A stretch of DNA of 64,000 bases. Source: Actinoplanes sichuanensis. GTDB lineage: Bacteria > Actinomycetota > Actinomycetes > Mycobacteriales > Micromonosporaceae. How positions within the stretch are numbered: position 1 is the stretch's first letter; the number at the start of each line of letters is the position of its first letter. Made by a program: the position numbers and the translations under genes. Below, piece by piece: positions 1 through 64,000 of the stretch. The notes beneath the pieces are model-generated. The model ran no database searches. It was not told where the DNA came from and worked only from the letters and a program-made list of their open reading frames with translations. Where the stretch lies: the NCBI RefSeq assembly GCF_033097365.1, contig NZ_AP028461.1:10133501-10197500 (forward strand), given 5' to 3'.

Positions 1-230
1 AGCAGGCCGTTCAGCTCGCGCACCGCCTCACCGTCCTGCCCGGAGGTGCCGAACTCGAAGACCTCCCGCAGTCGCCGCTGCGCGCGGCGGAACGGGGCCA
101 GGTCCTTCTCGGTGACCTGGTCGCGCATGTATTCCTGCTCGCCGCTGAACAGGGCCCGCAGTCCGGCGAGATCGTCCAGACCTGCGTTGACGAGGTCTAT
201 CGCCGTACGGGCGTACGCATCGAAGTTCAC
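1..230 (-). CDS. ABATE-domain / CGNR zinc-finger type regulator, N-terminal part
   Basis: Partial gene running off the left edge; only the first 76 codons are present, starting at a GTG (complement of 228-230). The protein begins MNFDAYARTAIDLVNAG and continues with a helical stretch rich in Leu, Arg and Glu (GLRALFSGEQEY, FRRAQRRLREVFE). This matches the N-terminal ABATE domain of actinobacterial CGNR zinc-finger proteins, presumed stress-related transcription regulators; the diagnostic C-terminal CGNR zinc finger would lie outside the window. It is divergent from the proline dehydrogenase gene. The family call rests on the N-terminal pattern only. Confidence 0.6.
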   Translation of the reverse strand, partial: MNFDAYARTAIDLVNAGLDDLAGLRALFSGEQEYMRDQVTEKDLAPFRRAQRRLREVFEFGTSGQDGEAVRELNGL

Positions 231-303
231 CCGACAACGGTAGCCGCACCTGACCCGATGGGGCACGTATGTGTTGCCCGGGTTCCGTGCCAGGTCCGGA
301 CGT

Positions 304-309
304 TACGCT
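304..309 (+). promoter_or_regulatory. -10 element (TACGCT), leaderless proline dehydrogenase gene
   Basis: TACGCT fits the actinobacterial TANNNT -10 pattern and ends 6 nt before the ATG at 316, so transcription should start at or next to the start codon. This supports the 316 start over the upstream in-frame ATG at 271. No good -35 was seen. Confidence 0.5.
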
Positions 310-315
310 CGGCGC

Positions 316-1236
316 ATGCTCCGTACCCTGTTTCTCGCCGCGGCCGGATCCGCCCGGCTCGGCCGGCTGGTCGAGTCGGCCCCCGTCAGCCGGGGGATCG
401 TGCAGCGCTTCGTCGCCGGGCCGAGTGCCGACGAGGTTCTGCTGGTCAGCCGCCGACTCGCCGATGACGGCCTGGCGGTCAGCCTCGACCATCTGAGCGA
501 GGAGACCCGGACGATAGAGCAGGCGGTGGCCACCCGCGACGAGTATGTCGCGGTGCTCGGCCGGCTCACCGGCGCCGGGCTGACGCCGGCGGTCGAGGTC
601 AGCGTCCGGCTCTCGGCCCTCGGCCAGCGGATCGACGAGAAATTGGCGTACGAGCACGCGCGCGCGATCTGTGCCGCGGCTGCCGAGGCGGGCACCACGG
701 TGACGCTGGACGCCGAGGATCACAGCACCACCGACGCGACCCTGGAGACCCTGGTCGAGCTGCGCCGCGACTTCCCGTCCACCGGGGCGGCCCTGCAGGC
801 CCATCTGCGGCGTACCGAGGGGGACTGCCGTGAGCTGGCGACGGCCGGTTCCCGGGTGCGGCTGTGCAAGGGCGCCTACGCCGAGCCGGAGTCGGTGGCG
901 TTCCAGTCCGCGCTGGACGTCGACAAGTCGTTCGTCCGCTGCCTGAACATCCTGATGGCCGGGGAGGGCTACCCGATGGTGGCGACCCACGACGTCCGGC
1001 TGATCGCGATCGCCGAGGACCGGGCCCGCTGGTTCGACCGGGCCACCACGGAGTACGAGTTCCAGATGCTCTACGGGGTGCGCCCGGAGGAGCAGTCCCG
1101 GCTGGCCGGCAGCGGGCACACGGTCCGGGTCCACCTGCCCTACGGCGAGGAGTGGTATCCGCATCTGATGCGCCGCCTCGCCGAGCGCCCGGCGAACGTC
1201 GGTTTCATGGCACGAGCCGTAGCTTCTCGGAAATAA
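316..1236 (+). CDS. Proline dehydrogenase
   Basis: Monofunctional proline dehydrogenase (306 aa), which oxidises L-proline to pyrroline-5-carboxylate with FAD as cofactor, the first step of proline catabolism. The chain shows the family's TIM-barrel landmarks: VSVRLSALG strand, LDAEDH, the flavin-site segment RLCKGAYAEPESVAF, VATHD, YEFQMLYGVR and the C-terminal substrate-binding helix VHLPYGEEWYPHLMRRLAERPAN with its paired arginines. Length is normal for single-domain bacterial enzymes. No P5C dehydrogenase gene lies next to it here, so the second step must be encoded elsewhere. The ATG at 316 is preferred because a -10 element lies 6 nt upstream and no ribosome site precedes the ATG at 271. 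Confidence 0.9.
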   Translation: MLRTLFLAAAGSARLGRLVESAPVSRGIVQRFVAGPSADEVLLVSRRLADDGLAVSLDHLSEETRTIEQAVATRDEYVAVLGRLTGAGLTPAVEVSVRLSALGQRIDEKLAYEHARAICAAAAEAGTTVTLDAEDHSTTDATLETLVELRRDFPSTGAALQAHLRRTEGDCRELATAGSRVRLCKGAYAEPESVAFQSALDVDKSFVRCLNILMAGEGYPMVATHDVRLIAIAEDRARWFDRATTEYEFQMLYGVRPEEQSRLAGSGHTVRVHLPYGEEWYPHLMRRLAERPANVGFMARAVASRK

Positions 1237-1420
1237 CGGGCGATATCACCACGGATCCGGCGTGTCGGGCTTGACTTTTTCTGGGCATTTCACGGAACGT
1301 ATCGCGTTGGTCACAGCCGTATCGATACCGTTCTGATGACACGCACGTCATCCCCGCGGACTTCCGGGACCCTCCGGCCGCTACCGCCGCGGAGGATTGC
1401 GAAAGGATCGGTGCGACGCG

Positions 1421-1633
1421 ATGACGGGTCCAGCCCAGACCGAGGAACGCCTCTCGGAGGTTCGTTTCCTGACCGTGGCCGAGGTGGCCGCGCTCATGCG
1501 GGTTTCCAAGATGACCGTCTACCGGCTCGTGCACGGCGGTGATCTCACAGCTGTCCGGGTCGGTCGTTCGTTCCGGGTGCCCGAGCACGCGGTACACGAG
1601 TATCTGCGTGGTGCTTTCTCACAGAGCGCCTGA
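1421..1633 (+). CDS. Excisionase/BldC-like helix-turn-helix DNA-binding protein
   Basis: Small DNA-binding protein (70 aa). After a short N-terminal tail it carries [25 protein letters not shown], a MerR/excisionase-type winged helix, and the wing motif [15 protein letters not shown]. The same core occurs in mycobacterial Rv0500A, and the order with the next three genes (bS22-like peptide, SDR, acyltransferase) is the same as Rv0500A-Rv0500B-Rv0501-Rv0502, which supports orthology. A TTG-initiated extension from 1397 is possible, but its codons overlap the purine-rich stretch at 1391-1406 that probably serves as the ribosome site. Its regulon is unknown. Confidence 0.8.
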
Positions 1634-1796
1634 CTCCCGGGGCCGTGTTGGCCCGGCTGGGGCATGCCGGTACGCTGGACCGGTTGGTTCCCGGGTCCAC
1701 GCGTGCCGTTCAGTTGGCGCCGCTGCTCCGGGCGCCGTCCCAGTCCGGTCCCGGCCGCGTGCCGGGCCACCCACATGGTTTCGAGAGGCTTTTCGT

Positions 1797-1898
1797 ATGG
1801 GCTCCGTGGTCAAGAAGCGCCGCAAGCGTATGGCGAAGAAGAAGCACCGCAAGCTGCTGCGCAAGACCCGCGTCCAGCGTCGCCGTCTCGGCAAGTGA
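1797..1898 (+). CDS. 33-residue basic ribosomal protein, bS22/AURKAIP1-COX24 type
   Basis: A 33-residue, extremely basic peptide ([16 protein letters not shown]..., ending RVQRRRLGK) with about half its residues Lys or Arg. It is almost identical to the actinobacterial AURKAIP1/COX24-domain peptide Rv0500B, seen in mycobacterial ribosome structures as the small-subunit protein bS22. The purine stretch CGAGAGG lies about 8 nt before the ATG. It sits between the HTH gene and the SDR gene as in mycobacteria. Genes this short are often missed by automatic annotation. Confidence 0.85.
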
Positions 1899-1974
1899 TC
1901 GTCGGCCGGGCTGACAGTCCGGCCACCGACGGCACTTGCCTACTGATCGAGGCCGCGCATCGAAGGGTGCCCCC

Positions 1975-3039
1975 GTGGTGACCTCACCGCCCAGCGTTGT
2001 CGTGGTCACCGGAGTCAGCCGTTATCTCGGCGCTCGGGTGGCCGCCCGCCTCGCCGCTGATCCTCGTATAGACCGTGTCGTCGGTCTGGATCCGCACGAC
2101 CCGCCCGCACGCCTTCTGGGCCTGCTGGACGGTGTGGAGCGGATCCGGGCCGACGCGCGGGCGGCCACCGAGGCCATCGCCGATCTCGGCGCCGAGGCAG
2201 TCGTGCACCTGGCGATCACCAGCGTGCCCGACAGTCGGCACGGCGGCCGGGCCGCGATGAAAGAGCAGAACGTCATCGGCACCATGCAGGTGCTGGCCGC
2301 CGCCCAGGGTGCTCCCGGGCTGCGCAAACTCGTGGTGCGCTCGTCGACGGCCGCCTACGGCGCGTCGTTCCGCGACCCCGCTGTCTTCACCGAGGACACC
2401 GAGCCGCGAGCGGTGCCGCGCGGCGCGTTCGCTCGCGACATCCTCGACGTCGAGGGGTATGTGCGCGGGTTCCGGCGGCGCCGGTCAGAGGTGGCGGCTA
2501 CCGTCCTGCGTTTCGCTCCGATGATCAGCTCGTCCGCCGAGACGTCGCTGACCCGCTACTTCGCCCAGCCGGTGGTGCCCACCGTGCTCGGCCGGGACGC
2601 CCGCCTCCAGTTCGTGCACGTCGAGGACGCCCTGGAGATCCTGCACCGGTCGGTGACCGAGGACCATCCGGGCACCTTCAACGTCGCCGGTTCCGGCGTC
2701 CTGATGCTGTCCCAGGCGGTCCGCCGGGCCGGCCGCATCTCCCTGCCGCTGCCCGAGCCGGCCCTGTCCACCGGCGCGGCCCTGCTCCGCAATCTCGGCG
2801 TCGAGCAGATCGGCATGGACCAGATCGACCTCTTCGTGCACGGCCGGGTGGTCGACACGACCCGCCTGGTCAAGGAGTTCGGCTTCACCCCGCGCACCAC
2901 CGTCGAGGCGTTCGAGGAGTTCATCCAGACGCACGCGGCGGGCTCCACGCTCACCGCCGCTCGGCTGGCCGCCGCGGAGAACGCGATTCTGGACGGTATC
3001 CGCCGGGTTCGTGCGGCGGCGGGACAGGAGACGCCGTGA
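1975..3039 (+). CDS. NAD-dependent epimerase/dehydratase family protein (extended SDR)
   Basis: Extended short-chain dehydrogenase/reductase (354 aa; Rv0501/GalE2-like). The Rossmann fold begins near the N terminus with VVVVTGVSRYLGARVA, a TGxxxxxG dinucleotide motif, and VVGLDPHDPP fits an acidic residue selecting NAD. SSTAAYGASF supplies a Ser region; the usual YxxxK is not obvious, so activity is uncertain. FVHVEDALEILHRSV and PGTFNVAGSGVLMLSQAV are typical C-terminal SDR segments. Two consecutive GTG codons (1975, 1978) follow an AAGGG site; 1975 has the better spacing. The 3' end overlaps the acyltransferase gene by 4 nt, which implies translational coupling. Substrate is not known. Confidence 0.75.
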   Translation: MVTSPPSVVVVTGVSRYLGARVAARLAADPRIDRVVGLDPHDPPARLLGLLDGVERIRADARAATEAIADLGAEAVVHLAITSVPDSRHGGRAAMKEQNVIGTMQVLAAAQGAPGLRKLVVRSSTAAYGASFRDPAVFTEDTEPRAVPRGAFARDILDVEGYVRGFRRRRSEVAATVLRFAPMISSSAETSLTRYFAQPVVPTVLGRDARLQFVHVEDALEILHRSVTEDHPGTFNVAGSGVLMLSQAVRRAGRISLPLPEPALSTGAALLRNLGVEQIGMDQIDLFVHGRVVDTTRLVKEFGFTPRTTVEAFEEFIQTHAAGSTLTAARLAAAENAILDGIRRVRAAAGQETP

Positions 3040-4037
3040 GCCAGGACGAGTATCGCGAAATGCTTCCCGGTCACACCGATTTCAAGCTGCCCGAGCCGCC
3101 GCCGGCACAACGGGTCAACGGTCGGCGCCCGATCCCGGAGAAGGGCGAGCCGATGCCCGAACCGATGCCGGAGCCGATGGCTGCGGTGGCCGGGCTGGAC
3201 GTCTGGGACCAGCGGGTCGCCGACGGCCTGGCGTTCCTGCGGCGGCGGCTCGCCGGGGCGTACGAGGTGGACGAGTTCGGGTTCGACCCGGAGTTGGCCG
3301 AGCGGGTCTTCCACCCGCTGCTGAAGATCCTCTACCGGGACTGGTTCCGGACCGAGGTGCTCGGTATCGAGAACGTGCCGGCCGAGGGCAGCGCCCTGGT
3401 GGTCGGCAACCATTCCGGCACGATCGCCCTCGACGCCCTGATGCTCACGGTCGGCCTGCGCGACAAGCATCCGCAGCAGCGCCACCTGCGCCTGCTCGGC
3501 GCCGATCTGGTGTTCCGGATGCCGCTGATGAGTGAGCTGGCCCGTGCGGCCGGCGCCACTGTGGCCTGCAACCCGGACGCCGAGCGCCTGATGAACTCGG
3601 GCCAGCTGGTCGGCGTCTTCCCGGAGGGCTTCAAGGGCATCGGAAAGAACTTCGCCGACCGCTACAAGCTGCAGCGGTTCGGCCGGGGCGGGTTCGTCTC
3701 GGCGGCCCTACGGACCGGCACCCCGATCGTCCCGGTGGCGATCGTCGGCGCCGAGGAGATCTATCCGATCCTGGCCGATCTGAAGCCGCTGGCCCGGCTG
3801 CTCGGGATCCCGTATTTCCCGATCACGCCGACCTTCCCCTGGCTGGGGCCGCTGGGCATGATCCCGCTGCCGAGCAAGTGGCTGATCCAGTTCTGTCCGC
3901 CGATCCCGACCGCACATCTCACCGAGTTCGCGGACGATCCGCTGGTCGTCTACAACCTGGCCGACCAGGTGCGCGAGACGATCCAGGCCACCCTGCACGA
4001 GCTGCTGGAGAAGCGCCCGGACCCGTTCGGCCCGTGA
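3036..4037 (+). CDS. Lysophospholipid acyltransferase family protein (PlsC-like)
   Basis: Acyltransferase of the 1-acylglycerol-3-phosphate/hemolysin type (333 aa; Rv0502 order and family). Catalytic block I reads VGNHSGTIALD, with His and a downstream Asp at the six-residue spacing used in this subfamily; block III is VGVFPEGFKGIGK. A Pro/Glu/Met-rich N-terminal tail (EPMPEPMPEPM) precedes the domain and contains no signal peptide. GTG start shares bases with the SDR stop codon. Likely a peripheral membrane enzyme acylating a glycerolipid; substrate cannot be told from the sequence. A strong hairpin follows 58 nt after the stop. Confidence 0.8.
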   Translation: MSQDEYREMLPGHTDFKLPEPPPAQRVNGRRPIPEKGEPMPEPMPEPMAAVAGLDVWDQRVADGLAFLRRRLAGAYEVDEFGFDPELAERVFHPLLKILYRDWFRTEVLGIENVPAEGSALVVGNHSGTIALDALMLTVGLRDKHPQQRHLRLLGADLVFRMPLMSELARAAGATVACNPDAERLMNSGQLVGVFPEGFKGIGKNFADRYKLQRFGRGGFVSAALRTGTPIVPVAIVGAEEIYPILADLKPLARLLGIPYFPITPTFPWLGPLGMIPLPSKWLIQFCPPIPTAHLTEFADDPLVVYNLADQVRETIQATLHELLEKRPDPFGP

Positions 4038-4095
4038 CCTGCGGGAGTGCCAATCTTCTGGAGCGGGTCACCCGTACCGTCCTATAGTGACGGTT

Positions 4096-4136
4096 GAGGG
4101 GCGGCCCCGGAGTGATGATCTCCGGCACCGCCCCTC
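4096..4136 (+). terminator. Stem-loop terminator between convergent genes
   Basis: Arms GAGGGGCGG / CCGCCCCTC and the inner CCGGAG / CTCCGG pair perfectly around a TGATGAT loop, separated by a 2-nt internal bulge on each side. It lies between the convergent acyltransferase and rsbN-like genes and can work in both directions. No U-tract follows, as is common in this phylum. Confidence 0.8.
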
Positions 4137-4164
4137 GCCATGTTCGCGATCCGGGCCGTCCCCG

Positions 4165-5313
4165 TCAGAAGATGTCGCCGAGCAGGCCGCCCAGCACACC
4201 CTGCTCCTCCGGGAGCGGGTCGATCTGTGCCGGGTCGACGGTCTCCTCGTCGAACATCGGCGTCACCCCGCCGGTGACGGTCGGGCTCGCACCGGGCGCG
4301 GCCGACCTGTTCGGTGTCACGGCCTTGCCGGTCACCACCGGCTCGGCGGCGTCCGATTTCGTCGTCTTCGGCGTGGTGGCCTGGCCGTTCTGCCGGTTCC
4401 CGGTCTTGGTGCCGTGACCGCTCTGCGGTGTCACCGGGGCCGGCTCGGCGGCATCGTCCTCGGGCGCGCAGTCACGCAGTCTCGGCCCGAGCGCATCGGT
4501 GCCGACCGGCGTCACCTTGTCGCAGCCGAGCCCGGAGCGCAGCGTCTCGGCCCGCTTGACGACGTCCTCCAACAGGCCGAGCGACTGGGTCGCGCGGTCC
4601 CGGTTGGGTGTGGAGAGGCGTTCCAGTGCCGGAGTGAACGTGGTGCGCTGGTCGTCGACGAAGTCGTCCAGGGTGGCCAGTGGCTTGGTGTCCTGCTGGG
4701 ACACCGCCGAAGTGGTCAGCAGCCGGACACCCTTGCGGGTGTCGGCGTCCATGTCGTCCAGCACCAGCGCGAAGTCGGACGAGTCACCGCTCATCGCCAT
4801 CGCCTCGTTGAGGCGGGTGCGCGCGAAATCGAGCGAGAGCTGACCGCGGGTCACGTCCGATCCGGCGATCGCCAGCTGGGCGCGTTCGGTCTGGCGCTTG
4901 ACGCTGTACAGCATCTCGCCGGGTGACGCGCTCTCGCTGGCCGCGGAGATACCGGAGACGGCCATCGCGCCGGCGGCCACGCCGATCACGATCGCTCCAC
5001 GGGCACGTATCCGCCGGCCGAACAGGGGCCGCCGGGCCGCGGGCTCGGCGGCCGGCTCGGGATCGGCCTCGGGGGCGCTCCGCCCGATGCCGTCCCGCTC
5101 GGCCGTGGCGACCAGCATGGCGCGCAGGCCGACGCGGAACTCGGAGTCGACAGGTGCGCCGGGCCGGGCCGTGGAGAGCCGGTTGCTTATGGCGACCAGC
5201 CGATTCATCTCCTCGTCGGCCTGCCCACGACTGTGGTGCCGACGGGCGCCACCGTCGTCGAGAAGCTCCGCGAAGCGCTCGGCACTCCGGGAGTTCGGGA
5301 ATGCGAACTTCAC
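4165..5313 (-). CDS. rsbN: Membrane anti-sigma factor of RsbN type (DUF5667 protein)
   Basis: Predicted partner of the BldN-like sigma factor encoded immediately upstream (382 aa). The cytoplasmic N-terminal ~100 residues (AERFAELLDDGG, NRLVAISNRL, FRVGLRAMLVATAERDG) are followed by a single membrane segment at about 105-125 (GAIVIGVAAGAMAVSGIS) and then PGEMLYSVKRQTERAQLAIAG, the DUF5667 signature, and a long Pro/Thr/Ser-rich tail. In Streptomyces the gene directly downstream of bldN encodes RsbN, a membrane anti-sigma factor without a zinc (ZAS) fold; position and topology agree. Start chosen at GTG 5313 because AGGGGAGGT lies 7-8 nt upstream. Anti-sigma function is inferred, not visible in the sequence. 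Confidence 0.75.
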   Translation of the reverse strand: MKFAFPNSRSAERFAELLDDGGARRHHSRGQADEEMNRLVAISNRLSTARPGAPVDSEFRVGLRAMLVATAERDGIGRSAPEADPEPAAEPAARRPLFGRRIRARGAIVIGVAAGAMAVSGISAASESASPGEMLYSVKRQTERAQLAIAGSDVTRGQLSLDFARTRLNEAMAMSGDSSDFALVLDDMDADTRKGVRLLTTSAVSQQDTKPLATLDDFVDDQRTTFTPALERLSTPNRDRATQSLGLLEDVVKRAETLRSGLGCDKVTPVGTDALGPRLRDCAPEDDAAEPAPVTPQSGHGTKTGNRQNGQATTPKTTKSDAAEPVVTGKAVTPNRSAAPGASPTVTGGVTPMFDEETVDPAQIDPLPEEQGVLGGLLGDIF

Positions 5314-5488
5314 CGTGGGTACCTCCCCTCGCTCGTGACTGTCTCGTCGGCCTGGCGGCCGACGTCGGCGCCCGGACCGTGGAACACGGCCCTGGGTCGC
5401 ATCCGGACAAACGCGCGACACGCGGCCCCGGTTACGGGTGCCGGACGGTGCCATCGGGTATCGGAGATCGACAACTCGTCACATTCGA

Positions 5489-6412
5489 TCAAGATTGGAA
5501 CCCGTCTGGCAGGAGCCGGTTCAGCGCGCGTACGGCCCGGTACTGAAGTGCCTTGATGGCGCCCTCGTTCTTGCCCATGGTCTGTGCGGTCTCGGCCACC
5601 GAGAAGCCCTGCAGGAACCGGAGCACGATGCACTCCTGCTGTTCCGGGTTGAGCTGTTTGACCGCGGTGAGCAGGGCGACGTTGGTGATGTGGTCGACCA
5701 CCGCGGACTCCGGGCTGCCCTCCGGCCCCCGGTCCTCGCGGTCGGCGTCGAGCACGTCGCCGGTGGTCACCTCAAGGCGGTAGCGGCCGGACTTGAAGTG
5801 GTCGGCGACCAGGTTCCGGGCGATGGTGACGAGCCAGGCGCCCAGGTCGCGGCCCTGCCAGGTGAAGCTCCCGATGCGCTTGAGAGCGCGCAGGAAGGTG
5901 TCCGAGGTGAGGTCCTCGGCGAGCTGGCGGTTGCCGACCCGGAAGTAGACGAACCGGAAGACGGTGTCCACATACCGGTCGTAGATCAGCCCGAACGCCT
6001 CCGCCTCGCCGGCCTGAGCCCGCTCGACCAGGGCCCACACCTCGGCTGCCGGGTCACCACGGTCCGGCCGGGCCTTCGGCGGGGCGGACTCGGTGGGCGG
6101 GCCGGTGGTGCTCTGGGTCGGCAGGACCACGGTGTGCTCACCCGGCGCCGTGGTCTCCCCCTCGCCGAGGTTGGACCGCTGGCCCGCGGTGGGCTGGGCC
6201 GGCGGGCGGGGCGTACCGGGCCGGCTGGCGCCGAACTTCCCGTTCGCGGTGTTCGGTGAGGCGACCGTGGGTGGCCCGTTGGGCGTGCGGCGGCTCCCGG
6301 TCTGCTTGGGGCTGTCGCCCCGGATGGCGTTGACGATCATCCCCCCGGCCGTGTCGCGCAACGTGTGCAGGACGTCGCGGTGGTATGGACCCTCCGCGTA
6401 CACATGAGTCAC
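5489..6412 (-). CDS. bldN: ECF RNA polymerase sigma factor, BldN family
   Basis: Group-4 sigma factor (307 aa) for morphological development. Region 2 runs from about residue 125 (ERAQAGEAEAFGLIYDRY, VYFRVGNRQLAEDLTSDTF, TWQGRDLGAWLVTIARNL) and region 4 from about 240 (LNPEQQECIVLRFLQGFS, AETAQTMGKNEGAIKALQY). These strings are nearly those of Streptomyces BldN. About 110 residues of low-complexity Pro/Thr/Gly sequence precede region 2; in Streptomyces a comparable N-terminal extension makes pro-BldN, which is cleaved. GTG start with GAGGAGG 5-6 nt upstream. The RsbN-like gene follows in the same direction after 175 nt. A BldD-like box lies 54 nt upstream of the start. Confidence 0.9.
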   Translation of the reverse strand: MTHVYAEGPYHRDVLHTLRDTAGGMIVNAIRGDSPKQTGSRRTPNGPPTVASPNTANGKFGASRPGTPRPPAQPTAGQRSNLGEGETTAPGEHTVVLPTQSTTGPPTESAPPKARPDRGDPAAEVWALVERAQAGEAEAFGLIYDRYVDTVFRFVYFRVGNRQLAEDLTSDTFLRALKRIGSFTWQGRDLGAWLVTIARNLVADHFKSGRYRLEVTTGDVLDADREDRGPEGSPESAVVDHITNVALLTAVKQLNPEQQECIVLRFLQGFSVAETAQTMGKNEGAIKALQYRAVRALNRLLPDGFQS

Positions 6413-6788
6413 TGCGCCTCCTCAGCCCGGCGGGCCTCCGGCGACAGCGAATTCGTCCCGCCAGACGTGAATTCACCGTGATTCCGTGCTTTGCGTGGCA
6501 CAGCGGCCTCCTCGGGATGAGGGTGGGTCACTCATAACAAAAGTGGTCAATCACAACAAAATGGGTGGGTAACCGGCGTATAGACCGGTCAACCTCACCC
6601 GTTGGTGTGTATTCCGTTACACAGTGCGGAAGTATTGCCGACTTCGGACACGCGGAGTCGCACAGTGTGTGCGCTGCGCGCAAAGCCGCGAATTGCACTA
6701 ACACGGCAAGCCACGTCAAGGTCACCTTGGCCGAAGAAGCCGCGTTCCGGACGGACGGGCTGTCCGACGTCCCGGTGGCGGCCGCTTT
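6413..6788. other. Divergent control region between bldN and acyl-CoA synthetase
   Basis: A 376-nt gap, clearly less GC-rich than its surroundings between about 6530 and 6650. It holds a BldD-like box at 6466-6477, a pair of direct repeats (AACAAAAGTGG and AACAAAATGGG) starting at 6536 and 6555, and ACCGGCGTATAGACCGGT, an 18-nt imperfect palindrome around a TATAGA sequence near 6579. No reading frame here looks coding. Promoters for both flanking genes should lie in it. Confidence 0.6.
6466..6477. promoter_or_regulatory. Candidate BldD operator upstream of bldN
   Basis: CGTGAATTCACC contains the palindrome GTGAATTCAC and differs at one base from the published Streptomyces BldD half-site arrangement AGTGA(n)TCACC. 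bldN is a known BldD target in Streptomyces. A further AGTGAC half-site on the minus strand lies near 6527-6533. Confidence 0.5.
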
Positions 6789-8243
6789 GTGCCAGACTCG
6801 GGCCTCGTGGAGGAAACCGCCCGCGACGCGGTCGCCGAGGCCGCCCGGCGCCGCCCCGGCCACCCCGCGCTGATCGCCGGAGACACCGTCGTCACCTGGT
6901 CGGAATTGGACACCAGGGTGTCCGCCGCGGCCCGCTGGATCGCGTCGCGCACCGCCCCGGGCGATCGGGTCGCACTGGTGCTCGGCAATACCGTCGATTT
7001 CGCGGTCGCCTATTTCGGGGTGCTGCGGGCCGGCCGGGTCGCGGTACCGCTCAACCCGGGCTACACCGCCGACGAGCGCGACCATGCGATCACCGACTCG
7101 GGCGCCTCGCTGGTGGTGGACGGGCCGCCCGGCGCCGACGAGACCGGCGCCGCTCCGGCCGTACCGAAATCGAATGATCTTGCGGTTCTGCTCTACACCT
7201 CGGGGACCAGCGGGCGCCCCAAGGGCGCCATGCTCACCCACGCCGCGCTCGCCGCGAACCACGATCAGCTCGACCGGATCGAGCCGCCCGTCGTCGGGCC
7301 GGACGACGTGCTGCTGCTCGCCGTGCCGTTCTTCCACGCCTACGGGCTGAACACCGGGCTCGGCAGCGTCGCACACCACGCGGCGACGGGTGTGCTGGCC
7401 GAGCGGTTCGAACCGGAGGCGACGCTCGATCTGATCACCAGGCACGGTGTCACCGTCACCGTCGGCGTGCCCGGGATGTACCAGGCCTGGACCGCCGTCC
7501 CGTCGGCCGGCACGGCTCTGAGCGGCGTGCGGACCGCGGTGTGCGGCGCGGCGCCGCTGGACACCGGCGTCGCCGCGCGCTTCCGCAAACTGACCGGCCG
7601 GGCGATCCTGATCGGGTACGGGCTGACCGAGACCGCACCGGTGCTGACCACGACGGCGGTCAGCGACCGGGACAAGAGCGGCTCGATCGGCCGGCCGTTG
7701 CCCGGTGTCGAGCTGCTGCTGCGTACCGCGGCCGGCGCCGAGTTGTGGCGGGACGGCACCGCGTCGATCGACGAGGACCTCGAAGTGGCCGAGTCGGCCG
7801 GCACCGACCCGGGCGAGATCGTGGTGCGCGGCGCCAACCTGTTCGCCGGGTACTGGCCGGACGGCCGGGACGGGCCGGACCCGGACGGCTGGTGGCCGAC
7901 CGGGGACATCGCCTACGCCGACGGCGACGGCGACCTGGTGCTCGTCGACCGGATCGGCGAGCTGATCCTGGTGAACGGCTTCAACGTCTACCCGGCCGAG
8001 ATCGAGCGGGTGCTGATGGCGCATCCGCGGGTGACCGGCGTGGCCGTGGTCGGCGTGCCGGACATCGCGACCGGGCAGCGGCCGTACGCGTACGTCACGG
8101 TCTCCGGCGACCCGTCGCCCACCGCGACCGAGCTGCAGGTGCACTGCGCGGCCCGGCTGGCCCGGTTCAAGCTGCCCGGTGTCGAACTGGTCGAGGAGCT
8201 CCCGCGGAACGTGATCGGCAAGGTACGGAAGAGGGACCTGTGA
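6789..8243 (+). CDS. AMP-binding acyl-CoA synthetase (fatty acid-CoA ligase family)
   Basis: ANL-superfamily adenylating enzyme (484 aa), expected to activate a carboxylic acid with ATP and transfer it to CoA. The ATP phosphate-binding core YTSGTSGRPKGAMLTH, the GYGLTETAPV motif, WWPTGDIAYADGDGDLVLVDR with the hinge aspartate/arginine, and the C-terminal catalytic lysine motif PRNVIGKVRKRDL are all present. It is shorter than typical FadD proteins (about 550 aa). The last codons overlap the glutaredoxin gene by 4 nt. GTG 6789 or GTG 6807 could be the start; neither has a good ribosome site. Acyl substrate unknown. Confidence 0.85.
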   Translation: MPDSGLVEETARDAVAEAARRRPGHPALIAGDTVVTWSELDTRVSAAARWIASRTAPGDRVALVLGNTVDFAVAYFGVLRAGRVAVPLNPGYTADERDHAITDSGASLVVDGPPGADETGAAPAVPKSNDLAVLLYTSGTSGRPKGAMLTHAALAANHDQLDRIEPPVVGPDDVLLLAVPFFHAYGLNTGLGSVAHHAATGVLAERFEPEATLDLITRHGVTVTVGVPGMYQAWTAVPSAGTALSGVRTAVCGAAPLDTGVAARFRKLTGRAILIGYGLTETAPVLTTTAVSDRDKSGSIGRPLPGVELLLRTAAGAELWRDGTASIDEDLEVAESAGTDPGEIVVRGANLFAGYWPDGRDGPDPDGWWPTGDIAYADGDGDLVLVDRIGELILVNGFNVYPAEIERVLMAHPRVTGVAVVGVPDIATGQRPYAYVTVSGDPSPTATELQVHCAARLARFKLPGVELVEELPRNVIGKVRKRDL

Positions 8244-8485
8244 GACTGACGCTGATCAGCCGGACCGGCTGCCACCTGTGCGAGGTCGCCGAGCAGACGC
8301 TGGACCGGATCGCACCGGACGGCTGGACAAGGATCGACGTGGACTCCGACATCGAGTTGGAGCGCGACTACGGCGATCGGGTGCCGGTCCTGCTGCTGGA
8401 CGGCAAGGAGCACGGCTACTGGCGGATCGAGGAGGACCGGCTCCTGCGGGATTTGGCTCGACAGCCGGGTGAGCCCCGCCTGTAG
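8240..8485 (+). CDS. Glutaredoxin-like (DUF836) thioltransferase
   Basis: Small thioredoxin-fold protein (81 aa) with the redox motif TGCHLCEVA near its N terminus, then VDSDIELERDYGDRVPVLLLDG, where cis-proline (VPV) and the strand match glutaredoxin-like DUF836 proteins. GTG start overlaps the synthetase stop. In M. tuberculosis the homolog Rv0508 likewise stands just upstream of the hemA cluster. Its stop codon TAG is also the first half of the -10 element of the next gene. Confidence 0.85.
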   Translation: MRLTLISRTGCHLCEVAEQTLDRIAPDGWTRIDVDSDIELERDYGDRVPVLLLDGKEHGYWRIEEDRLLRDLARQPGEPRL

Positions 8486-8488
8486 GTT
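8483..8488 (+). promoter_or_regulatory. -10 element (TAGGTT) for leaderless HAD gene
   Basis: TAGGTT begins with the TAG stop codon of the glutaredoxin gene and ends 6 nt before GTG 8495; no ribosome site precedes that GTG, so a leaderless transcript is the simplest reading. Confidence 0.5.
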
Positions 8489-8494
8489 CGCCGG

Positions 8495-9133
8495 GTGACG
8501 AAGCACTTGGTCTGGGACTGGAACGGCACCCTTCTCGACGATCTGCACCTGGTCGTGTCGTCGACAAACGTCGCCTTCGCCTCGGCGGGCGGACGGGACG
8601 TCGGCTCCGACGAACACCGGCGGACCTTCCGGCGGCCGGTCGCCGACTTCTACGCCGAGATGCTCGGCCGCGCCATCGACGAGGAGGAGTTCGGCCGACT
8701 GGACCGGATCTTCCACGACGCGTACCGGCTCGGTTTGACCGATGTGACGCTGGCCGCCGACGCGCAGGCGGCGATCAAGAGTTGGCCGGGCAGTCAGTCG
8801 CTGCTCTCCATGTGGTTCCACCACGAGCTGGTCCCGGCCGTCGAGGGCTACGGCCTGGCCGGGCTGTTCGCCCGGATCGACGGGTTGCGGACCGAGCTGG
8901 GCGGTGGGTTCAAGGCCGCGCATCTCGCCGCTCACCTGGCCGAACTCGGTGTCGACGGCGCCGACGTGGTGATGATCGGAGACTCGCTCGACGACGCCGA
9001 CGCGGCCGAGTCGGTCGGCGGACACGCGGTTCTGTACACGGGCGGGTTCACCGATCCCGCACGGTTGCGTGAATCCGGGCGTCCGGTCGCCGACACGCTG
9101 GTAGAGGCGGTAAAGATGGCCATGTCACTCTGA
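8495..9133 (+). CDS. HAD-family hydrolase (phosphatase-like)
   Basis: Haloacid-dehalogenase superfamily protein (212 aa). Motif I is VWDWNGTLLDD with nucleophile Asp8; the second acidic residue usual in phosphatases (DxD) is Asn10. Motif II is LSMWFHH, motif III lysine is in GGGFKAAH, and motif IV is VVMIGDSLDDADAA. The cap region (residues 16-90) is helical. It lies between the glutaredoxin and rex genes, similar in position to serB1 (Rv0505c) near the mycobacterial hem cluster, but it is not SerB by sequence. Substrate unknown. Confidence 0.75.
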   Translation: MTKHLVWDWNGTLLDDLHLVVSSTNVAFASAGGRDVGSDEHRRTFRRPVADFYAEMLGRAIDEEEFGRLDRIFHDAYRLGLTDVTLAADAQAAIKSWPGSQSLLSMWFHHELVPAVEGYGLAGLFARIDGLRTELGGGFKAAHLAAHLAELGVDGADVVMIGDSLDDADAAESVGGHAVLYTGGFTDPARLRESGRPVADTLVEAVKMAMSL

Positions 9134-9200
9134 GCTGAGTGGCCCTGGCGGGGTTCGAAAGGTAATACTCGACAGGTCGGCCCGACTAACACAGCCGGGT

Positions 9201-9230
9201 CGATCTTGTCCAATTGTCCCGACAAGATCG
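9201..9230. promoter_or_regulatory. Perfect 10-bp inverted repeat upstream of rex
   Basis: CGATCTTGTC (9201-9210) and GACAAGATCG (9221-9230) are perfect complements around a 10-bp spacer that itself contains the palindrome CAATTG. It lies 28 bp, centre to centre, upstream of the Rex operator. It could be an operator for another regulator or a terminator for the HAD gene (stop at 9133). Confidence 0.6.
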
Positions 9231-9234
9231 CGAT

Positions 9235-9263
9235 TTGTGCACGCCTTCACAAGCGCCTACTCT
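9235..9263 (+). promoter_or_regulatory. Rex operator (ROP) overlapping the rex-hem promoter
   Basis: TTGTGCACGCCTTCACAA at 9235-9252 differs at one position from the palindromic ROP pattern TTGTGAAnnnnTTCACAA. It covers a -35-like TTGTGC (9235-9240); a -10-like TACTCT follows at 9258-9263 with a 17-bp spacer. Rex bound here would block RNA polymerase, so the rex-hem operon should be autorepressed at low NADH/NAD+ and induced when NADH rises. About 100 nt of leader follow to the rex start. Confidence 0.8.
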
Positions 9264-9365
9264 GTGACTCCGACGAGCCCCGCTACCACAGCCACCCCAC
9301 GAGGGTTCCACCGGTATCGCACAGACGGGGCTCACCGCAGGTTCGCCTCGTCGGCACGGAGTCAG

Positions 9366-10112
9366 ATGAGTCAGCAACGTCACGGAAGCACGCCCGGCGA
9401 AGCCGATGGCGTCCCGGCCTTCCCGGATCTGCCGGAGGCGACCATCGCGCGACTGCCTGAGTACCTTCGTGCCCTTCACCACCTCGCCGAGACCGGCGCG
9501 GAGACGGTGTCGAGCGAGGGTCTCGCCGCGGCGGCCGGGGTCAACTCGGCGAAACTCCGCAAGGATCTGTCGCACCTCGGTTCGTACGGCACCCGCGGTG
9601 TCGGCTACGACGTGGCCCTGCTCGTCGACCAGATCGAGTACATCCTGGGCCTCGACAAGAACCGGGCGGTCTGTCTGGTCGGCGTCGGCAACCTCGGGCA
9701 CGCCCTGGCCGGTTATGCCGGTTTCGCGAGCCGTGGTTTCCGGGTGGTGGCGCTCTTCGACGCCGATCCGAAGAAGGTCGGCGAGCAGATCAACGGCCTC
9801 ACCGTGCAGCACACCGACGACCTGGAGCGGATCGCCGCCGAGGAGTCGATCGCGATCGGAGTCATCGCCACCCCGCCCGGCACCGCCCAGGCGGTCGCCG
9901 ACGCGCTGGTCGCCGCGGGAGTGACAAGCATCCTCAATTTCGCCCCGGGGGTTCTGTCGGTGCCGTCCAACGTTGACGTCCGTAAAGTGGATCTCGCCAT
10001 CGAGCTGCAGATCCTTTCGTTCCACGAGCACCGCAAGGCGTCTCTGACCGCGTTGCCCGGCGGCCGATCCGCGCCACCGGCGAGCGGCGATCAGGAGGCG
10101 GTCGGGTCGTGA
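9366..10112 (+). CDS. rex: Redox-sensing transcriptional repressor Rex
   Basis: Rex (248 aa) senses the NADH/NAD+ ratio and represses respiratory and related genes. N-terminal winged helix: ATIARLPEYLRALHHLAE, VSSEGLAAAAGVNSAKLRKDL and the recognition/wing part SHLGSYGTRGVGYD. The Rossmann domain has VCLVGVGNLGHALAGY (GxGxxG) and ALFDADPKKVG for NAD(H). The C-terminal helix LAIELQILSFHEHRK is the domain-swapping helix. ATG 9366 is chosen since the Rex domain begins soon after. The stop overlaps hemA's GTG by 4 nt, so rex leads the hem operon, as in Streptomyces. Confidence 0.97.
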   Translation: MSQQRHGSTPGEADGVPAFPDLPEATIARLPEYLRALHHLAETGAETVSSEGLAAAAGVNSAKLRKDLSHLGSYGTRGVGYDVALLVDQIEYILGLDKNRAVCLVGVGNLGHALAGYAGFASRGFRVVALFDADPKKVGEQINGLTVQHTDDLERIAAEESIAIGVIATPPGTAQAVADALVAAGVTSILNFAPGVLSVPSNVDVRKVDLAIELQILSFHEHRKASLTALPGGRSAPPASGDQEAVGS

Positions 10113-11404
10113 ACCTGCTGAGCATCGGCGCCTCGTACCGGACGGCTGACGTCGCGGTCCTCGAGCGCCTGGTCATCCCCGAGTCGTCAGTCCCCGAGCT
10201 GCTCCAGCGCCTGGTCGCCCAGCCCTACGTGGGCGAGGCGGTCGTCGTCTCCACCTGCAACCGGGTGGAGGTCTACGCGGCGGTCAGCGGCTTCCACGGC
10301 GGCCTCGGCGACATCTGCAACGTGTTGTCCGAGCATTCCGGCATCCCGGCCACCGAGCTGGCCGGCCACCTCTACGTGCACTACGGCGAGGCCGCCGTCC
10401 GGCACTCGTTCCGGGTGTCGTCCGGTCTCGACTCGATGGTCGTCGGCGAGGCTCAGATCCTCGGGCAGCTGCGCGACGCGTACCACGCGGCCACCGAGGT
10501 CGACTCGGCCGGACGGCTCCTGCACGAGCTGATGCAGCAGACCCTGCGCGTCGGCAAGCGGGCGCACGCCGAGACCGGCATCGACAAGGCCGGGCAGAGC
10601 GTCGTCACGGCCGCCCTCGACGTGGCCGCCGAGCACCTCGGCGGCGACCTGACCGGCCGGTCCGCCCTGATCATCGGGGCCGGGGCGATGGGCTCGCTGT
10701 CGGTGGCCACGCTCACCCGTACCGGTGTCGGCCCGTTGCGGATCACCAATCGCAGCCACGAGCGGGCCGACCGGCTCGCCGAGGCCTACGGGGCCGTCGC
10801 CGTCCCGTTCGCCCGGCTGGACGAGGTGCTGCGCGAGGTCGACATCGTGGTGTGCGCGACCGCCTCCACCGAGCCGGTGCTCACCCGCGAGCGACTGGAG
10901 CGGGTCGGCAAGGACCTGATCGTCCTCGACCTGGCCGTCCCGCGGGACGTGGCGCCCGACGCCGTCGGCCTGCCCGGCCTGACCGTCGTCGACATCGACA
11001 GCCTCGCCAACAGCCGGCGCACCAACCCGGCCGCGGCCGAGACCGCAGCGGTCGAGCAGATCGTCACCGGCGAGGTGGAGAACTTCCTCGGCTGGCTGCG
11101 CGGTGCCGAGATCGCACCCACGGTGGCGGCGTTGCGGACGCGCGCCGAGGAGGTGGTGTCGGCGGAGATGCGCAAGCTGATGTCCCGGCGGCCGGAATTC
11201 ACCGAGGAGCAGCGGGCGGATGTTTCCCGTACCCTGCACCGGGTCGTCCAGCAGTTGCTGCACTCACCCACCGTGCGGGTCCGTCAGCTCGCCGCCGAAC
11301 CCGGCGGCGACCAGTACGCCGCGCTGCTCCGGGAACTGTTCGACCTGGACGTCCCGCTCGCCACCCAGGCCGACGCGGTACCTGAGATCGGGGGGAAAGC
11401 ATGA
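10109..11404 (+). CDS. hemA: Glutamyl-tRNA reductase
   Basis: First committed enzyme of the C5 heme pathway (431 aa): reduces glutamyl-tRNA(Glu) to glutamate-1-semialdehyde with NADPH. The catalytic cysteine is in [30 protein letters not shown] is the substrate-domain signature; [14 protein letters not shown] is the NADPH Rossmann motif; the C-terminal dimerisation helix includes [23 protein letters not shown] start overlaps the rex stop and the stop overlaps hemC's ATG, both by 4 nt. Length is usual for actinobacteria. Confidence 0.98.
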
Positions 11405-12324
11405 CGCTGCGTCTCGGCACACGGGGTAGCGCCCTGGCGCTCACCCAGTCGCAGATGGTCGCCGACGCGCTGACCGCTGCCACCGGCCGCCCGGTCGAGC
11501 TGGTCCGGATCGTCACCCCTGGTGACCGCTCGGCCGCCCCGGTCGCCCAGCTCGGTGTGGGTGTCTTCGTCTCCGCGCTGCGTGACGCGCTGCTGGCCGG
11601 TGAGATCGACTTCGCTGTCCATTCGTACAAGGATCTGCCCACCGCCGAGCCTCCGAGCCTGCACATCGCGGCCGTGCCGGTGCGGGAGGACCCTCGGGAC
11701 GCCCTGATCGCCCGGGACGGACTGACCCTCGCCGAGCTCCCGCCGGGCTCGACCATCGGCACCGGTGCGGTGCGCCGAATCGCGCAACTACGGGCTTTGG
11801 GCCTAGAGTTGCAGGTCACGCCGATCCGAGGGAACGTCGACTCGCGAATCGCCCGGGTACTCGGACCCGAGGCAGATCTCGACGCCGTCGTTCTCGCCCG
11901 GGCCGGAGTGGCACGTCTCGGCCGATTCGCGGAGATCACCGAGACGCTCGACCCGATGCTCATGCTGCCCGCCCCGGCTCAGGGTGCGCTGGCCGTGGAG
12001 TGCCGGGCCGACGACACCGACCTGATCGAGTTGCTGTCCGTTCTCGATCACGCACCGACCCGCGCCGCCGTGGTGGCGGAGCGGTCGATGCTCGCGACGC
12101 TAGAGGCCGGGTGCTCCGCCCCGGTCGCGGCACACGCCGAGATCGCCGAGGGCGACGACGGTGACGAGATTTACCTGCGCGGTGCCGTGATCAGCCCGGA
12201 TGGCGTCCGAGCCGTCCGACTGTCGCGCACCGGAACGCCCGCCGGCGCGGCGGAGATCGGCAAGGCGCTTGCCATCGATCTCCTCGACGCCGGAGCCGAT
12301 ACCCTGATGGGGAGCACAGAATGA
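11401..12324 (+). CDS. hemC: Hydroxymethylbilane synthase (porphobilinogen deaminase)
   Basis: Polymerises four porphobilinogens to hydroxymethylbilane (307 aa). [50 protein letters not shown] and [12 protein letters not shown] are the family blocks; the dipyrromethane cofactor cysteine is in [14 protein letters not shown]. It is translationally coupled at both ends (4-nt overlaps with hemA and hemD). Length is normal. Confidence 0.98.
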
Positions 12325-13907
12325 CCACCCGCACCGCCCGTAAGCCAGCCGGACGCATCGCGTTCATCGGCGCCGGACCCGGCGACCCGGAGCTGCTGAC
12401 CCGCCGCGCGTATGCGGCGCTGACCGATGCCGACCAGGTGGTCTACGACCGCGGCGTGCCCGATTCCCTGCTCAGCGCGATCCGTTCCGACGCCAAGGAG
12501 GACGCGCAGTTCAGCCCGGCCGAGGGCGCCCCCGGTGACGTCGCCAAGGTGCTGCTCTCCGCGGCCAAGTCCGGCCTGTCCGCCGTACACCTGGTCGCCG
12601 GTGACCCGTTCGGCCACGACTCGGTGGTCAAGGAGGTGCAGGCGGTCGCGCGGACCGCAGTGCACTTCGAGGTCATCCCCGGTATCGGGCAGGCCGAGGG
12701 CGTCGCCACCTACGCCGGTGTGCCGCTGCCCGGCGTGCGGATCGCCGCCGACGTCGACGACGTCACCAACCTCGACTTCGACGCGCTCGCCACGGCCGCC
12801 CAGAAGGGCTCCTTCGCGGTGGCCGTGGACGCCGGCGACCTCGCCGCCGTCCGGGACGGGCTGCTCGCCGCGGGTGTCGAGCCGGGTGTCCCGGTCGGCG
12901 TCACGGGTGACGGCACCGGCGAGACGCAGTACACCACCACCTCGACCGTGGACAGCTTCGTCGCGGCGGCGCTCGGCTTCACCGGCCGGGTCGTGCTGAC
13001 CGTCGGCTCCGACGTGGCCGAGCGGGACAGCCTCAGCTGGTGGGAGAACCGCCCGCTGTACGGCTGGAAGGTCCTCGTCCCGCGGACCAAGGAGCAGGCT
13101 GGCGCGATGTCCGCCCGGCTCCGTGCCTACGGCGCGATCCCGTGCGAGGTGCCGACCATCGCGGTCGAGCCGCCGCGTACCCCGGCGCAGATGGAGCGGG
13201 CCGTCAAGGGCCTGGTCGACGGCCGGTACGCGTGGGTCATCTTCACCTCGGTCAACGCGGTCCGCGCGGTCTGGGAGAAGTTCGGCGAGCACGGCCTGGA
13301 CGCCCGGCACTTCGGTGGCGTGAAGATCGCCTGCATCGGTGAGGCCACCGCCGACGCGGTCCGCGCGTTCGGCATCCAGCCGGAGCTGATCCCGGCCGGC
13401 GAGCAGTCCTCGGACGGTCTGCTGGCCGAGTTCTCGCCGCACGACGAGATCCTCGACCCGGTCGGCCGGGTGCTGCTGCCGCGGGCCGACATCGCGACCG
13501 AGACTCTCGCGGCCGGGCTGATCGAGCGCGGCTGGGAGGTGGACGACGTCACGGCGTACCGGACGGTCCGCGCCGCCCCGCCGCCCGCCGAGATCCGCGA
13601 CGCGATCAAGTCCGGCGGTTTCGACGCGGTGCTCTTCACCTCGTCCTCGACCGTCCGCAACCTGGTCGGCATCGCCGGCAAGCCGCACGCCCGTACGGTC
13701 GTCGCGGTGATCGGCCCGAAGACCGCCGAGACCGCCGTCGAGTTCGGCCTCCGGGTCGACACCCAGCCGCAGAACGCCTCGGTGCCCGACCTGGTCGAGG
13801 CGCTCGCCGAGTACGCACTGGAGCTCCGCGAGAAGCTGGCCGCGATGCCGGCCAAGCAGCGCCGCGGCTCCAAGGTGCAGGGCCCGACGGCTCTGCGTTT
13901 CCGCTGA
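12321..13907 (+). CDS. hemD: Fused uroporphyrinogen-III C-methyltransferase / uroporphyrinogen-III synthase
   Basis: Two-domain protein (528 aa). Residues about 10-240 form the SAM-dependent CobA/CysG-type methyltransferase: [47 protein letters not shown]. Residues about 245-510 are the HemD synthase: [76 protein letters not shown]. The fusion (Rv0511/CysG-like arrangement) is standard in actinobacteria and places the branch to heme and to siroheme/B12 in one polypeptide. A basic tail (KQRRGSK) ends the protein. Confidence 0.95.
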
Positions 13908-13919
13908 TCCTCTGACGAG

Positions 13920-13947
13920 GCGCGCCGGCCACGGATGGCCGGCGCGC
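13920..13947 (+). terminator. 12-bp perfect hairpin between hemD and hemB
   Basis: GCGCGCCGGCCA, loop CGGA, TGGCCGGCGCGC: a perfect 12-bp stem. It ends 4-5 nt before the hemB ribosome site (GGGAG at 13952-13956), so it may act as an attenuator or as a spacer controlling hemB translation rather than as a simple terminator; no T-run follows. Confidence 0.6.
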
Positions 13948-13962
13948 ACCCGGGAGCACATG

Positions 13963-14949
13963 ATGGCCTTTCCCGACATCCGCCCGCGACGTCTCCGCCG
14001 GACCCCGGCCATCCGCCGGCTGGTGGAGGAGACCCGGCTCGCCCCGTCCGAGCTGATCCTCCCGATGTTCCTCAAGGAGGGACTGACCGAGCCGAAACCG
14101 ATCAGCTCGCTGCCGGGCGTCGTCCAGCACACCCGCGAATCGCTGCGCAAGGCCGCGGCCGAGGCGGTCGCGGCCGGTGTCGGCGGCCTGATGCTCTTCG
14201 GGGTGCCGGACAACGCGAACAAGGACGAGACCGGTTCGGCCGGTCTCGACCCGGACGGCATCCTCAACGTCGGCCTCCGCGACCTGCGGGCCGAGCTGGG
14301 CGACTCCACGGTCATCATGAGCGACCTGTGTCTCGACGAGTTCACCTCGCACGGCCACTGTGGTGTGCTCGCCGGTGACGGCTCGGTCGACAACGACGCC
14401 ACCTTGAAGATCTACGCCGACATGGCCGTCGCCCAGGCCGACGCCGGAGCCCACATGGTCGGCCCGTCCGGCATGATGGACGGTCAGATCGGCGTCATCC
14501 GCCGTGCCCTCGACGCGGCCGGCCACCAGGACATCGCGATCCTCGCCTACTCCGCGAAATACGCGGGCGCCTTCTACGGCCCGTTCCGTGAGGCCGTCGA
14601 GTCGACGTTGCAGGGTGACCGCCGCCAGTACCAGCAGGACCCGCCGAACCTCCGCGAGGCCCTGCGCGAGGTCGACCTCGACATCGCCGAGGGCGCCGAC
14701 ATCGTCATGGTCAAGCCGGCACTGCCCTACCTGGACATCATCGCCGCGATCCGCGACCGGGTGACCGTTCCGGTCGCCGCCTACCAGGTCTCCGGCGAGT
14801 ACGCGATGGTCGAGGCGGCCGCCGCGAACGGCTGGATCGACCGCGAGCGCGTCATCCTCGAATCGCTCACCTCGATCAAGCGCGCCGGCGCCCAGATCAC
14901 CCTCACCTACTGGGCCGTCGAGGCGGCGAATCTCATTCGAAACCGCTAG
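13963..14949 (+). CDS. hemB: Delta-aminolevulinic acid dehydratase (porphobilinogen synthase)
   Basis: Condenses two 5-aminolevulinates to porphobilinogen (328 aa). The Schiff-base lysines are in [14 protein letters not shown] and [10 protein letters not shown]. The metal loop [17 protein letters not shown] keeps two zinc cysteines but has Asp where E. coli HemB has the middle Cys, a pattern I recall from other actinobacterial enzymes. [13 protein letters not shown] and [13 protein letters not shown] are further family blocks. Of the two adjacent ATGs (13960, 13963) the second has the better spacing from GGGAG. Last gene of the rex-hem cluster; a terminator follows. Confidence 0.97.
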
Positions 14950-15069
14950 GTGGTACGCCGTCGGCCGCCCCTCGCCGAACCACACCCACCGTGGCGGCCA
15001 CGCGAGGCAGGCGGCCCGTCCGGCCGAAACGCGACCGCCGGGCTGATCCGGTGGTAACGGCTGGTTGTG

Positions 15070-15099
15070 AGGGCTGTCCCGGCGCATCGGGACAGCCCT
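15070..15099 (+). terminator. Bidirectional terminator after hemB
   Basis: AGGGCTGTCCC and GGGACAGCCCT form a perfect 11-bp stem with an 8-nt loop, midway between the convergent hemB and GNAT genes. Confidence 0.85.
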
Positions 15100-15113
15100 G
15101 AGGACCAGCCGGG

Positions 15114-16133
15114 TCAGTCGGTCGGCTCCAGGGACTGGACCAGCTGCGTCACGTCGGCGATGTATTCGAACCAGTCACGGTCGGACTGGTAGCCCAGTTC
15201 CGCGTTGACCTTCAGCATCGACTCGTTGTGCTGCGCGTTCCACGTCTGCACCTGACCCAGCGTCGGTTCGGCGGCCCGCAGCTCGAACAGCATCCGTGCC
15301 TTGATCGCCCGGTCGATGCCGTAGCCGCGATGCTCCCGGACGACGATCGTGTCGTACTGATCGGCCCGCTCCGGATGCTGCGCCGGCACCACCACCTCGG
15401 TCAGTCCGGCCACGTTTCCGGTCGACTCGTGGATCGCCAGCACGATGTAAGGTTTCAGGCCGCGCTTGTGCAGCGTCTCCAGCGAGTCACGCAGCCGCTG
15501 CGGATCCGATGATCGGGGCGCCAGGTCCAGATCGTCGTCGTCCCGCTGTGCCTCGGCCTTGGCCTGGGCGTAGGCGGCGAGCAGATGGTCGGGTGGGCCG
15601 CCCGGGTGGTACTCGATCCGGTAACCGGCACTGATCCCGCTGGCCATCCCGCCGAGCGCGAGCCAGTCCACCGTGTTCAGGTTGAGGACACTGCGGGTCT
15701 CCACATACTCCCGCTCGAATCCGAGGGACTCGTAGAACGGGATCGCCGACGTGCCGCCGATCGCCTCGACGCCGATCGACGAGAAACCCTCCAGATAGGC
15801 CCGCCGCGCCGCCACCGCCAGCAACTGCCGGCCCAGCCCGCGACGCCGCAATTCGGGCCGGACCACCACCTCGAGCACGCCGATGTCGCCGAGCAACAGG
15901 ATGTTCACGTGCCCGAAGATCTTTCCCTCGCCCTCCGGGAGGCGATCGTCCTCGGCGATCCAGGTGATCCGGCGCTCGCCCGGCATGGTCTCGGCCAGAT
16001 ACTCCCTGACCTGCACGTCCCGCCAGGGTGGATCATCCGGTAGATCTACCGCCAGGACCGCGTTCACCGTCTCCACGAGCGAGTTGATCTCGGTCGCGGA
16101 CGCGGAGCGGGGATCCCATTCACGCACCCTCAC
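15114..16133 (-). CDS. Tandem GNAT-domain N-acetyltransferase
   Basis: Protein of 339 aa with two GNAT folds. Domain 1 (about 1-160) has the acetyl-CoA signature VVVRPELRRRGLGRQLLAVAA followed by FYESLGFERE. Domain 2 (about 170-335) has a weaker copy, TIVVREHRGYGIDRAIK, then the C-terminal strand pattern AQHNESMLKVNAELGYQ. Such tandem GNATs include mycothiol synthase-like enzymes, but the diagnostic mycothiol synthase motifs are not clear, so the substrate is left open. GTG 16133 or GTG 16127 may be the start. It is convergent with hemB. Confidence 0.8.
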   Translation of the reverse strand: MRVREWDPRSASATEINSLVETVNAVLAVDLPDDPPWRDVQVREYLAETMPGERRITWIAEDDRLPEGEGKIFGHVNILLLGDIGVLEVVVRPELRRRGLGRQLLAVAARRAYLEGFSSIGVEAIGGTSAIPFYESLGFEREYVETRSVLNLNTVDWLALGGMASGISAGYRIEYHPGGPPDHLLAAYAQAKAEAQRDDDDLDLAPRSSDPQRLRDSLETLHKRGLKPYIVLAIHESTGNVAGLTEVVVPAQHPERADQYDTIVVREHRGYGIDRAIKARMLFELRAAEPTLGQVQTWNAQHNESMLKVNAELGYQSDRDWFEYIADVTQLVQSLEPTD

Positions 16134-16242
16134 TCGTACATCGTGCCGTTTGTGAGACCTTCAGGGAAGTGCTGACCACGCAAAAGTACGCGGTACTCAC
16201 AGAGCGTCGCTATGATCACCGATGTCTCGGCGACCGTTCAGG

Positions 16243-18045
16243 TCAGAGCTTGCTGCGCCGGCCGTAGTCGTCGGCGGTCGCGAACACCTTCTGCGCGTAC
16301 GGCCGGACCGCGTTGTACGACAGGATCGCGTCCCACCATGCGTCCGGCTTGGACAGGTCGCGGCTGCCCTTGCACAGATAGGTCGCCGCGGTCAGTGCGG
16401 CGTCGTCGATGTCGTTCGGGTTGGCCACGCCGTCCCGGTCCGCGTCGACCGCCGTCTCCTTCCAGGTCGACGGGATGAACTGCATCGGCCCGATCGCCCG
16501 GTCGAATGCGGTGTCGCCGTCGAGCGCGCCCCGGTCGGTGTCGGCGATCAGCTGCCGACCGCCCTGGCCGTCGAGCGGCAGCCCGAGGATCGTCGGCTGC
16601 GCCACCCCGTCCGCGCCGAGCACCGCGCCGTTGAAGCTGCCGTGCGACGACTCCACCTTGCCGATCGCGGCGAGCGTGGTCCAGTCCAGACGGCAGCCCG
16701 GGTTGGTCTGCGCGAGCACCAGCTCGGCGTAGCCGTAAGCCTGCACCGCCACCACCGGGATGCCCACCCGGGTGCCGGTCTGCTCGGCCCAGGCGGCCAG
16801 CGCGTCGGCGGGCCGGGCCGCGTTCACCGCCGGTTGGGTGGGCAGCACGCCCGGCAGGCCGGTGGTGGCGCCCGGAACCGGGTAACTCGGCAACGTCCCG
16901 GTCCCCGGCAGGCCGGGCTGGTTTCCGGGCGACTCCCACACCGCCGGCGGCACCGAACCCTGCGGATCGGCACCGAACGTGGGAGTGGCGCTGGGTGTCG
17001 GCTTCGCCTCCAGTGCCTGTGGCACCAGGTAGGCCCCGAACGATCCGGCCAGCACGACGAGCGTCGCCACCAGGACACCGGGCACCACGACCCGGCCGGC
17101 CGGCCCTCTGGTCCAGGCGTAGACCCCGCGAGCGGCCCGTCCGGTGGCGTGCAGTGGCCGGAACCGCCGCCGCGCCTTCCCCGGGGCCGCCTTGCCCTCG
17201 GCACCCGGTTTCGCGCCGCTCGCGGGCGTGGAGTCATCGCCTGACTTCGTGTCGCCCGCGGTCTTGGGATCCCCGGCAGCCTTGGCGTCGCCCGGCTTGG
17301 CGTCGCCCGGCTTGGCGTCGCCCGGCTTGGCGTCGCCCGGCTTGGCGTCGCCCGGCTTGGCGTCGCCCGGCTTCGTGTCGCTCGGCTTCGTGTCGCCCGG
17401 CTTCGTGTCGCTCGGCTTCGCATCACCTGGTTTGGCGTCGCCCAGTTTGGTGTCGCCTGGCTTTGCGTCGGTCGGGTTCGTGTCGCCCGGTTTGGCGTCG
17501 CCTGGCTTCGCGTCGCCTGGCTTCGCGTCGCCTGGTTTCGTGTCGCCCGGCTTTGCGTCCTCGGGTGGGGCTGCTCCGGCGCCCTTCGCCTTGTCGGCGG
17601 ACGCTGGCGCGGTGTCGCCGGAAGCCTTACCGATGTCCGGTGTGGTCGCGGCGGGCACCCCCGTGCCGTCCCGCCCCGCCAGCGGGTCGGAGAGCGCGGC
17701 CGCCGTCGGCGCCGTCTCGGAGGGCGAGGTCGGTGCCGGCCCGGCCTGCGGCGTCCCGGTGTGAGACTTCGCGGCAGGCCGCGGCTCCGCGGTGTCGGCC
17801 GATGCGGATGCCGCCTCAGCCGCGGCCGATGCGGACACTGGCTCAGCGGACGCGGGTGCGGACTTAGCGGAGGCGGAGTCGGAGGTGGGTGCGGGCTTAA
17901 CGGGGGCGGGTCCGGGTGCGGGCTCAGCGGAGGCGGGGGAGGTGTCGACGGGGGCCGCGCCCGAACTAGCCAGCGGCCCACGCTGATGAGGAGCCGCGGA
18001 TCGCAGCTCCGGCCGCTCTGCTGGGTTGTTCGACGCCTCCACCAC
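16243..18045 (-). CDS. Membrane-anchored lytic transglycosylase with long KPGDA/T repeat region
   Basis: Cell-wall enzyme (600 aa). The first ~290 residues are low-complexity Ala/Pro/Ser then a 5-residue tandem repeat (KPGDA/KPGDT, about 19 copies). A basic stretch and one membrane segment near residues 315-340 (VVVPGVLVATLVVLAGSFGAYLV) give an inside-out topology; the C-terminal part is a lytic transglycosylase domain with catalytic Glu in AAIGKVESSHG, GPMQFIPSTWKE, DPNDIDDAALTAATYLC-like actinobacterial SLT/MltB features and SYNAVRPYAQKVF. It would cleave peptidoglycan glycan strands outside the membrane. The repeat lies on the cytoplasmic side by this reading, which is unusual for a wall-spanning linker. 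Confidence 0.85.
   Translation of the reverse strand: MVEASNNPAERPELRSAAPHQRGPLASSGAAPVDTSPASAEPAPGPAPVKPAPTSDSASAKSAPASAEPVSASAAAEAASASADTAEPRPAAKSHTGTPQAGPAPTSPSETAPTAAALSDPLAGRDGTGVPAATTPDIGKASGDTAPASADKAKGAGAAPPEDAKPGDTKPGDAKPGDAKPGDAKPGDTNPTDAKPGDTKLGDAKPGDAKPSDTKPGDTKPSDTKPGDAKPGDAKPGDAKPGDAKPGDAKPGDAKAAGDPKTAGDTKSGDDSTPASGAKPGAEGKAAPGKARRRFRPLHATGRAARGVYAWTRGPAGRVVVPGVLVATLVVLAGSFGAYLVPQALEAKPTPSATPTFGADPQGSVPPAVWESPGNQPGLPGTGTLPSYPVPGATTGLPGVLPTQPAVNAARPADALAAWAEQTGTRVGIPVVAVQAYGYAELVLAQTNPGCRLDWTTLAAIGKVESSHGSFNGAVLGADGVAQPTILGLPLDGQGGRQLIADTDRGALDGDTAFDRAIGPMQFIPSTWKETAVDADRDGVANPNDIDDAALTAATYLCKGSRDLSKPDAWWDAILSYNAVRPYAQKVFATADDYGRRSKL
17280..17560. repeat. In-frame 15-bp tandem repeat coding KPGDA/T
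   Basis: About 19 copies of a 15-bp unit (plus strand GGCTTGGCGTCGCCC and variants) inside the transglycosylase gene. Copies at the ends are nearly identical; those in the middle carry substitutions (KLGDA, NPTDA, KPSDT). Being a multiple of three, copy-number change keeps the frame. Confidence 0.9.
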
Positions 18046-18168
18046 GGGTCGACCCTACCCGCCGGAAACCACTCTCGGGAGGTACGTCGGCCGCCTGTGG
18101 ACAACGCCTCGGCAACGGTCCGGCAACTCCTCGCCGAACTCGCCGTGCGCTGCCTACCGCACGGGCCC

Positions 18169-18174
18169 TACGCT
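18169..18174 (+). promoter_or_regulatory. -10 element (TACGCT), leaderless FmdB gene
   Basis: TACGCT ends 6 nt before ATG 18181, with no ribosome site: same arrangement as at 304-309. Confidence 0.5.
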
Positions 18175-18180
18175 GGTCGG

Positions 18181-18402
18181 ATGCCGCGTTATGAGTTCCG
18201 GTGCCGGTCGTGTGGCGCCACGTTCGAAGTCAGCCGTCCGATGCGTGCTGCGAGCGACCCGGCGGACTGCCCGCAGGGCCACGCCGACACCGTCAAGCTG
18301 CTGTCCACAGTCGCTGTCACGGGCCGTGGCGGCGCGGCCACGCCCGGTCCGTCCGGCGGCGGCGGTGGGGGAGGTTGTTGCGGCGGAGGCTGCGGCTGCT
18401 GA
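18181..18402 (+). CDS. FmdB-family zinc ribbon protein with Gly/Cys-rich tail
   Basis: Small protein (73 aa) opening with the FmdB/CxxC_CxxC_SSSS zinc ribbon MPRYEFRCRSCGATFEVSRP; the second metal pair is CPQGH rather than CPxC, so His probably replaces one cysteine. The last 20 residues are a Gly/Cys-rich tail (GGGGGGGCCGGGCGC) that could bind metal or be a translated low-complexity tract. FmdB proteins are annotated as putative regulators from the formamidase/amidase operon, with no proven mechanism. Directly after the stop a 23-bp tandem repeat starts. Confidence 0.75.
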   Translation: MPRYEFRCRSCGATFEVSRPMRAASDPADCPQGHADTVKLLSTVAVTGRGGAATPGPSGGGGGGGCCGGGCGC

Positions 18403-18410
18403 TCGGTCCG

Positions 18411-18617
18411 GCGCCGCTCGGCTCCTCCCGACCCGGCCGCTCGGCCCCTCCCGGACGGGCCGCGAGGTTTCTGCCGGTCGGGCCATGAGGCTTCTCCCGA
18501 GCGGGCCGCGAGGTTTCTGCCGGTCGGGCCGCGAGGCTTCTCCCGAGCGGACCGCGAGGTTTCTGTCGGTCCGGCCGGGCGGCTCCTCCCGGTCCGGCCG
18601 CGCGGCTGTCGACTTCG
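18411..18617. repeat. 23-bp degenerate tandem repeat behind FmdB gene
   Basis: About nine units of 23 bp of the type GGCCGCGAGGTTTCTGCCGG. Alternate units are most alike, giving a 46-bp higher-order period (starts 18457, 18503, 18549). The tract begins 9 nt after a stop codon. Neither strand has a convincing gene through it. Confidence 0.85.
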
Positions 18618-18898
18618 GCCGGTGACCTTCTCCTTGCTCCCGGTGGCGATTCGTTGCCCCATACGGGTACACCCGCGCGCCCCCACGGTTTTGGCCGCGC
18701 ACGGCGTTTCCGCGTTCGATCTCTTTCGTTACGAGACGCGTAGTCCCGTATGCCTCCGGTCGATGCCGCGATCAGGATGTCCTCCGTAAGGGGTCGGCCA
18801 TGGCGGGCACATGATTACCGTCCGTTTCTAGGATGGGCGGTAACGCAGAGAAACGGCAGCATGTTTCGCGACTTCCCAAAGGGGGCGGAGGTTCCACC
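18618..18898. other. Leader region of the cyclase/STAND regulator
   Basis: About 280 nt without a gene. It is less GC-rich near 18690-18760 (TTTTGG, TTTCCGCG, TCTCTTTCGTTACGAGACG) and probably contains the promoter. TAGGAT near 18829 fits a -10 element. An in-frame ATG at 18833 precedes the preferred GTG start. Confidence 0.4.
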
Positions 18899-21526
18899 GT
18901 GTCGGGACGGATCGAGCTACCCAGTGGCCTGGTGACCTTTATGTTCACCGACATCGAGGGCTCGACGCGACTTGCCCGGATGCTCGGTGAGGCGTACCGG
19001 AATGTTCTCGGAGCGCATCGAGCAGTGCTACGCGGAGTATTCGACGACTTTTCTGGTGTCGAGCTCCTCACTGAGGGTGACTCCTTTTTCGTGGCTTTCT
19101 CGAACGCTGACGCGGCGGTCGCGGCGTGTGTCGAAGCGCAGCGTCGACTGTCCGCTCATGACTGGCCCCGTGCCGACGCCGTGCCCCGCGTCCGGATGGG
19201 TCTACACACCGGCCGCGCGGTGCCGATCGGCCAGGAGTATGCGAGCGCCGAAGTCCACCGGGCCGCGCGGGTGTCCGCTGCCGCCCATGGTGGCCAGGTG
19301 CTCTGCTCGGAAGCGACGGCCCTCGCGGTGACCGCCACTTACGCCGCCACCACGGGCGGTTCGACAGGTGCCGCGGCCGCCGCCACGCTGGCCACCGTGG
19401 ACCTGCTCGACCTGGGCGCCTACCGGTTACGCGGCTTCGACGACGACGAGCGGCTGTTCCAGGTGATGGCGCCGGGCCTGGAACGGGACTTCCCCCGCCC
19501 CCGGACCGCGCAGGCGCCCCGACACAACCTGCCCGCCGAGCACACCCCGTTCGTCGGCCGCCGGACCGAGTTGTCCGAGCTGGCCGGCCTGATCAGTCAC
19601 CACCGCCTGGTCACGGTCGTCGGTCCCGGTGGATCCGGCAAGACCCGCCTCACCCATGCCGTGGCCGAGCAGCTGCTTCCGGCGTACCCCGGCGGGGTCT
19701 GGACGATCGATGCCGCCGGCGCGGCGAAAGGCCTGCCCACCGCATTGGCCGCGGCCCTCGGCCTGCGCCCCGAGCCGGGCCGCCCGATGATCGACACGCT
19801 GGTCGAGGAGTGCGCCGAGCGCCGCATGCTGGTGGTGCTGCAGACGTGTGACGCGGCGCCCGCGCTGACCACCACGATGGTGCACCGGCTGCTCAGCCGC
19901 TGCCGCCGCCTGGATGTGGTGGCGACCGGTCGGGCGCCGCTCGCGCTCGCCGGGGAGACCGTGTGGCGGATCCCGCCGCTCGTGCCGGCCGACGCGTTCG
20001 CCCTGCTCCGGGACCGGGCGGCGGCCGCGCAGGGCGGGCGGCCGGGAGACGGCGATCCGCAGTTGGCCCGGCTCGCCGCCCGGCTGGAGGGTTCGCCGCT
20101 GGCGATTCAACTGGCCGCGGCCCGGTTGCGGCTGCTGCCGGCCGAGCAGTTGGCCCGGCGGCTCGACGACCCGCTCGGTGCGCTCGACAACGACGCCGCC
20201 GGTGACGGCCGGCACGCCAGCCTGGCCAACAACCTGACCTGGTCCTACCGCACTCTGGGCAGCCGCGCGGCCGAGCTGCTGCGCCGGCTCGCCGTATTCG
20301 CCGGGCCGGTCGACCTGGAGACCGTCGAGTGGTACGACCCGGAGGCCCTCAGCGCCCTCTCCGAGCTCGCCGACAAGTCGCTGGTCGAGGTGCTGCCCGG
20401 ACCCCGATACCGGCTGTCCGAGCAGGTTCGGGCGTACGCGCTGCGCCGTCTCGCCTCGACCGGTGACGAGCCGGCTGCCCGGGAACGGCATCTCACGTGG
20501 TCGCTGCACACCCTGGACCGGGTCACCACCGACCCCGACGACCAGGTCCGCACCCTGTCGCTGACCGAGCTGAGCCCGTACGTGGGGGAGTGGCAGGCGG
20601 CCCTGCGCTGGGCCGCCGAGACCGGTGACGTGGCCGCCGGGCTGCGGCTGGCCACCGCCCTCGACCCGTGGTGGCGTGAGCATGGCGAGACCCGTGAGGG
20701 TCGGGAACTACTCGACGCGCTCTATCGCCGGCTGCCCGCCGACGTCCCGCCGTCGGACCTGGGCGCCGCCTACCTGATGCACGCCGGTCTCAGCACCGAA
20801 CGCGGCGAGCAGGAGCATTACCTGGACCTCGCCGAGGGCACGGTGGAGGCGGTCGACGAGGGGCCGGAGTTCGCGGTCCGGCTCAACGTCGCCCGTCTGG
20901 CGCTGACCGTAGATGATCTCGGCGCCGCCGAGCGGGACTGTCGTGCGGTGATCGCTCAGGCCGAAGGGGCCGGCGTACCGCACGCCGCGTTCCCGGCCGT
21001 GCTCTCGCTGGCCGAGCTGCTCTGGCGCCGGGACGCGCTGACCGAGGCGGCCGAACTGCTCGGTGCCGCGCGCCATCTGGAGACCGCCCGTCCCGAGGAC
21101 CGCGGCCGCCGGGCCGTCGACTGGCTGCTCGGCATGGTCGCGTTGCGTCGCGGCGACCTGGTGGCCGCTCATGATCACCTGGTGGTGGCGTTGCGGTCCC
21201 GGCTGCGGCACGGTTTCCGGGGTGCGGCCGCCGACGCGGTGGCGGCGATCGCGGTCCGCTGTGTGCTGGGCGGCGATCCGGCGACCGCGACGGTGCTGTT
21301 CGGTGGCGCGGAGGCGGCCCACGGCGCTCGCCGGACCGCGTCGTTCGGTGCGTTCTGGTCGGCCCAGCAGGCTTCGCTGCGGGCCGCGCTCGGCGATGCC
21401 GCCTTCGACGCGGCCTACGCCGACGGCGCCGGCATCGGCTTCGACCGGATAGTCGCCATGGCCCTGGCGGTGGAACACCCCGACCTGGAGAACGGCGCCG
21501 CCCGGTTCGCTCAGATAGTCAGATGA
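18899..21526 (+). CDS. Class III nucleotide cyclase-STAND ATPase-TPR regulator
   Basis: Signalling protein (875 aa). Residues 8-190: class III adenylate/guanylate cyclase homology domain (FTDIEGSTRLARMLGE with metal Asp18, EGDSFFVAF with Asp61, VHRAARVSAAAHGGQVL where His120 replaces the usual catalytic Asn). Residues 215-450: NB-ARC-like ATPase with P-loop VGPGGSGKTR (242-250) but Walker B LVVLQTC, with Gln in the Asp position. The C-terminal half is helical TPR-like. No LuxR HTH is present, unlike many related proteins. GTG 18899 is preferred since GGGGGCGGAGG lies 7 nt upstream; ATG 18833 would add 22 residues. Cyclase activity is uncertain. Confidence 0.8.
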   Translation: MSGRIELPSGLVTFMFTDIEGSTRLARMLGEAYRNVLGAHRAVLRGVFDDFSGVELLTEGDSFFVAFSNADAAVAACVEAQRRLSAHDWPRADAVPRVRMGLHTGRAVPIGQEYASAEVHRAARVSAAAHGGQVLCSEATALAVTATYAATTGGSTGAAAAATLATVDLLDLGAYRLRGFDDDERLFQVMAPGLERDFPRPRTAQAPRHNLPAEHTPFVGRRTELSELAGLISHHRLVTVVGPGGSGKTRLTHAVAEQLLPAYPGGVWTIDAAGAAKGLPTALAAALGLRPEPGRPMIDTLVEECAERRMLVVLQTCDAAPALTTTMVHRLLSRCRRLDVVATGRAPLALAGETVWRIPPLVPADAFALLRDRAAAAQGGRPGDGDPQLARLAARLEGSPLAIQLAAARLRLLPAEQLARRLDDPLGALDNDAAGDGRHASLANNLTWSYRTLGSRAAELLRRLAVFAGPVDLETVEWYDPEALSALSELADKSLVEVLPGPRYRLSEQVRAYALRRLASTGDEPAARERHLTWSLHTLDRVTTDPDDQVRTLSLTELSPYVGEWQAALRWAAETGDVAAGLRLATALDPWWREHGETREGRELLDALYRRLPADVPPSDLGAAYLMHAGLSTERGEQEHYLDLAEGTVEAVDEGPEFAVRLNVARLALTVDDLGAAERDCRAVIAQAEGAGVPHAAFPAVLSLAELLWRRDALTEAAELLGAARHLETARPEDRGRRAVDWLLGMVALRRGDLVAAHDHLVVALRSRLRHGFRGAAADAVAAIAVRCVLGGDPATATVLFGGAEAAHGARRTASFGAFWSAQQASLRAALGDAAFDAAYADGAGIGFDRIVAMALAVEHPDLENGAARFAQIVR

Positions 21527-21579
21527 TCATTTGGTACGGAGACCGCGAGCCGTGACCCGAGCCGATCATGGCCCGGCGT

Positions 21580-21770
21580 TCCGACCGTAGTCGGCGGCCG
21601 GCGGTCGCGGGCCGTCCCACCGGCCAGGCCGTTCGGATTCGGCCCGGCGGTCGCGGGCCGCACTAACCGCCCGGCCGTTCGGATTCGGCTCAACGGTCGC
21701 GGGCCGCCCCACCGCCTCAGCCATCGGATTCAGCCCGGCGGTCGCGTCGGCGGCCGGGACCGGCCGCGGG
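21580..21770. repeat. 46-bp tandem repeat between convergent genes
   Basis: Four copies of a 46-bp unit carrying CGGTCGCGGGCCG (starts near 21602, 21648, 21694, 21739). It fills most of the 310-nt gap between the cyclase stop and the phospholipase stop. Confidence 0.85.
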
Positions 21771-21836
21771 CGTCGCGGGGCACCGGCGGGGCGGCGTGGT
21801 CTGCGGTTGCCGGCGGTTCCGGGCGTACCGAATGAA

Positions 21837-22313
21837 TCATGGTCTGGGCAGGAACCGGACCGACTCGTAGTAGGTGAACGCGATGCCGTTGCAGAACGGC
21901 TGCGCGAGCATGTGCCGCCGATCGCAGGTGCGGCGCAGATCGGCCCGGAAGACCTCGTCCAGCCGGTCCTTGTGCCGGGCGAGATCGGCCCGGTAGTTGC
22001 GGTAGCCGAAGTCGTGATGCCGGCAGGCGTCGGCGAAGTCGAACCCGGCCGGGACGTCCGGCGCCCGCGAGCACACGTCGCTGGACCAGTCGAACCGGTA
22101 AGCCGCCCAGCGGGCCTGATCACGGCGGGCGGCGAGCCACGCGGCGGTGCTCTCCGCGGTCGGCTGGGTCCAGCCCGCCAGGATCTCGTCCCGACTCTGG
22201 GAGGCGGTGACCGCGGGTGAGGCCGCCACCGCGGGCGAGGCGGCGGCGGGTGTGGCGGGTGCCGCCGGGAGCATTGCGGCGACGAGGGCCGCGGTTACCG
22301 CCATGTGGGGCAT
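21837..22313 (-). CDS. Secreted prokaryotic phospholipase A2
   Basis: Exported lipase (158 aa). A signal peptide (residues 1 to about 25, MPHMAVTAALVAAMLPAAPA) is followed by an Ala/Ser-rich spacer and the catalytic domain: WSSDVCSRAPD, then FADACRHHDFGYRNYRAD, the His-Asp motif of bacterial (Streptomyces/fungal type) PLA2, and paired cysteines (CSR, ACR, RTCDR, PFCNG) able to form two disulfides. It hydrolyses the sn-2 ester of phospholipids outside the cell. ATG 22313 or internal ATG 22304 may start it. Confidence 0.85.
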   Translation of the reverse strand: MPHMAVTAALVAAMLPAAPATPAAASPAVAASPAVTASQSRDEILAGWTQPTAESTAAWLAARRDQARWAAYRFDWSSDVCSRAPDVPAGFDFADACRHHDFGYRNYRADLARHKDRLDEVFRADLRRTCDRRHMLAQPFCNGIAFTYYESVRFLPRP

Positions 22314-22406
22314 GTGGGACCTCCGACGCGCGGCCGGTGACTGATGTGATGTCCTGGGATACGTCCTTCAGCTTGACCGTTAAGGTGATCGCGTGCGGGC
22401 GGTTCC

Positions 22407-23423
22407 ATGATTCATCTACCTCTGGTCCGGCAGGGACCGCTGAAAGCTCTCGGGCTCCGGCTGTTGATGGCGACTTCCCTGGTGCTGCTCGCGGTCACGG
22501 TGATCTACCTCGACCGGGACGGTTATCGGGACGTCAACGAGGACGGCCTGACCCTGCTCGACTGCTTCTACTACGCGGTCGTCTCACTCTCCACCACCGG
22601 CTACGGCGACATCACGCCGGAGACCCAGGCGGCCCGGTTGGTGAACGTCCTGTTCATCACCCCGGCCCGGGTCCTCTTCCTGATCATCCTGGTCGGCACC
22701 ACACTGGAGGTGCTGACCGACCAGTACCGCAAGGGCCTTCGGGTCAGCCGGTGGAGGCGCAAGTTGAAGGACCACGTGATCATCTGCGGTTACGGCACGA
22801 AGGGCCGGGCCGCGGTCGCCGCGCTGTTGGAGACCGGGTACGACAAGTCCCGGATCGTCATCGTGGAAAACCGTGAGGCGGGCGTCCGGCAGGCCGCGGC
22901 CGGCGGCTTCGTGGTGATCGAGGGTGACGCCACCAGGTCGTCGGTGCTGAACGAGGCCGATGTGAAGAACGCCAAGTCGGTCATCATCGCCACCGACCGG
23001 GACGAGGCGTCGGTGCTGATCACGCTGACCGTGCGCCAGTTGACCGCCGGCCAGGTGCGGATCATCGCAGCGGTCCGCGAGCAGGAGAACGCCGCGCTGC
23101 TGAAGCAGAGCGGCGCCCACCATGTGATCGTGTCGTCGTCGACGGCCGGTCGTCTGCTGGGCCTGACCACCACCGCGCCGCCGCTGATCGACGTGGTGGA
23201 GGACCTGCTGACCCCCGGTCAGGGCATGGCGCTGGCGATGCGGTCCGCCGAGCGGGCCGAGGTGGGCCGCAATCCCCGGGAGCTGCCCACCCTGGTGGTG
23301 GCGCTGATCCGCCGGGGCAAGGTGCTGCCGCTCGGTGGCGAGCAGGCCGTCACGATCGAGACCGGCGACCTGCTCGTCTACATCCGCGACGACGAAAGCG
23401 TCCCCAGCGGGGTCAGCGTCTAG
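22407..23423 (+). CDS. Two-TM potassium channel with RCK/TrkA-N domain
   Basis: Ion channel (338 aa). Two hydrophobic helices (about 15-35 and 75-95) flank the pore loop with selectivity filter LSTTGYGDITPET. The cytosolic part is an RCK Rossmann domain (DHVIICGYGTKGRAAVAALLE, VIEGDATRSSVL) and a short RCK-C-like end (LPTLVVALIRRGKVLPLGGE). Homologous to MthK/Kch-type channels gated by nucleotide or ions. Its stop codon overlaps the stop of korB on the other strand by 4 nt, so no space is left for a separate terminator. Confidence 0.9.
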   Translation: MIHLPLVRQGPLKALGLRLLMATSLVLLAVTVIYLDRDGYRDVNEDGLTLLDCFYYAVVSLSTTGYGDITPETQAARLVNVLFITPARVLFLIILVGTTLEVLTDQYRKGLRVSRWRRKLKDHVIICGYGTKGRAAVAALLETGYDKSRIVIVENREAGVRQAAAGGFVVIEGDATRSSVLNEADVKNAKSVIIATDRDEASVLITLTVRQLTAGQVRIIAAVREQENAALLKQSGAHHVIVSSSTAGRLLGLTTTAPPLIDVVEDLLTPGQGMALAMRSAERAEVGRNPRELPTLVVALIRRGKVLPLGGEQAVTIETGDLLVYIRDDESVPSGVSV

Positions 23424-24430
23424 ACGATCGTCCAGGTGTCGCCCGAGTTCAGCAGGCCGTCGAGCATCTCCTCCGGGGTTCCGGTGGCCTGTGCCTGCGC
23501 GTCGAGCACCTGCTTGCGGACGATCTCGTCGTAGGACGGCCGCTGCACGCTGCGGAAGATCCCGATCGGGGTGGTGTTCAGATCGGAGCCGGAGAGCCGG
23601 CTGAGCGCGAACGCGTACGCCGGGTCGTCCACGGTCGCGTCGTGGATGATCGGCGTGCCGCCCTCCTGCACCTTCAGGCCGAAGCTGCCCTCCGGGTGCA
23701 CGACGTTGAGGTTGCCGACGGTGATCGGTTCGCCCTGTTCGAGCCGGATCAGATGGGCGTCCCGGGTGTCGGCGTCCTTGATCAGGTCGAAGGCGCCGTC
23801 GTTGAAGATGTTGCAGTTCTGGTAGATCTCGACGAACGCCGAACCCTGGTGTTCGGCGGCGGCCCGCAGCACCGACTGGAGGTGCTTGGCGTCCGAGTCG
23901 ATGGTCCGTGCCACGAAGGTGGCCTCGGCGCCCAGCGCCAGCGAGAGCGGGTTGAACGGGGTGTCCGCCGAGCCGGTCGGCGTCGACTTGGTGATCTTGC
24001 CGATCTCCGAGGTGGGTGAGTACTGACCCTTGGTGAGGCCGTAGATCCGGTTGTTGAACAGCAGGATCTTCAGGTTCACGTTGCGCCGCAGCGCGTGGAT
24101 CAGATGGTTGCCGCCGATGGACAGGGCGTCGCCGTCACCGGTGACCACCCAGACGTTCAGGTCGGGGCGGGACGTGGACAGCCCGGTCGCGATCGCCGGG
24201 GCCCGGCCGTGGATCGAGTGCATCCCGTAGGTGTTCATGTAGTACGGGAACCGGGACGAGCAGCCGATGCCGGAGACGAAGACGATCTTCTCGCGCGGGA
24301 TGCCCAGCTCCGGCATGAACCGCTGCATCGCGGCGAGGATCGAGTAGTCACCGCAGCCGGGACACCAGCGGACCTCCTGGTCCGACTTGAAGTCCTTGGC
24401 GGTCAGTTTCAGAGCGACCGTCTCAGCCAT
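23420..24430 (-). CDS. korB: 2-oxoacid:ferredoxin oxidoreductase, beta subunit
   Basis: Thiamine pyrophosphate and Fe-S subunit (336 aa) of an anaerobic-type 2-oxoglutarate:ferredoxin oxidoreductase (2-oxoglutarate + CoA + oxidised ferredoxin to succinyl-CoA + CO2). CPGCGDYSILAAMQ and VSGIGCSSR supply cluster cysteines; VVTGDGDALSIGGNH is the TPP-Mg motif; QNCNIFNDGAF lies later. The start overlaps korA's stop by 8 nt. Orthologous in order to Rv2454c/Rv2455c. Such enzymes let aerobic actinobacteria bypass or supplement the 2-oxoglutarate dehydrogenase complex. Confidence 0.93.
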   Translation of the reverse strand: MAETVALKLTAKDFKSDQEVRWCPGCGDYSILAAMQRFMPELGIPREKIVFVSGIGCSSRFPYYMNTYGMHSIHGRAPAIATGLSTSRPDLNVWVVTGDGDALSIGGNHLIHALRRNVNLKILLFNNRIYGLTKGQYSPTSEIGKITKSTPTGSADTPFNPLSLALGAEATFVARTIDSDAKHLQSVLRAAAEHQGSAFVEIYQNCNIFNDGAFDLIKDADTRDAHLIRLEQGEPITVGNLNVVHPEGSFGLKVQEGGTPIIHDATVDDPAYAFALSRLSGSDLNTTPIGIFRSVQRPSYDEIVRKQVLDAQAQATGTPEEMLDGLLNSGDTWTIV

Positions 24431-26288
24431 TCTTGACCACGTCCTCCAGCATGCTCTCCAGCGTCGCGGCGGTGAACGGCAGGCCGCTGATCTGGTTGAA
24501 CGGAACCGCGTCGACCAGGTACTTCGACCGGATCACGGCGGCCAGCTGACCGAGATTCATCTCCGGGACGACGACCTTGTCGTAACCGGCCAGAACCTCA
24601 CCGAGGTTCGCCGGCAGCGGTGACATGTGCCGCAGGTGCGCCTGCGCGATGGTGAGCCCGCGCTGGCGCAGCGCACGACAGGCCGCGCCGATCGGGCCGT
24701 AGGTCGAGCCCCAGCCGAGCACCAGCACACTCGCCGCCTCGGACGGATCCTCGACGTCCACATCGGGAACTCCGATGGCGTCGATGCGGGCCTGCCGGGT
24801 GCGGACCATGAACTCGTGGTTCGCCGGGTCGTAGGAGATGTCGCCGGTCTTGTCGGCCTTCTCCAGACCCCCGATGCGGTGCTCCAGGCCCGGCGTCCCG
24901 GGCACGGCCCATGGCCGCGCCATCGTCTCCGGATCGCGGAGGTACGGCAGGAAGCGCCCGTCCTCGGCGTTGGGCGCCGTGGCGAACGAGACCTGCAGGT
25001 CGGGCAGTTCGTCGACGGACGGCAGCAGCCACGGCTCGGACCCGTTGGCGACGTAGTTGTCGGACAGCAGGATCACCGGGGTGCGGTAGGTCAGCGCGAT
25101 CCGGGCCGCCTCCAGCGCCGCGTGGAAACAGTCGGACGGCGACTTGGGTGCGATCACCGCGAGGGGCGCCTCGCCGTGCCGGCCGTACAGCGCCATGTTG
25201 AGGTCGGCCTGCTCGGTCTTGGTCGGCATGCCGGTCGACGGGCCGGCCCGCTGCACGTCGACGATCACCAGCGGCAGCTCCAGCGCGATGGCCAGCGAGA
25301 TGGTCTCGCCCTTGAGTGCCACGCCGGGCCCGGAGGTGGTGGTGACGCCGAGCGCCCCGCCGTAGGACGCGCCGAGCGCCGCCCCGATCGCCGCGATCTC
25401 GTCCTCGGCCTGCATCGTGGTGACGCCGAACCGCTTGTGCTTGGACAGCTCGTGCAGGATGTCGGAGGCCGGCGTGATCGGGTAGGCGCCGAGGAACAGC
25501 GGCAGTTTCGACCGGACCGCGGCGGCCACCAGCCCGAGCGCGAGCGCCTGGTTGCCGGTGATGTTGCGGTAGGTGCCGGGCAGCATCTTCGCCGGTTTGA
25601 TCTCGTAGCGCACCGAGAACGCCTCGGTGGTCTCGCCGTAGTTCCACCCGGCCCGGAACGCGTCCTTGTTCGCCGCGACCAGGTCGGGCCGCTTGGCGAA
25701 CTTGCGCTCCAGGAACCGGAGCGTCGACTCGTACGGCCGCGAGTACATCCAGCTGAGCAGCCCCAGCGCGAACATGTTCTTGGCCCGCTCGCCGTCCTTC
25801 TTCGAGACGCCGCTCTCGGCCAGCGCGCCTAGGGTCAGGGAGGTGAGGGCCACCGGGTGCACCGCGAACTCGTCGAGCGAGCCGTCCTCCAGGGGACTGA
25901 CGGCGTAGCCGACCTTGGTCAGGTTGCGGCGGGTGAACTCGTCGGTGTTGACGATGATGTCGGCCCCGGCGGGCAGGTCGGCCAGGTTCGCCTTGAGCGC
26001 GGCCGGGTTCATCGCCACGAGCACGTTCGGCGCGTCGCCGGGGGTCAGGATGTCGTAGTCGGCGAAGTGCACCTGGAAACTGGAGACCCCGGGCAGGGTC
26101 CCGGCTGGTGCGCGGATCTCCGCCGGGAAGTTCGGAAGCGTCGAGATGTCGTTGCCGAGCTGGGCGGTCTCCGACGTGAACCGGTCACCGGTGAGCTGCA
26201 TGCCGTCACCGGAGTCACCGGCGAATCGGATGACCACCCGGTCCAGCTGTTCGACTCGCTTCTCGACTGGCTTCTCGGGAGCGGCCAC
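24423..26288 (-). CDS. korA: 2-oxoacid:ferredoxin oxidoreductase, alpha subunit (gamma-alpha fusion)
   Basis: Large subunit (621 aa). Residues 15-200 are the fused gamma domain (IRFAGDSGDGMQLTGDRF, VAMNPAALKANL); the alpha domain follows (GNQALALGLVAAAVRSKLP, YPITPASDILHELSKH, GVTTTSGPGVALKGE) and the C-terminal CoA-binding part ends with VLGWGSTYGPIGAACRALR and EMNLGQLA. GTG start with GGAGG 7 nt upstream. It is cotranscribed with korB. The gamma-alpha fusion is the normal form in actinobacteria. Confidence 0.93.
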   Translation of the reverse strand: MAAPEKPVEKRVEQLDRVVIRFAGDSGDGMQLTGDRFTSETAQLGNDISTLPNFPAEIRAPAGTLPGVSSFQVHFADYDILTPGDAPNVLVAMNPAALKANLADLPAGADIIVNTDEFTRRNLTKVGYAVSPLEDGSLDEFAVHPVALTSLTLGALAESGVSKKDGERAKNMFALGLLSWMYSRPYESTLRFLERKFAKRPDLVAANKDAFRAGWNYGETTEAFSVRYEIKPAKMLPGTYRNITGNQALALGLVAAAVRSKLPLFLGAYPITPASDILHELSKHKRFGVTTMQAEDEIAAIGAALGASYGGALGVTTTSGPGVALKGETISLAIALELPLVIVDVQRAGPSTGMPTKTEQADLNMALYGRHGEAPLAVIAPKSPSDCFHAALEAARIALTYRTPVILLSDNYVANGSEPWLLPSVDELPDLQVSFATAPNAEDGRFLPYLRDPETMARPWAVPGTPGLEHRIGGLEKADKTGDISYDPANHEFMVRTRQARIDAIGVPDVDVEDPSEAASVLVLGWGSTYGPIGAACRALRQRGLTIAQAHLRHMSPLPANLGEVLAGYDKVVVPEMNLGQLAAVIRSKYLVDAVPFNQISGLPFTAATLESMLEDVVKNG

Positions 26289-26446
26289 GATTCAACCTCC
26301 AAAAGGCGCGGTCGGCTGCGTCACGAGTGTCGATGAGCCGGCCCGCAGATCGTCACTTCCACACTACGTCGCCGCTCCTTACGAAGGGGCCGCGGACCGT
26401 TGCCCACAGTAGCCATCAGGTACCACGGCGAGCTAGTGCTCTTCGG

Positions 26447-26452
26447 TAGGCT
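26447..26452 (+). promoter_or_regulatory. -10 element (TAGGCT), leaderless nuoA-like gene
   Basis: TAGGCT lies 8 nt before GTG 26461, with no ribosome site in between, so the transcript is probably leaderless. Confidence 0.5.
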
Positions 26453-26460
26453 GCACGATC

Positions 26461-26838
26461 GTGGAGGGATATCTGGGCTCGTATGCGGTTCTCGGTCTCG
26501 TCCTGGCCGCCGGTGTCCTGCTGTTCGTTGCCGCGTTCGGTGCGAACCGGCTGCTCCGGCCGGGCCGTCCGGCGGAACCGGCGGGCAAGCGGATCTCCTA
26601 TGAGAGCGGCATCGATCCGGTCGGCGGGGACTGGGCGCAGGCGCAGATCCGGTATTACGTTTACGCGTACCTTTACGTGCTTTTCGCAGTAGAGGCGGTT
26701 TTTCTCTTCCCGTGGGCGGTGATCTTCGATCGTCCCGGTTTCGGCGGCCTGTCCATCGCGGAGATGGGCATCTTCGTCGCGGTGCTCGCGCTCGGGATCG
26801 TCTACGCCTGGCGCAAGAAGATCCTCCGCTGGACCTGA
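26461..26838 (+). CDS. Orphan NADH-quinone oxidoreductase subunit A (NuoA-like)
   Basis: Membrane protein (125 aa) with the three-helix plan of complex I subunit A: helix 1 at 8-30, the conserved loop KRISYESGIDPVGGDW, helix 2 at 65-90 (YVYAYLYVLFAVEAVFLFPWAV), helix 3 at 97-117. The acidic motif of helix 2, normally FDVE, is FAVE here: Asp is Ala76 and Glu78 is kept. No other nuo gene is in the window. From memory, Streptomyces has a second, partial nuo cluster near korAB starting with a nuoA paralogue; this may be its last survivor. Codon third positions are more A/T-rich than in neighbours near 26650-26710. Confidence 0.8.
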   Translation: MEGYLGSYAVLGLVLAAGVLLFVAAFGANRLLRPGRPAEPAGKRISYESGIDPVGGDWAQAQIRYYVYAYLYVLFAVEAVFLFPWAVIFDRPGFGGLSIAEMGIFVAVLALGIVYAWRKKILRWT

Positions 26839-26892
26839 TCCAGACGGGTGGCGGTCTCGCCTCCGGAAAGCGGACATGTCAACATCGTGCGC

Positions 26893-27351
26893 ATGGGTCA
26901 GCTTCTGCTCTTCATCGTCGTGGCTCTGGTCGTCGCGACGATCGTCTTCGGCGTGACCGTGTTGCTGAGCGGGGGCGACCCCGGCCTGACCCCGGTCGAG
27001 CCCGACGGCCGTGCGGTCCCGCTGCCCGGTGACCGTCCCCTCGGCGAGGAGGACATCTCCCGGACCAGGTTCGACACGGTCTGGCGGGGCTACCGGATGG
27101 CTCAGGTCGACCAGGCCCTGCAGCGGGCGGCGTACGACATCGGCTACAAGGGTGAGCTGATCGGCGTGCTCGAGGCCGAGGTGGCCGCGCTGCGCGAGGG
27201 CCGGCTCGACGACGCCGACGCGCTGCGCAAGGCTCGCGAGGCCGCGCTCGCCCCGACCGCCGCGGTCCCGCCCGTCCCCGAGCCGCCGGTCATCCCGATG
27301 GAGCCGTCCGTCGAGGACGACCCGGTCCAGGAGCCGGTGGAGAAGAGATGA
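26893..27351 (+). CDS. Short DivIVA-domain membrane protein
   Basis: Protein of 152 aa. An N-terminal membrane helix (GQLLLFIVVALVVATIVFGVTVLL) is followed by FDTVWRGYRMAQVDQALQRAAYDIG, the DivI1A-type motif that binds curved membranes, a short coiled coil (ELIGVLEAEVAALREG) and a Pro-rich acidic tail. It corresponds in order to Rv1209, next to tag. Likely a scaffold at poles or septa. In-frame GTG codons at 26848 and 26887 are alternative starts. ATGA overlap with the next gene. Confidence 0.8.
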   Translation: MGQLLLFIVVALVVATIVFGVTVLLSGGDPGLTPVEPDGRAVPLPGDRPLGEEDISRTRFDTVWRGYRMAQVDQALQRAAYDIGYKGELIGVLEAEVAALREGRLDDADALRKAREAALAPTAAVPPVPEPPVIPMEPSVEDDPVQEPVEKR

Positions 27352-27818
27352 GCAACGACTCGGAGGCAGGCCCAGGTGAGTTCACCGCCACGGTGATCGT
27401 CAACGCGCCCGCGCCCAAGGTCTTCTCCGCGTTCATGGACTGGGAGAAGCAGTCGGACTGGATCCCGTTCACCCGGGTCCGGGTGGTCGAGGGCGACGGC
27501 GGCGAGGGGAGCCTGGTCGAGGCGGTCACCGCGCTCGGCCCGGCCACCCTTCGCGACGAGTTGCGGGTGGTCAAGGTCAACGCGCCGTACGAGGTGCGCG
27601 TCGTGCACTGCGGCAAGGTGCTGAAGGGCCCGGGGGCGATGCGCTGCACCGCGATGTCCGGCGACCGTACCCAGGTGGTCCTGCACGAGTGGTTCCAACT
27701 GCCGGCCGGCGCGGTCGGCAAGATCGCCTGGCCGGTCCTGTGGCCCGGTTCGAAGCTGGGCTTCACCGGTGCCCTCAAACGGTTCGCCCGCCTCGTCGAG
27801 CAGGGTCGCCTCCCGTGA
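27348..27818 (+). CDS. SRPBCC (START-like) family protein
   Basis: Protein of 156 aa with the helix-grip ligand-binding fold: ATVIVNAPAPKVFSAFMDWEKQSDWIPFTRV opens the fold, followed by antiparallel strands (GSLVEAVTALGPATLRDELRVV, TQVVLHEWFQLPAG) and a long C-terminal helix (LGFTGALKRFARLVEQ). Such proteins bind small lipophilic molecules or act as cyclases/transporters; no specific role can be read here. It overlaps both neighbours by 4 nt, forming a DivIVA-SRPBCC-Tag operon. Confidence 0.75.
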   Translation: MSNDSEAGPGEFTATVIVNAPAPKVFSAFMDWEKQSDWIPFTRVRVVEGDGGEGSLVEAVTALGPATLRDELRVVKVNAPYEVRVVHCGKVLKGPGAMRCTAMSGDRTQVVLHEWFQLPAGAVGKIAWPVLWPGSKLGFTGALKRFARLVEQGRLP

Positions 27819-28387
27819 CCGACACCGGCATCGTGATCGGCGCCGACGGTCGTCCCCGCTGCTTCTGGGGCGGCAGTACACCCGACTACGCGCCCTACCA
27901 CGACGACGAGTGGGGCAAGCCGGTCCGCGGTGACGACGCCCTCTTCGAGCGGCTCACCCTGGAGGCGTTCCAGTCCGGCCTGTCGTGGATCACCATCCTG
28001 CGCAAGCGGCCGGCGTTCCGGGCCGCGTTCGCCGGGTTCTCGATCGAGAAGGTCGCCGAGTTCACCGAGGCCGACGCCGCCCGTCTGATGACCGACCCGG
28101 GCATCGTCCGCAACCGGATGAAGGTCGACGCGGCCCTGCACAACGCCCGGGTGGCGGTCGGGCTGGACCTGACCGGGCTGCTCTGGTCGTTCGCGCCCGC
28201 GAGACGGGATCGGCCGAAGACCCGCGCCGACGTCCCGGCGACCACACCCGAGTCCATCGCGATGGCCAAGGCGCTCAAGAAGCAGGGCTTCAAATTCGTC
28301 GGACCCACCACCGCGTACGCGTTGATGCAGGCCACCGGCATGGTCGACGACCACCTCACGGACTGCTGGGTGCCCGTGATGAGATGA
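27815..28387 (+). CDS. tag: DNA-3-methyladenine glycosylase I
   Basis: Base-excision repair enzyme (190 aa) removing 3-methyladenine from DNA. RCFWGG at the start and DHLTDCWVP near the end give the Cys-His/His-Cys zinc-snap ligands; YHDDEWGKPVRGDDALFERL and LEAFQSGLSWITILRKR contain the catalytic/base-pocket Glu, Tyr and Trp residues of the Tag fold. GTG start inside the SRPBCC stop. Synteny with Rv1210 (tagA). Confidence 0.95.
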   Translation: MTDTGIVIGADGRPRCFWGGSTPDYAPYHDDEWGKPVRGDDALFERLTLEAFQSGLSWITILRKRPAFRAAFAGFSIEKVAEFTEADAARLMTDPGIVRNRMKVDAALHNARVAVGLDLTGLLWSFAPARRDRPKTRADVPATTPESIAMAKALKKQGFKFVGPTTAYALMQATGMVDDHLTDCWVPVMR

Positions 28388-28391
28388 CACC

Positions 28392-28895
28392 ATGGCTCAG
28401 TTCGTGGTGATCATTCCGGAAGGGCAGTGGGCGACCGAGCGGTTGTTCCAGCACGACGCGGTGACGGTGCCCGCCGTCGACTCCGCCACCGTCGGTGACG
28501 AGGTGTTGCTGGTCGCCGAGGAGCAGGTCGTGGCCCTGGCGCGGGTGGAGAAATCGGACGGCGAGCTCGCATTGTGGTACCTACGTCGCGCCTTCGACGA
28601 GGCGATCCCGTATGAGGGGTCGGCCGGCGCGATCGACGAGGAGACCTTCCAGCGGTATGCCCGGCGCCTCGGCCCGCCCGCCGACAAGAAGGCCTGGCTG
28701 GTCAGCGTCGCCATGCCGATCGAGGCGGCGAACCCGGCCGAGGCCGTCCGTCAGTTCTGGTCGCACGTGCTGGAGCTCGGCCCGGCCGAGCTGCCCACCT
28801 ACGTCTGGCCGTCCGGTGACGAGCTGGCCATGCAGGCCTTCGTCCTCGGGGCCGAGGCGAACCAGGACCCCGAGGAGGAAGACGAGGACGAGTAG
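28392..28895 (+). CDS. Conserved hypothetical acidic protein
   Basis: Protein of 167 aa of unrecognised family. The first half has a beta-rich look (FVVIIPEGQW, VTVPAVDSATVGDEVLLVAEEQVVALARVEK) reminiscent of PUA/EVE-like small barrels; the second half is helical (EAVRQFWSHVLELG) and the tail is highly acidic (DPEEEDEDE). It starts 4 nt after tag and probably belongs to that operon. The barrel resemblance is impressionistic and should not be taken as a family assignment. Confidence 0.65.
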   Translation: MAQFVVIIPEGQWATERLFQHDAVTVPAVDSATVGDEVLLVAEEQVVALARVEKSDGELALWYLRRAFDEAIPYEGSAGAIDEETFQRYARRLGPPADKKAWLVSVAMPIEAANPAEAVRQFWSHVLELGPAELPTYVWPSGDELAMQAFVLGAEANQDPEEEDEDE

Positions 28896-28898
28896 TCC

Positions 28899-29732
28899 TC
28901 AGCGGCCCTGGTATTCGGGCTTCTGCTTGTTCAGGAAGGCGTTGACCGCGGCCGAGTGGTCCGCGGTCGCGCCACAGATGGCCTGGGCCTGCGCCTCGGC
29001 GGCCAGGGCGTCGGAGAGCGTGCCGGCGTCACCGATGGACAGCTCCCGCTTGATCGCGCCGTAGGCGATCGTCGGGCCCGCGGCCAGCCGGGCGGCCAGC
29101 TCCTGTGCCCGTGGCAGAACCTGCTCGTCGTCCTCCAGCAGCTCGGTGAGCATGCCGATCCGGGACGCCTCGTCCGCCTTCACCGGCCGGGCCAGCAGCA
29201 GCAGCTCGACCGCGCGGGCGTGGCCCACGATCCGCGGCAGCGACCAGGAGATGCCGCTGTCGCCGGCCAGCCCCACGTTCGCGAAGGCCATCAGGAAGCT
29301 GGTCTTCGGGCCGCCGATCCGGAAGTCGGCGAGCAGCGACAGCGACGCGCCGGCCCCGGCCGCCATCCCGCGAACCGCGGCGATCACCGGTTTCGGCATG
29401 CTGGCCAGCCGCTGCGCGATCGGGTTGTAGTGCACCTGCACCGTGTTCAGGTCGGTGGAGCCGGCCGCCAGCAGCGTCGCGTGCTCCTTCAGGTCCTGGC
29501 CGCCGCAGAAGTTGCCGCCGGCGCCGGTCAGCACGACCGCCCGGCACGACCTGTCGCTCTCCAACTGGGCGAGCGTGTCCCGCAGCGCTTCCTTGAGGTC
29601 GACGGTGAACGAGTTCATCGCCTCGGGGCGGTTCAGGGTCAGGGTGACGACCGCGTCAGTGCGGTCGACGAGCAATGAGTCCGCCTTCAGTCCGTTCATG
29701 GGTGGCGGGTGGGGCGGTTGGATGGCGGTCAT
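28899..29732 (-). CDS. Enoyl-CoA hydratase/isomerase, PaaG-like
   Basis: Crotonase-fold enzyme (277 aa). Oxyanion-hole segments are GAGGNFCGGQDLKEH and RGMAAGAGASLSLLADFRI; the catalytic region VGLAGDSGISWSLPRIVG carries a single acidic residue (Asp) and the PDSG-like context of PaaG-type isomerases rather than two Glu of true hydratases. C-terminal helices (AYGAIKRELSIGD) complete the fold. ATG 29732 overlaps the stop of the PaaX-family gene by 4 nt. Pairing with a PaaX-type regulator suggests aromatic-CoA or related acyl-CoA catabolism, but no other paa genes are present. Confidence 0.85.
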   Translation of the reverse strand: MTAIQPPHPPPMNGLKADSLLVDRTDAVVTLTLNRPEAMNSFTVDLKEALRDTLAQLESDRSCRAVVLTGAGGNFCGGQDLKEHATLLAAGSTDLNTVQVHYNPIAQRLASMPKPVIAAVRGMAAGAGASLSLLADFRIGGPKTSFLMAFANVGLAGDSGISWSLPRIVGHARAVELLLLARPVKADEASRIGMLTELLEDDEQVLPRAQELAARLAAGPTIAYGAIKRELSIGDAGTLSDALAAEAQAQAICGATADHSAAVNAFLNKQKPEYQGR

Positions 29733-30529
29733 ACATCTGAGAATCCCACACGTCCACCACGCACGGCCGATTGCAGGCAACGTTCCACGTGCCGGTCGGC
29801 GGCCGGGCGCAGCCGGGTCGCGTGCTTGTCGAAGAAGAGCGCGGCCTTCACCCCGGGCCAGCCCGGCGGCAGCAGAGCGGTGGGCAGCTGTGGGTCCTGG
29901 AAGAGGAACGAGCGCCACGCGTGGACCAGCCGGAACCGGGCGGCGTACGCCTCCTCGTCGGTGCTTCGTGGAGTCACCCCCTTCATGACCGGGCGTAGCG
30001 TCTCGACGAACTCCTCGTACGCCTGCCCGATCCGTTTCAGGTCCCAGGCCCGCCCGACGATGTCCGATCCCGAGGTGTGGCTGGCGCTGAACCGTTCATA
30101 GCCGGCCTCGGTCTCGCTCAGCACCGCTTCGACCTCCTCTGACGCGCGCGGCGCCACCCATACCTGATCGCTGAGTGGTCCGTAGCCCAGATAGGTGAGA
30201 CGCAGCGCGTCCTGCCGGACCACAGGCTGGTGGAGCAGGATCATGTCGAAGCGGCCGTCCCATCCGCCGCGACCGGTCCGGTACACCCGGGCGGCGGCCT
30301 CGTCCAGCCGGCGGGCGGCCTTGGGGGTGAGCAGATAACCCGGTCCGGAGGCCAGGCGTAGCGGATGCAGCCATCCCTGTCGCACCATTCGCGACACAGC
30401 GGTACGCACCGCCGGGGCCGCGATGTCGAGCGGGGCCAGCAGCCTCACGAGGGCCGCGACCGGGGCTCGGGAGCCGCGAGCGCGCAGGTAGTCGCCGTAC
30501 AGGTCGAAGAGTGCGGACCGCGCCTGCAT
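29729..30529 (-). CDS. PaaX-family transcriptional regulator
   Basis: Regulator of 266 aa. N-terminal winged helix: ARSALFDLYGDYLRARGSRAPVAALVRLLAPLDIAAPAVRTAVSRMVRQGW, then the PaaX central domain (YLLTPKAARRLDEAAARVYR, WDGRFDMILLH, WVAPRASEEVEAVL) and C-terminal helical domain (WRSFLFQDPQLPTALLPPGWPG). PaaX proteins repress phenylacetyl-CoA catabolism and are relieved by acyl-CoA effectors. It is translationally coupled to the PaaG-like gene and has a 9-bp inverted repeat just upstream of its start, a likely autoregulatory operator. Confidence 0.9.
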   Translation of the reverse strand: MQARSALFDLYGDYLRARGSRAPVAALVRLLAPLDIAAPAVRTAVSRMVRQGWLHPLRLASGPGYLLTPKAARRLDEAAARVYRTGRGGWDGRFDMILLHQPVVRQDALRLTYLGYGPLSDQVWVAPRASEEVEAVLSETEAGYERFSASHTSGSDIVGRAWDLKRIGQAYEEFVETLRPVMKGVTPRSTDEEAYAARFRLVHAWRSFLFQDPQLPTALLPPGWPGVKAALFFDKHATRLRPAADRHVERCLQSAVRGGRVGFSDV

Positions 30530-30539
30530 GACCGCACAT

Positions 30540-30578
30540 TGTGACAGCCCGAAAGACGATATGCTAGACGCTGTCACA
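30540..30578. promoter_or_regulatory. Inverted repeat operator of the PaaX-family gene
   Basis: TGTGACAGC (30540-30548) and GCTGTCACA (30570-30578) are perfect 9-bp inverted arms, centres 30 bp (about three helical turns) apart, beginning 10 nt upstream of the regulator start. A dimer on one DNA face could bind both. Confidence 0.65.
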
Positions 30579-30649
30579 TCCGCCCGGGCTGGGTTTGGGA
30601 TCGCCGGTGTTCATCAGGGAAAATGTTTGATCGGCACGGTGGGTCGCGA

Positions 30650-30728
30650 CACGTGAAGACGTGAAACGGCCTGAGCGGGCCGCCGGTCGGAAACGAGCAC
30701 CGCGTCACGTGGGGCTGAGCACGTGACG
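30650..30728. promoter_or_regulatory. Three CACGTG palindromes upstream of DUF3117 gene
   Basis: CACGTG occurs at 30650-30655 and twice within a perfect 9-bp inverted repeat, CGTCACGTG (30703-30711) and CACGTGACG (30720-30728), with an 8-bp spacer. It is placed 75-155 nt before the DUF3117 start and looks like an operator. The binding protein is unknown. Confidence 0.55.
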
Positions 30729-30803
30729 AGGCTGCTGGCATTCCAGGAGCAAGTGGCTGTGGGGCAACCCACCGACCCTGACGTAGGTCTGAGGGGAGAC
30801 AAG

Positions 30804-30971
30804 ATGGCGGCGATGAAGCCGCGGACGGGCGATGGTCCGCTGGAGGTCACCAAGGAGGGGCGTGGCATCGTGATGCGCGTCCCGCTGGAGGGTGGTGGCC
30901 GTCTCGTCGTGGAGATGACCCCGGACGAGGCCAACGCGCTGGGTGACGCGTTGAAGCAGATCGCCGGCTGA
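30804..30971 (+). CDS. DUF3117 small conserved protein
   Basis: 55-residue actinobacterial protein (MAAMKPRTGDGPLEVTKE, then VPLEGGGRLVVEMTPDEA and ALGDALKQIAG) almost identical along its length to mycobacterial Rv1211. Function unknown. GAGGGGAG lies 5 nt before the ATG. It is followed by a very strong terminator, so it is monocistronic. The neighbourhood (tag, DUF3117, O-methyltransferase, htrA, tatB, mrp) matches Rv1209-Rv1232c. Confidence 0.9.
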   Translation: MAAMKPRTGDGPLEVTKEGRGIVMRVPLEGGGRLVVEMTPDEANALGDALKQIAG

Positions 30972-30983
30972 CGTTTCACGCGA

Positions 30984-31020
30984 GCCCGCCGGTACGGTAC
31001 CGCCCGTACCGGCGGGCTTT
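30984..31020 (+). terminator. Intrinsic terminator after DUF3117 gene
   Basis: Perfect 14-bp stem GCCCGCCGGTACGG / CCGTACCGGCGGGC with a 6-nt loop, followed by TTT. Confidence 0.92.
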
Positions 31021-31048
31021 CCACGTCTTACGGAAAGGTCATCCTCCC

Positions 31049-32436
<1,388 letters not shown>

Positions 32437-32440
<4 letters not shown>

Positions 32441-33138
32441 CGCTTGACGGCGGCCAGCAGCCCGGCGCCTGACGAGATCACCGCGGGGATCCACTCCTCA
32501 GACTCGCGGATCGCCTTCACCGTCGCCCGGACGGTGAGGGTGTCCACGTCGCGGGCGGCCGGGTCACTGATCCGGCCGTTGGCGTGCGCACCGTTCACGA
32601 TCAGCACCCCACCCGGCCGGAGCAGGCGCAGGGCGGCCTCGGTGCAGGCGGCGAACTCGGTGGTGTCGGCGTCCACGAAGATCAGGTCGTAGGCGCCGTC
32701 GGAGAGTCGGGGCAGCACGTTCAGGGCGCGGCCGCTGATGATCCGGGTACGCGAGGACGCGTACCCCGCCTCCTGGAAGATCCGCCGGGCGATCCGCTGG
32801 TGCTCGTGCTCGACGTCGATGGTGGTGAGGACCCCGTCCGGGCGCATGCCGCGGAGCAGCCAGATGCCGCTCACCCCGGTGCCGGTGCCGATCTCGACGA
32901 CGGCCTTGGCGCGGCCGGCGGCGGCCAGCAGGCTCAGCACGGAGCCGGCGCCCGGGGAGACACAGGGCAGGCCGAGCTCGTGCGCGAGAGCACGCGCGGT
33001 CTGCAGGACCGGGTCCTCGGTGGCGAAGGTCTCGGCGAACGGCATTGACTGCGCCGCCGGCTGACCGAATGAACGAGCAGGACCGATGATGACGACCTCC
33101 GTACGGGCAATGGATGCTCGCGGCGGAACCGCGCACAT
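32437..33138 (-). CDS. SAM-dependent O-methyltransferase (Rv1220c type)
   Basis: Class I methyltransferase of the CCoAOMT-like group (233 aa from ATG 33138). SAM-binding motif I is AVVEIGTGTGVSGIWLLRGM, motif II LTTIDVEHEHQRIARRIF, and the metal/substrate Asp strand is YDLIFVDADTTEF. C-terminal strand VLIVNGAHANGR and GAGLLAAVKR close the fold. It matches Rv1220c in sequence and in order. In M. tuberculosis the divergent neighbour is sigE; here it is directly htrA. The start is uncertain; internal methionines would shorten the N terminus. Confidence 0.85.
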
Positions 33139-33297
33139 CGGATAAGAGAGTAGAGCGATGTTCTCCGGTGATGCACCGCGCCGTCGATGGATAAACAACC
33201 CACTCGGCGCAGGTGCGGACCCGTGGCAAGGTGTGAACCGGTGAATCCGTGTCATCCTGGATGCGCGGAGCCGGGCTAGCGGAGTGGAGGCACCGAC

Positions 33298-34560
33298 GTG
33301 ACCGACGGCTGGAACTGGAGCCGGCCACCGACGTCCTCTGCGCACCCGCCGCCCGGCGAGCCGCAGCAGCCGTCGCCGTGGTGGTCGGGTGGGCAGGCCG
33401 ATCCGTGGCGCGATCCGTACTCTCCGTCGGCGGTGGTCCTGCCGACCCCGCAGTCCACCGGCGGCACCCCGCTGGAGACCCCACCGAACCCGGACGCACC
33501 ACGTCGCTCGGTCGCCTCAACCCTGGTGATCTGCCTGGTGACAGCCCTGCTCGCGGGCAGCGTGGGCGGCACGCTCGGTTTCCTCTTCGCGGTGCGCGGC
33601 GGTTACGTCGAGGGCAACCACACCGAGCTCGGTGCCACCGGGCAGAACGTTCCGGAGTCCGCCCAGCGAGCCCCCGAGTCGTACGGCGGCGTGGTCGAGC
33701 GGGTCCAGCCGAGCGTCGTCACGGTCCGGGTCAGCGGGGCGATCGGGTCCGGTTTCGTGGTCTCCACCGAGGGCTACGTGATCACCAACGATCACGTGGT
33801 CGAGGGCGCCGACGACGTCATGTCGGTCTCCTTCCACGACGGCTCCACGGCTGCCGCCACCCTCGTCGGGCGCGACCCGGAGTCCGATGTCGCAGTGATC
33901 AAAGTCGCAAAAGAGGGCCTCATCCCGGTCGCGCTCGGAAACTCCGACGAGATCGCTGTGGGTGACCCGGTGCTCGCTTTCGGTTCACCGCTGGCGTTGG
34001 TCAACACCGTGACCCAGGGCATCGTGAGCGCGCTGGACCGCACCATCCAGGCCGGCGAGGAGTCCGGCACCCGGCGCTACTACGCGGCCATCCAGACCGA
34101 CGCCGCGGTCAACCAGGGCAACTCCGGTGGTCCGCTGGTCGACGGCGCAGGCCGGGTCATCGGCGTCAACTCGGTGATCCGCTCGGTCGGCGGCACCACC
34201 GCCGAGGCGGGCAACATCGGCCTCGCCTTCGCCATCCCGATCAACCAGGCCAAGCGGATCGCCGAGGACATCATCGACACCGGCAAGGCCCGGCGCACCG
34301 TGATCGGCGCCGAGGTGATGACCGGGGAGTCCTCGATCGGCGCCCGCCTCCAGTCGGTCCAGCCGGCCGGTCCGGCCGCCGGCGCCGGTCTCAAGGCCGG
34401 CGACGTGATCACCAAGCTCGACGGGCACCCGCTGGAGGACGGCATCGGCCTGATCGCCATGGTGCGGAAATACGCCCCGGGCTCGGTCGTCGCGGTCGAG
34501 TACCGGCGCGGCAGCAAGACCGCCTCGACATCGGTGACCCTCGCCGCGGACACCAACTGA
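33298..34560 (+). CDS. htrA: HtrA/DegP-like membrane serine protease with PDZ domain
   Basis: Envelope-stress protease (420 aa). A Pro/Ser-rich cytoplasmic segment (1-75) precedes a membrane helix at about 78-102. The trypsin-like domain shows catalytic His in VITNDHVVEG, Asp in PESDVAVIKVA and Ser in VNQGNSGGPLVD. A PDZ domain follows (GARLQSVQPAGPAAGAGLKAGDVITKLDG). Homolog of Rv1223, where it is cotranscribed with sigE-rseA; these two genes are absent here. GTG start. Confidence 0.93.
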   Translation: MTDGWNWSRPPTSSAHPPPGEPQQPSPWWSGGQADPWRDPYSPSAVVLPTPQSTGGTPLETPPNPDAPRRSVASTLVICLVTALLAGSVGGTLGFLFAVRGGYVEGNHTELGATGQNVPESAQRAPESYGGVVERVQPSVVTVRVSGAIGSGFVVSTEGYVITNDHVVEGADDVMSVSFHDGSTAAATLVGRDPESDVAVIKVAKEGLIPVALGNSDEIAVGDPVLAFGSPLALVNTVTQGIVSALDRTIQAGEESGTRRYYAAIQTDAAVNQGNSGGPLVDGAGRVIGVNSVIRSVGGTTAEAGNIGLAFAIPINQAKRIAEDIIDTGKARRTVIGAEVMTGESSIGARLQSVQPAGPAAGAGLKAGDVITKLDGHPLEDGIGLIAMVRKYAPGSVVAVEYRRGSKTASTSVTLAADTN

Positions 34561-34631
34561 AGGGTCCGGGCGGGCTGCGTTCACACAGGGAGCGTGCGTA
34601 GTCTTGGCGCGGGAAGCCTGGGAGGCCGGAC

Positions 34632-35051
34632 GTGTTCGAGAATCTGAACTGGTGGGAGATCGGCGCGCTGCTCATGCTCGCGCTGCTGATCTTCGGGGAG
34701 CGTCTGCCCAAGGTGCTCGGCGACGGGCTGAAGATGCTGCGTGGGCTGCGCAACATGGCTCAGGGTGCGACCGCTGACCTGAGCCGTGAGCTCGGCACCG
34801 ACATCCAGCTGGAAGACCTGCACCCGAAGGCGTTCATCCGTAAGCATCTGCTCAGCGAGGAGGACGAGCAGGCGCTGCGCAAGCCCCTGCAGAACCTCTT
34901 CGACGACGTGAAACAGGACCTCAACGGGGTCAAGGCGGAGCTGAACGACGTAGCCTCGGCCGTCGACATCCGCAAAGGCAGCGCATCGCAGACGGCGGCG
35001 CCGGCCGAGGCTCCTCGACCGGCGCCGCGTTACGACCTCGACGCGACCTAA
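34632..35051 (+). CDS. tatB: Twin-arginine translocase subunit TatB
   Basis: Sec-independent translocase component (139 aa). N-terminal membrane helix WWEIGALLMLALLIFGERLPKVLGDGL, with Glu in the helix start and the hinge FGERLPK, then an amphipathic helix (KMLRGLRNMAQGATADLSREL) and an acidic/Pro-rich tail. GTG start with GGGAGG about 10 nt upstream. Order htrA-tatB-mrp as in Rv1223-Rv1224-Rv1229c. Its TAA stop overlaps the mrp stop on the other strand. Confidence 0.93.
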   Translation: MFENLNWWEIGALLMLALLIFGERLPKVLGDGLKMLRGLRNMAQGATADLSRELGTDIQLEDLHPKAFIRKHLLSEEDEQALRKPLQNLFDDVKQDLNGVKAELNDVASAVDIRKGSASQTAAPAEAPRPAPRYDLDAT

Positions 35052-36199
35052 CCTTTACGAGCGTTGACCATGAGGCCCAGCGGCTTGCCGACCAGGGACT
35101 CACGACGGACCGCCAGTTTGTCGGCGACACCGTCCAGCGCCTTGGCGGCCGGGGCCTCCGGATCGGCCAGCACGATCGGGGTGCCGCCGTCGCCGGCCTC
35201 ACGCACCCGGGTGTCCAGCGGGATCTGACCCAGCAGCGGCACCCGGGCGCCGATCGTCTTGGAGAGCGAGTCGGCCACCGTCTCACCACCGCCCGCGCCG
35301 AAGACCTCCATGCGCGAACCGTCCGGCAACTCCAGCCACGACATGTTCTCCACCACACCGACCAGGCGCTGGTGGGTCTGCAGGGCGATCGCACCGGCCC
35401 GCTCGGCCACCTCGGCGGCGGCCATCTGCGGGGTGGTGACGACCAGGATCTCCGCGTTCGGCAGGAGCTGGGCCAGCGAGATGGCCACGTCACCGGTGCC
35501 CGGTGGCAGGTCGAGCAGCAGCACGTCCAGGTCGCCCCAGTAGACGTCGGCGAGGAACTGCTGGAGCGCCCGGTGCAGCATCGGGCCGCGCCAGACCACC
35601 GCGGCGTTGCCGGCGGTGAACATGCCGATCGAGATCACCTTCACACCGTGCGACTGCGGCGGCATGATCATTTCCTCGACGCGGGTCGGCTTGCCCTCGA
35701 CACCGAGCATCCGAGGCACCGAGTGGCCGTAGATGTCCGCGTCGATCACGCCGACCGACAGACCCCGCTTGGCGAGCGCCGCGGCCAGGTTCACCGTGAC
35801 GCTCGACTTGCCGACGCCGCCCTTGCCGCTGGCCACCGCATACACCCTGGTCCGGGAGCCGGGCTGGGCGAAGGGGATGACCGGCTCGGCGGACGCGCCG
35901 CCACCCCGGAGGGTGGTCTGCAGCGCCTTGCGCTGTTCGTCGTTCATCACGCCGAAGTTGATCTCGACCCGGTCGATGCCGGGAATCTTCGTGACGGCGG
36001 CGGTGATGTCGTTGTTCAGCTTGTCCCGCAGCGGGCAGCCGGCGACGGTGAGCAACAGATCGACCTTGACCAGGCCGTCGCTCACGGTGAAGCCCGAGAC
36101 CATGCCGAGGTCGGTGATCGGGCGGCGGATCTCGGGATCGTCCACGGTCGCCAGAGCGGCCTGGATGGCGTCCTCGAGCGTGGATGCAGGAGCGGACAT
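35048..36199 (-). CDS. mrp: Mrp/ApbC-type iron-sulfur carrier ATPase
   Basis: P-loop NTPase (383 aa) that holds and transfers Fe-S clusters. An N-terminal MIP18/DUF59 domain (ATVDDPEIRRPITDLGMV) is fused to the ParA/MinD-like domain with deviant Walker A ASGKGGVGKSSVTVNLA, VIDADIYGHSVPRMLG and LLLDLPPGTGDVAIS. The CxxC pair usual for cluster binding at the C-terminal dimer interface is not evident. ATG 36199 begins MSAPASTLEDAIQ. Corresponds to Rv1229c. Confidence 0.9.
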   Translation of the reverse strand: MSAPASTLEDAIQAALATVDDPEIRRPITDLGMVSGFTVSDGLVKVDLLLTVAGCPLRDKLNNDITAAVTKIPGIDRVEINFGVMNDEQRKALQTTLRGGGASAEPVIPFAQPGSRTRVYAVASGKGGVGKSSVTVNLAAALAKRGLSVGVIDADIYGHSVPRMLGVEGKPTRVEEMIMPPQSHGVKVISIGMFTAGNAAVVWRGPMLHRALQQFLADVYWGDLDVLLLDLPPGTGDVAISLAQLLPNAEILVVTTPQMAAAEVAERAGAIALQTHQRLVGVVENMSWLELPDGSRMEVFGAGGGETVADSLSKTIGARVPLLGQIPLDTRVREAGDGGTPIVLADPEAPAAKALDGVADKLAVRRESLVGKPLGLMVNARKG

Positions 36200-36275
36200 G
36201 CAGCCCATGCTACGTCGAGGTCAGGAGTGCTCCTCCTCCCGGTGAGGCTTGTTCGCGACGTGGAGACCAGGCGAT

Positions 36276-36821
36276 TCAGTCCTCGTAGGGGTCGGTCGAG
36301 GCGGGTCGCGAAGAGGCCTCGTCCTGACGTGCCCGCTTCTCCCGCCTCAACGCTGCTTCATCCAGTTCATCGGCCAGGCGGGACAGCTCGGTGCGGAGGA
36401 AATCCCTGGTCGCGACATCGTTGAGGGCGATCCGCAGCGCGGCGATCTCGCGGGCCAGGAACTCGGTGTCGGCCTTCTGCATCGCGGCCCGACGTCGATC
36501 CTCTTCCATGATCAGCCGGTCGCGATCGGTCTGCCGGTTCTGCGCCAACAGGATCAGCGGCGCGGCGTACGACGCCTGCAACGACAGGACCAGCGTGAGG
36601 AAGGTGAACGTGTACGGGTCGAAACGCAGGTTCTCCGGTGCGAGCGTGTTCCACGCGAACCAGGCGGCGATCACCACCGTCATGTAGACGATGAACTTCG
36701 CCGTCCCCATGTACCGCGCGATGCTCTCCGACCAGCGGCCGAACGCCTCCGGATCGAATTTCGGCAGCTGCACCCGCCCCGGCTCGCGCGGCTGGTCGAG
36801 CCGGTCCCTGCGCTCGGTCAC
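36276..36821 (-). CDS. DUF1003 membrane protein
   Basis: Protein of 181 aa with two membrane helices (FIVYMTVVIAAWFAWNTLA and FTFLTLVLSLQASYAAPLILLA) and the DUF1003 signature FDPYTFTFLTLVLSLQASYAAP followed by QNRQTDRDRLIMEEDR. A coiled-coil C-terminal part (EIAALRIALNDV, LSRLADELDEAALRREKRA) reaches into the cytoplasm. Start overlaps the stop of the MgtE-N/CBS gene by 4 nt, so the two are coupled and probably act together, perhaps in divalent-cation handling (inference from the neighbour). Confidence 0.85.
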   Translation of the reverse strand: MTERRDRLDQPREPGRVQLPKFDPEAFGRWSESIARYMGTAKFIVYMTVVIAAWFAWNTLAPENLRFDPYTFTFLTLVLSLQASYAAPLILLAQNRQTDRDRLIMEEDRRRAAMQKADTEFLAREIAALRIALNDVATRDFLRTELSRLADELDEAALRREKRARQDEASSRPASTDPYED

Positions 36822-38080
36822 GCCGCCCCCTCGTCGTGGGCGTCCCGGTCACGCCAGTCCCGCGGTAGTGAATGGTCCAGCACGTCGTCGACGGTGACCG
36901 CGCCCAACAGCCGGTTCGTCGAGTCGACCACCGGCATCGCCACCAGGTCGTACGTCGCCATCCGCCGGGTGATCTCGAGCAGCCCGGTCTCGGTCCGCAG
37001 CGGCTCGATCCCGCTGTCCACCAGCCCGCCCACGATCGACGCCGGTGGTTCCCGCAGCAGTCGCTGGAAATGCACCATGCCCAGGTACCTACCCGTCGGT
37101 GTGGCCGCCGGCGCGCGGGCCACGAAAACCTGGGCGGCGACCACCGATGACAGCTCCGGGTTACGAATCCGGGCCAGCGCCTCGGCGACCGTGGTGTCCG
37201 GGGTGAGGATCACCGGTTCCGAGGTCATCACACTGCCCGCGGTGCCCGGCCGGTAGCTCATCAGCTGGCGTACCGGCGCCGCCTCCTCCGGCTCCATCAG
37301 GTCGAGCAGTACCGCCTGCTCCGTTTGCGGCAGCTCGGCCAGCAGGTCGGCGGCGTCGTCCGGGTCCATCCGCTCCAGCACGTCCGCGGCACGTTCCCGT
37401 TCCAGGGCGACCAGGATCTCCACCTGGTCGTGCTCGGGCAGCTCCTCGAGCACGTCGGCGAGCCGCCGGTCGTCCATGGCCGCGGCCACCTCGTTCCGGC
37501 GGGCGTCCGGCATGTCCTGCAGCGCGTTCGCCACGTCGGCCGGGCGCAGCTGGTCGAGGAGGGCGATCAGGTTGGCGGTGCCCTGCGCGTCGGCCGGGCC
37601 GACCATGCCGCGGACCCGGTCGTACTCGGCCTGATAGACGTGCCCGCGCCGGGTCAGCCGCCCGGTGTGCTCGCGAACCGCGACCCGCGTGATGATCCAC
37701 TCGGTGTTCCGGTTCAGCTCCATGCCGATGTCCAGCACCGAACCGGACTGCTCCGGCCCGTCGCCGTCCGGCGCCACCGACACCCGGCGGTCCAGCAGGT
37801 CCTCCACGACGAGCAGCTCGTTCGGCCGTTTCTCGAAGCGCCGCAGGTTCAGCGAGCCGGTGCCGAGCACGACCGCCTCCGCGTCCATGCTGGTGATCCG
37901 CCCGATCGGCAGGAAGATCCGTCGCCGCAGCGCCATCTCGGCCACCAGCCCGACCACCTGCGGCGGACGGTTCGTGGTGCGTAACCGGACCACGGCGTCA
38001 CGAACCCGCCCGACACGGTCGCCGTTCGGGTCGAACACCGGAAGACCGGCGAGGCGAGCCAGGTAAACCCTCGTCCCCAT
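36818..38080 (-). CDS. MgtE N-terminal and CBS domain protein with PRC-like barrel, no transport domain
   Basis: Soluble protein (420 aa). Residues 1-130: PRC-barrel-like region (VYLARLAGLPVFDPNGDRVGRVRDAVV, repeated once). Residues 150-290: MgtE N-domain superhelix (LLDQLRPADVANALQDMPDARR, VLEELPEHDQVEILVAL, MDPDDAADLLAELP). Residues 295-410: two CBS domains (VMTSEPVILTPDTTVAEAL, DLVAMPVVDSTNRLLGAVTVDDVLD). The MgtE membrane channel is missing, so it is a sensor-only form; homolog of Rv1232c. ATG 38080 is preferred because GAGG lies 8 nt upstream. Coupled to DUF1003. Confidence 0.88.
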   Translation of the reverse strand: MGTRVYLARLAGLPVFDPNGDRVGRVRDAVVRLRTTNRPPQVVGLVAEMALRRRIFLPIGRITSMDAEAVVLGTGSLNLRRFEKRPNELLVVEDLLDRRVSVAPDGDGPEQSGSVLDIGMELNRNTEWIITRVAVREHTGRLTRRGHVYQAEYDRVRGMVGPADAQGTANLIALLDQLRPADVANALQDMPDARRNEVAAAMDDRRLADVLEELPEHDQVEILVALERERAADVLERMDPDDAADLLAELPQTEQAVLLDLMEPEEAAPVRQLMSYRPGTAGSVMTSEPVILTPDTTVAEALARIRNPELSSVVAAQVFVARAPAATPTGRYLGMVHFQRLLREPPASIVGGLVDSGIEPLRTETGLLEITRRMATYDLVAMPVVDSTNRLLGAVTVDDVLDHSLPRDWRDRDAHDEGAA

Positions 38081-38101
38081 GGTCACGACCTCAGATTAGG
38101 T

Positions 38102-38107
38102 TAGGGT
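38102..38107 (+). promoter_or_regulatory. -10 element (TAGGGT), leaderless PhzF gene
   Basis: TAGGGT ends 6 nt before ATG 38114. On the other strand the same stretch gives TAACCT/TAATCT, possible -10 of the MgtE-N/CBS operon, so two divergent promoters overlap within about 15 bp. Confidence 0.5.
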
Positions 38108-38113
38108 CCGGAC

Positions 38114-38983
38114 ATGTCCACCGTGGCGTACGAGATCGTCGACGTGTTCACGGATCGGCCGTTCGCCGGCAATCCGCTGGCCGTGGTGTTCGGCGGCGCC
38201 GATCTGGCCACCGTTCAGATGCAGGCGCTGGCCCGTGAGTTCAACCTTTCGGAGACGGTCTTCCTGCTCCCGCCGGTGACCGTCGGCGCCACCCACCGGG
38301 TCCGGATCTTCACGCCGACCATCGAGTTGCCGTTCGCCGGGCATCCCAGCGTCGGGTCGGCGGTCACCGCGATGCGGCGTGGCCTGCTCCAGCCGGGCGA
38401 GGTGGTCCAGGAGTGCGGCGCCGGCCTGCTGCCGATCACCGTGACCGCGGCCGGTTCGGCCACTCTCACCGGGGCCGCCCCGACGCTCGGCGAACCACTC
38501 GATCCGGCGCCGTTGCTCGCCGCGGCGGGCCTGACGGCCGCCGATCTCGACGGCGAGGCCGCCCCGCGTACCGCAGGCTGTGGTCTTGATTGGGTCTTTC
38601 TTCCGGTACGCCGGGAGGCGCTCGCCCGGGTACGGGTCAACCCGCGGGCCGCCGAGGAGGCGGGCTGCGCCGACCTGAGTGTGTTCGCCTGGTCCGGTGC
38701 CGAGGCCTACGCCCGGGTCTTCTCCGCCACGTGGACCGTCGACGAGGACCCGGCCACCGGATCGGCCGCCCTGGCCCTGGGCGTCTGGCTGGTCGCCGCG
38801 GGCCGACTCCCGCCGGACGGCACATCGGCCTACCGGATCCACCAGGGCATGGAGATGAAACGCCCGTCCCGCCTCGACTGCACGGTGACGGCCGCCGCCG
38901 GCGTCGCGATCTCGACCACGGTGACCGGCCACGTCCACCCGGTGGCCGCCGGCGAGATCGCGGTCCCCCCGTTCATCGGTTGA
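38114..38983 (+). CDS. PhzF-family isomerase/epimerase
   Basis: Enzyme of 289 aa with the duplicated diaminopimelate-epimerase-like fold of PhzF. Start VDVFTDRPFAGNPLAVVF, catalytic Glu47 in NLSETVFLLP, RIFTPTIELPFAGHPSVGSA and the second-half motif VDEDPATGSAALALG are diagnostic. No phenazine genes are nearby; most such orphans have unknown substrates. A perfect 24-bp palindrome follows the gene. Confidence 0.9.
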   Translation: MSTVAYEIVDVFTDRPFAGNPLAVVFGGADLATVQMQALAREFNLSETVFLLPPVTVGATHRVRIFTPTIELPFAGHPSVGSAVTAMRRGLLQPGEVVQECGAGLLPITVTAAGSATLTGAAPTLGEPLDPAPLLAAAGLTAADLDGEAAPRTAGCGLDWVFLPVRREALARVRVNPRAAEEAGCADLSVFAWSGAEAYARVFSATWTVDEDPATGSAALALGVWLVAAGRLPPDGTSAYRIHQGMEMKRPSRLDCTVTAAAGVAISTTVTGHVHPVAAGEIAVPPFIG

Positions 38984-39011
38984 CCCCAGAGCACGGCTGG
39001 CTCTCAGCGCT

Positions 39012-39035
39012 GTCCCGGCCCGGCCGGGCCGGGAC
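39012..39035. terminator. 24-bp perfect palindrome between convergent genes
   Basis: GTCCCGGCCCGG pairs perfectly with CCGGGCCGGGAC. It lies between the PhzF stop (38983) and the stop of the following minus-strand gene (39051), so it can terminate both. Confidence 0.75.
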
Positions 39036-39050
39036 TGGCGACCAGCCGGG

Positions 39051-39545
39051 TCAGCGCTTCGTCACGCGGTGAAGGCGGAACGGGCGGCGGGTCTCGATCC
39101 GGGCCGGGGTCTCGCGCGGTGGGGCGGCCTGCGAATCGGCCGGCAGATCGGCGGAACCGACCGCGGTCTCGGTCGCCGGGGTCAGCCGGACCAGGGCGCA
39201 GCCGTCGGCCACCCAGCGGGCGACCAGTTCGTCGGCGGTACCCGAGGCGTTGAGGCGCTTGCCGGCGAGTTGGGGCGCGATCTCGGTCCACTCCTCGGAA
39301 TCCGGGACCAGCCGGGTCACCGTCGCCTCAGACTGCACGATCAGGCCGCCGTGGTCGCCGCGCAACCGGATCGTGGCCCGCTGTGCCTCGGCCAGCCCCG
39401 GCGCGAACTGCTCACCCGGCCCGCTCACCACGACCAGCGAGGCCTCCACCGGCATGCACCAGAGTGCGTGGGCCGGCCCGTCCCCGACGGAGATCCAGGC
39501 GATGGCCGCCTTCTTGATCGCCTCATCCAGCACCCCAGAGCTCAC
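39051..39545 (-). CDS. Conserved hypothetical protein
   Basis: Protein of 164 aa. Alternating strands (IAWISVGDGPAHALWCMPVE, SLVVVSGPGEQ, RATIRLRGDHGGLIVQSEATVTRLVPDSEEW) and one helix near the N terminus suggest a split beta-barrel fold of the FMN-binding/PPOX-like kind, but no FMN motif is certain. The C-terminal 40 residues are Pro/Ala-rich and probably disordered. GTG 39545 is chosen since GGGAGG lies 8 nt upstream. No functional link to neighbours can be read. Confidence 0.65.
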   Translation of the reverse strand: MSSGVLDEAIKKAAIAWISVGDGPAHALWCMPVEASLVVVSGPGEQFAPGLAEAQRATIRLRGDHGGLIVQSEATVTRLVPDSEEWTEIAPQLAGKRLNASGTADELVARWVADGCALVRLTPATETAVGSADLPADSQAAPPRETPARIETRRPFRLHRVTKR

Positions 39546-39640
39546 CGCGCCATCCTCCCACGGCACGGGGCGGTGAGCGCCCCACCGGGAACCACCCAGC
39601 CGGCCCGGTGGTTGCGGGCTCCCGGCCGTACCGAATCGGG

Positions 39641-40339
39641 TCAGAGAAGAGCCGGGACCGGATCCAGGAGTGCCAGGACCTCGGTGAGGGACCGCACCGT
39701 CCGCCCGGCGAAGTTGGTGTCGGCGTCGAAGACGAGATGGTTGGCGAGATCAGGAGCGGTCAGTCGCACCGGCGTCATGCCCACCGCGGCGGCTCCGGTG
39801 AGCTCGTGGCTGCCGCCGTCACCGACGTAGAGGCAGTCCTCCGGCTCGACGCCGAGGCGGGCGCACGCGGCCAGATAGATCTCCGGGTCCGGTTTGCAGA
39901 CACCCAGCTCGACCGAGTAGATCTGAGCGTCCAGCAGCGGAGCCACGGGGAGACCGGGCAGGAAGGCGGGGAGTTCGTGGGTGCAGTCACTGACGACCGC
40001 GGTGCGCACGCCACGACTCCGGATGGCGGTCAGGGCGCTGACCGCTTCCGGTCGCAGCTGCGTGTCGGCGCGGAGGGCGTCGACACGGGCGGGCATCGCG
40101 GCGCGGATCGCGCCGGGGCGTGGCCGCCCGCCGGCCTGCTCGATGACCCAGCGCAGGGTGGCCTCCGCGGAGCCGTATCGGCCGCAGGCGCGGGCCCGGA
40201 AGGTACGGTCGAGGACGCCTGTGACGGCCTCGGGATCGGCGCCGAGAGACCTGGCGATCGCCGCGTGCTGGGGGCCACGCTGGACAGACCGGGTCAAAGT
40301 GCCGAAAAAGTCAAACACGACCGCACGGTACGCGGGCAT
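39641..40339 (-). CDS. HAD-family hydrolase
   Basis: Protein of 232 aa. Motif I VVFDFFGTLTRS has the nucleophile Asp and Phe in the second acidic position, a form seen in haloacid-dehalogenase-like and some nucleotidase branches. Motif II TAVVSDCTHE, motif III lysine in LGVCKPDPEIY, motif IV LYVGDGGSHELTGAAAVG. The cap is helical (res. 15-95). ATG 40339 has GGAGG 9 nt upstream. Substrate unknown. Confidence 0.85.
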   Translation of the reverse strand: MPAYRAVVFDFFGTLTRSVQRGPQHAAIARSLGADPEAVTGVLDRTFRARACGRYGSAEATLRWVIEQAGGRPRPGAIRAAMPARVDALRADTQLRPEAVSALTAIRSRGVRTAVVSDCTHELPAFLPGLPVAPLLDAQIYSVELGVCKPDPEIYLAACARLGVEPEDCLYVGDGGSHELTGAAAVGMTPVRLTAPDLANHLVFDADTNFAGRTVRSLTEVLALLDPVPALL

Positions 40340-40473
40340 GTAAATCGTCCTCCAGGACATCGAGGGATGGAAACGGGCGGTAAGCCGTCGGTGACTGTAG
40401 CGAGTCCATCACTGTCAGCCAATAGACAGTTACCAAGTGCACTGGTCGGCTGCGCAAGAAGCGATGGCCGGGG

Positions 40474-41379
40474 ATGAATGTGCGCTCATCGGCTCAAGTG
40501 GCCGCACCGACCGTGATCGCCCTGACCGTCGCGGTGCTCGCGGTCTCGTCGTCGGCGCCGCTCATCGCGTTCGCGGCCGCCCCCGCGCTGGCGATCGCGT
40601 TCTGGCGTAACAGCCTGGCCGGCCTGGTGCTCACCCCGATCGCACTGGGACCGCGTCGCGCCGAGGTGAAACGGGCCGCCCGCGGCCCGGCCGGACTGTT
40701 CTGCGTGCTGGCCGGTATCGCGCTGGCCGCCCATTTCGCCACCTGGATGCCGAGCGTCCAACTGGGCTCGGTGGCCACCGCGACGGCCCTCGTCGCGACC
40801 CAGCCGGTGTGGCAGGGCCTGATCGCGGCCGCACAGGGGCGGCGCCCGTCGACGGCGGGCTGGCTGGGCATCGGCCTGGCCGTGGCCGGCGCGGCCTGGG
40901 CCACCGGAGTCGATCTCGGGGTCTCCTCGCAGGCGGTCCTGGCCGACGTGCTGGCACTGCTCGGAGCACTCGCCGCGGCGGTGTACACGGCGCTCGGCGA
41001 GCGGGCCCGCACCGAGCTCAGCACCACCACCTACACCTGGATCTGCTACGGCACGTGCGCCGTCCTGCTGCTCGGGGTCTGCCTGGCCTTCGGGGTGGAT
41101 CTGACCGGCTACGACGGGCGGACCTGGGCGGCGATCCTGGCCCTGGTCGCCGGTGCGCAGCTGCTCGGGCACTCGATGTTCAACTACGCACTCCAGCACA
41201 CCTCGGCGACCACGGTCAGCGTGCTGATCCTGCTGGAGGTGCCGGGTGCCGCGTTCCTCGCCTGGTGGTGGCTGGGTCAGACGCCGCGTGCGGAGTCGCT
41301 GCCCGGACTGGTCCTGCTGGTGTCCGGGGTCGCGGTGTTCATTCTCGGACAGGCCTCTTTCAAGCTAATTCGTCGCTGA
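40474..41379 (+). CDS. EamA/DMT-family transporter
   Basis: Ten-helix membrane protein (301 aa) made of two EamA repeats: FAAAPALAIAFWRNSLAGLVLTPIAL and FATWMPSVQLGSVATATALVATQPVWQGL in the first, ADVLALLGALAAAVYTALGERAR and MFNYALQHTSATTVSVLILLEVPGAAFLAWWWLGQ in the second. Likely an exporter or importer of a small metabolite; the substrate cannot be predicted. ATG 40474 follows GGGGATGA. Confidence 0.88.
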   Translation: MNVRSSAQVAAPTVIALTVAVLAVSSSAPLIAFAAAPALAIAFWRNSLAGLVLTPIALGPRRAEVKRAARGPAGLFCVLAGIALAAHFATWMPSVQLGSVATATALVATQPVWQGLIAAAQGRRPSTAGWLGIGLAVAGAAWATGVDLGVSSQAVLADVLALLGALAAAVYTALGERARTELSTTTYTWICYGTCAVLLLGVCLAFGVDLTGYDGRTWAAILALVAGAQLLGHSMFNYALQHTSATTVSVLILLEVPGAAFLAWWWLGQTPRAESLPGLVLLVSGVAVFILGQASFKLIRR

Positions 41380-41459
41380 TGTAACCGATCCTCCCTGTCG
41401 ATGACGGAACGTCGGCAGTTGCCGCTCGTTGTCCCGGGCGGGTATTGAAGGGGGATGCC

Positions 41460-42080
41460 ATGCATCGCGAACGAGTGGTCCGGCTGCTCCTCGCCGGGGC
41501 GCTCGTCATGACCACTCCCGGCTGCGCCACCGGCGACGACGCCGATCCCTCGCCGCCGGCCGGGCCGACCGGCGGCTGGCGCACGGCGGGCTGCGAGTTC
41601 CATCACCCACCGCACTTCACGACGCTCGGCTCCCGGCGGCTGCCGGCGACGCCGCCGCGGCTCACCGCCGCGATGGAACGGATCGACCGGGCCGGGCGCG
41701 AGCGGTTCGCCGACAGCTTCGCGGGCCTCGAGGTCGATCAGGCGAGGGTACGGGCAATCGTGTACCGGGTTCCGTCGGAGGCTTTCGACGCCTTCATCAG
41801 GAACACGGCCGAGGACAACTGCGTAGTGGTCCGGGACGCCGCCCACGCGGTGGCGGAACTCACCGAGTGGCACGACCGGGTGGTGGCCGACCTGCCGTAC
41901 TGGTCGGCACAGGGCATCCACATCACCACGGTGGGTAGTCGTCACGACGGGGCGGGTGTCGAGATCGGCACACTCGACCTCGAGGCGACACGTCGCGAAT
42001 TCCGCTCCCGATACGGTGACGGGGCGCCGTTGGTGCTGGTCGAGGAGGGTCCCGTCCGCCCGCTGAGCACCGCTCCGTAA
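41460..42080 (+). CDS. Putative secreted protein or lipoprotein
   Basis: Protein of 206 aa with a signal sequence (MHRERVVRLLLAGALVMTTPGCATG). The cysteine after TPG could be a lipobox, though the -3 residue is not ideal. The mature part has three cysteines and segments AMERIDRAGRERFADSFAGLEVDQARVRAIVYRVPSEAF resembling secreted actinobacterial proteins of unknown function. AAGGGGG precedes the ATG by about 5 nt. No family recognised. Confidence 0.65.
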   Translation: MHRERVVRLLLAGALVMTTPGCATGDDADPSPPAGPTGGWRTAGCEFHHPPHFTTLGSRRLPATPPRLTAAMERIDRAGRERFADSFAGLEVDQARVRAIVYRVPSEAFDAFIRNTAEDNCVVVRDAAHAVAELTEWHDRVVADLPYWSAQGIHITTVGSRHDGAGVEIGTLDLEATRREFRSRYGDGAPLVLVEEGPVRPLSTAP

Positions 42081-42170
42081 CAGCCTCCGACCGTGTCGGA
42101 TTACGGTCGGCACGAACGCCACAGTGACACGATGTTTGCCCCGGCCTGCCGGAGCAGGCAGGATCGCCGC

Positions 42171-43109
42171 ATGGTCTTCGACGCCCGTTCCACCGGGGGC
42201 AGCCCGTCCCGGCGCGACACCACACGTCCCGCCGACGGCCGACCACCCAACTCCGGCTCACCCGCCAACGACGCCGATCGCCCGTCCGGCTCCGACATGC
42301 AGGACCTGGTCGAGGCCGAACTGGTCGAGGTGTCCGGCGACGCGCCCGTCACGCTCCGCCTGGACGGCAAGGTCGCCCTGGTCACCGGTGCCGGCAGCCC
42401 CGACGGGATCGGGTATGCGACGGCCCGCCGCCTGCGTGATCTCGGCGCCCGGGTGGCGATCGTCTCCACCACCCGCCGCATCCACGACCGCGCCTCCGAG
42501 CTCGGTGTGACCGGTTTCGTGGCCGATCTCACCGACGAGTCCGAGGTCGGTGCCCTCGCCGACGCCATCTCCGACCAGCTCGGTGATGTCGAGGTGCTGG
42601 TCAACAACGCGGGTTTGGCCAGCCGGGCCAGTCCCGAGGTGCTCCGGCCGGTCGCCCAGCTCACCTACGACGAGTGGAAATCGGAGATCGATCGCAACCT
42701 GAGCACCGCGTTCCTGTGCAGTCGCGCGTTCTGCGGCAGCATGTCGGAGCGGGGCTGGGGCCGGATCGTGAACCTCGCCGCCACCGCCGGCCCGGTGAAC
42801 GCGCTGCCCACCGAGGCGGCCTACGCGGCGGCCAAGGCCGGTGTGGTCGGTCTCACCCGTGCGCTGGCGATGGAGCTGGTCGCCGACGGCATCAACGTGA
42901 ACTGTGTGGCGCCCGGCACGATCTACACGGCCGCGTCCACGGTCACCGAGATCAAGCAGGGTCTCGGCACACCGATCGGCCGGCCCGGGACGCCGGACGA
43001 GGTGGCCGCGGCGGTGGCGTTCCTCTGCTCGCCGGCCTCGTCGTACATCACCGGCCAGATGCTCGTCGTCGACGGTGGCAACAGCGTCCGAGAGGCCCAG
43101 TTCCGCTGA
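42171..43109 (+). CDS. SDR-family oxidoreductase (FabG-like)
   Basis: Classical short-chain dehydrogenase (312 aa). After a 65-residue Pro/Ser-rich N-terminal tail comes [25 protein letters not shown] (cofactor motif), [10 protein letters not shown], and the catalytic Tyr-Lys pair in [22 protein letters not shown]. The residue 13 before the Tyr, normally Ser, is Thr (LAATAGP). C-terminal [10 protein letters not shown] and [16 protein letters not shown] are standard. ATG 42171 has GGCAGGA upstream; starting at ATG 42297 would remove most of the tail but lacks a ribosome site. Substrate unknown. A terminator follows. Confidence 0.85.
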
Positions 43110-43118
43110 CCGGCGGAT

Positions 43119-43147
43119 CGCCAGGGGGCCGGTCCGGCCCCCTGGCG
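43119..43147 (+). terminator. Terminator after the SDR gene
   Basis: CGCCAGGGGGCC and GGCCCCCTGGCG pair perfectly (12 bp) around GGTCC, starting 9 nt after the stop codon. Confidence 0.85.
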
Positions 43148-43169
43148 TCGCGGTCCCCATGCCGCCGGC

Positions 43170-43420
43170 TTTCCCCGGCGCCGCGCCCTTTCCTGCGGCG
43201 CCGTGGTTTTTCTCATGGCGCCGCAGTCTTTCCTGCGGTGCCGCGCCCTTTCCAGCGGTGCTGTGGTTTTCTCATGGCGCCGGGGTCTTCCTGCGGTGCC
43301 GTGGTCTTTCCGCGGTGCCGTGGTCGTCCTGTGGTGCCGTGGTCCTTCCCGCGGCGCCGCAGTCTTTCCTGTGGTGCCTTGGTCTTTCCCGCGGCGCCGT
43401 GGTCTCTCGCTCCGGTGCCG
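43170..43420. repeat. About 20-bp degenerate tandem repeat between convergent genes
   Basis: Roughly 12 imperfect units of 19-22 bp of the type GGTGCCGTGGTCTTTCCTGC. The tract ends against the stop codon of the DUF4190 gene (43421). Pyrimidine runs (TTTCCT, TTTTTCTC) recur on the plus strand. Confidence 0.85.
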
Positions 43421-43987
43421 TCAGAACGTGCCGGACCCGCTGGAGCCCTCGGCGATGGCGAAGATGATCAGCGCGGCGTAAAGGGCACCCACGATGAGGC
43501 CGATGATCGTCAGGATGTAGCCGACCCACAGCCCGGCCGTGGCCAGCCCCTCCCCGCCCTCGTGGGTCTGCCTGATCTGCTTTTTCGCGATGTGCCCCAG
43601 AACGATGCCGACCGGAGCGCTGATGCAGGTCAGGACGCCCGCGATCGAACACACCAGGGACGCGATGGCCAGCGCGTTGGTGCTCTGCGGCGGCCCGTAC
43701 GGCGAGTACGGCGCCCCGTAACCGGGCGCTCCGAACGGCGATTTGTCCGGCGGCGGCCCGTAGGCCGGGCCGCCATACGGCGGTGCCGGTGGCGGGAAAC
43801 CGGATCCGCTGAACGGCGGTGGCGGGAAACCGGATCCGCTGGACGGCGGTGGCGGGAAACCGGATCCGCTGGACGGCCCCGGGTACGGCATCGTCGGATC
43901 GCTGGGCGGGGGCTGCGCAGGCTGATACGGATCCGCCGGCCGGTAGGGGTCCGGTGATGGCTGATACGGATCCGGTGGATAGGTCAT
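43421..43987 (-). CDS. DUF4190 membrane protein with Pro/Gly/Tyr-rich N terminus
   Basis: Protein of 188 aa. The N-terminal 100 residues are Pro/Tyr/Gly-rich, with three copies of SGSGFPPPP; then NALAIASLVCSIAGVLTCISAPVGIVLGHIAKKQI and GLWVGYILTIIGLIVGALYAALIIFAIA, the two-helix DUF4190 domain. Such proteins are common in actinobacteria, possibly membrane-associated scaffolds; function unknown. ATG with AGGAGG nearby (complement of cctcct at 43993). Confidence 0.85.
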   Translation of the reverse strand: MTYPPDPYQPSPDPYRPADPYQPAQPPPSDPTMPYPGPSSGSGFPPPPSSGSGFPPPPFSGSGFPPPAPPYGGPAYGPPPDKSPFGAPGYGAPYSPYGPPQSTNALAIASLVCSIAGVLTCISAPVGIVLGHIAKKQIRQTHEGGEGLATAGLWVGYILTIIGLIVGALYAALIIFAIAEGSSGSGTF

Positions 43988-44041
43988 GGAAGGTCCTCCT
44001 CGAGTCCTCGCACCGTACAGCGGGTGAAGGACTCAGACAGC

Positions 44042-44479
44042 CTACGAGCGCGTGTCACCTGGGATTTCGACTCCGGACAACCGCGTGAGCCGGCCCACCG
44101 CGCGCTCCACGGCGAGGCATCGATCCTCGACGTAGTCGATCCCGGCCTCCGCGGCGATCCGCCGTGCCTCGGCCGACACGATGCCGCTCTGCAGCCACAC
44201 CGCGGGCGCCTTGATCGCGACGGCCTGCCGCACCACGTCCACCGCGTCCCGAGCGGGCCGAAAGACATTCACCAGGTCGACGGGCTCGTCCAGGTCGGCC
44301 AGCGTGGGCACGGTGGGGATGCCGAAGACCTCGTCGACGAACGGGTTGACCGGCCGGATCCGCCAGCCGTGCCGCAGGATCTGCAGCGGCACGGTGTGCG
44401 CCGGCTTGAACGGGTCACGGGACGCTCCGACCACCGCGATGACCTTCGCCTCGGCCAGGATCTGTTGAGCACTCCGCAT
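44042..44479 (-). CDS. CoA-binding Rossmann protein
   Basis: Protein of 145 aa with the YccU/CoA_binding_2 fold: VIAVVGASRDPFKPAHTVPLQILRHGW, PVNPFVDEVFG, VDLVNVFRPARDAVDVV and APAVWLQSGIVSAEARRIAAEAGI. Binds CoA or a related nucleotide; no enzyme activity known. Start ATG 44479. Separated from the radical SAM gene by a 31-bp tandem repeat tract. Confidence 0.85.
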   Translation of the reverse strand: MRSAQQILAEAKVIAVVGASRDPFKPAHTVPLQILRHGWRIRPVNPFVDEVFGIPTVPTLADLDEPVDLVNVFRPARDAVDVVRQAVAIKAPAVWLQSGIVSAEARRIAAEAGIDYVEDRCLAVERAVGRLTRLSGVEIPGDTRS

Positions 44480-44504
44480 ACATCGACTCTATGCCGGGCG
44501 CCCA

Positions 44505-44680
44505 CCGCCCCGGTTCGGCCCGCGCGGTCGGCCCGCGCGCCCGGTTCGGCCCGCGCGGTTGGCCCGCGCGCCCGGTTCGGCCCGCGCGGTCGGCCCGCGC
44601 GCCCGGTTCGGCCCGCGCGGTCGGCCCGCGCGCCCGGTTCGGTCCGCGCGCCCGGTTCGGCCCGCGCGCTCGGCGCCGCC
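44505..44680. repeat. 31-bp tandem repeat upstream of the CoA-binding gene
   Basis: CGGTTCGGCCCGCGCGG recurs at 44511, 44542, 44573, 44604 and 44635 (exact 31-bp period), then once more after 18 bp at 44653. It sits 30 nt beyond the stop of the radical SAM gene (44705, minus strand). Confidence 0.9.
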
Positions 44681-44704
44681 GCCTCGCTCAGCCCCGGGGT
44701 GCCT

Positions 44705-46624
44705 TCAGAGCAGCGTCATCTGGGCGTTGGACGGCGCCGGAGTGGGCGTCTGGCGGGCGGTGGCGGGCGACGGGTTGTGCAGGCCGTGACGGCGGGCCGC
44801 CATCCGCACCCGGGCGCCGATCTCGTCCTGATAGGCCCGGGGCAGGTAGGAGCCGTTGCCGAACAGCTCCCGGTATCGCGGCCGGAGCTCCGGATGCTCC
44901 CGACCGATCCACGACGCATACCACTCGCGGGCCCCCGGCCGCAGGTGCAGCGGGATCGGCGTGACCCCGGTGGCACCGGCCGCCGCGATCTCCGCCACCG
45001 TCTCGTCGATCGACTCCTCGGTGTCGGTGAGGCCGGGCAGGATCGGGGCCATCAGCACACCGACGCGGAATCCGGCGTCGGTGAGTCGGCGAACCGTCTC
45101 CAGCCGGCGGCGCGGACTCGGCGTGCCGGGCTCGACCGAGCGCCAGATCGTCTCGTCCACGAAGCCGATCGAGAAGGCCAGGCCGACCCGGGTCACCTCG
45201 GCAGCCTGCCGGAGCAGATCGAGATCGCGCAGGATCAGGGTGCCCTTGGTCAGGATCGAGAACGGGTTGGCGTGGTCGCGCAGCGCCGCCAGGATCTCCG
45301 GCATCAACCGGTAGCGCCCCTCGGCCCGCTGGTAGACGTCCACATTCGTGCCCATGGCGATCGGCGCGCCGGACCAGCGCGGGGCGCCCAACTCGCGGCG
45401 GATCAGCTCACCGGCGTTGACCTTCACCACCACGCGGGTGTCGAAGTCGTGACCGGAATCCAGGTCGAGGTAGGTGTGCGTGTTGCGGGCGAAGCAGTTG
45501 TGGCTGACCACTCCGTCGGCGATGAAGTCGCCGGTGCCCGTCGAAATGTCGAAGAGCGGCAGGGTGAGGCCGAGTTCCTCGATGTCGACCACGGCGAGCC
45601 GCCGCTCCCGGCGCACCCCCACCCCGGAGGCGTCCAGCGCGCTCATCGAGGCCCCGGTCAGGTGCCGGAACCGCAGAGCGGCCTCCAGATGCCGCTCGGT
45701 CTCCACCCGGCCGACCATGCCCGGTCGCAGCGGCCCCGGCCCGCGAGCGGCCAGCCCGAGATGGGTCAGCGCCTCCGCGATCCGGCGCAGGTAGGCCGCG
45801 TCGCCGCAGGCGAACGTGACGGCGAGCCGGTCGGTACGGCCGACCGCGCCGAACGCGCCAGCCAGGAAGCCCCGGAACCAGTCGCCGGTCGGGATCTCGG
45901 GCCACCGGACCGCCTCGGTCAGCGAGACGTCGTCGAGATAGCCGTCGGCCCGAACCCAGGCGTCGCTCTCCGCCGCCGTTCCGCCGTCCGCGGCGTCCCC
46001 CCGGACCAGGCCGCAGACGAACCCGGACTGGTAGTCGGGTGACTCCTTGGGCGGGTCGGCGAACCGGCCCACCCCGAACATCAGGTCGCCGATCGCCAGA
46101 GCCGGCAGGTGCGGCTCGGCGGGGCTGACGTGCCGCCAGCCCCGGTCGGTCAGGAACCTGTGGTCGCCGCTGCCGACCAGCCGGGTGCCGTCGGCCAGGG
46201 TGACCCGGAAGGCGGGCTTGCTCGTCTCCCAGTGGTCGAGCACGGTGGTCGGCACGTAGCGGCGGTGCGCCCCGGCGCCCATGGTGCCCATCACCGCGTC
46301 GCCGGGGCGGATCTGCGCCAGCGGCCGCGTGGAGCCGTCGGCGAGCAGGATCGGCGTGTCCCCGGCCAGGCAGTAGGTGCAGGCGTGAGAGCAGCCGCGA
46401 TAGGGGTTGACGGTCCACTCGAACGGCACCCGTGACTGCCCCGGAACCCGGTTGATCAGGGATTTCGCGCGCACCTCGTAGAAGGTCATGCCCGCGAACC
46501 CGGGCGTGTCGAAGGTGCGGACTGTCGCACCGGGCAGCACCGGCAGCAGGGGTGGAGCCGCCGGCGCCGCCCTGTCCAGGAGCGTGGCGTCACCGGGCCG
46601 AGCCGACAGATTGGACCATCGCAT
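44705..46624 (-). CDS. Intein-containing Rv2578c-family radical SAM protein
   Basis: Precursor of 639 aa; after protein splicing the extein enzyme would be 347 aa, the length of Rv2578c homologs. The 4Fe-4S motif CSHACTYC is cut before its third cysteine: residues 78 and 82 are in the N-extein, and residue 85 is intein Cys1. Cys377, first residue of the C-extein (CFARNTHTYLDLDSGHDF), restores the cluster motif. The extein continues with the SPL-like radical SAM barrel (VDVYQRAEGRYRLMPEIL, ILTKGTLILRDLDLL, GLAFSIGFVDE). Without splicing the enzyme cannot bind its cluster normally. Substrate is unknown. ATG 46624 begins MRWSNLSARPGD; upstream in-frame codons lack a ribosome site. Confidence 0.9.
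   Translation of the reverse strand: MRWSNLSARPGDATLLDRAAPAAPPLLPVLPGATVRTFDTPGFAGMTFYEVRAKSLINRVPGQSRVPFEWTVNPYRGCSHACTYCLAGDTPILLADGSTRPLAQIRPGDAVMGTMGAGAHRRYVPTTVLDHWETSKPAFRVTLADGTRLVGSGDHRFLTDRGWRHVSPAEPHLPALAIGDLMFGVGRFADPPKESPDYQSGFVCGLVRGDAADGGTAAESDAWVRADGYLDDVSLTEAVRWPEIPTGDWFRGFLAGAFGAVGRTDRLAVTFACGDAAYLRRIAEALTHLGLAARGPGPLRPGMVGRVETERHLEAALRFRHLTGASMSALDASGVGVRRERRLAVVDIEELGLTLPLFDISTGTGDFIADGVVSHNCFARNTHTYLDLDSGHDFDTRVVVKVNAGELIRRELGAPRWSGAPIAMGTNVDVYQRAEGRYRLMPEILAALRDHANPFSILTKGTLILRDLDLLRQAAEVTRVGLAFSIGFVDETIWRSVEPGTPSPRRRLETVRRLTDAGFRVGVLMAPILPGLTDTEESIDETVAEIAAAGATGVTPIPLHLRPGAREWYASWIGREHPELRPRYRELFGNGSYLPRAYQDEIGARVRMAARRHGLHNPSPATARQTPTPAPSNAQMTLL
45497..46372 (-). mobile_element. 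Intein (292 aa) with decayed LAGLIDADG endonuclease
   Basis: Residues 85-376 of the precursor. Block A is CLAGDTPILLADGS, block B VGSGDHRFLTDRGW, block F LPLFDISTGTGDFIADG, block G VVSHN followed by Cys. So Cys1, block-B His, the penultimate His, terminal Asn and +1 Cys are all present and splicing should work. Between B and F lie remnants of a LAGLIDADG homing endonuclease: VCGLVRGDA (203-211) keeps the catalytic Asp210, while the second motif LAGAFGAVG (254-262) has Val261 in its place. The two motifs are only about 50 residues apart, closer than usual. Mobility is probably lost. Confidence 0.88.
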
Positions 46625-46701
46625 GGCGAGTATTCGAACACACGTTCTAGGCGGTGTCCATGACCTTCCTCGAACAGGTGTACACAACGGAGCGTACGCC
46701 G

Positions 46702-46735
46702 AAAGGCCCGCGGATCGAATGATCCACGGGCCTTT
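46702..46735 (-). terminator. Terminator after thioredoxin gene
   Basis: On the minus strand AAAGGCCCG...CGGGCCTTT form a hairpin with an inner GGATC/GATCC stem, one mismatch and a 4-nt loop, ending in a short T-run. Located 16 nt after the trx stop. Confidence 0.85.
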
Positions 46736-46750
46736 GCGTTGTGTATCGGG

Positions 46751-47212
46751 TCAGCTACGGCCGGCTGCCGTCGCCTCTTCCTTGGTCGGCTCCTCGGCGG
46801 CCGCGGTGGCCTTCTCCGGCTCGGCGGCCTCGGCGGTCTCGCCGTGCGCGGCCTTGCGGTGTGCGGCCATCTGGTCGCGCACCTCGTCCATGTCGAGCTC
46901 CTGAACCTTCTCGATCAGGCTCTCGAGCGAGGACTCGGGGAGTGCGCCGGGCTGGGCGAAGACCACGACGCCGTCGCGGATCGCCATGATCGTCGGGATC
47001 GACCGGATGTCGAACTTGGCGGCGAGCAGCTGCTCGGCCTCGGTGTCGACCTTGCCGAAGGTGATCTCCGGGTGCTTCTCCGAGGAGCGCTCGTAGGTCG
47101 GCGCGAAGCGGACGCAGGGCCCGCACCAGCTGGCCCAGAAGTCGACCAGGACGATGCCGTCCTTGTTGGTGACCTCGTCGAAGTTCGCTGTGGTCAGCGT
47201 AACCGTCGCCAT
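46751..47212 (-). CDS. trxA: Thioredoxin with acidic Ala/Glu-rich tail
   Basis: Thioredoxin-fold protein (153 aa). Active site VDFWASWCGPCVRFAP, cis-Pro segment DIRSIPTIMAIRDG, both typical. The C-terminal 45 residues (KAAHGETAEAAEPEKATAAAEEPTKEEA) are an acidic Ala/Glu/Lys tail not found in classical TrxA. ATG 47212 with GGAGG 4 nt upstream. No thioredoxin reductase is adjacent, so it may be a secondary thioredoxin in thiol repair. Confidence 0.92.
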   Translation of the reverse strand: MATVTLTTANFDEVTNKDGIVLVDFWASWCGPCVRFAPTYERSSEKHPEITFGKVDTEAEQLLAAKFDIRSIPTIMAIRDGVVVFAQPGALPESSLESLIEKVQELDMDEVRDQMAAHRKAAHGETAEAAEPEKATAAAEEPTKEEATAAGRS

Positions 47213-47501
47213 GATGCCTCCGTCTGCGGGAATCGCTTTCGTCGGGTGAAACTCCGGGTACCCGTTAGTCATTCCCGTACTGAGTGCCGCGACACGTGGC
47301 GTGCGGCACGTTCCGGGTTTCACACCCGCAAACGACACGGGCGCCTCATCGTAACGGATAGTAGGCGCTTGGTGTCTGTTTGCTGACACGATCGAGACGC
47401 CACTTCGTTGATTGATCGTATGATCTAGGCGATATGCCCAGGCTACCCGCCGCCAATGGGAGCGATCCCGAGTGTGGGCCGAAATAGTTAACTAACCTAA
47501 A

Positions 47502-47517
47502 TGTGAGCTGCCTCACA
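47502..47517. promoter_or_regulatory. Consensus CRP/GlxR-type binding site
   Basis: TGTGAGCTGCCTCACA matches TGTGA-N6-TCACA exactly. It lies 290 nt upstream of trxA and 256 nt upstream of the TrmH-type gene, directly after an A/T-rich palindrome. Which gene it controls cannot be told. Confidence 0.6.
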
Positions 47518-47670
47518 AACGAAAGTCCTTCACATGGATACGGACGGTGAGGCAAACTCTTTCCCAACAGAGCGTGGGCGGCGGGTGCCGGGGAGGGCCC
47601 CGCCGCTCATTGCGTCTCCTGCCGAATTGCTCCGGCATTTCCTCTCGTCTATGCGGCCCACTCGTCTATG

Positions 47671-47715
47671 GTGCCCGCGTCACAGACTTCGCGGTGCCCG
47701 CGTCACAGACTTCGC
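47671..47715. repeat. 23-bp tandem duplication
   Basis: GTGCCCGCGTCACAGACTTC begins at 47671 and again at 47694; the copies are identical over about 22 bp. Same 23-bp length as the FmdB-associated repeat but unrelated sequence. Confidence 0.85.
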
Positions 47716-47758
47716 CGCCGTGGTGATCACCCTGTCGGTGGCCCGCCGGCCGAATCGG

Positions 47759-47764
47759 TAGCCT
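47759..47764 (+). promoter_or_regulatory. -10 element (TAGCCT), leaderless TrmH-type gene
   Basis: TAGCCT ends 8 nt before ATG 47773 with no ribosome site between. Confidence 0.5.
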
Positions 47765-47772
47765 AACGCCCC

Positions 47773-48405
47773 ATGACCGCGGGCGAGGACCAATCCACCG
47801 AGGTCGGCGTGGGCCCGTGGACGGGTGAGCGGCCGACCGGCGACCACTGGGATCCCGAGCTGCTGGAACTGGGCGACCGGCGCAACGTGGTGGACCGGTA
47901 CCGCTACTGGACCCGGGAGGCCGTGGTCGCCGATCTCGACACCCGCCGGCACGGGTTCCACATCGCGATCGAGAACTGGCAGCACGACTTCAACATCGGC
48001 ACCGTGGTGCGCAACGCCAACGCGTTCCTCGCCGCCGAGGTGCACATCGTCGGCCAGCGGCGCTGGAACCGCCGGGGTGCCATGGTCACCGACCGGTACC
48101 AGCACGTGCGGCATCACCCGGCGATCGAGGACTTCGTGACCTGGGCGGCCGCCGAGGACCTGCCGATCATCGGTATCGACAACCTGCCGGGTTCCCGCCC
48201 GATGGAGACGACCACGCTGCCGCGCCGGTGCGTTCTGCTCTTCGGTCAGGAGGGCCCCGGTCTGTCCGAGCCGGCCCGGAAGGCGTGCGATCAGCTCTTC
48301 TCGATCGCCCAGTACGGCTCCACCCGCTCGATCAACGCCGGGGTGGCCAGCGGAATCGCCATGCACGCCTGGATCCGGGCGCACGCCGGGCCGCCGCCGG
48401 ACTGA
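47773..48405 (+). CDS. TrmH/SpoU-family RNA 2'-O-methyltransferase
   Basis: SPOUT-class methyltransferase (210 aa) using a trefoil knot to bind SAM. Motif 1 NIGTVVRNANAFLAAEVHIVG, motif 2 VLLFGQEGPGLSEPA, motif 3 IAQYGSTRSINAGVASGIAMH are clear. The short N-terminal extension (30 residues) is acidic. It probably modifies a ribose in tRNA or rRNA; target not predictable. Leaderless. Confidence 0.9.
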   Translation: MTAGEDQSTEVGVGPWTGERPTGDHWDPELLELGDRRNVVDRYRYWTREAVVADLDTRRHGFHIAIENWQHDFNIGTVVRNANAFLAAEVHIVGQRRWNRRGAMVTDRYQHVRHHPAIEDFVTWAAAEDLPIIGIDNLPGSRPMETTTLPRRCVLLFGQEGPGLSEPARKACDQLFSIAQYGSTRSINAGVASGIAMHAWIRAHAGPPPD

Positions 48406-48483
48406 CCCGGATCGGCCCGTCTTCGGCCGATTCGCTTGACGCCGCGCCGCCCGACCAGCACGGTATGGAGTGTGGGTGTCACG

Positions 48484-49146
48484 GTGAGTTGCCCTAGGTG
48501 CGCTGCGCAGGTTCGGAAACCGGATCTGATGCACAGCAGCTGGCGGTGCGACAACTGTGGCGACGTTCCGCCATTCCACGTCGCCGAGCACATCAGCGCG
48601 GAGATAGTCGGGACGGTGCTGCGGGAGTCGGCGTCGAGCGCGGAGCGGATACCGCTCTGGTGTCCCTGGCCGCTGCCGTCCGGGTGGATGGTCACCGGGG
48701 CCGGCTGGTCGGGTGACGACCGGTTCGGGGTGCGCGCCACGGTTCTCGCCTGCAGTGGTCCGGAGCCGCTCGGCGGTGGGCCGGCGGACCTGATCCTGAT
48801 CGCCGAGCAGCCGGGTGTCGGGCTGGGTACGCGGTTCGCCGGTATCCCCGGGCTGGACCCCGGCCACCTGCTCTCCGAGGCGCTCGCCGACCGTGGCTCC
48901 CATGCCGGTCCACATGCGAAGATCAAGGCGGCCGGGCACCCCACTCCACTGTGGTGTGTCAAGTCGCCGGAGGATCGCAGCGCCTACGTGAGTGAGGCAA
49001 AAGGAATGTGGCTCTATGCGGTAGCGTGGCCCGCGAGCGCGGGCTATCTTCTCGCGGAGCACGTCGTCCTGCACGATCTCTCCGAGGGTGTGCCGCCCGA
49101 GCTCGTGTTCGGGGCGCCGTCGCCCTACCTGCACGGTCGTGCCTGA
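48484..49146 (+). CDS. DUF6758-type protein with N-terminal zinc ribbon
   Basis: Protein of about 220 aa. The start (SCPRCAAQVRKPDLMHSSWRCDNCG) is a four-cysteine zinc ribbon; the rest (IPLWCPWPLPSGWMVTGAGW, ILIAEQPGVGLGTRFAG, HPTPLWCVKSPEDRSAYVSEAKGMWLYAVAWPASAGYLL) matches actinobacterial DUF6758-like proteins, from memory. In Streptomyces a similar gene stands near PHP, MarC and RecB-like nuclease genes, as here. GTG 48484 is used; GTG 48472 is possible. Function unknown. Confidence 0.75.
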   Translation: MSCPRCAAQVRKPDLMHSSWRCDNCGDVPPFHVAEHISAEIVGTVLRESASSAERIPLWCPWPLPSGWMVTGAGWSGDDRFGVRATVLACSGPEPLGGGPADLILIAEQPGVGLGTRFAGIPGLDPGHLLSEALADRGSHAGPHAKIKAAGHPTPLWCVKSPEDRSAYVSEAKGMWLYAVAWPASAGYLLAEHVVLHDLSEGVPPELVFGAPSPYLHGRA

Positions 49147-49277
49147 TCACTTAGGTGTGACCGGCCCCAATGGCAATCGACTTTCTGGCCACTTTGTTCA
49201 CACGAAGCGACGAAGCTGATACCGTCGGTATTGCCGCGGCGCTGAGCGTTTAACCCGCACCGGAGGAGAAGGCCCCC

Positions 49278-49436
49278 ATGGTCAAGAAGGTCCTCACCTG
49301 GCTTGGTATTGCATTCTTGATCTTCTTCATCGCCTTCAACCCGACCGCCGCGGCGTCGGTGTTCGAGTCACTCGGAGGCACGATCGCCGACATCGCCGAG
49401 GGCTTCGGCACGTTCTTCACCGACCTCGTCGCATAG
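49278..49436 (+). CDS. Small single-helix membrane protein
   Basis: 52-residue protein: MVKKVLTWLGIAFLIFFIAF is a membrane helix, followed by NPTAAASVFESLGGTIADI and an amphipathic end (AEGFGTFFTDLVA). CGGAGGAGAAGG gives an excellent ribosome site 7 nt before the ATG, and codon use is normal, so it is a real gene. Its TAG stop begins the -10 element of the PH-domain gene 10 nt downstream. Unknown function, perhaps a partner of the next protein. Confidence 0.85.
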   Translation: MVKKVLTWLGIAFLIFFIAFNPTAAASVFESLGGTIADIAEGFGTFFTDLVA

Positions 49437-49439
49437 CAT
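49434..49439 (+). promoter_or_regulatory. -10 element (TAGCAT) embedded in the preceding stop codon
   Basis: TAGCAT starts with the TAG stop of the 52-aa gene and ends 6 nt before ATG 49446. Confidence 0.45.
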
Positions 49440-49445
49440 CTCTAC

Positions 49446-50258
49446 ATGGATCCTGGTGAGCCGCGCGACCCGCGAGGTGAGGGCGCACGCCGCCCTCAGG
49501 ACGACGACGACAGCTACGGGTGGCGTGACCCCTCGCTGGACGATGATCCTGATTACCCGGACGGCGAGCCCTATGGGGACGAAGCAGCCTACGGGCGACG
49601 TCGTCGAGTGGACGACACCTTCGACGAGACCGACGAGTACGAGGCGCCCAGCTTCACCGCGGAGGAGCTCGAAGGGCTCGACCGTGGAGGTGGGCCGCGC
49701 CGGTTCCTGCCCCTGGAGGACGAGCCGACCACGTTGGTCGCCCGCTACCTGTTCCCCACCGAGCGCTACCGCGGTGAGTGGAAACGGCACTGGATCCACC
49801 TGGCCAAGCCGGTGGGCATCGGTGCCGCCGCCACGCTCCTCCTCGGTTACCTCGCCGGCTTCCTGACCAAACAGAACATCAACGGCCTGGTCACCGTGGC
49901 CGTGCTGGTCTGGCTCGGGGTGATCAGCTGGGTGGCCTGGGAGGTCTTCGACTGGTACTTCGACAGGTTCATCCTCACCAACAAGCGCGTGATGGTGGTC
50001 AACGGCATCGTCACCCGCAAGGTGGCCATGATGCCCCTCCTCCGGGTGACCGACATGAAGTACGAGCAGTCCGCCCTCGGCCGGATGCTCAGCTACGGCA
50101 CGTTCGTCCTCGAATCGGCCGGCCAGGATCAGGCGTTGCGCGAGGTCAAGCACCTGCCCAACCCCAACGAGCTGTACCTGCGTGTGGTCGAGGAGATGTA
50201 TGAGCCGCAGGCCGTCGAGGCCCGGCTCGGCAAGGACGACGAGGGGGACGACGCCTGA
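49446..50258 (+). CDS. PH-domain (YdbT/bPH2-like) membrane protein
   Basis: Protein of 270 aa. An acidic, disordered N terminus (DDDDSYGWRDPSLDDDPDYPDGE) leads into two membrane helices (IGAAATLLLGYLAGFL, GLVTVAVLVWLGVISWVAW) and a bacterial PH domain (FDRFILTNKRVMVVNGIVTRKV, MMPLLRVTDMKYEQSALGRMLSYGTFVLESAG). Family role unknown, membrane-surface binding likely. Same direction as the 52-aa gene and the PHP gene. Confidence 0.85.
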   Translation: MDPGEPRDPRGEGARRPQDDDDSYGWRDPSLDDDPDYPDGEPYGDEAAYGRRRRVDDTFDETDEYEAPSFTAEELEGLDRGGGPRRFLPLEDEPTTLVARYLFPTERYRGEWKRHWIHLAKPVGIGAAATLLLGYLAGFLTKQNINGLVTVAVLVWLGVISWVAWEVFDWYFDRFILTNKRVMVVNGIVTRKVAMMPLLRVTDMKYEQSALGRMLSYGTFVLESAGQDQALREVKHLPNPNELYLRVVEEMYEPQAVEARLGKDDEGDDA

Positions 50259-50289
50259 CCTGGGCGCCGCCCGCAGCGGCGCTCAGCGG

Positions 50290-50295
50290 TAGCGT
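50290..50295 (+). promoter_or_regulatory. -10 element (TAGCGT), leaderless PHP gene
   Basis: TAGCGT ends 7 nt before ATG 50303, which favours that ATG over the in-frame GTG at 50294 that lies inside the element. Confidence 0.5.
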
Positions 50296-50302
50296 GACAG
50301 TG

Positions 50303-51154
50303 ATGACCAGTATCGACCTGCACTGTCACTCCACCGCCAGCGACGGCACGCTCACCCCGGCCGAACTGGTCCGAGCCGGGGCGGCCGCCGGCCTCGACGT
50401 CATGGCGATCACCGACCACGACACCACCGGCGGCTGGGCCGAGGCCGCAGCCGCCCGCCCCGAGGGGATGCGGCTGGTCCGCGGCGCGGAGCTGTCCTGC
50501 CGTTGGCGCGGTGCCGAGCCGGCCATCCCGCTGCACCTGCTGGCCTACCTGTTCGACCCGGCCGAGCCGGTGCTCGCGGCGAAACTGGCCGGGCTCCGCG
50601 AGGATCGGGAGCAGCGCGGCGAACGGATCGTCGCCAAGCTGCGAGCCGACGGCGTGCCGATCACCTGGGAAGAGGTGTACGGGTACGCCGCCGGCGGCTC
50701 GGTGGGCCGGCCGCACATCGCACAGGCCCTGATCAGAGCCGGTCTGGTGAAGACCACCAACGAGGCTTTCGAGTCCGCGTGGCTGGGCGCCAGGTACTTC
50801 GTACCAAAGTCTGATCTTGATGTTTTCGATGCGGTCCGGGCCGTCCGGGAAGCCGGCGGCGTCGTGGTCTTCGCCCACCCCCGGGCGACCAAACGCGGCC
50901 GGGTCGTGCCCGACGAGCTGATCACCGCATTGGCCGAGGCGGGCCTCTTCGGCCTGGAGGCCGACCACGAGGACCACTCGCCCGCCGAGCGGGCCCAGAT
51001 CCGGGCGTTGGCGGAACGGCTCGGCCTCGCCGTCACCGGATCGTCCGATTTCCACGGTACGCACAAGACCGTTCAGCTCGGCGCCTTCACAACCGCCCCC
51101 GAGATGTACGAGAAGATCGTCTCCGCCGCGACCGGGGTACCGGTCCTGGGGTGA
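50303..51154 (+). CDS. PHP-domain phosphoesterase
   Basis: Metal-dependent phosphatase (283 aa) of the YciV/nucleoside 3',5'-bisphosphate or 5'-3' exoribonuclease (RNase AM) type. Metal ligands are in IDLHCHSTASDG, MAITDHDTTGG, RGAELSC, VVFAHPRA and VTGSSDFHGTHK. Length fits the 280-290 aa single-domain family. The last codons (GVPVLG) and stop are part of the first unit of a 43-bp tandem repeat that continues downstream. Confidence 0.9.
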   Translation: MTSIDLHCHSTASDGTLTPAELVRAGAAAGLDVMAITDHDTTGGWAEAAAARPEGMRLVRGAELSCRWRGAEPAIPLHLLAYLFDPAEPVLAAKLAGLREDREQRGERIVAKLRADGVPITWEEVYGYAAGGSVGRPHIAQALIRAGLVKTTNEAFESAWLGARYFVPKSDLDVFDAVRAVREAGGVVVFAHPRATKRGRVVPDELITALAEAGLFGLEADHEDHSPAERAQIRALAERLGLAVTGSSDFHGTHKTVQLGAFTTAPEMYEKIVSAATGVPVLG

Positions 51155-51250
51155 CACTCGCGCGCCTCTCACTGCGGCGTGGTGCCGGTCCTGGGGTGAC
51201 GCTCGCGCTTTTCACTGCGGCGTGGTGCCGTCCTCGGGTGACGCTCGCCG
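51140..51250. repeat. 43-bp tandem repeat starting inside the PHP gene 3' end
   Basis: CCGGTCCTGGGGTGAC recurs at 51140 and 51183, with a variant at 51226 (43-bp period, about 2.6 copies). The first copy contains the final PHP codons and the TGA stop (51152-51154); later copies are non-coding duplicates of it. Confidence 0.9.
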
Positions 51251-51281
51251 CACCGAACTGCGTTCGACGAGTGACGACCCA

Positions 51282-51287
51282 TAGCCT
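51282..51287 (+). promoter_or_regulatory. -10 element (TAGCCT), leaderless MarC gene
   Basis: TAGCCT ends 6 nt before GTG 51294. Confidence 0.5.
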
Positions 51288-51293
51288 GCACGG

Positions 51294-51911
51294 GTGAATG
51301 TCAAGCTGTTCGGCGAGTTCTTCGTGACGCTCCTGGTGATCGTCGACCCGCCCGGCATGGTCCCGGTCTTCCTCGGCCTCACCGGATCCATGCCGGCGAA
51401 GGCGCGGAACAAGGCCGCCACCCAGGCCGTGCTGCTCGCCCTCGGCGTGATCGTCGGGTTCGCCGTCGCCGGGCAGACCCTCCTCGACTACCTGCACGTC
51501 CAGTTGCCCGCGCTCCAGGCGGCCGGCGGTCTGCTGCTCGTCCTGGTGGCGTTGCAGCTGCTCACCGGCAAAACCGACGAACCCGCTGAACAGGGCGGCA
51601 CCAGCAACGTCGCCCTCGTCCCGATCGGCACCCCGCTGCTGGCCGGGCCGGGCGCCATCGTCGCCACCATGCTGTACGTGCAGCGGGCCGAGAGCGCCGA
51701 CGAGTACCTGATCCTGGCGGCCGCGATCCTCGCGGTGATGGCCTGTGTGTGGCTGGTGCTGCGCTTCTCCGGCGTGATCGTCCGGCTGCTGCGTCCGGCC
51801 GGCATCGAGGTGCTCACCCGCATCGCGGGCCTGCTGCTGGCGGCCATCGCGGTGCAGCTCATCGCCGACGCGATCAATGCCTTCGTGAAGTCGTACGCCG
51901 CCCTGCCCTGA
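51294..51911 (+). CDS. MarC-family integral membrane protein
   Basis: Six-helix membrane protein (205 aa): FFVTLLVIVDPPGMVPVFLGLT, AVLLALGVIVGFAVAGQTLL, LQAAGGLLLVLVALQLL, VPIGTPLLAGPGAIVATMLY (the MarC PxGxPLLAGPGAI motif), ILAVMACVWLVLRFSG and IAGLLLAAIAVQLIADAI. UPF0056/MarC proteins are probable transporters with no settled substrate; the old link to multiple antibiotic resistance is not supported. Confidence 0.9.
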   Translation: MNVKLFGEFFVTLLVIVDPPGMVPVFLGLTGSMPAKARNKAATQAVLLALGVIVGFAVAGQTLLDYLHVQLPALQAAGGLLLVLVALQLLTGKTDEPAEQGGTSNVALVPIGTPLLAGPGAIVATMLYVQRAESADEYLILAAAILAVMACVWLVLRFSGVIVRLLRPAGIEVLTRIAGLLLAAIAVQLIADAINAFVKSYAALP

Positions 51912-51943
51912 CCGGAATTGTCGGGGGGTGCCGGCAGGATGGG

Positions 51944-52831
51944 ATGGTGCCCCCCACTCGACGTGCCACCAAGCCCGCCGTTCCCGAGCAGCTCGGTTTC
52001 GCCGGCATGCCCGAGCGACTGTTCGTCTGCACGCCGAGCAAGCTCGGGGCCTACACCGACTGCCCACGGCGATACCGGTATTCGTACATCGACCGGCCGA
52101 GCCCACCCAAGGGTCCGCCCTGGGCGCACAACTCGCTCGGCGCCAGCGTGCACACCGCGCTGAAGAACTGGTATATGGCCTCCCCCGAGCGGCGGGTCCC
52201 CGAGTCGCTGCCCAGCCTGCTCAAGGCCACCTGGGTGCGTGAGGGCTACCGCGACGTCGAGCAGGAGCGGGTCACCTACCAGCGGGCCCTCGACTGGCTG
52301 GAGAGCTACGTCGCCACCCTCGACCCGGAGGACGAGCCGCTCGGTGTCGAGCGGGTGGTCGCCGCCAAGACCGGCATCCTCGCGCTCAACGGGCGCGCCG
52401 ACCGGATCGACAACCGGATGGGTCCGGCCGGGCCGGAGGCGGTCATCGTCGACTACAAGACCGGCCGGTCCGGGCTTTCACCCGACGACGCCCGAGGCTC
52501 CCAGGCACTGGCGCTTTATGCGTTCGCGACCGAGCGGATGTTCCGGCGACCATGTCGCCGGGTCGAGCTGCACCACCTGCCCACCGGGGCGGTGGTGGCC
52601 CACGAGCACACCGAGGAGTCGCTGGCCCGGCAGGTGCGGCGGGCCGAGGAGACGGCGCAGGACATCATGGCGGCGGAGAAGGCGGTGGCCGGCGGCGCCG
52701 ACCCGGATGCGGAGTTTCCGGTCAATCCGGGGTCACTCTGCGGGTGGTGCGACTTCCGCAAGGTCTGCCCGGCCGGCGCTTCGGTGGCGGCCAAGGATCC
52801 TTGGACGGCGGTCGAGCACCTGAGCGCCTGA
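51944..52831 (+). CDS. RecB-like PD-(D/E)XK nuclease with Fe-S cluster motif
   Basis: Single-domain nuclease (295 aa). The N-terminal cysteine in SKLGAYTDCPRRYRYSYI plus the C-terminal CGWCDFRKVCP supply the four cysteines of the AddB/Cas4-type 4Fe-4S cluster. The active site is in ALNGRADRID and AVIVDYKTGRSG (Asp and Lys of motifs II and III). No helicase domain and no cas genes accompany it, so it is one of the stand-alone actinobacterial RecB-domain proteins with an unproven repair role. ATG 51944 or GTG 51947. Confidence 0.88.
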   Translation: MVPPTRRATKPAVPEQLGFAGMPERLFVCTPSKLGAYTDCPRRYRYSYIDRPSPPKGPPWAHNSLGASVHTALKNWYMASPERRVPESLPSLLKATWVREGYRDVEQERVTYQRALDWLESYVATLDPEDEPLGVERVVAAKTGILALNGRADRIDNRMGPAGPEAVIVDYKTGRSGLSPDDARGSQALALYAFATERMFRRPCRRVELHHLPTGAVVAHEHTEESLARQVRRAEETAQDIMAAEKAVAGGADPDAEFPVNPGSLCGWCDFRKVCPAGASVAAKDPWTAVEHLSA

Positions 52832-52842
52832 GCCCTTCGCCA

Positions 52843-52905
52843 GCGCCGCCCTTCGCGGCGCCGCCCTTCGCGGCGCCGCCCTTCGCGGCGCCGCCCTTTG
52901 TGGGC
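52843..52905. repeat. 15-bp tandem repeat between convergent genes
   Basis: CCGCCCTTCGCGGCG is repeated about four times directly after the nuclease stop (52831), with decayed copies at both ends; each unit contains the palindrome-like GCGGCGCCGC at its junction, so it can also fold. Confidence 0.9.
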
Positions 52906-52951
52906 TGGCCTTTTGTGGTTTTTGCGCTCGTTTCGGCTTTGGTGGGCTCGG

Positions 52952-53806
52952 TCAGGGGTGGCCGGCTCGATCCAGGGCGGCTCGGTGCAGCGGGGCCACC
53001 CGGTACTGCTCGGGCAAGGCTGACTGGACACCCCGGATCACAGCGCGAAGGCCGCGGACCGAGAGAGCGGCAGCCAGGTCGGTGGTCGGCCAACCGAGAC
53101 CGCCGTAGATCTTGCGGGCCCAGGACGGCAGCAGACCGATCGCCGTGCCGGCGACGCCGAAGTAGGCCCATCGGGCTGGGCCCAGCGTGAGTCCCAGGCG
53201 CAGCGGGAGACCGCCCCAGTGCTCCGGCACCGGTGGCACGGTCAGGAACAGGGCCGCCTCCGCACCGTCCCGGGTGAGTGCGAGCTCTGGGCGTACCGCC
53301 TCGAAATAGGCCGCCACCTCGGCCGCCGTCGACGGCACCGTCGCCGGGTCCAAGCCGACCAGCTCGGCCGAACGCAGTTGCTCGGTGTAGTAGCGGTCCA
53401 CCTCGCCGGGGGTCAGCCGCACCCCGGCCCGGACCGCGGTCGTCAGGAACGACTCGACCTCGGCCACATGGACCCAGCGCAGCAGGTCGGGTTCGTCGAT
53501 CCGGAACCGCTCACCCGTACGCGGATCGGTCGCCGTCATGCCGGCATGCAACCGCCGTAACCGGCTCGCGGCCTTGTCGACCTGGTCGGTGGTGCCGAAG
53601 ATGACCGTGCCGACGTAGTCGGACGTGCGGACCAACCGGCCCCAGGGATCGGCCCGATAGCCGGAGTTCTGTGCCACGCCGGCCACCGCCCGCGGGTGCA
53701 GCGCCTGCAGGTAGAGCGAGCGCAGACCGCCCAGCATCAGGATCGGCTCGCGATGGAGTTTCCAGGTGACCGAGTCCGGTCCGAACAGGCCGACGTCTCC
53801 CGACAT
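52952..53806 (-). CDS. Oxygenase MpaB-family protein (DUF2236)
   Basis: Protein of 284 aa. The conserved DUF2236/MpaB pattern is present: VTWKLHREPILMLGGLRSLYLQALHPRAVAGV, DPWGRLVRTSDYVGTVIFG, and DLLRWVHVAEVESFL, whose histidines ligate heme in latex-clearing-protein-like enzymes of this superfamily. No signal peptide. Actual reaction unknown; related actinobacterial genes are annotated only as oxygenase MpaB family. ATG 53806 begins MSGDVGLFGP. Confidence 0.85.
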   Translation of the reverse strand: MSGDVGLFGPDSVTWKLHREPILMLGGLRSLYLQALHPRAVAGVAQNSGYRADPWGRLVRTSDYVGTVIFGTTDQVDKAASRLRRLHAGMTATDPRTGERFRIDEPDLLRWVHVAEVESFLTTAVRAGVRLTPGEVDRYYTEQLRSAELVGLDPATVPSTAAEVAAYFEAVRPELALTRDGAEAALFLTVPPVPEHWGGLPLRLGLTLGPARWAYFGVAGTAIGLLPSWARKIYGGLGWPTTDLAAALSVRGLRAVIRGVQSALPEQYRVAPLHRAALDRAGHP

Positions 53807-53879
53807 GCATCCAGCGTGCCACGCGCCTTCGACACGAAGCACTACTTGATCTTGAATAGCCCGGAGAAGGGGTCGCCGG

Positions 53880-54060
53880 CCGGTTCGGGATGCCCCTGAT
53901 CGGTAAGGGGCGGGGTCGCCAGTCGGTTGGCCGTGGAGCCGGGGTCCGACAAGAGGCGGGATCGTCTATCGGCCTGGAGCGGGATCGCCGGGTCGGTAAG
54001 GGGCGGGATCGTCTATCGGCCTGGAGCGGGATCGCCGGGTCGGTAAGGGGCGGGGATGTC
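53880..54060. repeat. 47-bp tandem repeat behind fur
   Basis: Two near-identical copies (starts 53958 and 54005) of a 47-bp unit beginning GGGATCGTCTATCGGCCTGG, flanked by more degenerate copies from about 53890. It ends about 30 nt before the fur stop codon. Confidence 0.85.
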
Positions 54061-54086
54061 CGTCGGTTCGCAGCCGGGGCCGCTGG

Positions 54087-54521
54087 TCAGGAGGCGATGT
54101 CAGCGTTCCGGCGAGACCGGCAGGAGGAGCACAGGCCCCAGAAGGTGATCTCCGCCTCGTCCAACTCGAAGCCGTGCACATCGGCCGGCATCAGGCAGGG
54201 ACGCTCGCCCACCGCGCAGTCGACGTCGGCGATCGCCCCGCAGCCACGGCAGACGATGTGATGGTGGTTGTCGCCGGCCCGGGCCTCGTAGCGCGCCGGA
54301 CTGCCGGCCGGCTCGATGCGCCGTGCCAACCCGGCGCGGGACAGCGCGCCGAGCACGTCATAGACCGCCTGGGTCGACACCGAGTCGAGACGACCCCGCA
54401 CCCGCTGGGCGATCTCGTCCACCTCCAGGTGCCCGCCGCCGGTCAGAACCTCGAGCACCGCGAGACGGGGACGGGTGACCCGCAATCCGTGCTCACGCAG
54501 GAGTTCTTCACCGGTCGACAT
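54087..54521 (-). CDS. fur: Fur-family transcriptional regulator
   Basis: Metal-dependent repressor (144 aa). Winged-helix part: LREHGLRVTRPRLAVLEVLTGG, STQAVYDVLGALSRAGL; regulatory metal and structural zinc sites: DNHHHIVCRGCGAIADVD and FWGLCSSCRSRR. It resembles the FurA/CatR group that partners catalase genes, but no katG or other catalase gene is adjacent. It is divergent from the DUF2231 gene. Iron or peroxide sensing is inferred from the family. Confidence 0.9.
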   Translation of the reverse strand: MSTGEELLREHGLRVTRPRLAVLEVLTGGGHLEVDEIAQRVRGRLDSVSTQAVYDVLGALSRAGLARRIEPAGSPARYEARAGDNHHHIVCRGCGAIADVDCAVGERPCLMPADVHGFELDEAEITFWGLCSSCRSRRNADIAS

Positions 54522-54708
54522 CCGTCCATGACAACACGGCGGAACCGAATCACCAACCCGGGCTCCTTACCGTCCGGCATTCGGCGGCTGTCTGGGACGC
54601 GTTTCGATCACGACTTGGCGGTAAGGGGATGTTTGCGCAGTCAGATAACTTCTAAGCTGGCCCTCACCCCGGATCACCCGCCCGGAGCACCGCCGGGAAC
54701 TAGGAGGA

Positions 54709-55188
54709 ATGGTGTTAGACCAGGTCAACGGTTTGCCGGTACACGTTCTCGTGCTCCATGCCGCCGTCATCTTCGTGCCCCTGCTGGCCCTCGGCGCGAT
54801 CGTCTACGGGTTCGCCGCGTCCCTGCGCCCCCGAATCGGCTGGGCGGTGGCGCTGCTGGCGGTCGTCGCGCCGGTCGCCGCCCTGATCACCAAGCTCTCC
54901 GGAACCGAGTTCTACAACCGCCTGCTCAGCGAGCAGCGTGTTTCCGACAAGGGCAAGGAGATCCTCGACGGGCACATGTCGAACGGCACGACCACGTTCT
55001 GGCTGGCCCTCGCCCTCGGCGTGCTCAGCCTGATCCTGGTCGTCCTCACCAGCCGCAAGTCGGCGGCCCTGCCGAAGCTCGCCGACCTGGGCTTCGCGGT
55101 GGTCCTGCTGATTCTGGGTGGCGTGACCGTCTGGTACCTCTACCAGACCGGTGACTCGGGCGCGACCGCCGTGTGGGGAACCTACTGA
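54709..55188 (+). CDS. DUF2231 membrane protein
   Basis: Four-helix membrane protein (159 aa): GLPVHVLVLHAAVIFVPLLALGAIVYGF, GWAVALLAVVAPVAALITKLSG, FWLALALGVLSLILVVL and LADLGFAVVLLILGGVTVWYLYQTG. The paired histidines (PVHVLVLHAAV) and GTEFYNRL are DUF2231 features, suggesting heme or metal contact. AGGAGG lies just before the ATG; the adjacent in-frame GTG 54712 has slightly better spacing. Function unknown. Confidence 0.85.
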   Translation: MVLDQVNGLPVHVLVLHAAVIFVPLLALGAIVYGFAASLRPRIGWAVALLAVVAPVAALITKLSGTEFYNRLLSEQRVSDKGKEILDGHMSNGTTTFWLALALGVLSLILVVLTSRKSAALPKLADLGFAVVLLILGGVTVWYLYQTGDSGATAVWGTY

Positions 55189-55299
55189 TCCTCGCCGCTC
55201 GTTGCCCGGCGTCGCCGCCTGCCGGACCGTGACCGCGCTGACCTGCCCGCCAGGTCACGCGGTCACCGTCCGACGGCTGACCCGGGCCGCATCGGCCGG

Positions 55300-55380
55300 C
55301 CCCGCGCCGGCCCGACCCGCGCCGGCCCGACCCGCGCCGGCCCGACCCGCGCCGGCCCGGGCCGCGCCGGGCCGGCCCCG
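55300..55380. repeat. 15-bp tandem repeat behind DUF2231 gene
   Basis: CGGCCCGACCCGCGC repeats about five times and decays into GGCCGCGCC blocks. It lies between the convergent DUF2231 and tail-anchored protein genes. Confidence 0.9.
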
Positions 55381-55408
55381 GCCGCATCGGCTGGTGGCGG
55401 CCTGCCTT

Positions 55409-55741
55409 TCAGAAGACCAGGCGGGCGCAGAGCAGGCAGACGATGATGAGGGCGATGGCCCCCGCGACCAAGCCGATGCCGTACGTGACAGTCCGCGCCG
55501 AACCCTCCGCGTCGTCGATGGCCTCGAAGTTCTGCGGTGGCATCTGCCTCGGCGACGGGGGATGGGCGATCGTCGGCGGGCGCCAGTCGGCCGGGGGTGG
55601 ATCGGCGCGCGGCGGTCCCTGATATTCGACGGGCCGGACCGGTGGCGCAGGCTCAGGCCGCCCGAGCGGCTCGGCGGCCGGGTCGGGGCGCTGCCAGTAC
55701 GCGTCGTCGTCCGGGACGCTGGTGGGGGAGCTCACGTTCAC
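55409..55741 (-). CDS. Pro-rich tail-anchored small membrane protein
   Basis: Protein of 110 aa: a Pro/Asp-rich cytoplasmic part (DDDAYWQRPDPAAEPLGRPEPAPP) and one C-terminal membrane helix (VTYGIGLVAGAIALIIVCLLCARLVF) at the very end, so it should be tail-anchored. GTG 55741 or GTG 55735 is the likely start; frames further upstream would run into the divergent gene's promoter. No known family; reality is supported by the helix and codon pattern. Confidence 0.6.
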   Translation of the reverse strand: MNVSSPTSVPDDDAYWQRPDPAAEPLGRPEPAPPVRPVEYQGPPRADPPPADWRPPTIAHPPSPRQMPPQNFEAIDDAEGSARTVTYGIGLVAGAIALIIVCLLCARLVF

Positions 55742-55786
55742 CGACGGTACAACCGGAGGGGGACGACGGCCGCGCCGCTGTCGGCT

Positions 55787-55792
55787 TACCCT
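55787..55792 (+). promoter_or_regulatory. -10 element (TACCCT), leaderless small gene
   Basis: TACCCT ends 7 nt before GTG 55800. Confidence 0.5.
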
Positions 55793-55799
55793 CTTAGTC

Positions 55800-55979
55800 G
55801 TGGACATCCTGGACGACCCTGAGCGTGACAACGACGCCGAGCGCGAGGTCGATTTCGAGTCCGAAGAGGCGCCGGTACTGCCCGAACAGACCCGTGACGA
55901 CACCGAGCGGGGCTGGGGTGAGCGGTCCTACTCCAACGACGACCGCCTGCTGGAGGACCGTCCGCCGCACTGGGACTGA
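55800..55979 (+). CDS. Small acidic protein
   Basis: 59-residue, strongly acidic protein (VDILDDPERDNDAEREVDFE, then RGWGERSYSNDDRLLEDRPPHWD). The aromatic/Asp-rich C terminus resembles conserved actinobacterial small proteins with the ending DDRLLxDRPPHW, function unknown. Divergent from the tail-anchored gene; leaderless start at GTG 55800. Confidence 0.7.
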   Translation: MDILDDPERDNDAEREVDFESEEAPVLPEQTRDDTERGWGERSYSNDDRLLEDRPPHWD

Positions 55980-56021
55980 TCGCCGTCCACCGACACGTAG
56001 TCCTGGTCGGTCCCATCACCA

Positions 56022-56262
56022 CCTTTCCCGCGAGTGAGCGTCCGCGGTCTTCCCGCGAGTGAGCCTTCGCGGTCTTCCCGGGAGCAATACTGAGCGGCCT
56101 TTTGAGGGTGCGCCTGAGCGGTCAATTCCGGTAGTAAGCCTGAGCGGACTTCTGAAGGAGCGCCTGGGCGGCCTTTCTGAGGGTGCGCCTGATCGGCTTT
56201 CCTGAGTCGGCCTGTCTGTGGGTCGAGCTGAGTCGGTTTTCGGTGGTCAGCCTGGGCGGATC
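56022..56262. repeat. About 25-bp degenerate tandem repeat reaching into the SAF-domain gene
   Basis: Roughly ten imperfect units of 23-27 bp, of the type CTTTCTGAGGGTGCGCCTGG followed by GCGG. The last unit (CCTGGGCGGA) overlaps the final codons and stop (56247-56249) of the minus-strand SAF-domain gene. Confidence 0.8.
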
Positions 56263-56756
56263 ACTATGGCGAAGCCTCGGCCTGCACTGGAGATCGCCTG
56301 CCTGGCCTCGGCCGGATCGAGGGCCAGGAGGAGTCCGCCGGTGACCGGGTCGTCGGCTCCGGTCACGTCCAGGACCAGGGCCGCGCTCGCGACGGCGGTG
56401 GTGCGGTCACGGTCGCTCTCGATCCGGAGTAGGTCCACCCGGTTGCCGGGTCGGACCACGGTCAGCGCTGTCGGGTCGGCCAGGCGCACCGGCACGCCGA
56501 CGCTTCCCGACGGAATCGGTCTGGCGGCGGTGGCCGTCGGCGGGCCGGGTGATGAGGAAGCGCGGCCGGACGGTTCGGAAGTCTGCGGCCCGGCCTCGAC
56601 CGGGACACAGCCGGTCGGCTTGACCCAGAGAACCGCCGCCGCTGTGAGCAACAACACGGTGACCGAGAGCAGGCGCAGCAGCGTGCCCCGGCCTGGCCGA
56701 TGCCATCGCACCGGATCGAGACGCTCATCAGCCGGCGCCTGTCGCTCGCGGGGCAT
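56247..56756 (-). CDS. Membrane-anchored SAF/CpaB-like domain protein
   Basis: Protein of 169 aa. Basic N terminus, one membrane helix (LLRLLSVTVLLLTAAAVLWV), then a Pro/Ser linker and an extracytoplasmic domain (PSGSVGVPVRLADPTALTVVRPGNRVDLLRIE, ALVLDVTG, LLLALDPAEARQAISSAGRGFAIVIRPG) with the RcpC/CpaB pattern of Flp pilus assembly proteins. No pilus genes are adjacent. Its RPG-stop end is the seed-like end of the 25-bp repeat. Confidence 0.8.
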   Translation of the reverse strand: MPRERQAPADERLDPVRWHRPGRGTLLRLLSVTVLLLTAAAVLWVKPTGCVPVEAGPQTSEPSGRASSSPGPPTATAARPIPSGSVGVPVRLADPTALTVVRPGNRVDLLRIESDRDRTTAVASAALVLDVTGADDPVTGGLLLALDPAEARQAISSAGRGFAIVIRPG

Positions 56757-57205
56757 CGAACCTCCAATCGTCGCCTGATCAGACCCGGATCAGCCCTGAT
56801 CGGCCGTCGGCGGACACCTCGCACCGTCGGGGGAGACGGCCGATCGGCTTCGTTGCGGAACGGCTTGTCAGAGGCGCCCGCCGACGGCTGTCACCGACGT
56901 TAGGCGGCCGGCGGTCTCCGGCGCGGAGACGCTGTGGACAACCCGGCACTGTGGAAACGCGTCGCCGCCGAGCCGAACCTGCTAGCCGACTCTGCCACCA
57001 GGACAGGCCTTGGGCGCCGGGTCGGAGGGCGGCGGCGAGTTCGGTGTCGCCCGTATCGAAGTAGTCGGCCAGATCGAGCCGCCGGAGCCGGTTGCACAAG
57101 GCGGCGGCGATCCGATGACGGCGGCAGAGGTATGGGGTCCGCTCGGCCGCCGTGGCCCGGGCAGGGAAAACGAATGTGCGCCGAGCCCGGGACGGGGAAA
57201 CGAAT
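56757..57205. other. Long gap without a convincing gene
   Basis: About 450 nt. Between 56890 and 57140 the minus strand is open with high G/C at third positions and could be a gene fragment (segments YLCRRHRIAAALCNRL and LADYFDTGDTELAAAL), but there is no start with a ribosome site and no recognised family. A short near-duplication of about 31 bp (GAAAACGAATGTGCGCCGAG / GAAACGAATGCGCGCCGAG) lies at about 57166-57222. Confidence 0.4.
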
Positions 57206-57237
57206 GCGCGCCGAGCCCGGGGAGGGGCTCGGCGCGC
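57206..57237 (-). terminator. Terminator after the second FmdB gene
   Basis: GCGCGCCGAGCCC and GGGCTCGGCGCGC, 13-bp perfect stem, 6-nt loop, 24 nt beyond the stop at 57261. The left arm is part of the local near-duplication. Confidence 0.85.
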
Positions 57238-57260
57238 GAGTGATGCTTCAGTGGTGGGGA

Positions 57261-57614
57261 TCAGGGGGTCGCGGCGGCCTTCGAACCGCTGCCGCCCGAC
57301 GACGCAGTCGTGCTGCTGCTCGTGGACGAGCTCGACGAGGTGCTTGTCGAAGCGGTCGACGACGACGCCGCCGTGTCGGCCTTCTTGGTGGTCGAGTCGC
57401 CGGAGCCGGTGGCCGACTTCTCGGAGCTCACGCTGCCCGACCGGGAGTCGTTGCGGTAGAAGCCCGAACCCTTGAAGACGATGCCGACCGAGTTGAACAC
57501 CTTGCGGAGCTTGCCCTGGCAGTTCGGGCACTCGGTGAGCGCCGGGTCGGAGAAGGACTGCACTGCTTCAAGCTGCTCACCGCACTCGGTGCAGGCGTAC
57601 TGGTAGGTAGGCAC
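57261..57614 (-). CDS. FmdB-family zinc ribbon protein with Ser/Thr-rich tail
   Basis: Protein of 117 aa. Zinc ribbon MPTYQYACTECGEQLEAVQSF and LTECPNCQGKLRKVFNSVGIVFKGSGFY with four cysteines. The second half is almost pure Ser/Thr/Ala/Lys (STASTSTSSSSSTSSST). It is the Rv0991c homolog by order (5-FTHF ligase, galU and moeA nearby); Rv0991c has been described as a redox-controlled chaperone-like protein. GAGGAGCC precedes the ATG. Confidence 0.88.
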   Translation of the reverse strand: MPTYQYACTECGEQLEAVQSFSDPALTECPNCQGKLRKVFNSVGIVFKGSGFYRNDSRSGSVSSEKSATGSGDSTTKKADTAASSSTASTSTSSSSSTSSSTTASSGGSGSKAAATP

Positions 57615-57798
57615 GGCTCCTCCGGATCAATCGGCTGCTGGCACTCGCCAACTCCGAGTGCCAATGTTGCGGCATCGGAGGTCAATTCGTCCACTCGGCG
57701 CTCGGCCTGAGGGAGAACCGGCCGGTGGGTGATATCACAGCGAGGCGCGACCGGCACATCCACGAACCGTCGAAGCGGCCGCGGGTGCCCCCTCGAAA

Positions 57799-57885
57799 AG
57801 GCGGCAGTGGCTGCGAAGGCGGCAGTGGCTGCGAAGGCGGTGGTGGCTGCGAAGGCGGTGGTGACGGCGAGGCCGGCAGCAGCCC
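57799..57885. repeat. 18-bp tandem repeat
   Basis: GCGGCAGTGGCTGCGAAG and variants, about 4-5 copies, between the start of the FmdB gene and the stop of the 5-FTHF cyclo-ligase gene. It is open in several frames (AVAAKA on plus) because the unit is a multiple of three, but shows no start site. Confidence 0.88.
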
Positions 57886-57926
57886 TTGAAAGCCGGAACC
57901 GGCTCCCGACGAGATAGGGCGACCCC

Positions 57927-58658
57927 TCAAGAGGCGTGCGGGCGGCGGGAGAAGCCGCCGGTGGGGGTGATCACCGCATGGACCCGGCGGTCGTGGGGTT
58001 CGGCGGGGACGAAGGGCACGTCCTCGCCGTCGTGCAGGAGCGCCACGGTCAAGGGGCCGAGATCCGGTAGGCGGGCCAGCACCCGGTCGTAGGATCCGCC
58101 GCCGCGGCCCATCCGGGTTCCGTCGGGTCCGACGGCGAGTGCCGGTACCAGGAGCAGGTCCACCGAGCGGACCGCCTCGACCCCGAGTCGTGGCCCGCCG
58201 GGTTCACGCAGCCCGCGCGGCCCTGCCACGAGAAGCGAAGAGCCGGGGATCGAAGGGGCGGGAGCCGAGGTGGGCGGGCCCGGAGTGGGTGTCGGGGAAT
58301 CGGCGGTGCTGGTGGGGGACGACTGCGCGGCGGGGGGCGAGGTGGGGGCGGTCAGTTCGGCCCAGGTCAGGTCGTTGTCCGGGAGCAGGACCGGGAGTAG
58401 CAGGCGGCCGTCTCGAGGCAGGGCGGCCAGGAGGCGGTCCGGCAGGTCGGTGCCGCCCGGTTCGGGTCCGATCGGGACGTAGGCGGCGATGGAACGGGCG
58501 CCGGTACGGCGTACCAGCGCAAGAATTTGACCTTGAATTTTGGCGGCCGCGGCGTCGAGCGCGGTGACCGGAAGTGATCGACGCACCGTGAGCAGCCGTG
58601 CGCGGAGCGCGATCTTGATTTGATGTGATTTTTCCGCATCAGGGGTTAAATCCGACAT
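57927..58658 (-). CDS. 5-formyltetrahydrofolate cyclo-ligase with low-complexity insert
   Basis: Converts 5-formyl-THF to 5,10-methenyl-THF with ATP (243 aa). Folate/ATP motifs: IALRARLLTVRRSLP, IAAYVPIGPEPG, RLLLPVLLPDNDLTWAEL, DLLLVPALAVGPDGTRMGRGGGSYDRVLARL (the GxGxGYYDR region, here GRGGGSYDR). About 38 residues of Pro/Ser/Thr-rich sequence (104-141) interrupt the domain after LTWAELTAP, making it longer than usual (190-200 aa). GGGGG lies 6 nt upstream of ATG 58658. Rv0992c homolog. Confidence 0.9.
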   Translation of the reverse strand: MSDLTPDAEKSHQIKIALRARLLTVRRSLPVTALDAAAAKIQGQILALVRRTGARSIAAYVPIGPEPGGTDLPDRLLAALPRDGRLLLPVLLPDNDLTWAELTAPTSPPAAQSSPTSTADSPTPTPGPPTSAPAPSIPGSSLLVAGPRGLREPGGPRLGVEAVRSVDLLLVPALAVGPDGTRMGRGGGSYDRVLARLPDLGPLTVALLHDGEDVPFVPAEPHDRRVHAVITPTGGFSRRPHAS

Positions 58659-58739
58659 GCAACACCCCCTTTTGAAAACCGGCAAACGGTGCACACTATG
58701 TCAGCATCGCTCCAAAGAGGGCCACTCCCGGGAGGATGT

Positions 58740-60716
58740 GTGACACTACGTGGCCGGCTGACCAGCGCTTTCCTGGTGGTCGTGCTCGGTCCGGTCCTGC
58801 TCGGGTCCGTCTTCGTCGCGTTGACCGCCAACGCCGTGAGCCGGGAGCGGACCACCGAACGCCTCGACCACGCTGCGACAACAGTCAGTGTGGCGATCGG
58901 CGCCATCTGCCGCCAGTTGCAGGCTTCGGCGGATGCGGTCGCCGTGGTTCCGGCCGGAGACCGTCAGGCGGTCGCCGACCAGCTGGTCGCCCGAGGGTTG
59001 GCCACCGAGATCTGGATGACCGAAACCGAACAGTCGAGTCTGGCGCGTTCCGCGATGACCGGCGACCCGGCGGCGACCGGCCATCGGGATTGCGCCGGCC
59101 CCGATGCCGGACGTGAGGAGGCCACGGCGATGACCGCGGCCGCGTACACCCGAGAGATCACCGTGACCGCCGCCCAGCGGGTCGACGCCGCCATGCTGGA
59201 CCGACTCGGAGCGTCCGCCGGCGTAGCCGTGCGGCTGGGCGAGAGCGCGGCCGCGGCCGCCGGGACCGCCGACCGGAACCTGTCCGCCGAACCGGGCCGG
59301 CCGTTGACCTTGACCCTGACCGTCCCGGCCGCCGGACCCACCGCCCGCTACCTGATCCTGCTGCTGATCGTGCTGGCCACCGCGGTCGTCGCGGTGATCG
59401 CCGCCCGCTGGCTGGCCCGATCCACGACTCGCCCGCTCGGTGATCTGGCCTGGGCCGCCGACCGGGTGGCGAACGGCGACCTGGACACCCGCGTGCCGAT
59501 CCCGCGGCCGGACGAACTGGGCCGGCTCGCCGGGACGTTCAACCGGATGACCCGGGAGCTCCAGTCCTACGTGCAGGCGCTGACCGCGAGCCGGGACCAG
59601 CTGCGCCGGCATCTCGCGATTCTCGGCGACACCCTGTCCAGCACCCACGACCTGGACCGGATCCTGCCGGTGATCCTGCGGACCGCGATGACCGCCACCG
59701 CCGCGCGGGCCGGGCTGATCCTGCTCACCGACCCGGGCGACGGGCGGCTGGCGGCCCGTTGCGGCGCCGGGCTGACCGGGGCGTGGGACCTGTCGCCGGC
59801 CGAGCTGACCCAGCGGCGTCTGACACCGGGTCGTGGGGTGCTGGGGCGGGTCGCCGCGACCGGGACGCCGTCGCGGGGCACCTCCGGGTGCGTTTCGGAC
59901 GAGCCCGCCTGTGACTCGTATCTCGCCGTTCCGATCTGCGCGCCACCGGACGAGGAGAGCGGGCCGGAGCCGACGGTACTGGGTGTGCTGGCGCTCTACG
60001 ACCGGCTGGGTGGTCCGGCCTTCGAGGACGCCGATCTGCGTACGCTGCGCACCTTCGCCGGTCAGGCCGGGGTGGCCGTGCACAACGTCCGGGTCCACGA
60101 GGAGGCACAACGTCTCTCTTTGACTGATCCGCTGACCGGACTCTGGAACTACCGTTATCTGCGCGAGGTGCTGCGCCGCGAGGTGGAGCGGGCGAGCCGG
60201 TTCGGCCGGATGCTCACCGTCCTGGTCCTCGACCTGGACCACTTCAAGGAGGTGAACGACACGTACGGCCACCCGGCCGGTGATCAGGTGCTGGGCGAAT
60301 TCGCGCGGCGGATCCGGATCGGGCTCCGCGAGGTCGACGTGGCGTTCCGTCAGGGCGGGGAGGAGTTCGTGGTGCTGCTGCCGGAGACCGACGCGTACGG
60401 CGGGGTGATAGTCGCCGAGCGGCTGGGCGCCGCGGTGCGGGACTGGCCGGTGCCGGTCGACCCGCGCCGTCCCGGCCTCGCCGACCGGATACCGATCAGC
60501 GTGTCGATCGGTATCGCGGTCTTCCCGGAGCACGGTGCGACCGCGCAGGACGTGCTGGATGCGGCCGATGAGGCGCTGTACGCGGCGAAGAACGCCGGCC
60601 GGGACACGTACCGGCTCGCGGAACGGGTTTCCCCAGCCCTCCCGGAGGGGCATCTGGATGCCGCGACCGCCATCACTGGTGGGCCGCAGCCGCCGCGACA
60701 TGGCCGTGGCCGATAG
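58740..60716 (+). CDS. Diguanylate cyclase with HAMP and GAF domains
   Basis: c-di-GMP synthase (658 aa). Two membrane helices (about 8-30 and 215-235) bracket an extracytoplasmic sensor with several Cys (AGPDAGREE region). A HAMP linker follows (ARSTTRPLGDLAWAADRVANGDLD), then a GAF-like domain (310-480) and the GGDEF domain with LTDPLTGLWNYRYLREVL, VLDLDHFKEVNDTYGHPAGD and active site GGEEF (about 539-543). The product-inhibition I-site is intact (REVD, five residues before GGEEF). GTG 58740 follows GGGAGG. Divergent from the cyclo-ligase gene; the mycobacterial order Rv0992c-Rv0993 lacks this gene. Confidence 0.9.
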   Translation: MTLRGRLTSAFLVVVLGPVLLGSVFVALTANAVSRERTTERLDHAATTVSVAIGAICRQLQASADAVAVVPAGDRQAVADQLVARGLATEIWMTETEQSSLARSAMTGDPAATGHRDCAGPDAGREEATAMTAAAYTREITVTAAQRVDAAMLDRLGASAGVAVRLGESAAAAAGTADRNLSAEPGRPLTLTLTVPAAGPTARYLILLLIVLATAVVAVIAARWLARSTTRPLGDLAWAADRVANGDLDTRVPIPRPDELGRLAGTFNRMTRELQSYVQALTASRDQLRRHLAILGDTLSSTHDLDRILPVILRTAMTATAARAGLILLTDPGDGRLAARCGAGLTGAWDLSPAELTQRRLTPGRGVLGRVAATGTPSRGTSGCVSDEPACDSYLAVPICAPPDEESGPEPTVLGVLALYDRLGGPAFEDADLRTLRTFAGQAGVAVHNVRVHEEAQRLSLTDPLTGLWNYRYLREVLRREVERASRFGRMLTVLVLDLDHFKEVNDTYGHPAGDQVLGEFARRIRIGLREVDVAFRQGGEEFVVLLPETDAYGGVIVAERLGAAVRDWPVPVDPRRPGLADRIPISVSIGIAVFPEHGATAQDVLDAADEALYAAKNAGRDTYRLAERVSPALPEGHLDAATAITGGPQPPRHGRGR

Positions 60717-60757
60717 TCTCGCGGCATGTCCGGAACCAGCGAAGGTGAAGTGACTGT

Positions 60758-61648
60758 ATGACGACGAAGCGCGCCGTCAAGGCGGTGATCCCGGCCGCGG
60801 GTCTCGCAACCCGCTTCCTGCCGGCCACCAAGGCCGTGCCCAAGGAACTGCTGCCCGTGGTGGACCGGCCGGTCCTGCAGTACATCGTCGAGGAGGCGGC
60901 GGCGGCCGGCATCACCGACGTCCTCCTGGTGACCGGGCGGGGCAAGACCGCCATGGTCGACCACTTCGACAGGCGCCCCGACGTCGAGGCGCGGCTGGAG
61001 GAGAAGGGCGACCACCAGCGGCTCGCCGCGGTACGCCGTTCGAGCGAACTCGCCGACATCTACACGGTTCGTCAGGGTGAGGCGCTCGGCCTGGGCCACG
61101 CCGTCGGTACCGCCGCCTCGCACGTCGGCGACAACCCCTTCGCGGTCCTGCTCGGCGACGAATTCGTCGAAGAGGACAAGCCGCTGCTCCCGGCGATGCT
61201 GGACCTGCAGGAGAAGACCGGCGGCATCGTCCTCGCGTTCATGGAGGTCGCCCCGCACGAGACCGCCCGCTACGGCATCGCCTCCGTCAAGACCACCGAC
61301 GACCCGGATGTCGTCGAGGTGACCGGCCTGGTCGAGAAACCGGCCCCGGAGGAGGCGCCGAGCAACCTGGCGGTGCTCGGCCGCTACGTGCTGCCCGGCA
61401 CGATCTTCGACGTCATCGCCGACACCAAGCCCGGCAACGGCGGCGAGATCCAGCTCACCGACGCTATGGCGACGATGCTCGCCGACGGTGTGCCGGTGCA
61501 CGGCATCGTCTACCGCGGCCACCGCTACGACACCGGTATGCCGCTCGGCTATCTCCAGGCCGTCGTCCAGCTCGCGGTGCAGCGACCTGACCTGGGCGAG
61601 GAGTTCCGGGCCTGGCTCACCGAATTCGTCGGCGGCCGGAAGGGATGA
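60758..61648 (+). CDS. galU: UTP-glucose-1-phosphate uridylyltransferase
   Basis: Makes UDP-glucose from UTP and glucose-1-phosphate (296 aa). Nucleotide-binding start VIPAAGLATRFLPATKAVPKELLPVVDRP, VLLGDEFVEEDKPLL, FMEVAPHETARYGIAS, VTGLVEKPAPEEAPSNLAVLGRYVLPG and GGEIQLTDAMATML match GalU. Overlaps glp/moeA by 4 nt. UDP-glucose feeds trehalose, glycogen and wall polysaccharides. Rv0993 homolog. Confidence 0.97.
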   Translation: MTTKRAVKAVIPAAGLATRFLPATKAVPKELLPVVDRPVLQYIVEEAAAAGITDVLLVTGRGKTAMVDHFDRRPDVEARLEEKGDHQRLAAVRRSSELADIYTVRQGEALGLGHAVGTAASHVGDNPFAVLLGDEFVEEDKPLLPAMLDLQEKTGGIVLAFMEVAPHETARYGIASVKTTDDPDVVEVTGLVEKPAPEEAPSNLAVLGRYVLPGTIFDVIADTKPGNGGEIQLTDAMATMLADGVPVHGIVYRGHRYDTGMPLGYLQAVVQLAVQRPDLGEEFRAWLTEFVGGRKG

Positions 61649-62958
61649 CCGCCACGGCCGATCGCGAGGCGGCCGCTTCCAACGAGCTGATGCCTCTCGC
61701 CGAGTACCTGGGCAGCGTGCTGCGCAGGCTCCGGGCGCTGCCTCCGCTCGACCTCGACCTCACCCAGGCGCACGGGAACGTGTTGGCGGCCGACGTGGTC
61801 GCCCCACACGCGTACCCGGCGTTCGACCAGGCCGCGATCGACGGGTACGCGGCCCGATGGGAAGACCTGGCCGGCGCCGGGCGCATCGGGTCGCACCCGT
61901 CGTTCGGGCAGTTCGAGAACACCGCCCGCACGGTCCGGCTGAACGTGGTCGGCGACATGGGGGCGGCACACTGGCGGCCGGTCCGGCTCACCCCCGGCAC
62001 CTGCTTCTCGGTGGCGGCCGGGGCGCCGCTGCCGATCGGCGCCGACGTCGTCGTCCCGGTCCACTGGACCGATCAGGGCATGGCCGCGGTGGAGATCCTG
62101 CACGCCCCGAAACGCGGCTCCGGGGTTCGGCGGGCCGGTGAGGAGGTCGCCGTCGGGCAGCTCCTCGCCGCCGCCGGCTCCTACGTCACCCCGCCGACCG
62201 TGGCCCTGTTCGCCGCCGCCGGGATCGGGCACGTGATGGTCCGGCCCAGCCCACGGGTGGTGGTCGTGGCCACCGGCGACGAGCTCGTCGACGTGGGCCG
62301 ACCCAGCCAGCCCGGCCAGGTCGTCGACGCCAACTCGCACGCCCTCACGGCGGCCGCGGTGGAGGCGGGCGCGCTGGCGTACCGGATCGGCATCTGTGAC
62401 GACGACCCGGAAGGGCTGCGTGGCCTGCTGGAAGACCAGACGCTGCGCGCCGACCTGATCATCACCACCGGTGGCACCGGCACCGGACCCGGCGACATGC
62501 TGCGCCGGGTGCTGTCCCGGCCCGGCTCCGGCCGCGGCACCGTCGAGTTCACCGACGTGGCCCTCTGCCCCGGCACCGCGCTCGGCTTCGGCACGGTCGG
62601 CGGCGAGGAGGTCCCCGTGGTGTGCCTGCCCGGCGAGCCCGGCGCCGCGCTCATCGGGTTCGAGGTGCTGGCCCGGCCGGTGATCCAGTTGCTCGCCGGG
62701 GCGGAACCGGTCTTCCGGCCCGGGATCAAGGCACACCTGCTGGAGACGGTGTCGTCGCCGGGCGGTCTGCGCGAGTTCCGGCCCGCCTACGTGGCAGAAC
62801 GCCGGGGTGGTGGTTACACGGTGCAGCCGCTCGCCGGTGGGCCGTACACTCTGTCCGGTTTGGCCGAGGCGAACGGCCTGCTGGTGCTCGGCGAACGGGT
62901 CACCACAGCGGCCGCCGGCTCGACCGTCGACGTTCTGCTGCTCGACCGGAGGCGATAG
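61645..62958 (+). CDS. glp: MoeA-like molybdotransferase / gephyrin-like division protein Glp
   Basis: MoeA/gephyrin-fold protein (437 aa). Conserved blocks: AFDQAAIDGYAAR, GTCFSVAAGAPLPIGADVVVP, VVVVATGDELVDVGRPSQPGQVVDANSHAL, TTGGTGTGPGDML and VVCLPGEPGAALIGFEVL. Deviations from canonical MoeA are GTGTG for GVSVG and PGEP for PGNP. In Corynebacterium the equivalent gene product Glp binds FtsZ and the membrane receptor GlpR; here the receptor-like gene lies two genes downstream, supporting that role. Rv0994 homolog. ATG overlaps galU by 4 nt. Confidence 0.85.
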   Translation: MTATADREAAASNELMPLAEYLGSVLRRLRALPPLDLDLTQAHGNVLAADVVAPHAYPAFDQAAIDGYAARWEDLAGAGRIGSHPSFGQFENTARTVRLNVVGDMGAAHWRPVRLTPGTCFSVAAGAPLPIGADVVVPVHWTDQGMAAVEILHAPKRGSGVRRAGEEVAVGQLLAAAGSYVTPPTVALFAAAGIGHVMVRPSPRVVVVATGDELVDVGRPSQPGQVVDANSHALTAAAVEAGALAYRIGICDDDPEGLRGLLEDQTLRADLIITTGGTGTGPGDMLRRVLSRPGSGRGTVEFTDVALCPGTALGFGTVGGEEVPVVCLPGEPGAALIGFEVLARPVIQLLAGAEPVFRPGIKAHLLETVSSPGGLREFRPAYVAERRGGGYTVQPLAGGPYTLSGLAEANGLLVLGERVTTAAAGSTVDVLLLDRRR

Positions 62959-63597
62959 ATGCTCGGGGCCACCACACCCGGCTGGCCCGCTGTGCTGTCG
63001 GACGGGGCGGTGCTGCTCCGGCCGTACAAACGCGGAGACGCCCGGGCCTGGTCCGAGGTGCGGATCGCCAACCAGGCCTGGCTGGCCCCGTGGGAGTCGG
63101 CGCCGCCCGGCCCGTGGGCCGAGATGAACTCGCCACGCACCTACGGCTACGTCTACCGCGACATGAAACGGGCCGCCCGCAACGGCGACAGCATGCCGTT
63201 CGCCGTCTGCCTCGTCGAGAACGGCCGGGAACGCCTCGTCGGGCACGTCAACCTGGGCAACATCGTGCGGCGGGCGTTCGCGTCGGCGTACGCCGGCTAC
63301 TGGGTCGACCACCGGGTCGCCGGCCGGGGGGTGATCCCGACCGCGCTGGCGCTCGCCGTCGACCACGCCTTCGGGCCGGGCGGGCTGCACCGGATAGAGG
63401 TCAACATCCGGCCGGAGAACGGGCCGAGCCGCCGGGTCGTCGAGAAGCTGGGTTTCCGCGAGGAGGCGTACCACCAGCGCTACATGCACATCGACGGCGG
63501 TTGGCGCGACCACCTCGGCTACGCGATGACCAGCGAAGAGGTCGCCGGCGAGGGAGGCCTGCTGGCGCGCTGGCGCCGCATCCGCACCAGTTCATGA
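62959..63597 (+). CDS. RimJ-like GNAT acetyltransferase
   Basis: N-acetyltransferase (212 aa) of the RimJ/RimL group: VLLRPYKRGDARAWSEVRIAN, FAVCLVENGRERLVGHVNLGNIVRRAFASAYAGYWVDHRVAGRGVIPTALALAVDHAF and RRVVEKLGFREEAYHQRYMHIDGGWRDHLGYAM. The acetyl-CoA loop is DHRVAGRGV. Directly abuts glp (ATG follows the TAG stop). Rv0995 homolog, target protein unknown; the fixed position between glp and glpR suggests a link to division or translation. Confidence 0.9.
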   Translation: MLGATTPGWPAVLSDGAVLLRPYKRGDARAWSEVRIANQAWLAPWESAPPGPWAEMNSPRTYGYVYRDMKRAARNGDSMPFAVCLVENGRERLVGHVNLGNIVRRAFASAYAGYWVDHRVAGRGVIPTALALAVDHAFGPGGLHRIEVNIRPENGPSRRVVEKLGFREEAYHQRYMHIDGGWRDHLGYAMTSEEVAGEGGLLARWRRIRTSS

Positions 63598-63715
63598 TCG
63601 GTAACGTCGCAACGCTACCGGCGCGGCGCGCGAAATATCACGGCTACCGCCCGTAACCTCGCATTCGTCGTGTCATTCCACGTGTCATTCGTCGTGGCGG
63701 ATCGGAGCGGTGACG

Positions 63716-64000
63716 GTGCCGACCTCGGTGCTCCTCGCCGTCCTCGCCGCGGCGGGCCTGCTCGCTCTCGCCCCGGCGCTGGTACGCCGGTACGACGCCA
63801 CCGAGCGGCTCGCCGCGGAACGGGCGTCCTCGACGGCGCGGGTGCTACAGCGCCGCCGCCGTCTCCGAACCGTGCCCGGACGCCGACCGATCAACCCCGC
63901 CCGCCAGGTCACGGTTACGGTCCCCGCCCCAACGAGTGATCCGGTGACGCCACCGGAGCGCCGCCTCCGCCTGGTCACCGGCAGGCGCCCGACCCGCCGC
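63716..64000 (+). CDS. glpR: GlpR/SepX-like septal membrane protein, N-terminal part
   Basis: Partial gene running off the right edge (95 codons, open to the end). GTG 63716 begins VPTSVLLAVLAAAGLLALAPALVRRYDATERLAAERASSTARVLQRRRRL: one membrane helix, then a basic-charged cytosolic start typical of Rv0996, Corynebacterium GlpR and Streptomyces SepX. The order galU-glp-rimJ-glpR is the conserved one. GTG 63710 is an alternative but lies too close to the ribosome site GGAG. Confidence 0.75.
   Translation, partial: MPTSVLLAVLAAAGLLALAPALVRRYDATERLAAERASSTARVLQRRRRLRTVPGRRPINPARQVTVTVPAPTSDPVTPPERRLRLVTGRRPTRR

Follow-up and report, generated by a model that had tools for sequence, protein, structure and literature searches.

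Why should an intein persist inside the iron-sulphur cluster motif of a radical SAM enzyme, and what becomes of its homing endonuclease once it is there? The question is raised by a gene of Actinoplanes sichuanensis, which we analysed within a 64,000-nucleotide stretch of the genome (NZ_AP028461.1, positions 10,133,501 to 10,197,500; hereafter the window). The genome is a single contig of 12.1 Mb that carries the host gene in one copy, and its best genome segment match is 92%, to A. xinjiangensis and A. philippinensis. The encoded precursor matched the NCBI model NF038136 (intein-containing Rv2578c family radical SAM protein) over all of its positions (1-574 of 574) with 881.7 bits against a cut-off of 700, and NF038135 (Rv2578c family radical SAM) with 518.5 bits against 430. 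An initial annotation, made from the DNA letters, had called the intein with its end points and had placed the insertion exactly at the third cluster cysteine; both claims held in every coordinate and residue (Table 1). The element lies between Tyr84 and the third cluster cysteine of the host, such that Cys85 is intein Cys1 and Cys377 is the +1 residue. In the predicted spliced product, Cys78, Cys82 and Cys377 would come together as the CX3CX2C cluster motif.

Table 1. The intein-bearing radical SAM gene, the parts of its product and the upstream neighbour (positions within the window).
Feature	Position	Strand	Remarks
Precursor, 639 aa	44708..46624	-	Intein-containing Rv2578c-family radical SAM protein
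N-extein	46373..46624	-	Residues 1-84
CSHACTYC motif	46370..46393	-	Cys78 (-7), Cys82 (-3), intein Cys1 (Cys85) at the place of the third ligand
Intein, 292 aa	45497..46372	-	Cys1 to Asn292
N-terminal splicing half	46085..46372	-	Blocks A and B
Block B, SGDH	46160..46171	-	Contains His155
LAGLIDADG endonuclease remnant	45635..46084	-	Intein residues 97-246; catalytically incomplete, conserved
Block C, GLVRGDA	45992..46012	-	Asp210 retained
Block E, GFLAGAFGAVG	45839..45871	-	Both acids lost (Gly259, Val261)
C-terminal splicing half	45497..45634	-	Blocks F and G; block-F Asp359; ends SHN
C-extein	44708..45496	-	Residues 377-639; +1 Cys377, then FARNTH
Thioredoxin gene	46751..47389	-	Directly upstream, same strand; TIGR01068, 97.2 vs 96.8 bits

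The residues expected of a class 1 intein are all present in the window, as had been claimed: Cys1, the block-B His, the block-F Asp, a His-Asn end and the +1 Cys. Cys1, the block-B His and the HN end were likewise kept in all 149 distinct inserts that we recovered from this insertion site in the survey described below; the +1 Cys was also found in 149 of 149, a count built in by the parsing script, which demanded that residue. The block-F Asp359 (intein Asp275) was invariant across 76 aligned inteins, out of 122 long ones. Block B has a Ser where TxxH is usual, and this residue was Ser in 143 and Gly in 6 of the 149 distinct inserts. General intein models scored below their cut-offs on the window's intein (TIGR01445, 22.8 against 24.5 bits; TIGR01443, 12.6 against 15.6; PF14890, 16.6 against 35.8), and a PF14890 search of the whole genome gave no match. 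Elsewhere in the genome, a frame of 1833 residues (G000:C1:6428638-6429474, minus strand) matched the intein part of NF038136 weakly (55.7 bits, positions 72-350) and is possibly a Hint-domain protein of another kind. The predicted structure of the window's intein has a confident Hint domain, and thus the Hint fold, with a folded insert. Over its whole length the model matched TliVMA, PI-SceI and PI-PfuI, although with a large rmsd (about 13-16); together with a match to the LAGLIDADG domain of WhiA (PDB 3hyj; Foldseek E = 5e-4), these comparisons identified the LAGLIDADG fold. Judged by its sequence, the element is a class 1-type cis-splicing intein that is predicted to splice; the scheme is that given for class 1 in PMC10663303, and the chemistry is here read off the residues.

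The history of the element was approached through a survey of its insertion site. A motif script was used to read 272 loci, the window included, several of which represent the same assembly under two labels. Empty alleles, which the initial annotation had suggested looking for among related genomes, were found: among the 269 loci parsed, 73 were empty and 196 carried an insert. Three loci were missed by the script (L103, L250 and L271); two of them are empty, one has an insert whose first residue is Cys and whose final HN is followed by a Cys, and all three keep the cluster cysteines. They are left out of all other counts except where stated. Of the 149 distinct inserts, 27 were mini-inteins (143-171 aa) and 23 retained both acids of the endonuclease; the degenerate remainder consisted of 38 without the Actinoplanes motif type and 61 with it. 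One of these 61 (L166) falls outside the Actinoplanes clade on the host tree and was dropped after the all-pairs dN/dS estimates, leaving 60 clade inteins. One insertion site therefore shows empty, intact-endonuclease, degenerate and mini-intein states.

The host gene scored over the cut-off in 165 of 393 genomes of a class sample and in 166 of 200 genomes of a family sample. Within one genus of the family sample (g2), a hand count of the listed spans gave 22 empty and 15 occupied alleles and 2 without a call, for 39 genomes with a match. For Actinoplanes, the genus of the window, the full-length intein form was over the cut-off in 66 of 67 genomes. The 67th (G593, locus L275; the frame of A. 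derwentensis protein P0017) has a broken cluster motif and an intein that ends SHP and is followed by Gly, with the intein frame still open, and represents a decayed host gene. The proposal that the element is fixed is borne out by these numbers. In three genomes (G546, G568 and G609; loci L272, L273 and L274) an extra, intein-free and diverged paralogue of the host gene accompanies the intein-bearing copy. We considered these same-genome paralogues as proof of immobility and rejected them, because they have diverged and the DNA of the site differs.

A quick host tree (159 sequences, 316 columns, one support value) placed the 40 rows of the genus in one starred clade (96), all of them with a degenerate full-length intein. 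Over the 159 rows, presence or absence of the intein required 28 changes; for the label 'empty', starred branches make no fewer than 11 unavoidable. The intact inteins lay dispersed beside empty alleles, their 15 rows needing 13 changes (29 of 500 shuffles gave as few), a distribution that would be expected of recent invasion. The correlation between host and intein distances was discarded as a sign of vertical descent in Actinoplanes, being high in every group (0.68-0.89).

We then consider the state of the endonuclease. An active LAGLIDADG endonuclease has one catalytic acid per motif; the window's intein has Asp210 in the first motif and Val261 in the second. That the second catalytic acid is lost had been claimed from the outset, and Val261 indeed aligns to the second-acid position of known endonucleases. 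The replacement extends through the clade: all 60 distinct clade inteins have V, T, I or A at the position of the second block-E acid, and all 60 have G, A or S at that of the first. The alignment to known enzymes was made with a profile of the remnant (32 sequences, including intact relatives), which matched PI-PfuI (E = 4.4e-6) and I-DmoI (E = 9.8e-5) and placed their GDG and AEG positions opposite the block-C Asp and the second block-E acid, respectively; we take the acids there to be the catalytic residues of I-DmoI. The window remnant alone, compared by sequence with the PDB, found nothing relevant and one weak unrelated match (E = 0.82). PF14528 was detected in 59 of the 76 inteins scanned (of 122 long ones), but not in that of the window. 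With the second LAGLIDADG acid gone in all 60 distinct clade inteins, the immobility proposed by the initial annotation is supported by inference, and the intein has probably lost its ability to spread.

In 59 of 60 clade inteins, compared with 37% of the other degenerate ones, block C still has its Asp, and this might be taken to mean that the endonuclease is half-active, Asp210 being preserved because the domain continues to bind or nick DNA and confers some mobility. We regard this as very improbable, given that both block-E acids are lost in 60 of 60, that the rows of the genus form a single lineage on the host tree, and that the empty paralogue has stayed uninvaded in three genomes, though its site is diverged.

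Two further features of the remnant were observed. A Cys at intein residue 120 (46013-46015, minus strand), in the first LAGLIDADG helix, occurs in 60 of 60 clade inteins, in 61% of intact and in 53% of other degenerate inteins; its presence throughout the clade may reflect a redox partner, or mere descent. The inteins of L115 and L123 (374 and 334 aa) are longer than the rest of the clade. In that of L123, block E is followed by a stretch rich in Ser, Gly and Thr, and the loop there thus tolerates insertions.

The endonuclease had also been described as dying, and on this point our results disagree with the initial annotation. The clade remnant has a dN/dS of 0.228 (bootstrap 95% interval 0.184-0.270; NG86, 30 disjoint pairs), against 0.91-1.40 in neutral simulation, which indicates purifying selection, and deletion of the remnant was found in none of the 66 full-length genomes of the genus. 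Disjoint pairs gave 0.112 and 0.100 for the two splicing halves in the clade (NG86), 0.366 for intact endonucleases (10 of 11 pairs usable) and 0.545 for other degenerate ones (19 pairs). A codon model (MG+F3X4, kappa fixed at 1), the omegas of which are lower throughout than the pairwise values, yielded 0.117 for the endonuclease part in the clade, 0.125 in intact and 0.189 in other degenerate inteins; the corresponding values for the splicing part were 0.059, 0.101 and 0.140. Fixing omega at 1 was far worse in every group (for the clade remnant, lnL -11951.3 vs -10859.7). We prefer the disjoint-pair and codon-model values to the all-pairs estimates (0.41 for the clade remnant with L166 included, 0.42 for intact and 0.96 for other degenerate endonucleases) because distant pairs saturate.

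Along the remnant, windows of 20 residues had a pN/pS of 0.15 at residues 106-125, which hold most of block C, of 0.29 at residues 121-140, of 0.20 at residues 166-185, where block E lies, and of 0.34-0.49 between residues 181 and 230. Identity within the clade reaches 95% or more at 67 of the 150 positions. Substitutions accumulate in the remnant at about twice the rate of the splicing domain, indicating some relaxation. The remnant has thus lost an acid needed for catalysis and is somewhat relaxed, yet it is not decaying. The decayed copy of G593 was tried as a neutral control and set aside, as the codon counts on its branch were few and outgroup-dependent, with no clear rise. That copy does illustrate the state of a broken gene, with splicing lost and the enzyme dead, and the same could be supposed of the window. 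We find this barely credible: the splicing and cluster residues of the window are all intact, the splicing halves of the clade stand at a dN/dS of 0.10-0.11 and the C-extein at 0.21 (all pairs).

Why, then, is a dead endonuclease retained? The most satisfactory interpretation is that the remnant is a structural component of the intein. The Actinoplanes clade does not appear special in constraining a dead domain, because other degenerate inteins are not neutral either (dN/dS 0.545 and omega 0.189, but 0.96 over all pairs). For the same reason a common cause, namely that the insert must fold for splicing to occur, is likelier than a new function specific to the clade. Counting against a need for the remnant are the 27 distinct mini-inteins, from other genera, which keep the splicing residues without an endonuclease domain and imply that the domain is not needed in principle.

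On the whole we consider it very probable that the element is a fixed, vertically inherited cis-splicing intein within the CX3CX2C motif, with its dead endonuclease kept as a folded part. The N-extein would provide two cluster cysteines, and the third, the +1 Cys, would come from the C-extein beyond the intein. The element would once have homed by means of a two-motif LAGLIDADG endonuclease; the survey and the tree suggest that it became fixed in the ancestor of the Actinoplanes clade, where the catalytic acid of the second motif was lost, and that it has since been inherited together with the host gene. The intein would persist because only its exact excision would restore the cysteine motif. 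The remnant would be kept folded, most likely since the splicing domain needs a folded insert for stability or efficiency; the selection is seen in the substitution rates and the reason for it is our interpretation. Any redox effect of a Cys(-3)-Cys1 disulfide would be a possible by-product of the site. One of the 67 genomes (G593) counts against this account: there the host motif is gone and the intein frame remains open.

Much of the same evidence would also suit a plainer view, in which the intein is a selfish leftover of no use to the host and gains nothing from its remnant. The constraint would then reflect only the harm that a misfolded insert does to splicing, and exact deletion would occur too seldom. 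We lean towards this view, if only slightly. According to PMC2814812, inteins favour conserved sites at which only precise removal is tolerated; in addition, the degenerate inteins in the rest of the family are likewise under constraint, and alleles in the empty, intact, degenerate and mini states occur together, as they do in a homing cycle. It fits less well that no deletion derivative occurs in 66 genomes of the genus, though inserts of mini size occur in other genera. Since this view differs only in degree from that of a fixed intein with a structural remnant, our confidences in the two overlap.

The location of the intein raises the further possibility, put forward in the initial annotation, that splicing serves as a metal or redox switch. 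The anatomy of the gene implies that splicing must precede an authentic 4Fe-4S site, because the third ligand is the +1 Cys beyond the intein. A model of the whole precursor had a mean pLDDT of 76.5, and the residues flanking the intein (77-83 and 378-396) fell below 50, which fits an unformed cluster loop and weakly suggests one. The window also has the pair of residues required for a redox trap, Cys at -3 and Cys1 (Cys82 and Cys85). In the Pyrococcus abyssi MoaA intein a Cys-3/Cys1 disulfide forms naturally (PMC3922620) and controls splicing (PMC10663303). By analogy, redox control of splicing through Cys82-Cys1 is a fair hypothesis.

It is another matter whether selection keeps the intein as a redox or metal checkpoint, in which a Cys82-Cys1 bond, or metal on Cys78, Cys82 and Cys1, would delay splicing until conditions suit the oxygen-sensitive enzyme. 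We think this unlikely. Each of the 75 empty loci (73 parsed and 2 read afterwards) has the -3, -7 and third cysteines, which are thus kept for the cluster; the script demanded the -3 and the third or +1 Cys, which makes the cysteine counts partly built in, and L103, L250 and L271 agree with them. Their conservation says nothing for a redox switch, because Cys82 serves the cluster as a ligand in intein-free alleles as well. Moreover, intein presence turns over often in other genera.

The neighbouring thioredoxin gene was weighed in the same way. It lies upstream in 44 of 45 clade loci and in 23 of 35 other intein-bearing loci, and its close position (~0.4 kb) is typical of the clade and is found in 1 of 20 empty alleles. 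A thioredoxin gene also lies less than 3 kb upstream of 10 of these 20 empty alleles (at 0.4, 0.9 and, in eight, 2.3-2.5 kb), however, which speaks against the checkpoint, and we rejected the linkage as a sign of redox control. None was seen at 26 empty loci of the class sample, a result that says little, as these loci are distant and only ~1.5 kb of flank was covered.

The most far-reaching proposal is a domesticated intein, in which the dead endonuclease is required for splicing and the whole intein is an oxygen or iron checkpoint that releases the enzyme only when a 4Fe-4S cluster can be built. This we hold to be quite improbable. Were it true, the splicing nucleophile itself would sense the metal or disulfide state, since Cys1 completes the cluster motif of the precursor.

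Regarded as a fixed intein with a dead but folded endonuclease, the element of the window belongs to a single site in Actinomycetota at which all stages in the life of an intein can be seen together, among numerous sequenced species and with frequent changes along the host tree. That a dead-nuclease domain has neither decayed nor been deleted in one clade is not predicted by a simple homing cycle. It raises a testable question: does the splicing of an intein become dependent on its dead endonuclease?

The combination of an intein with an Rv2578c radical SAM protein is already named by NCBI as NF038136, a name borne by many of 120 listed relatives there. The model concerns the same host and records the combination only; what is new here are the survey of the site with its stages, the finding that the second acid is missing throughout the clade, and the evidence of constraint on an endonuclease that is dead across that clade. 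We found no paper on this intein, nor on any intein with Rv2578c, in a search that covered a minority of the subscription journals. Degeneration of the endonuclease after fixation is established, according to PMC8966425 and PMC3229294. PMC1654191 describes PRP8 inteins of euascomycetes with long vertical inheritance and a functional endonuclease under purifying selection; unlike these, the window's intein has lost an acid needed for catalysis. For the Mycobacterium smegmatis DnaB intein, the redox bond described in PMC6195587 is internal (Cys48-Cys118), and is thus no direct parallel to Cys82-Cys1. The PhoVMA intein (PDB 7qst) also has a degenerated endonuclease, with acids lost in both motifs and block E truncated, whereas in the window block C keeps its Asp and block E is of full length without acids. 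WhiA is a LAGLIDADG protein turned regulator in Actinobacteria. The WhiA/DUF199 structure noted above has the LAGLIDADG fold in common with the window's intein, but WhiA is free-standing and not part of an intein. MoaA, like the host studied here, is a radical SAM enzyme. Its P. abyssi intein resembles that of the window in having Cys at -3 and Cys1, the positions on which our comparison is based, and differs in being archaeal, in residing in another enzyme and in having demonstrated redox control. With its location in an iron-sulphur motif, the site in Actinoplanes may be a bacterial counterpart to this archaeal redox-trapped intein.
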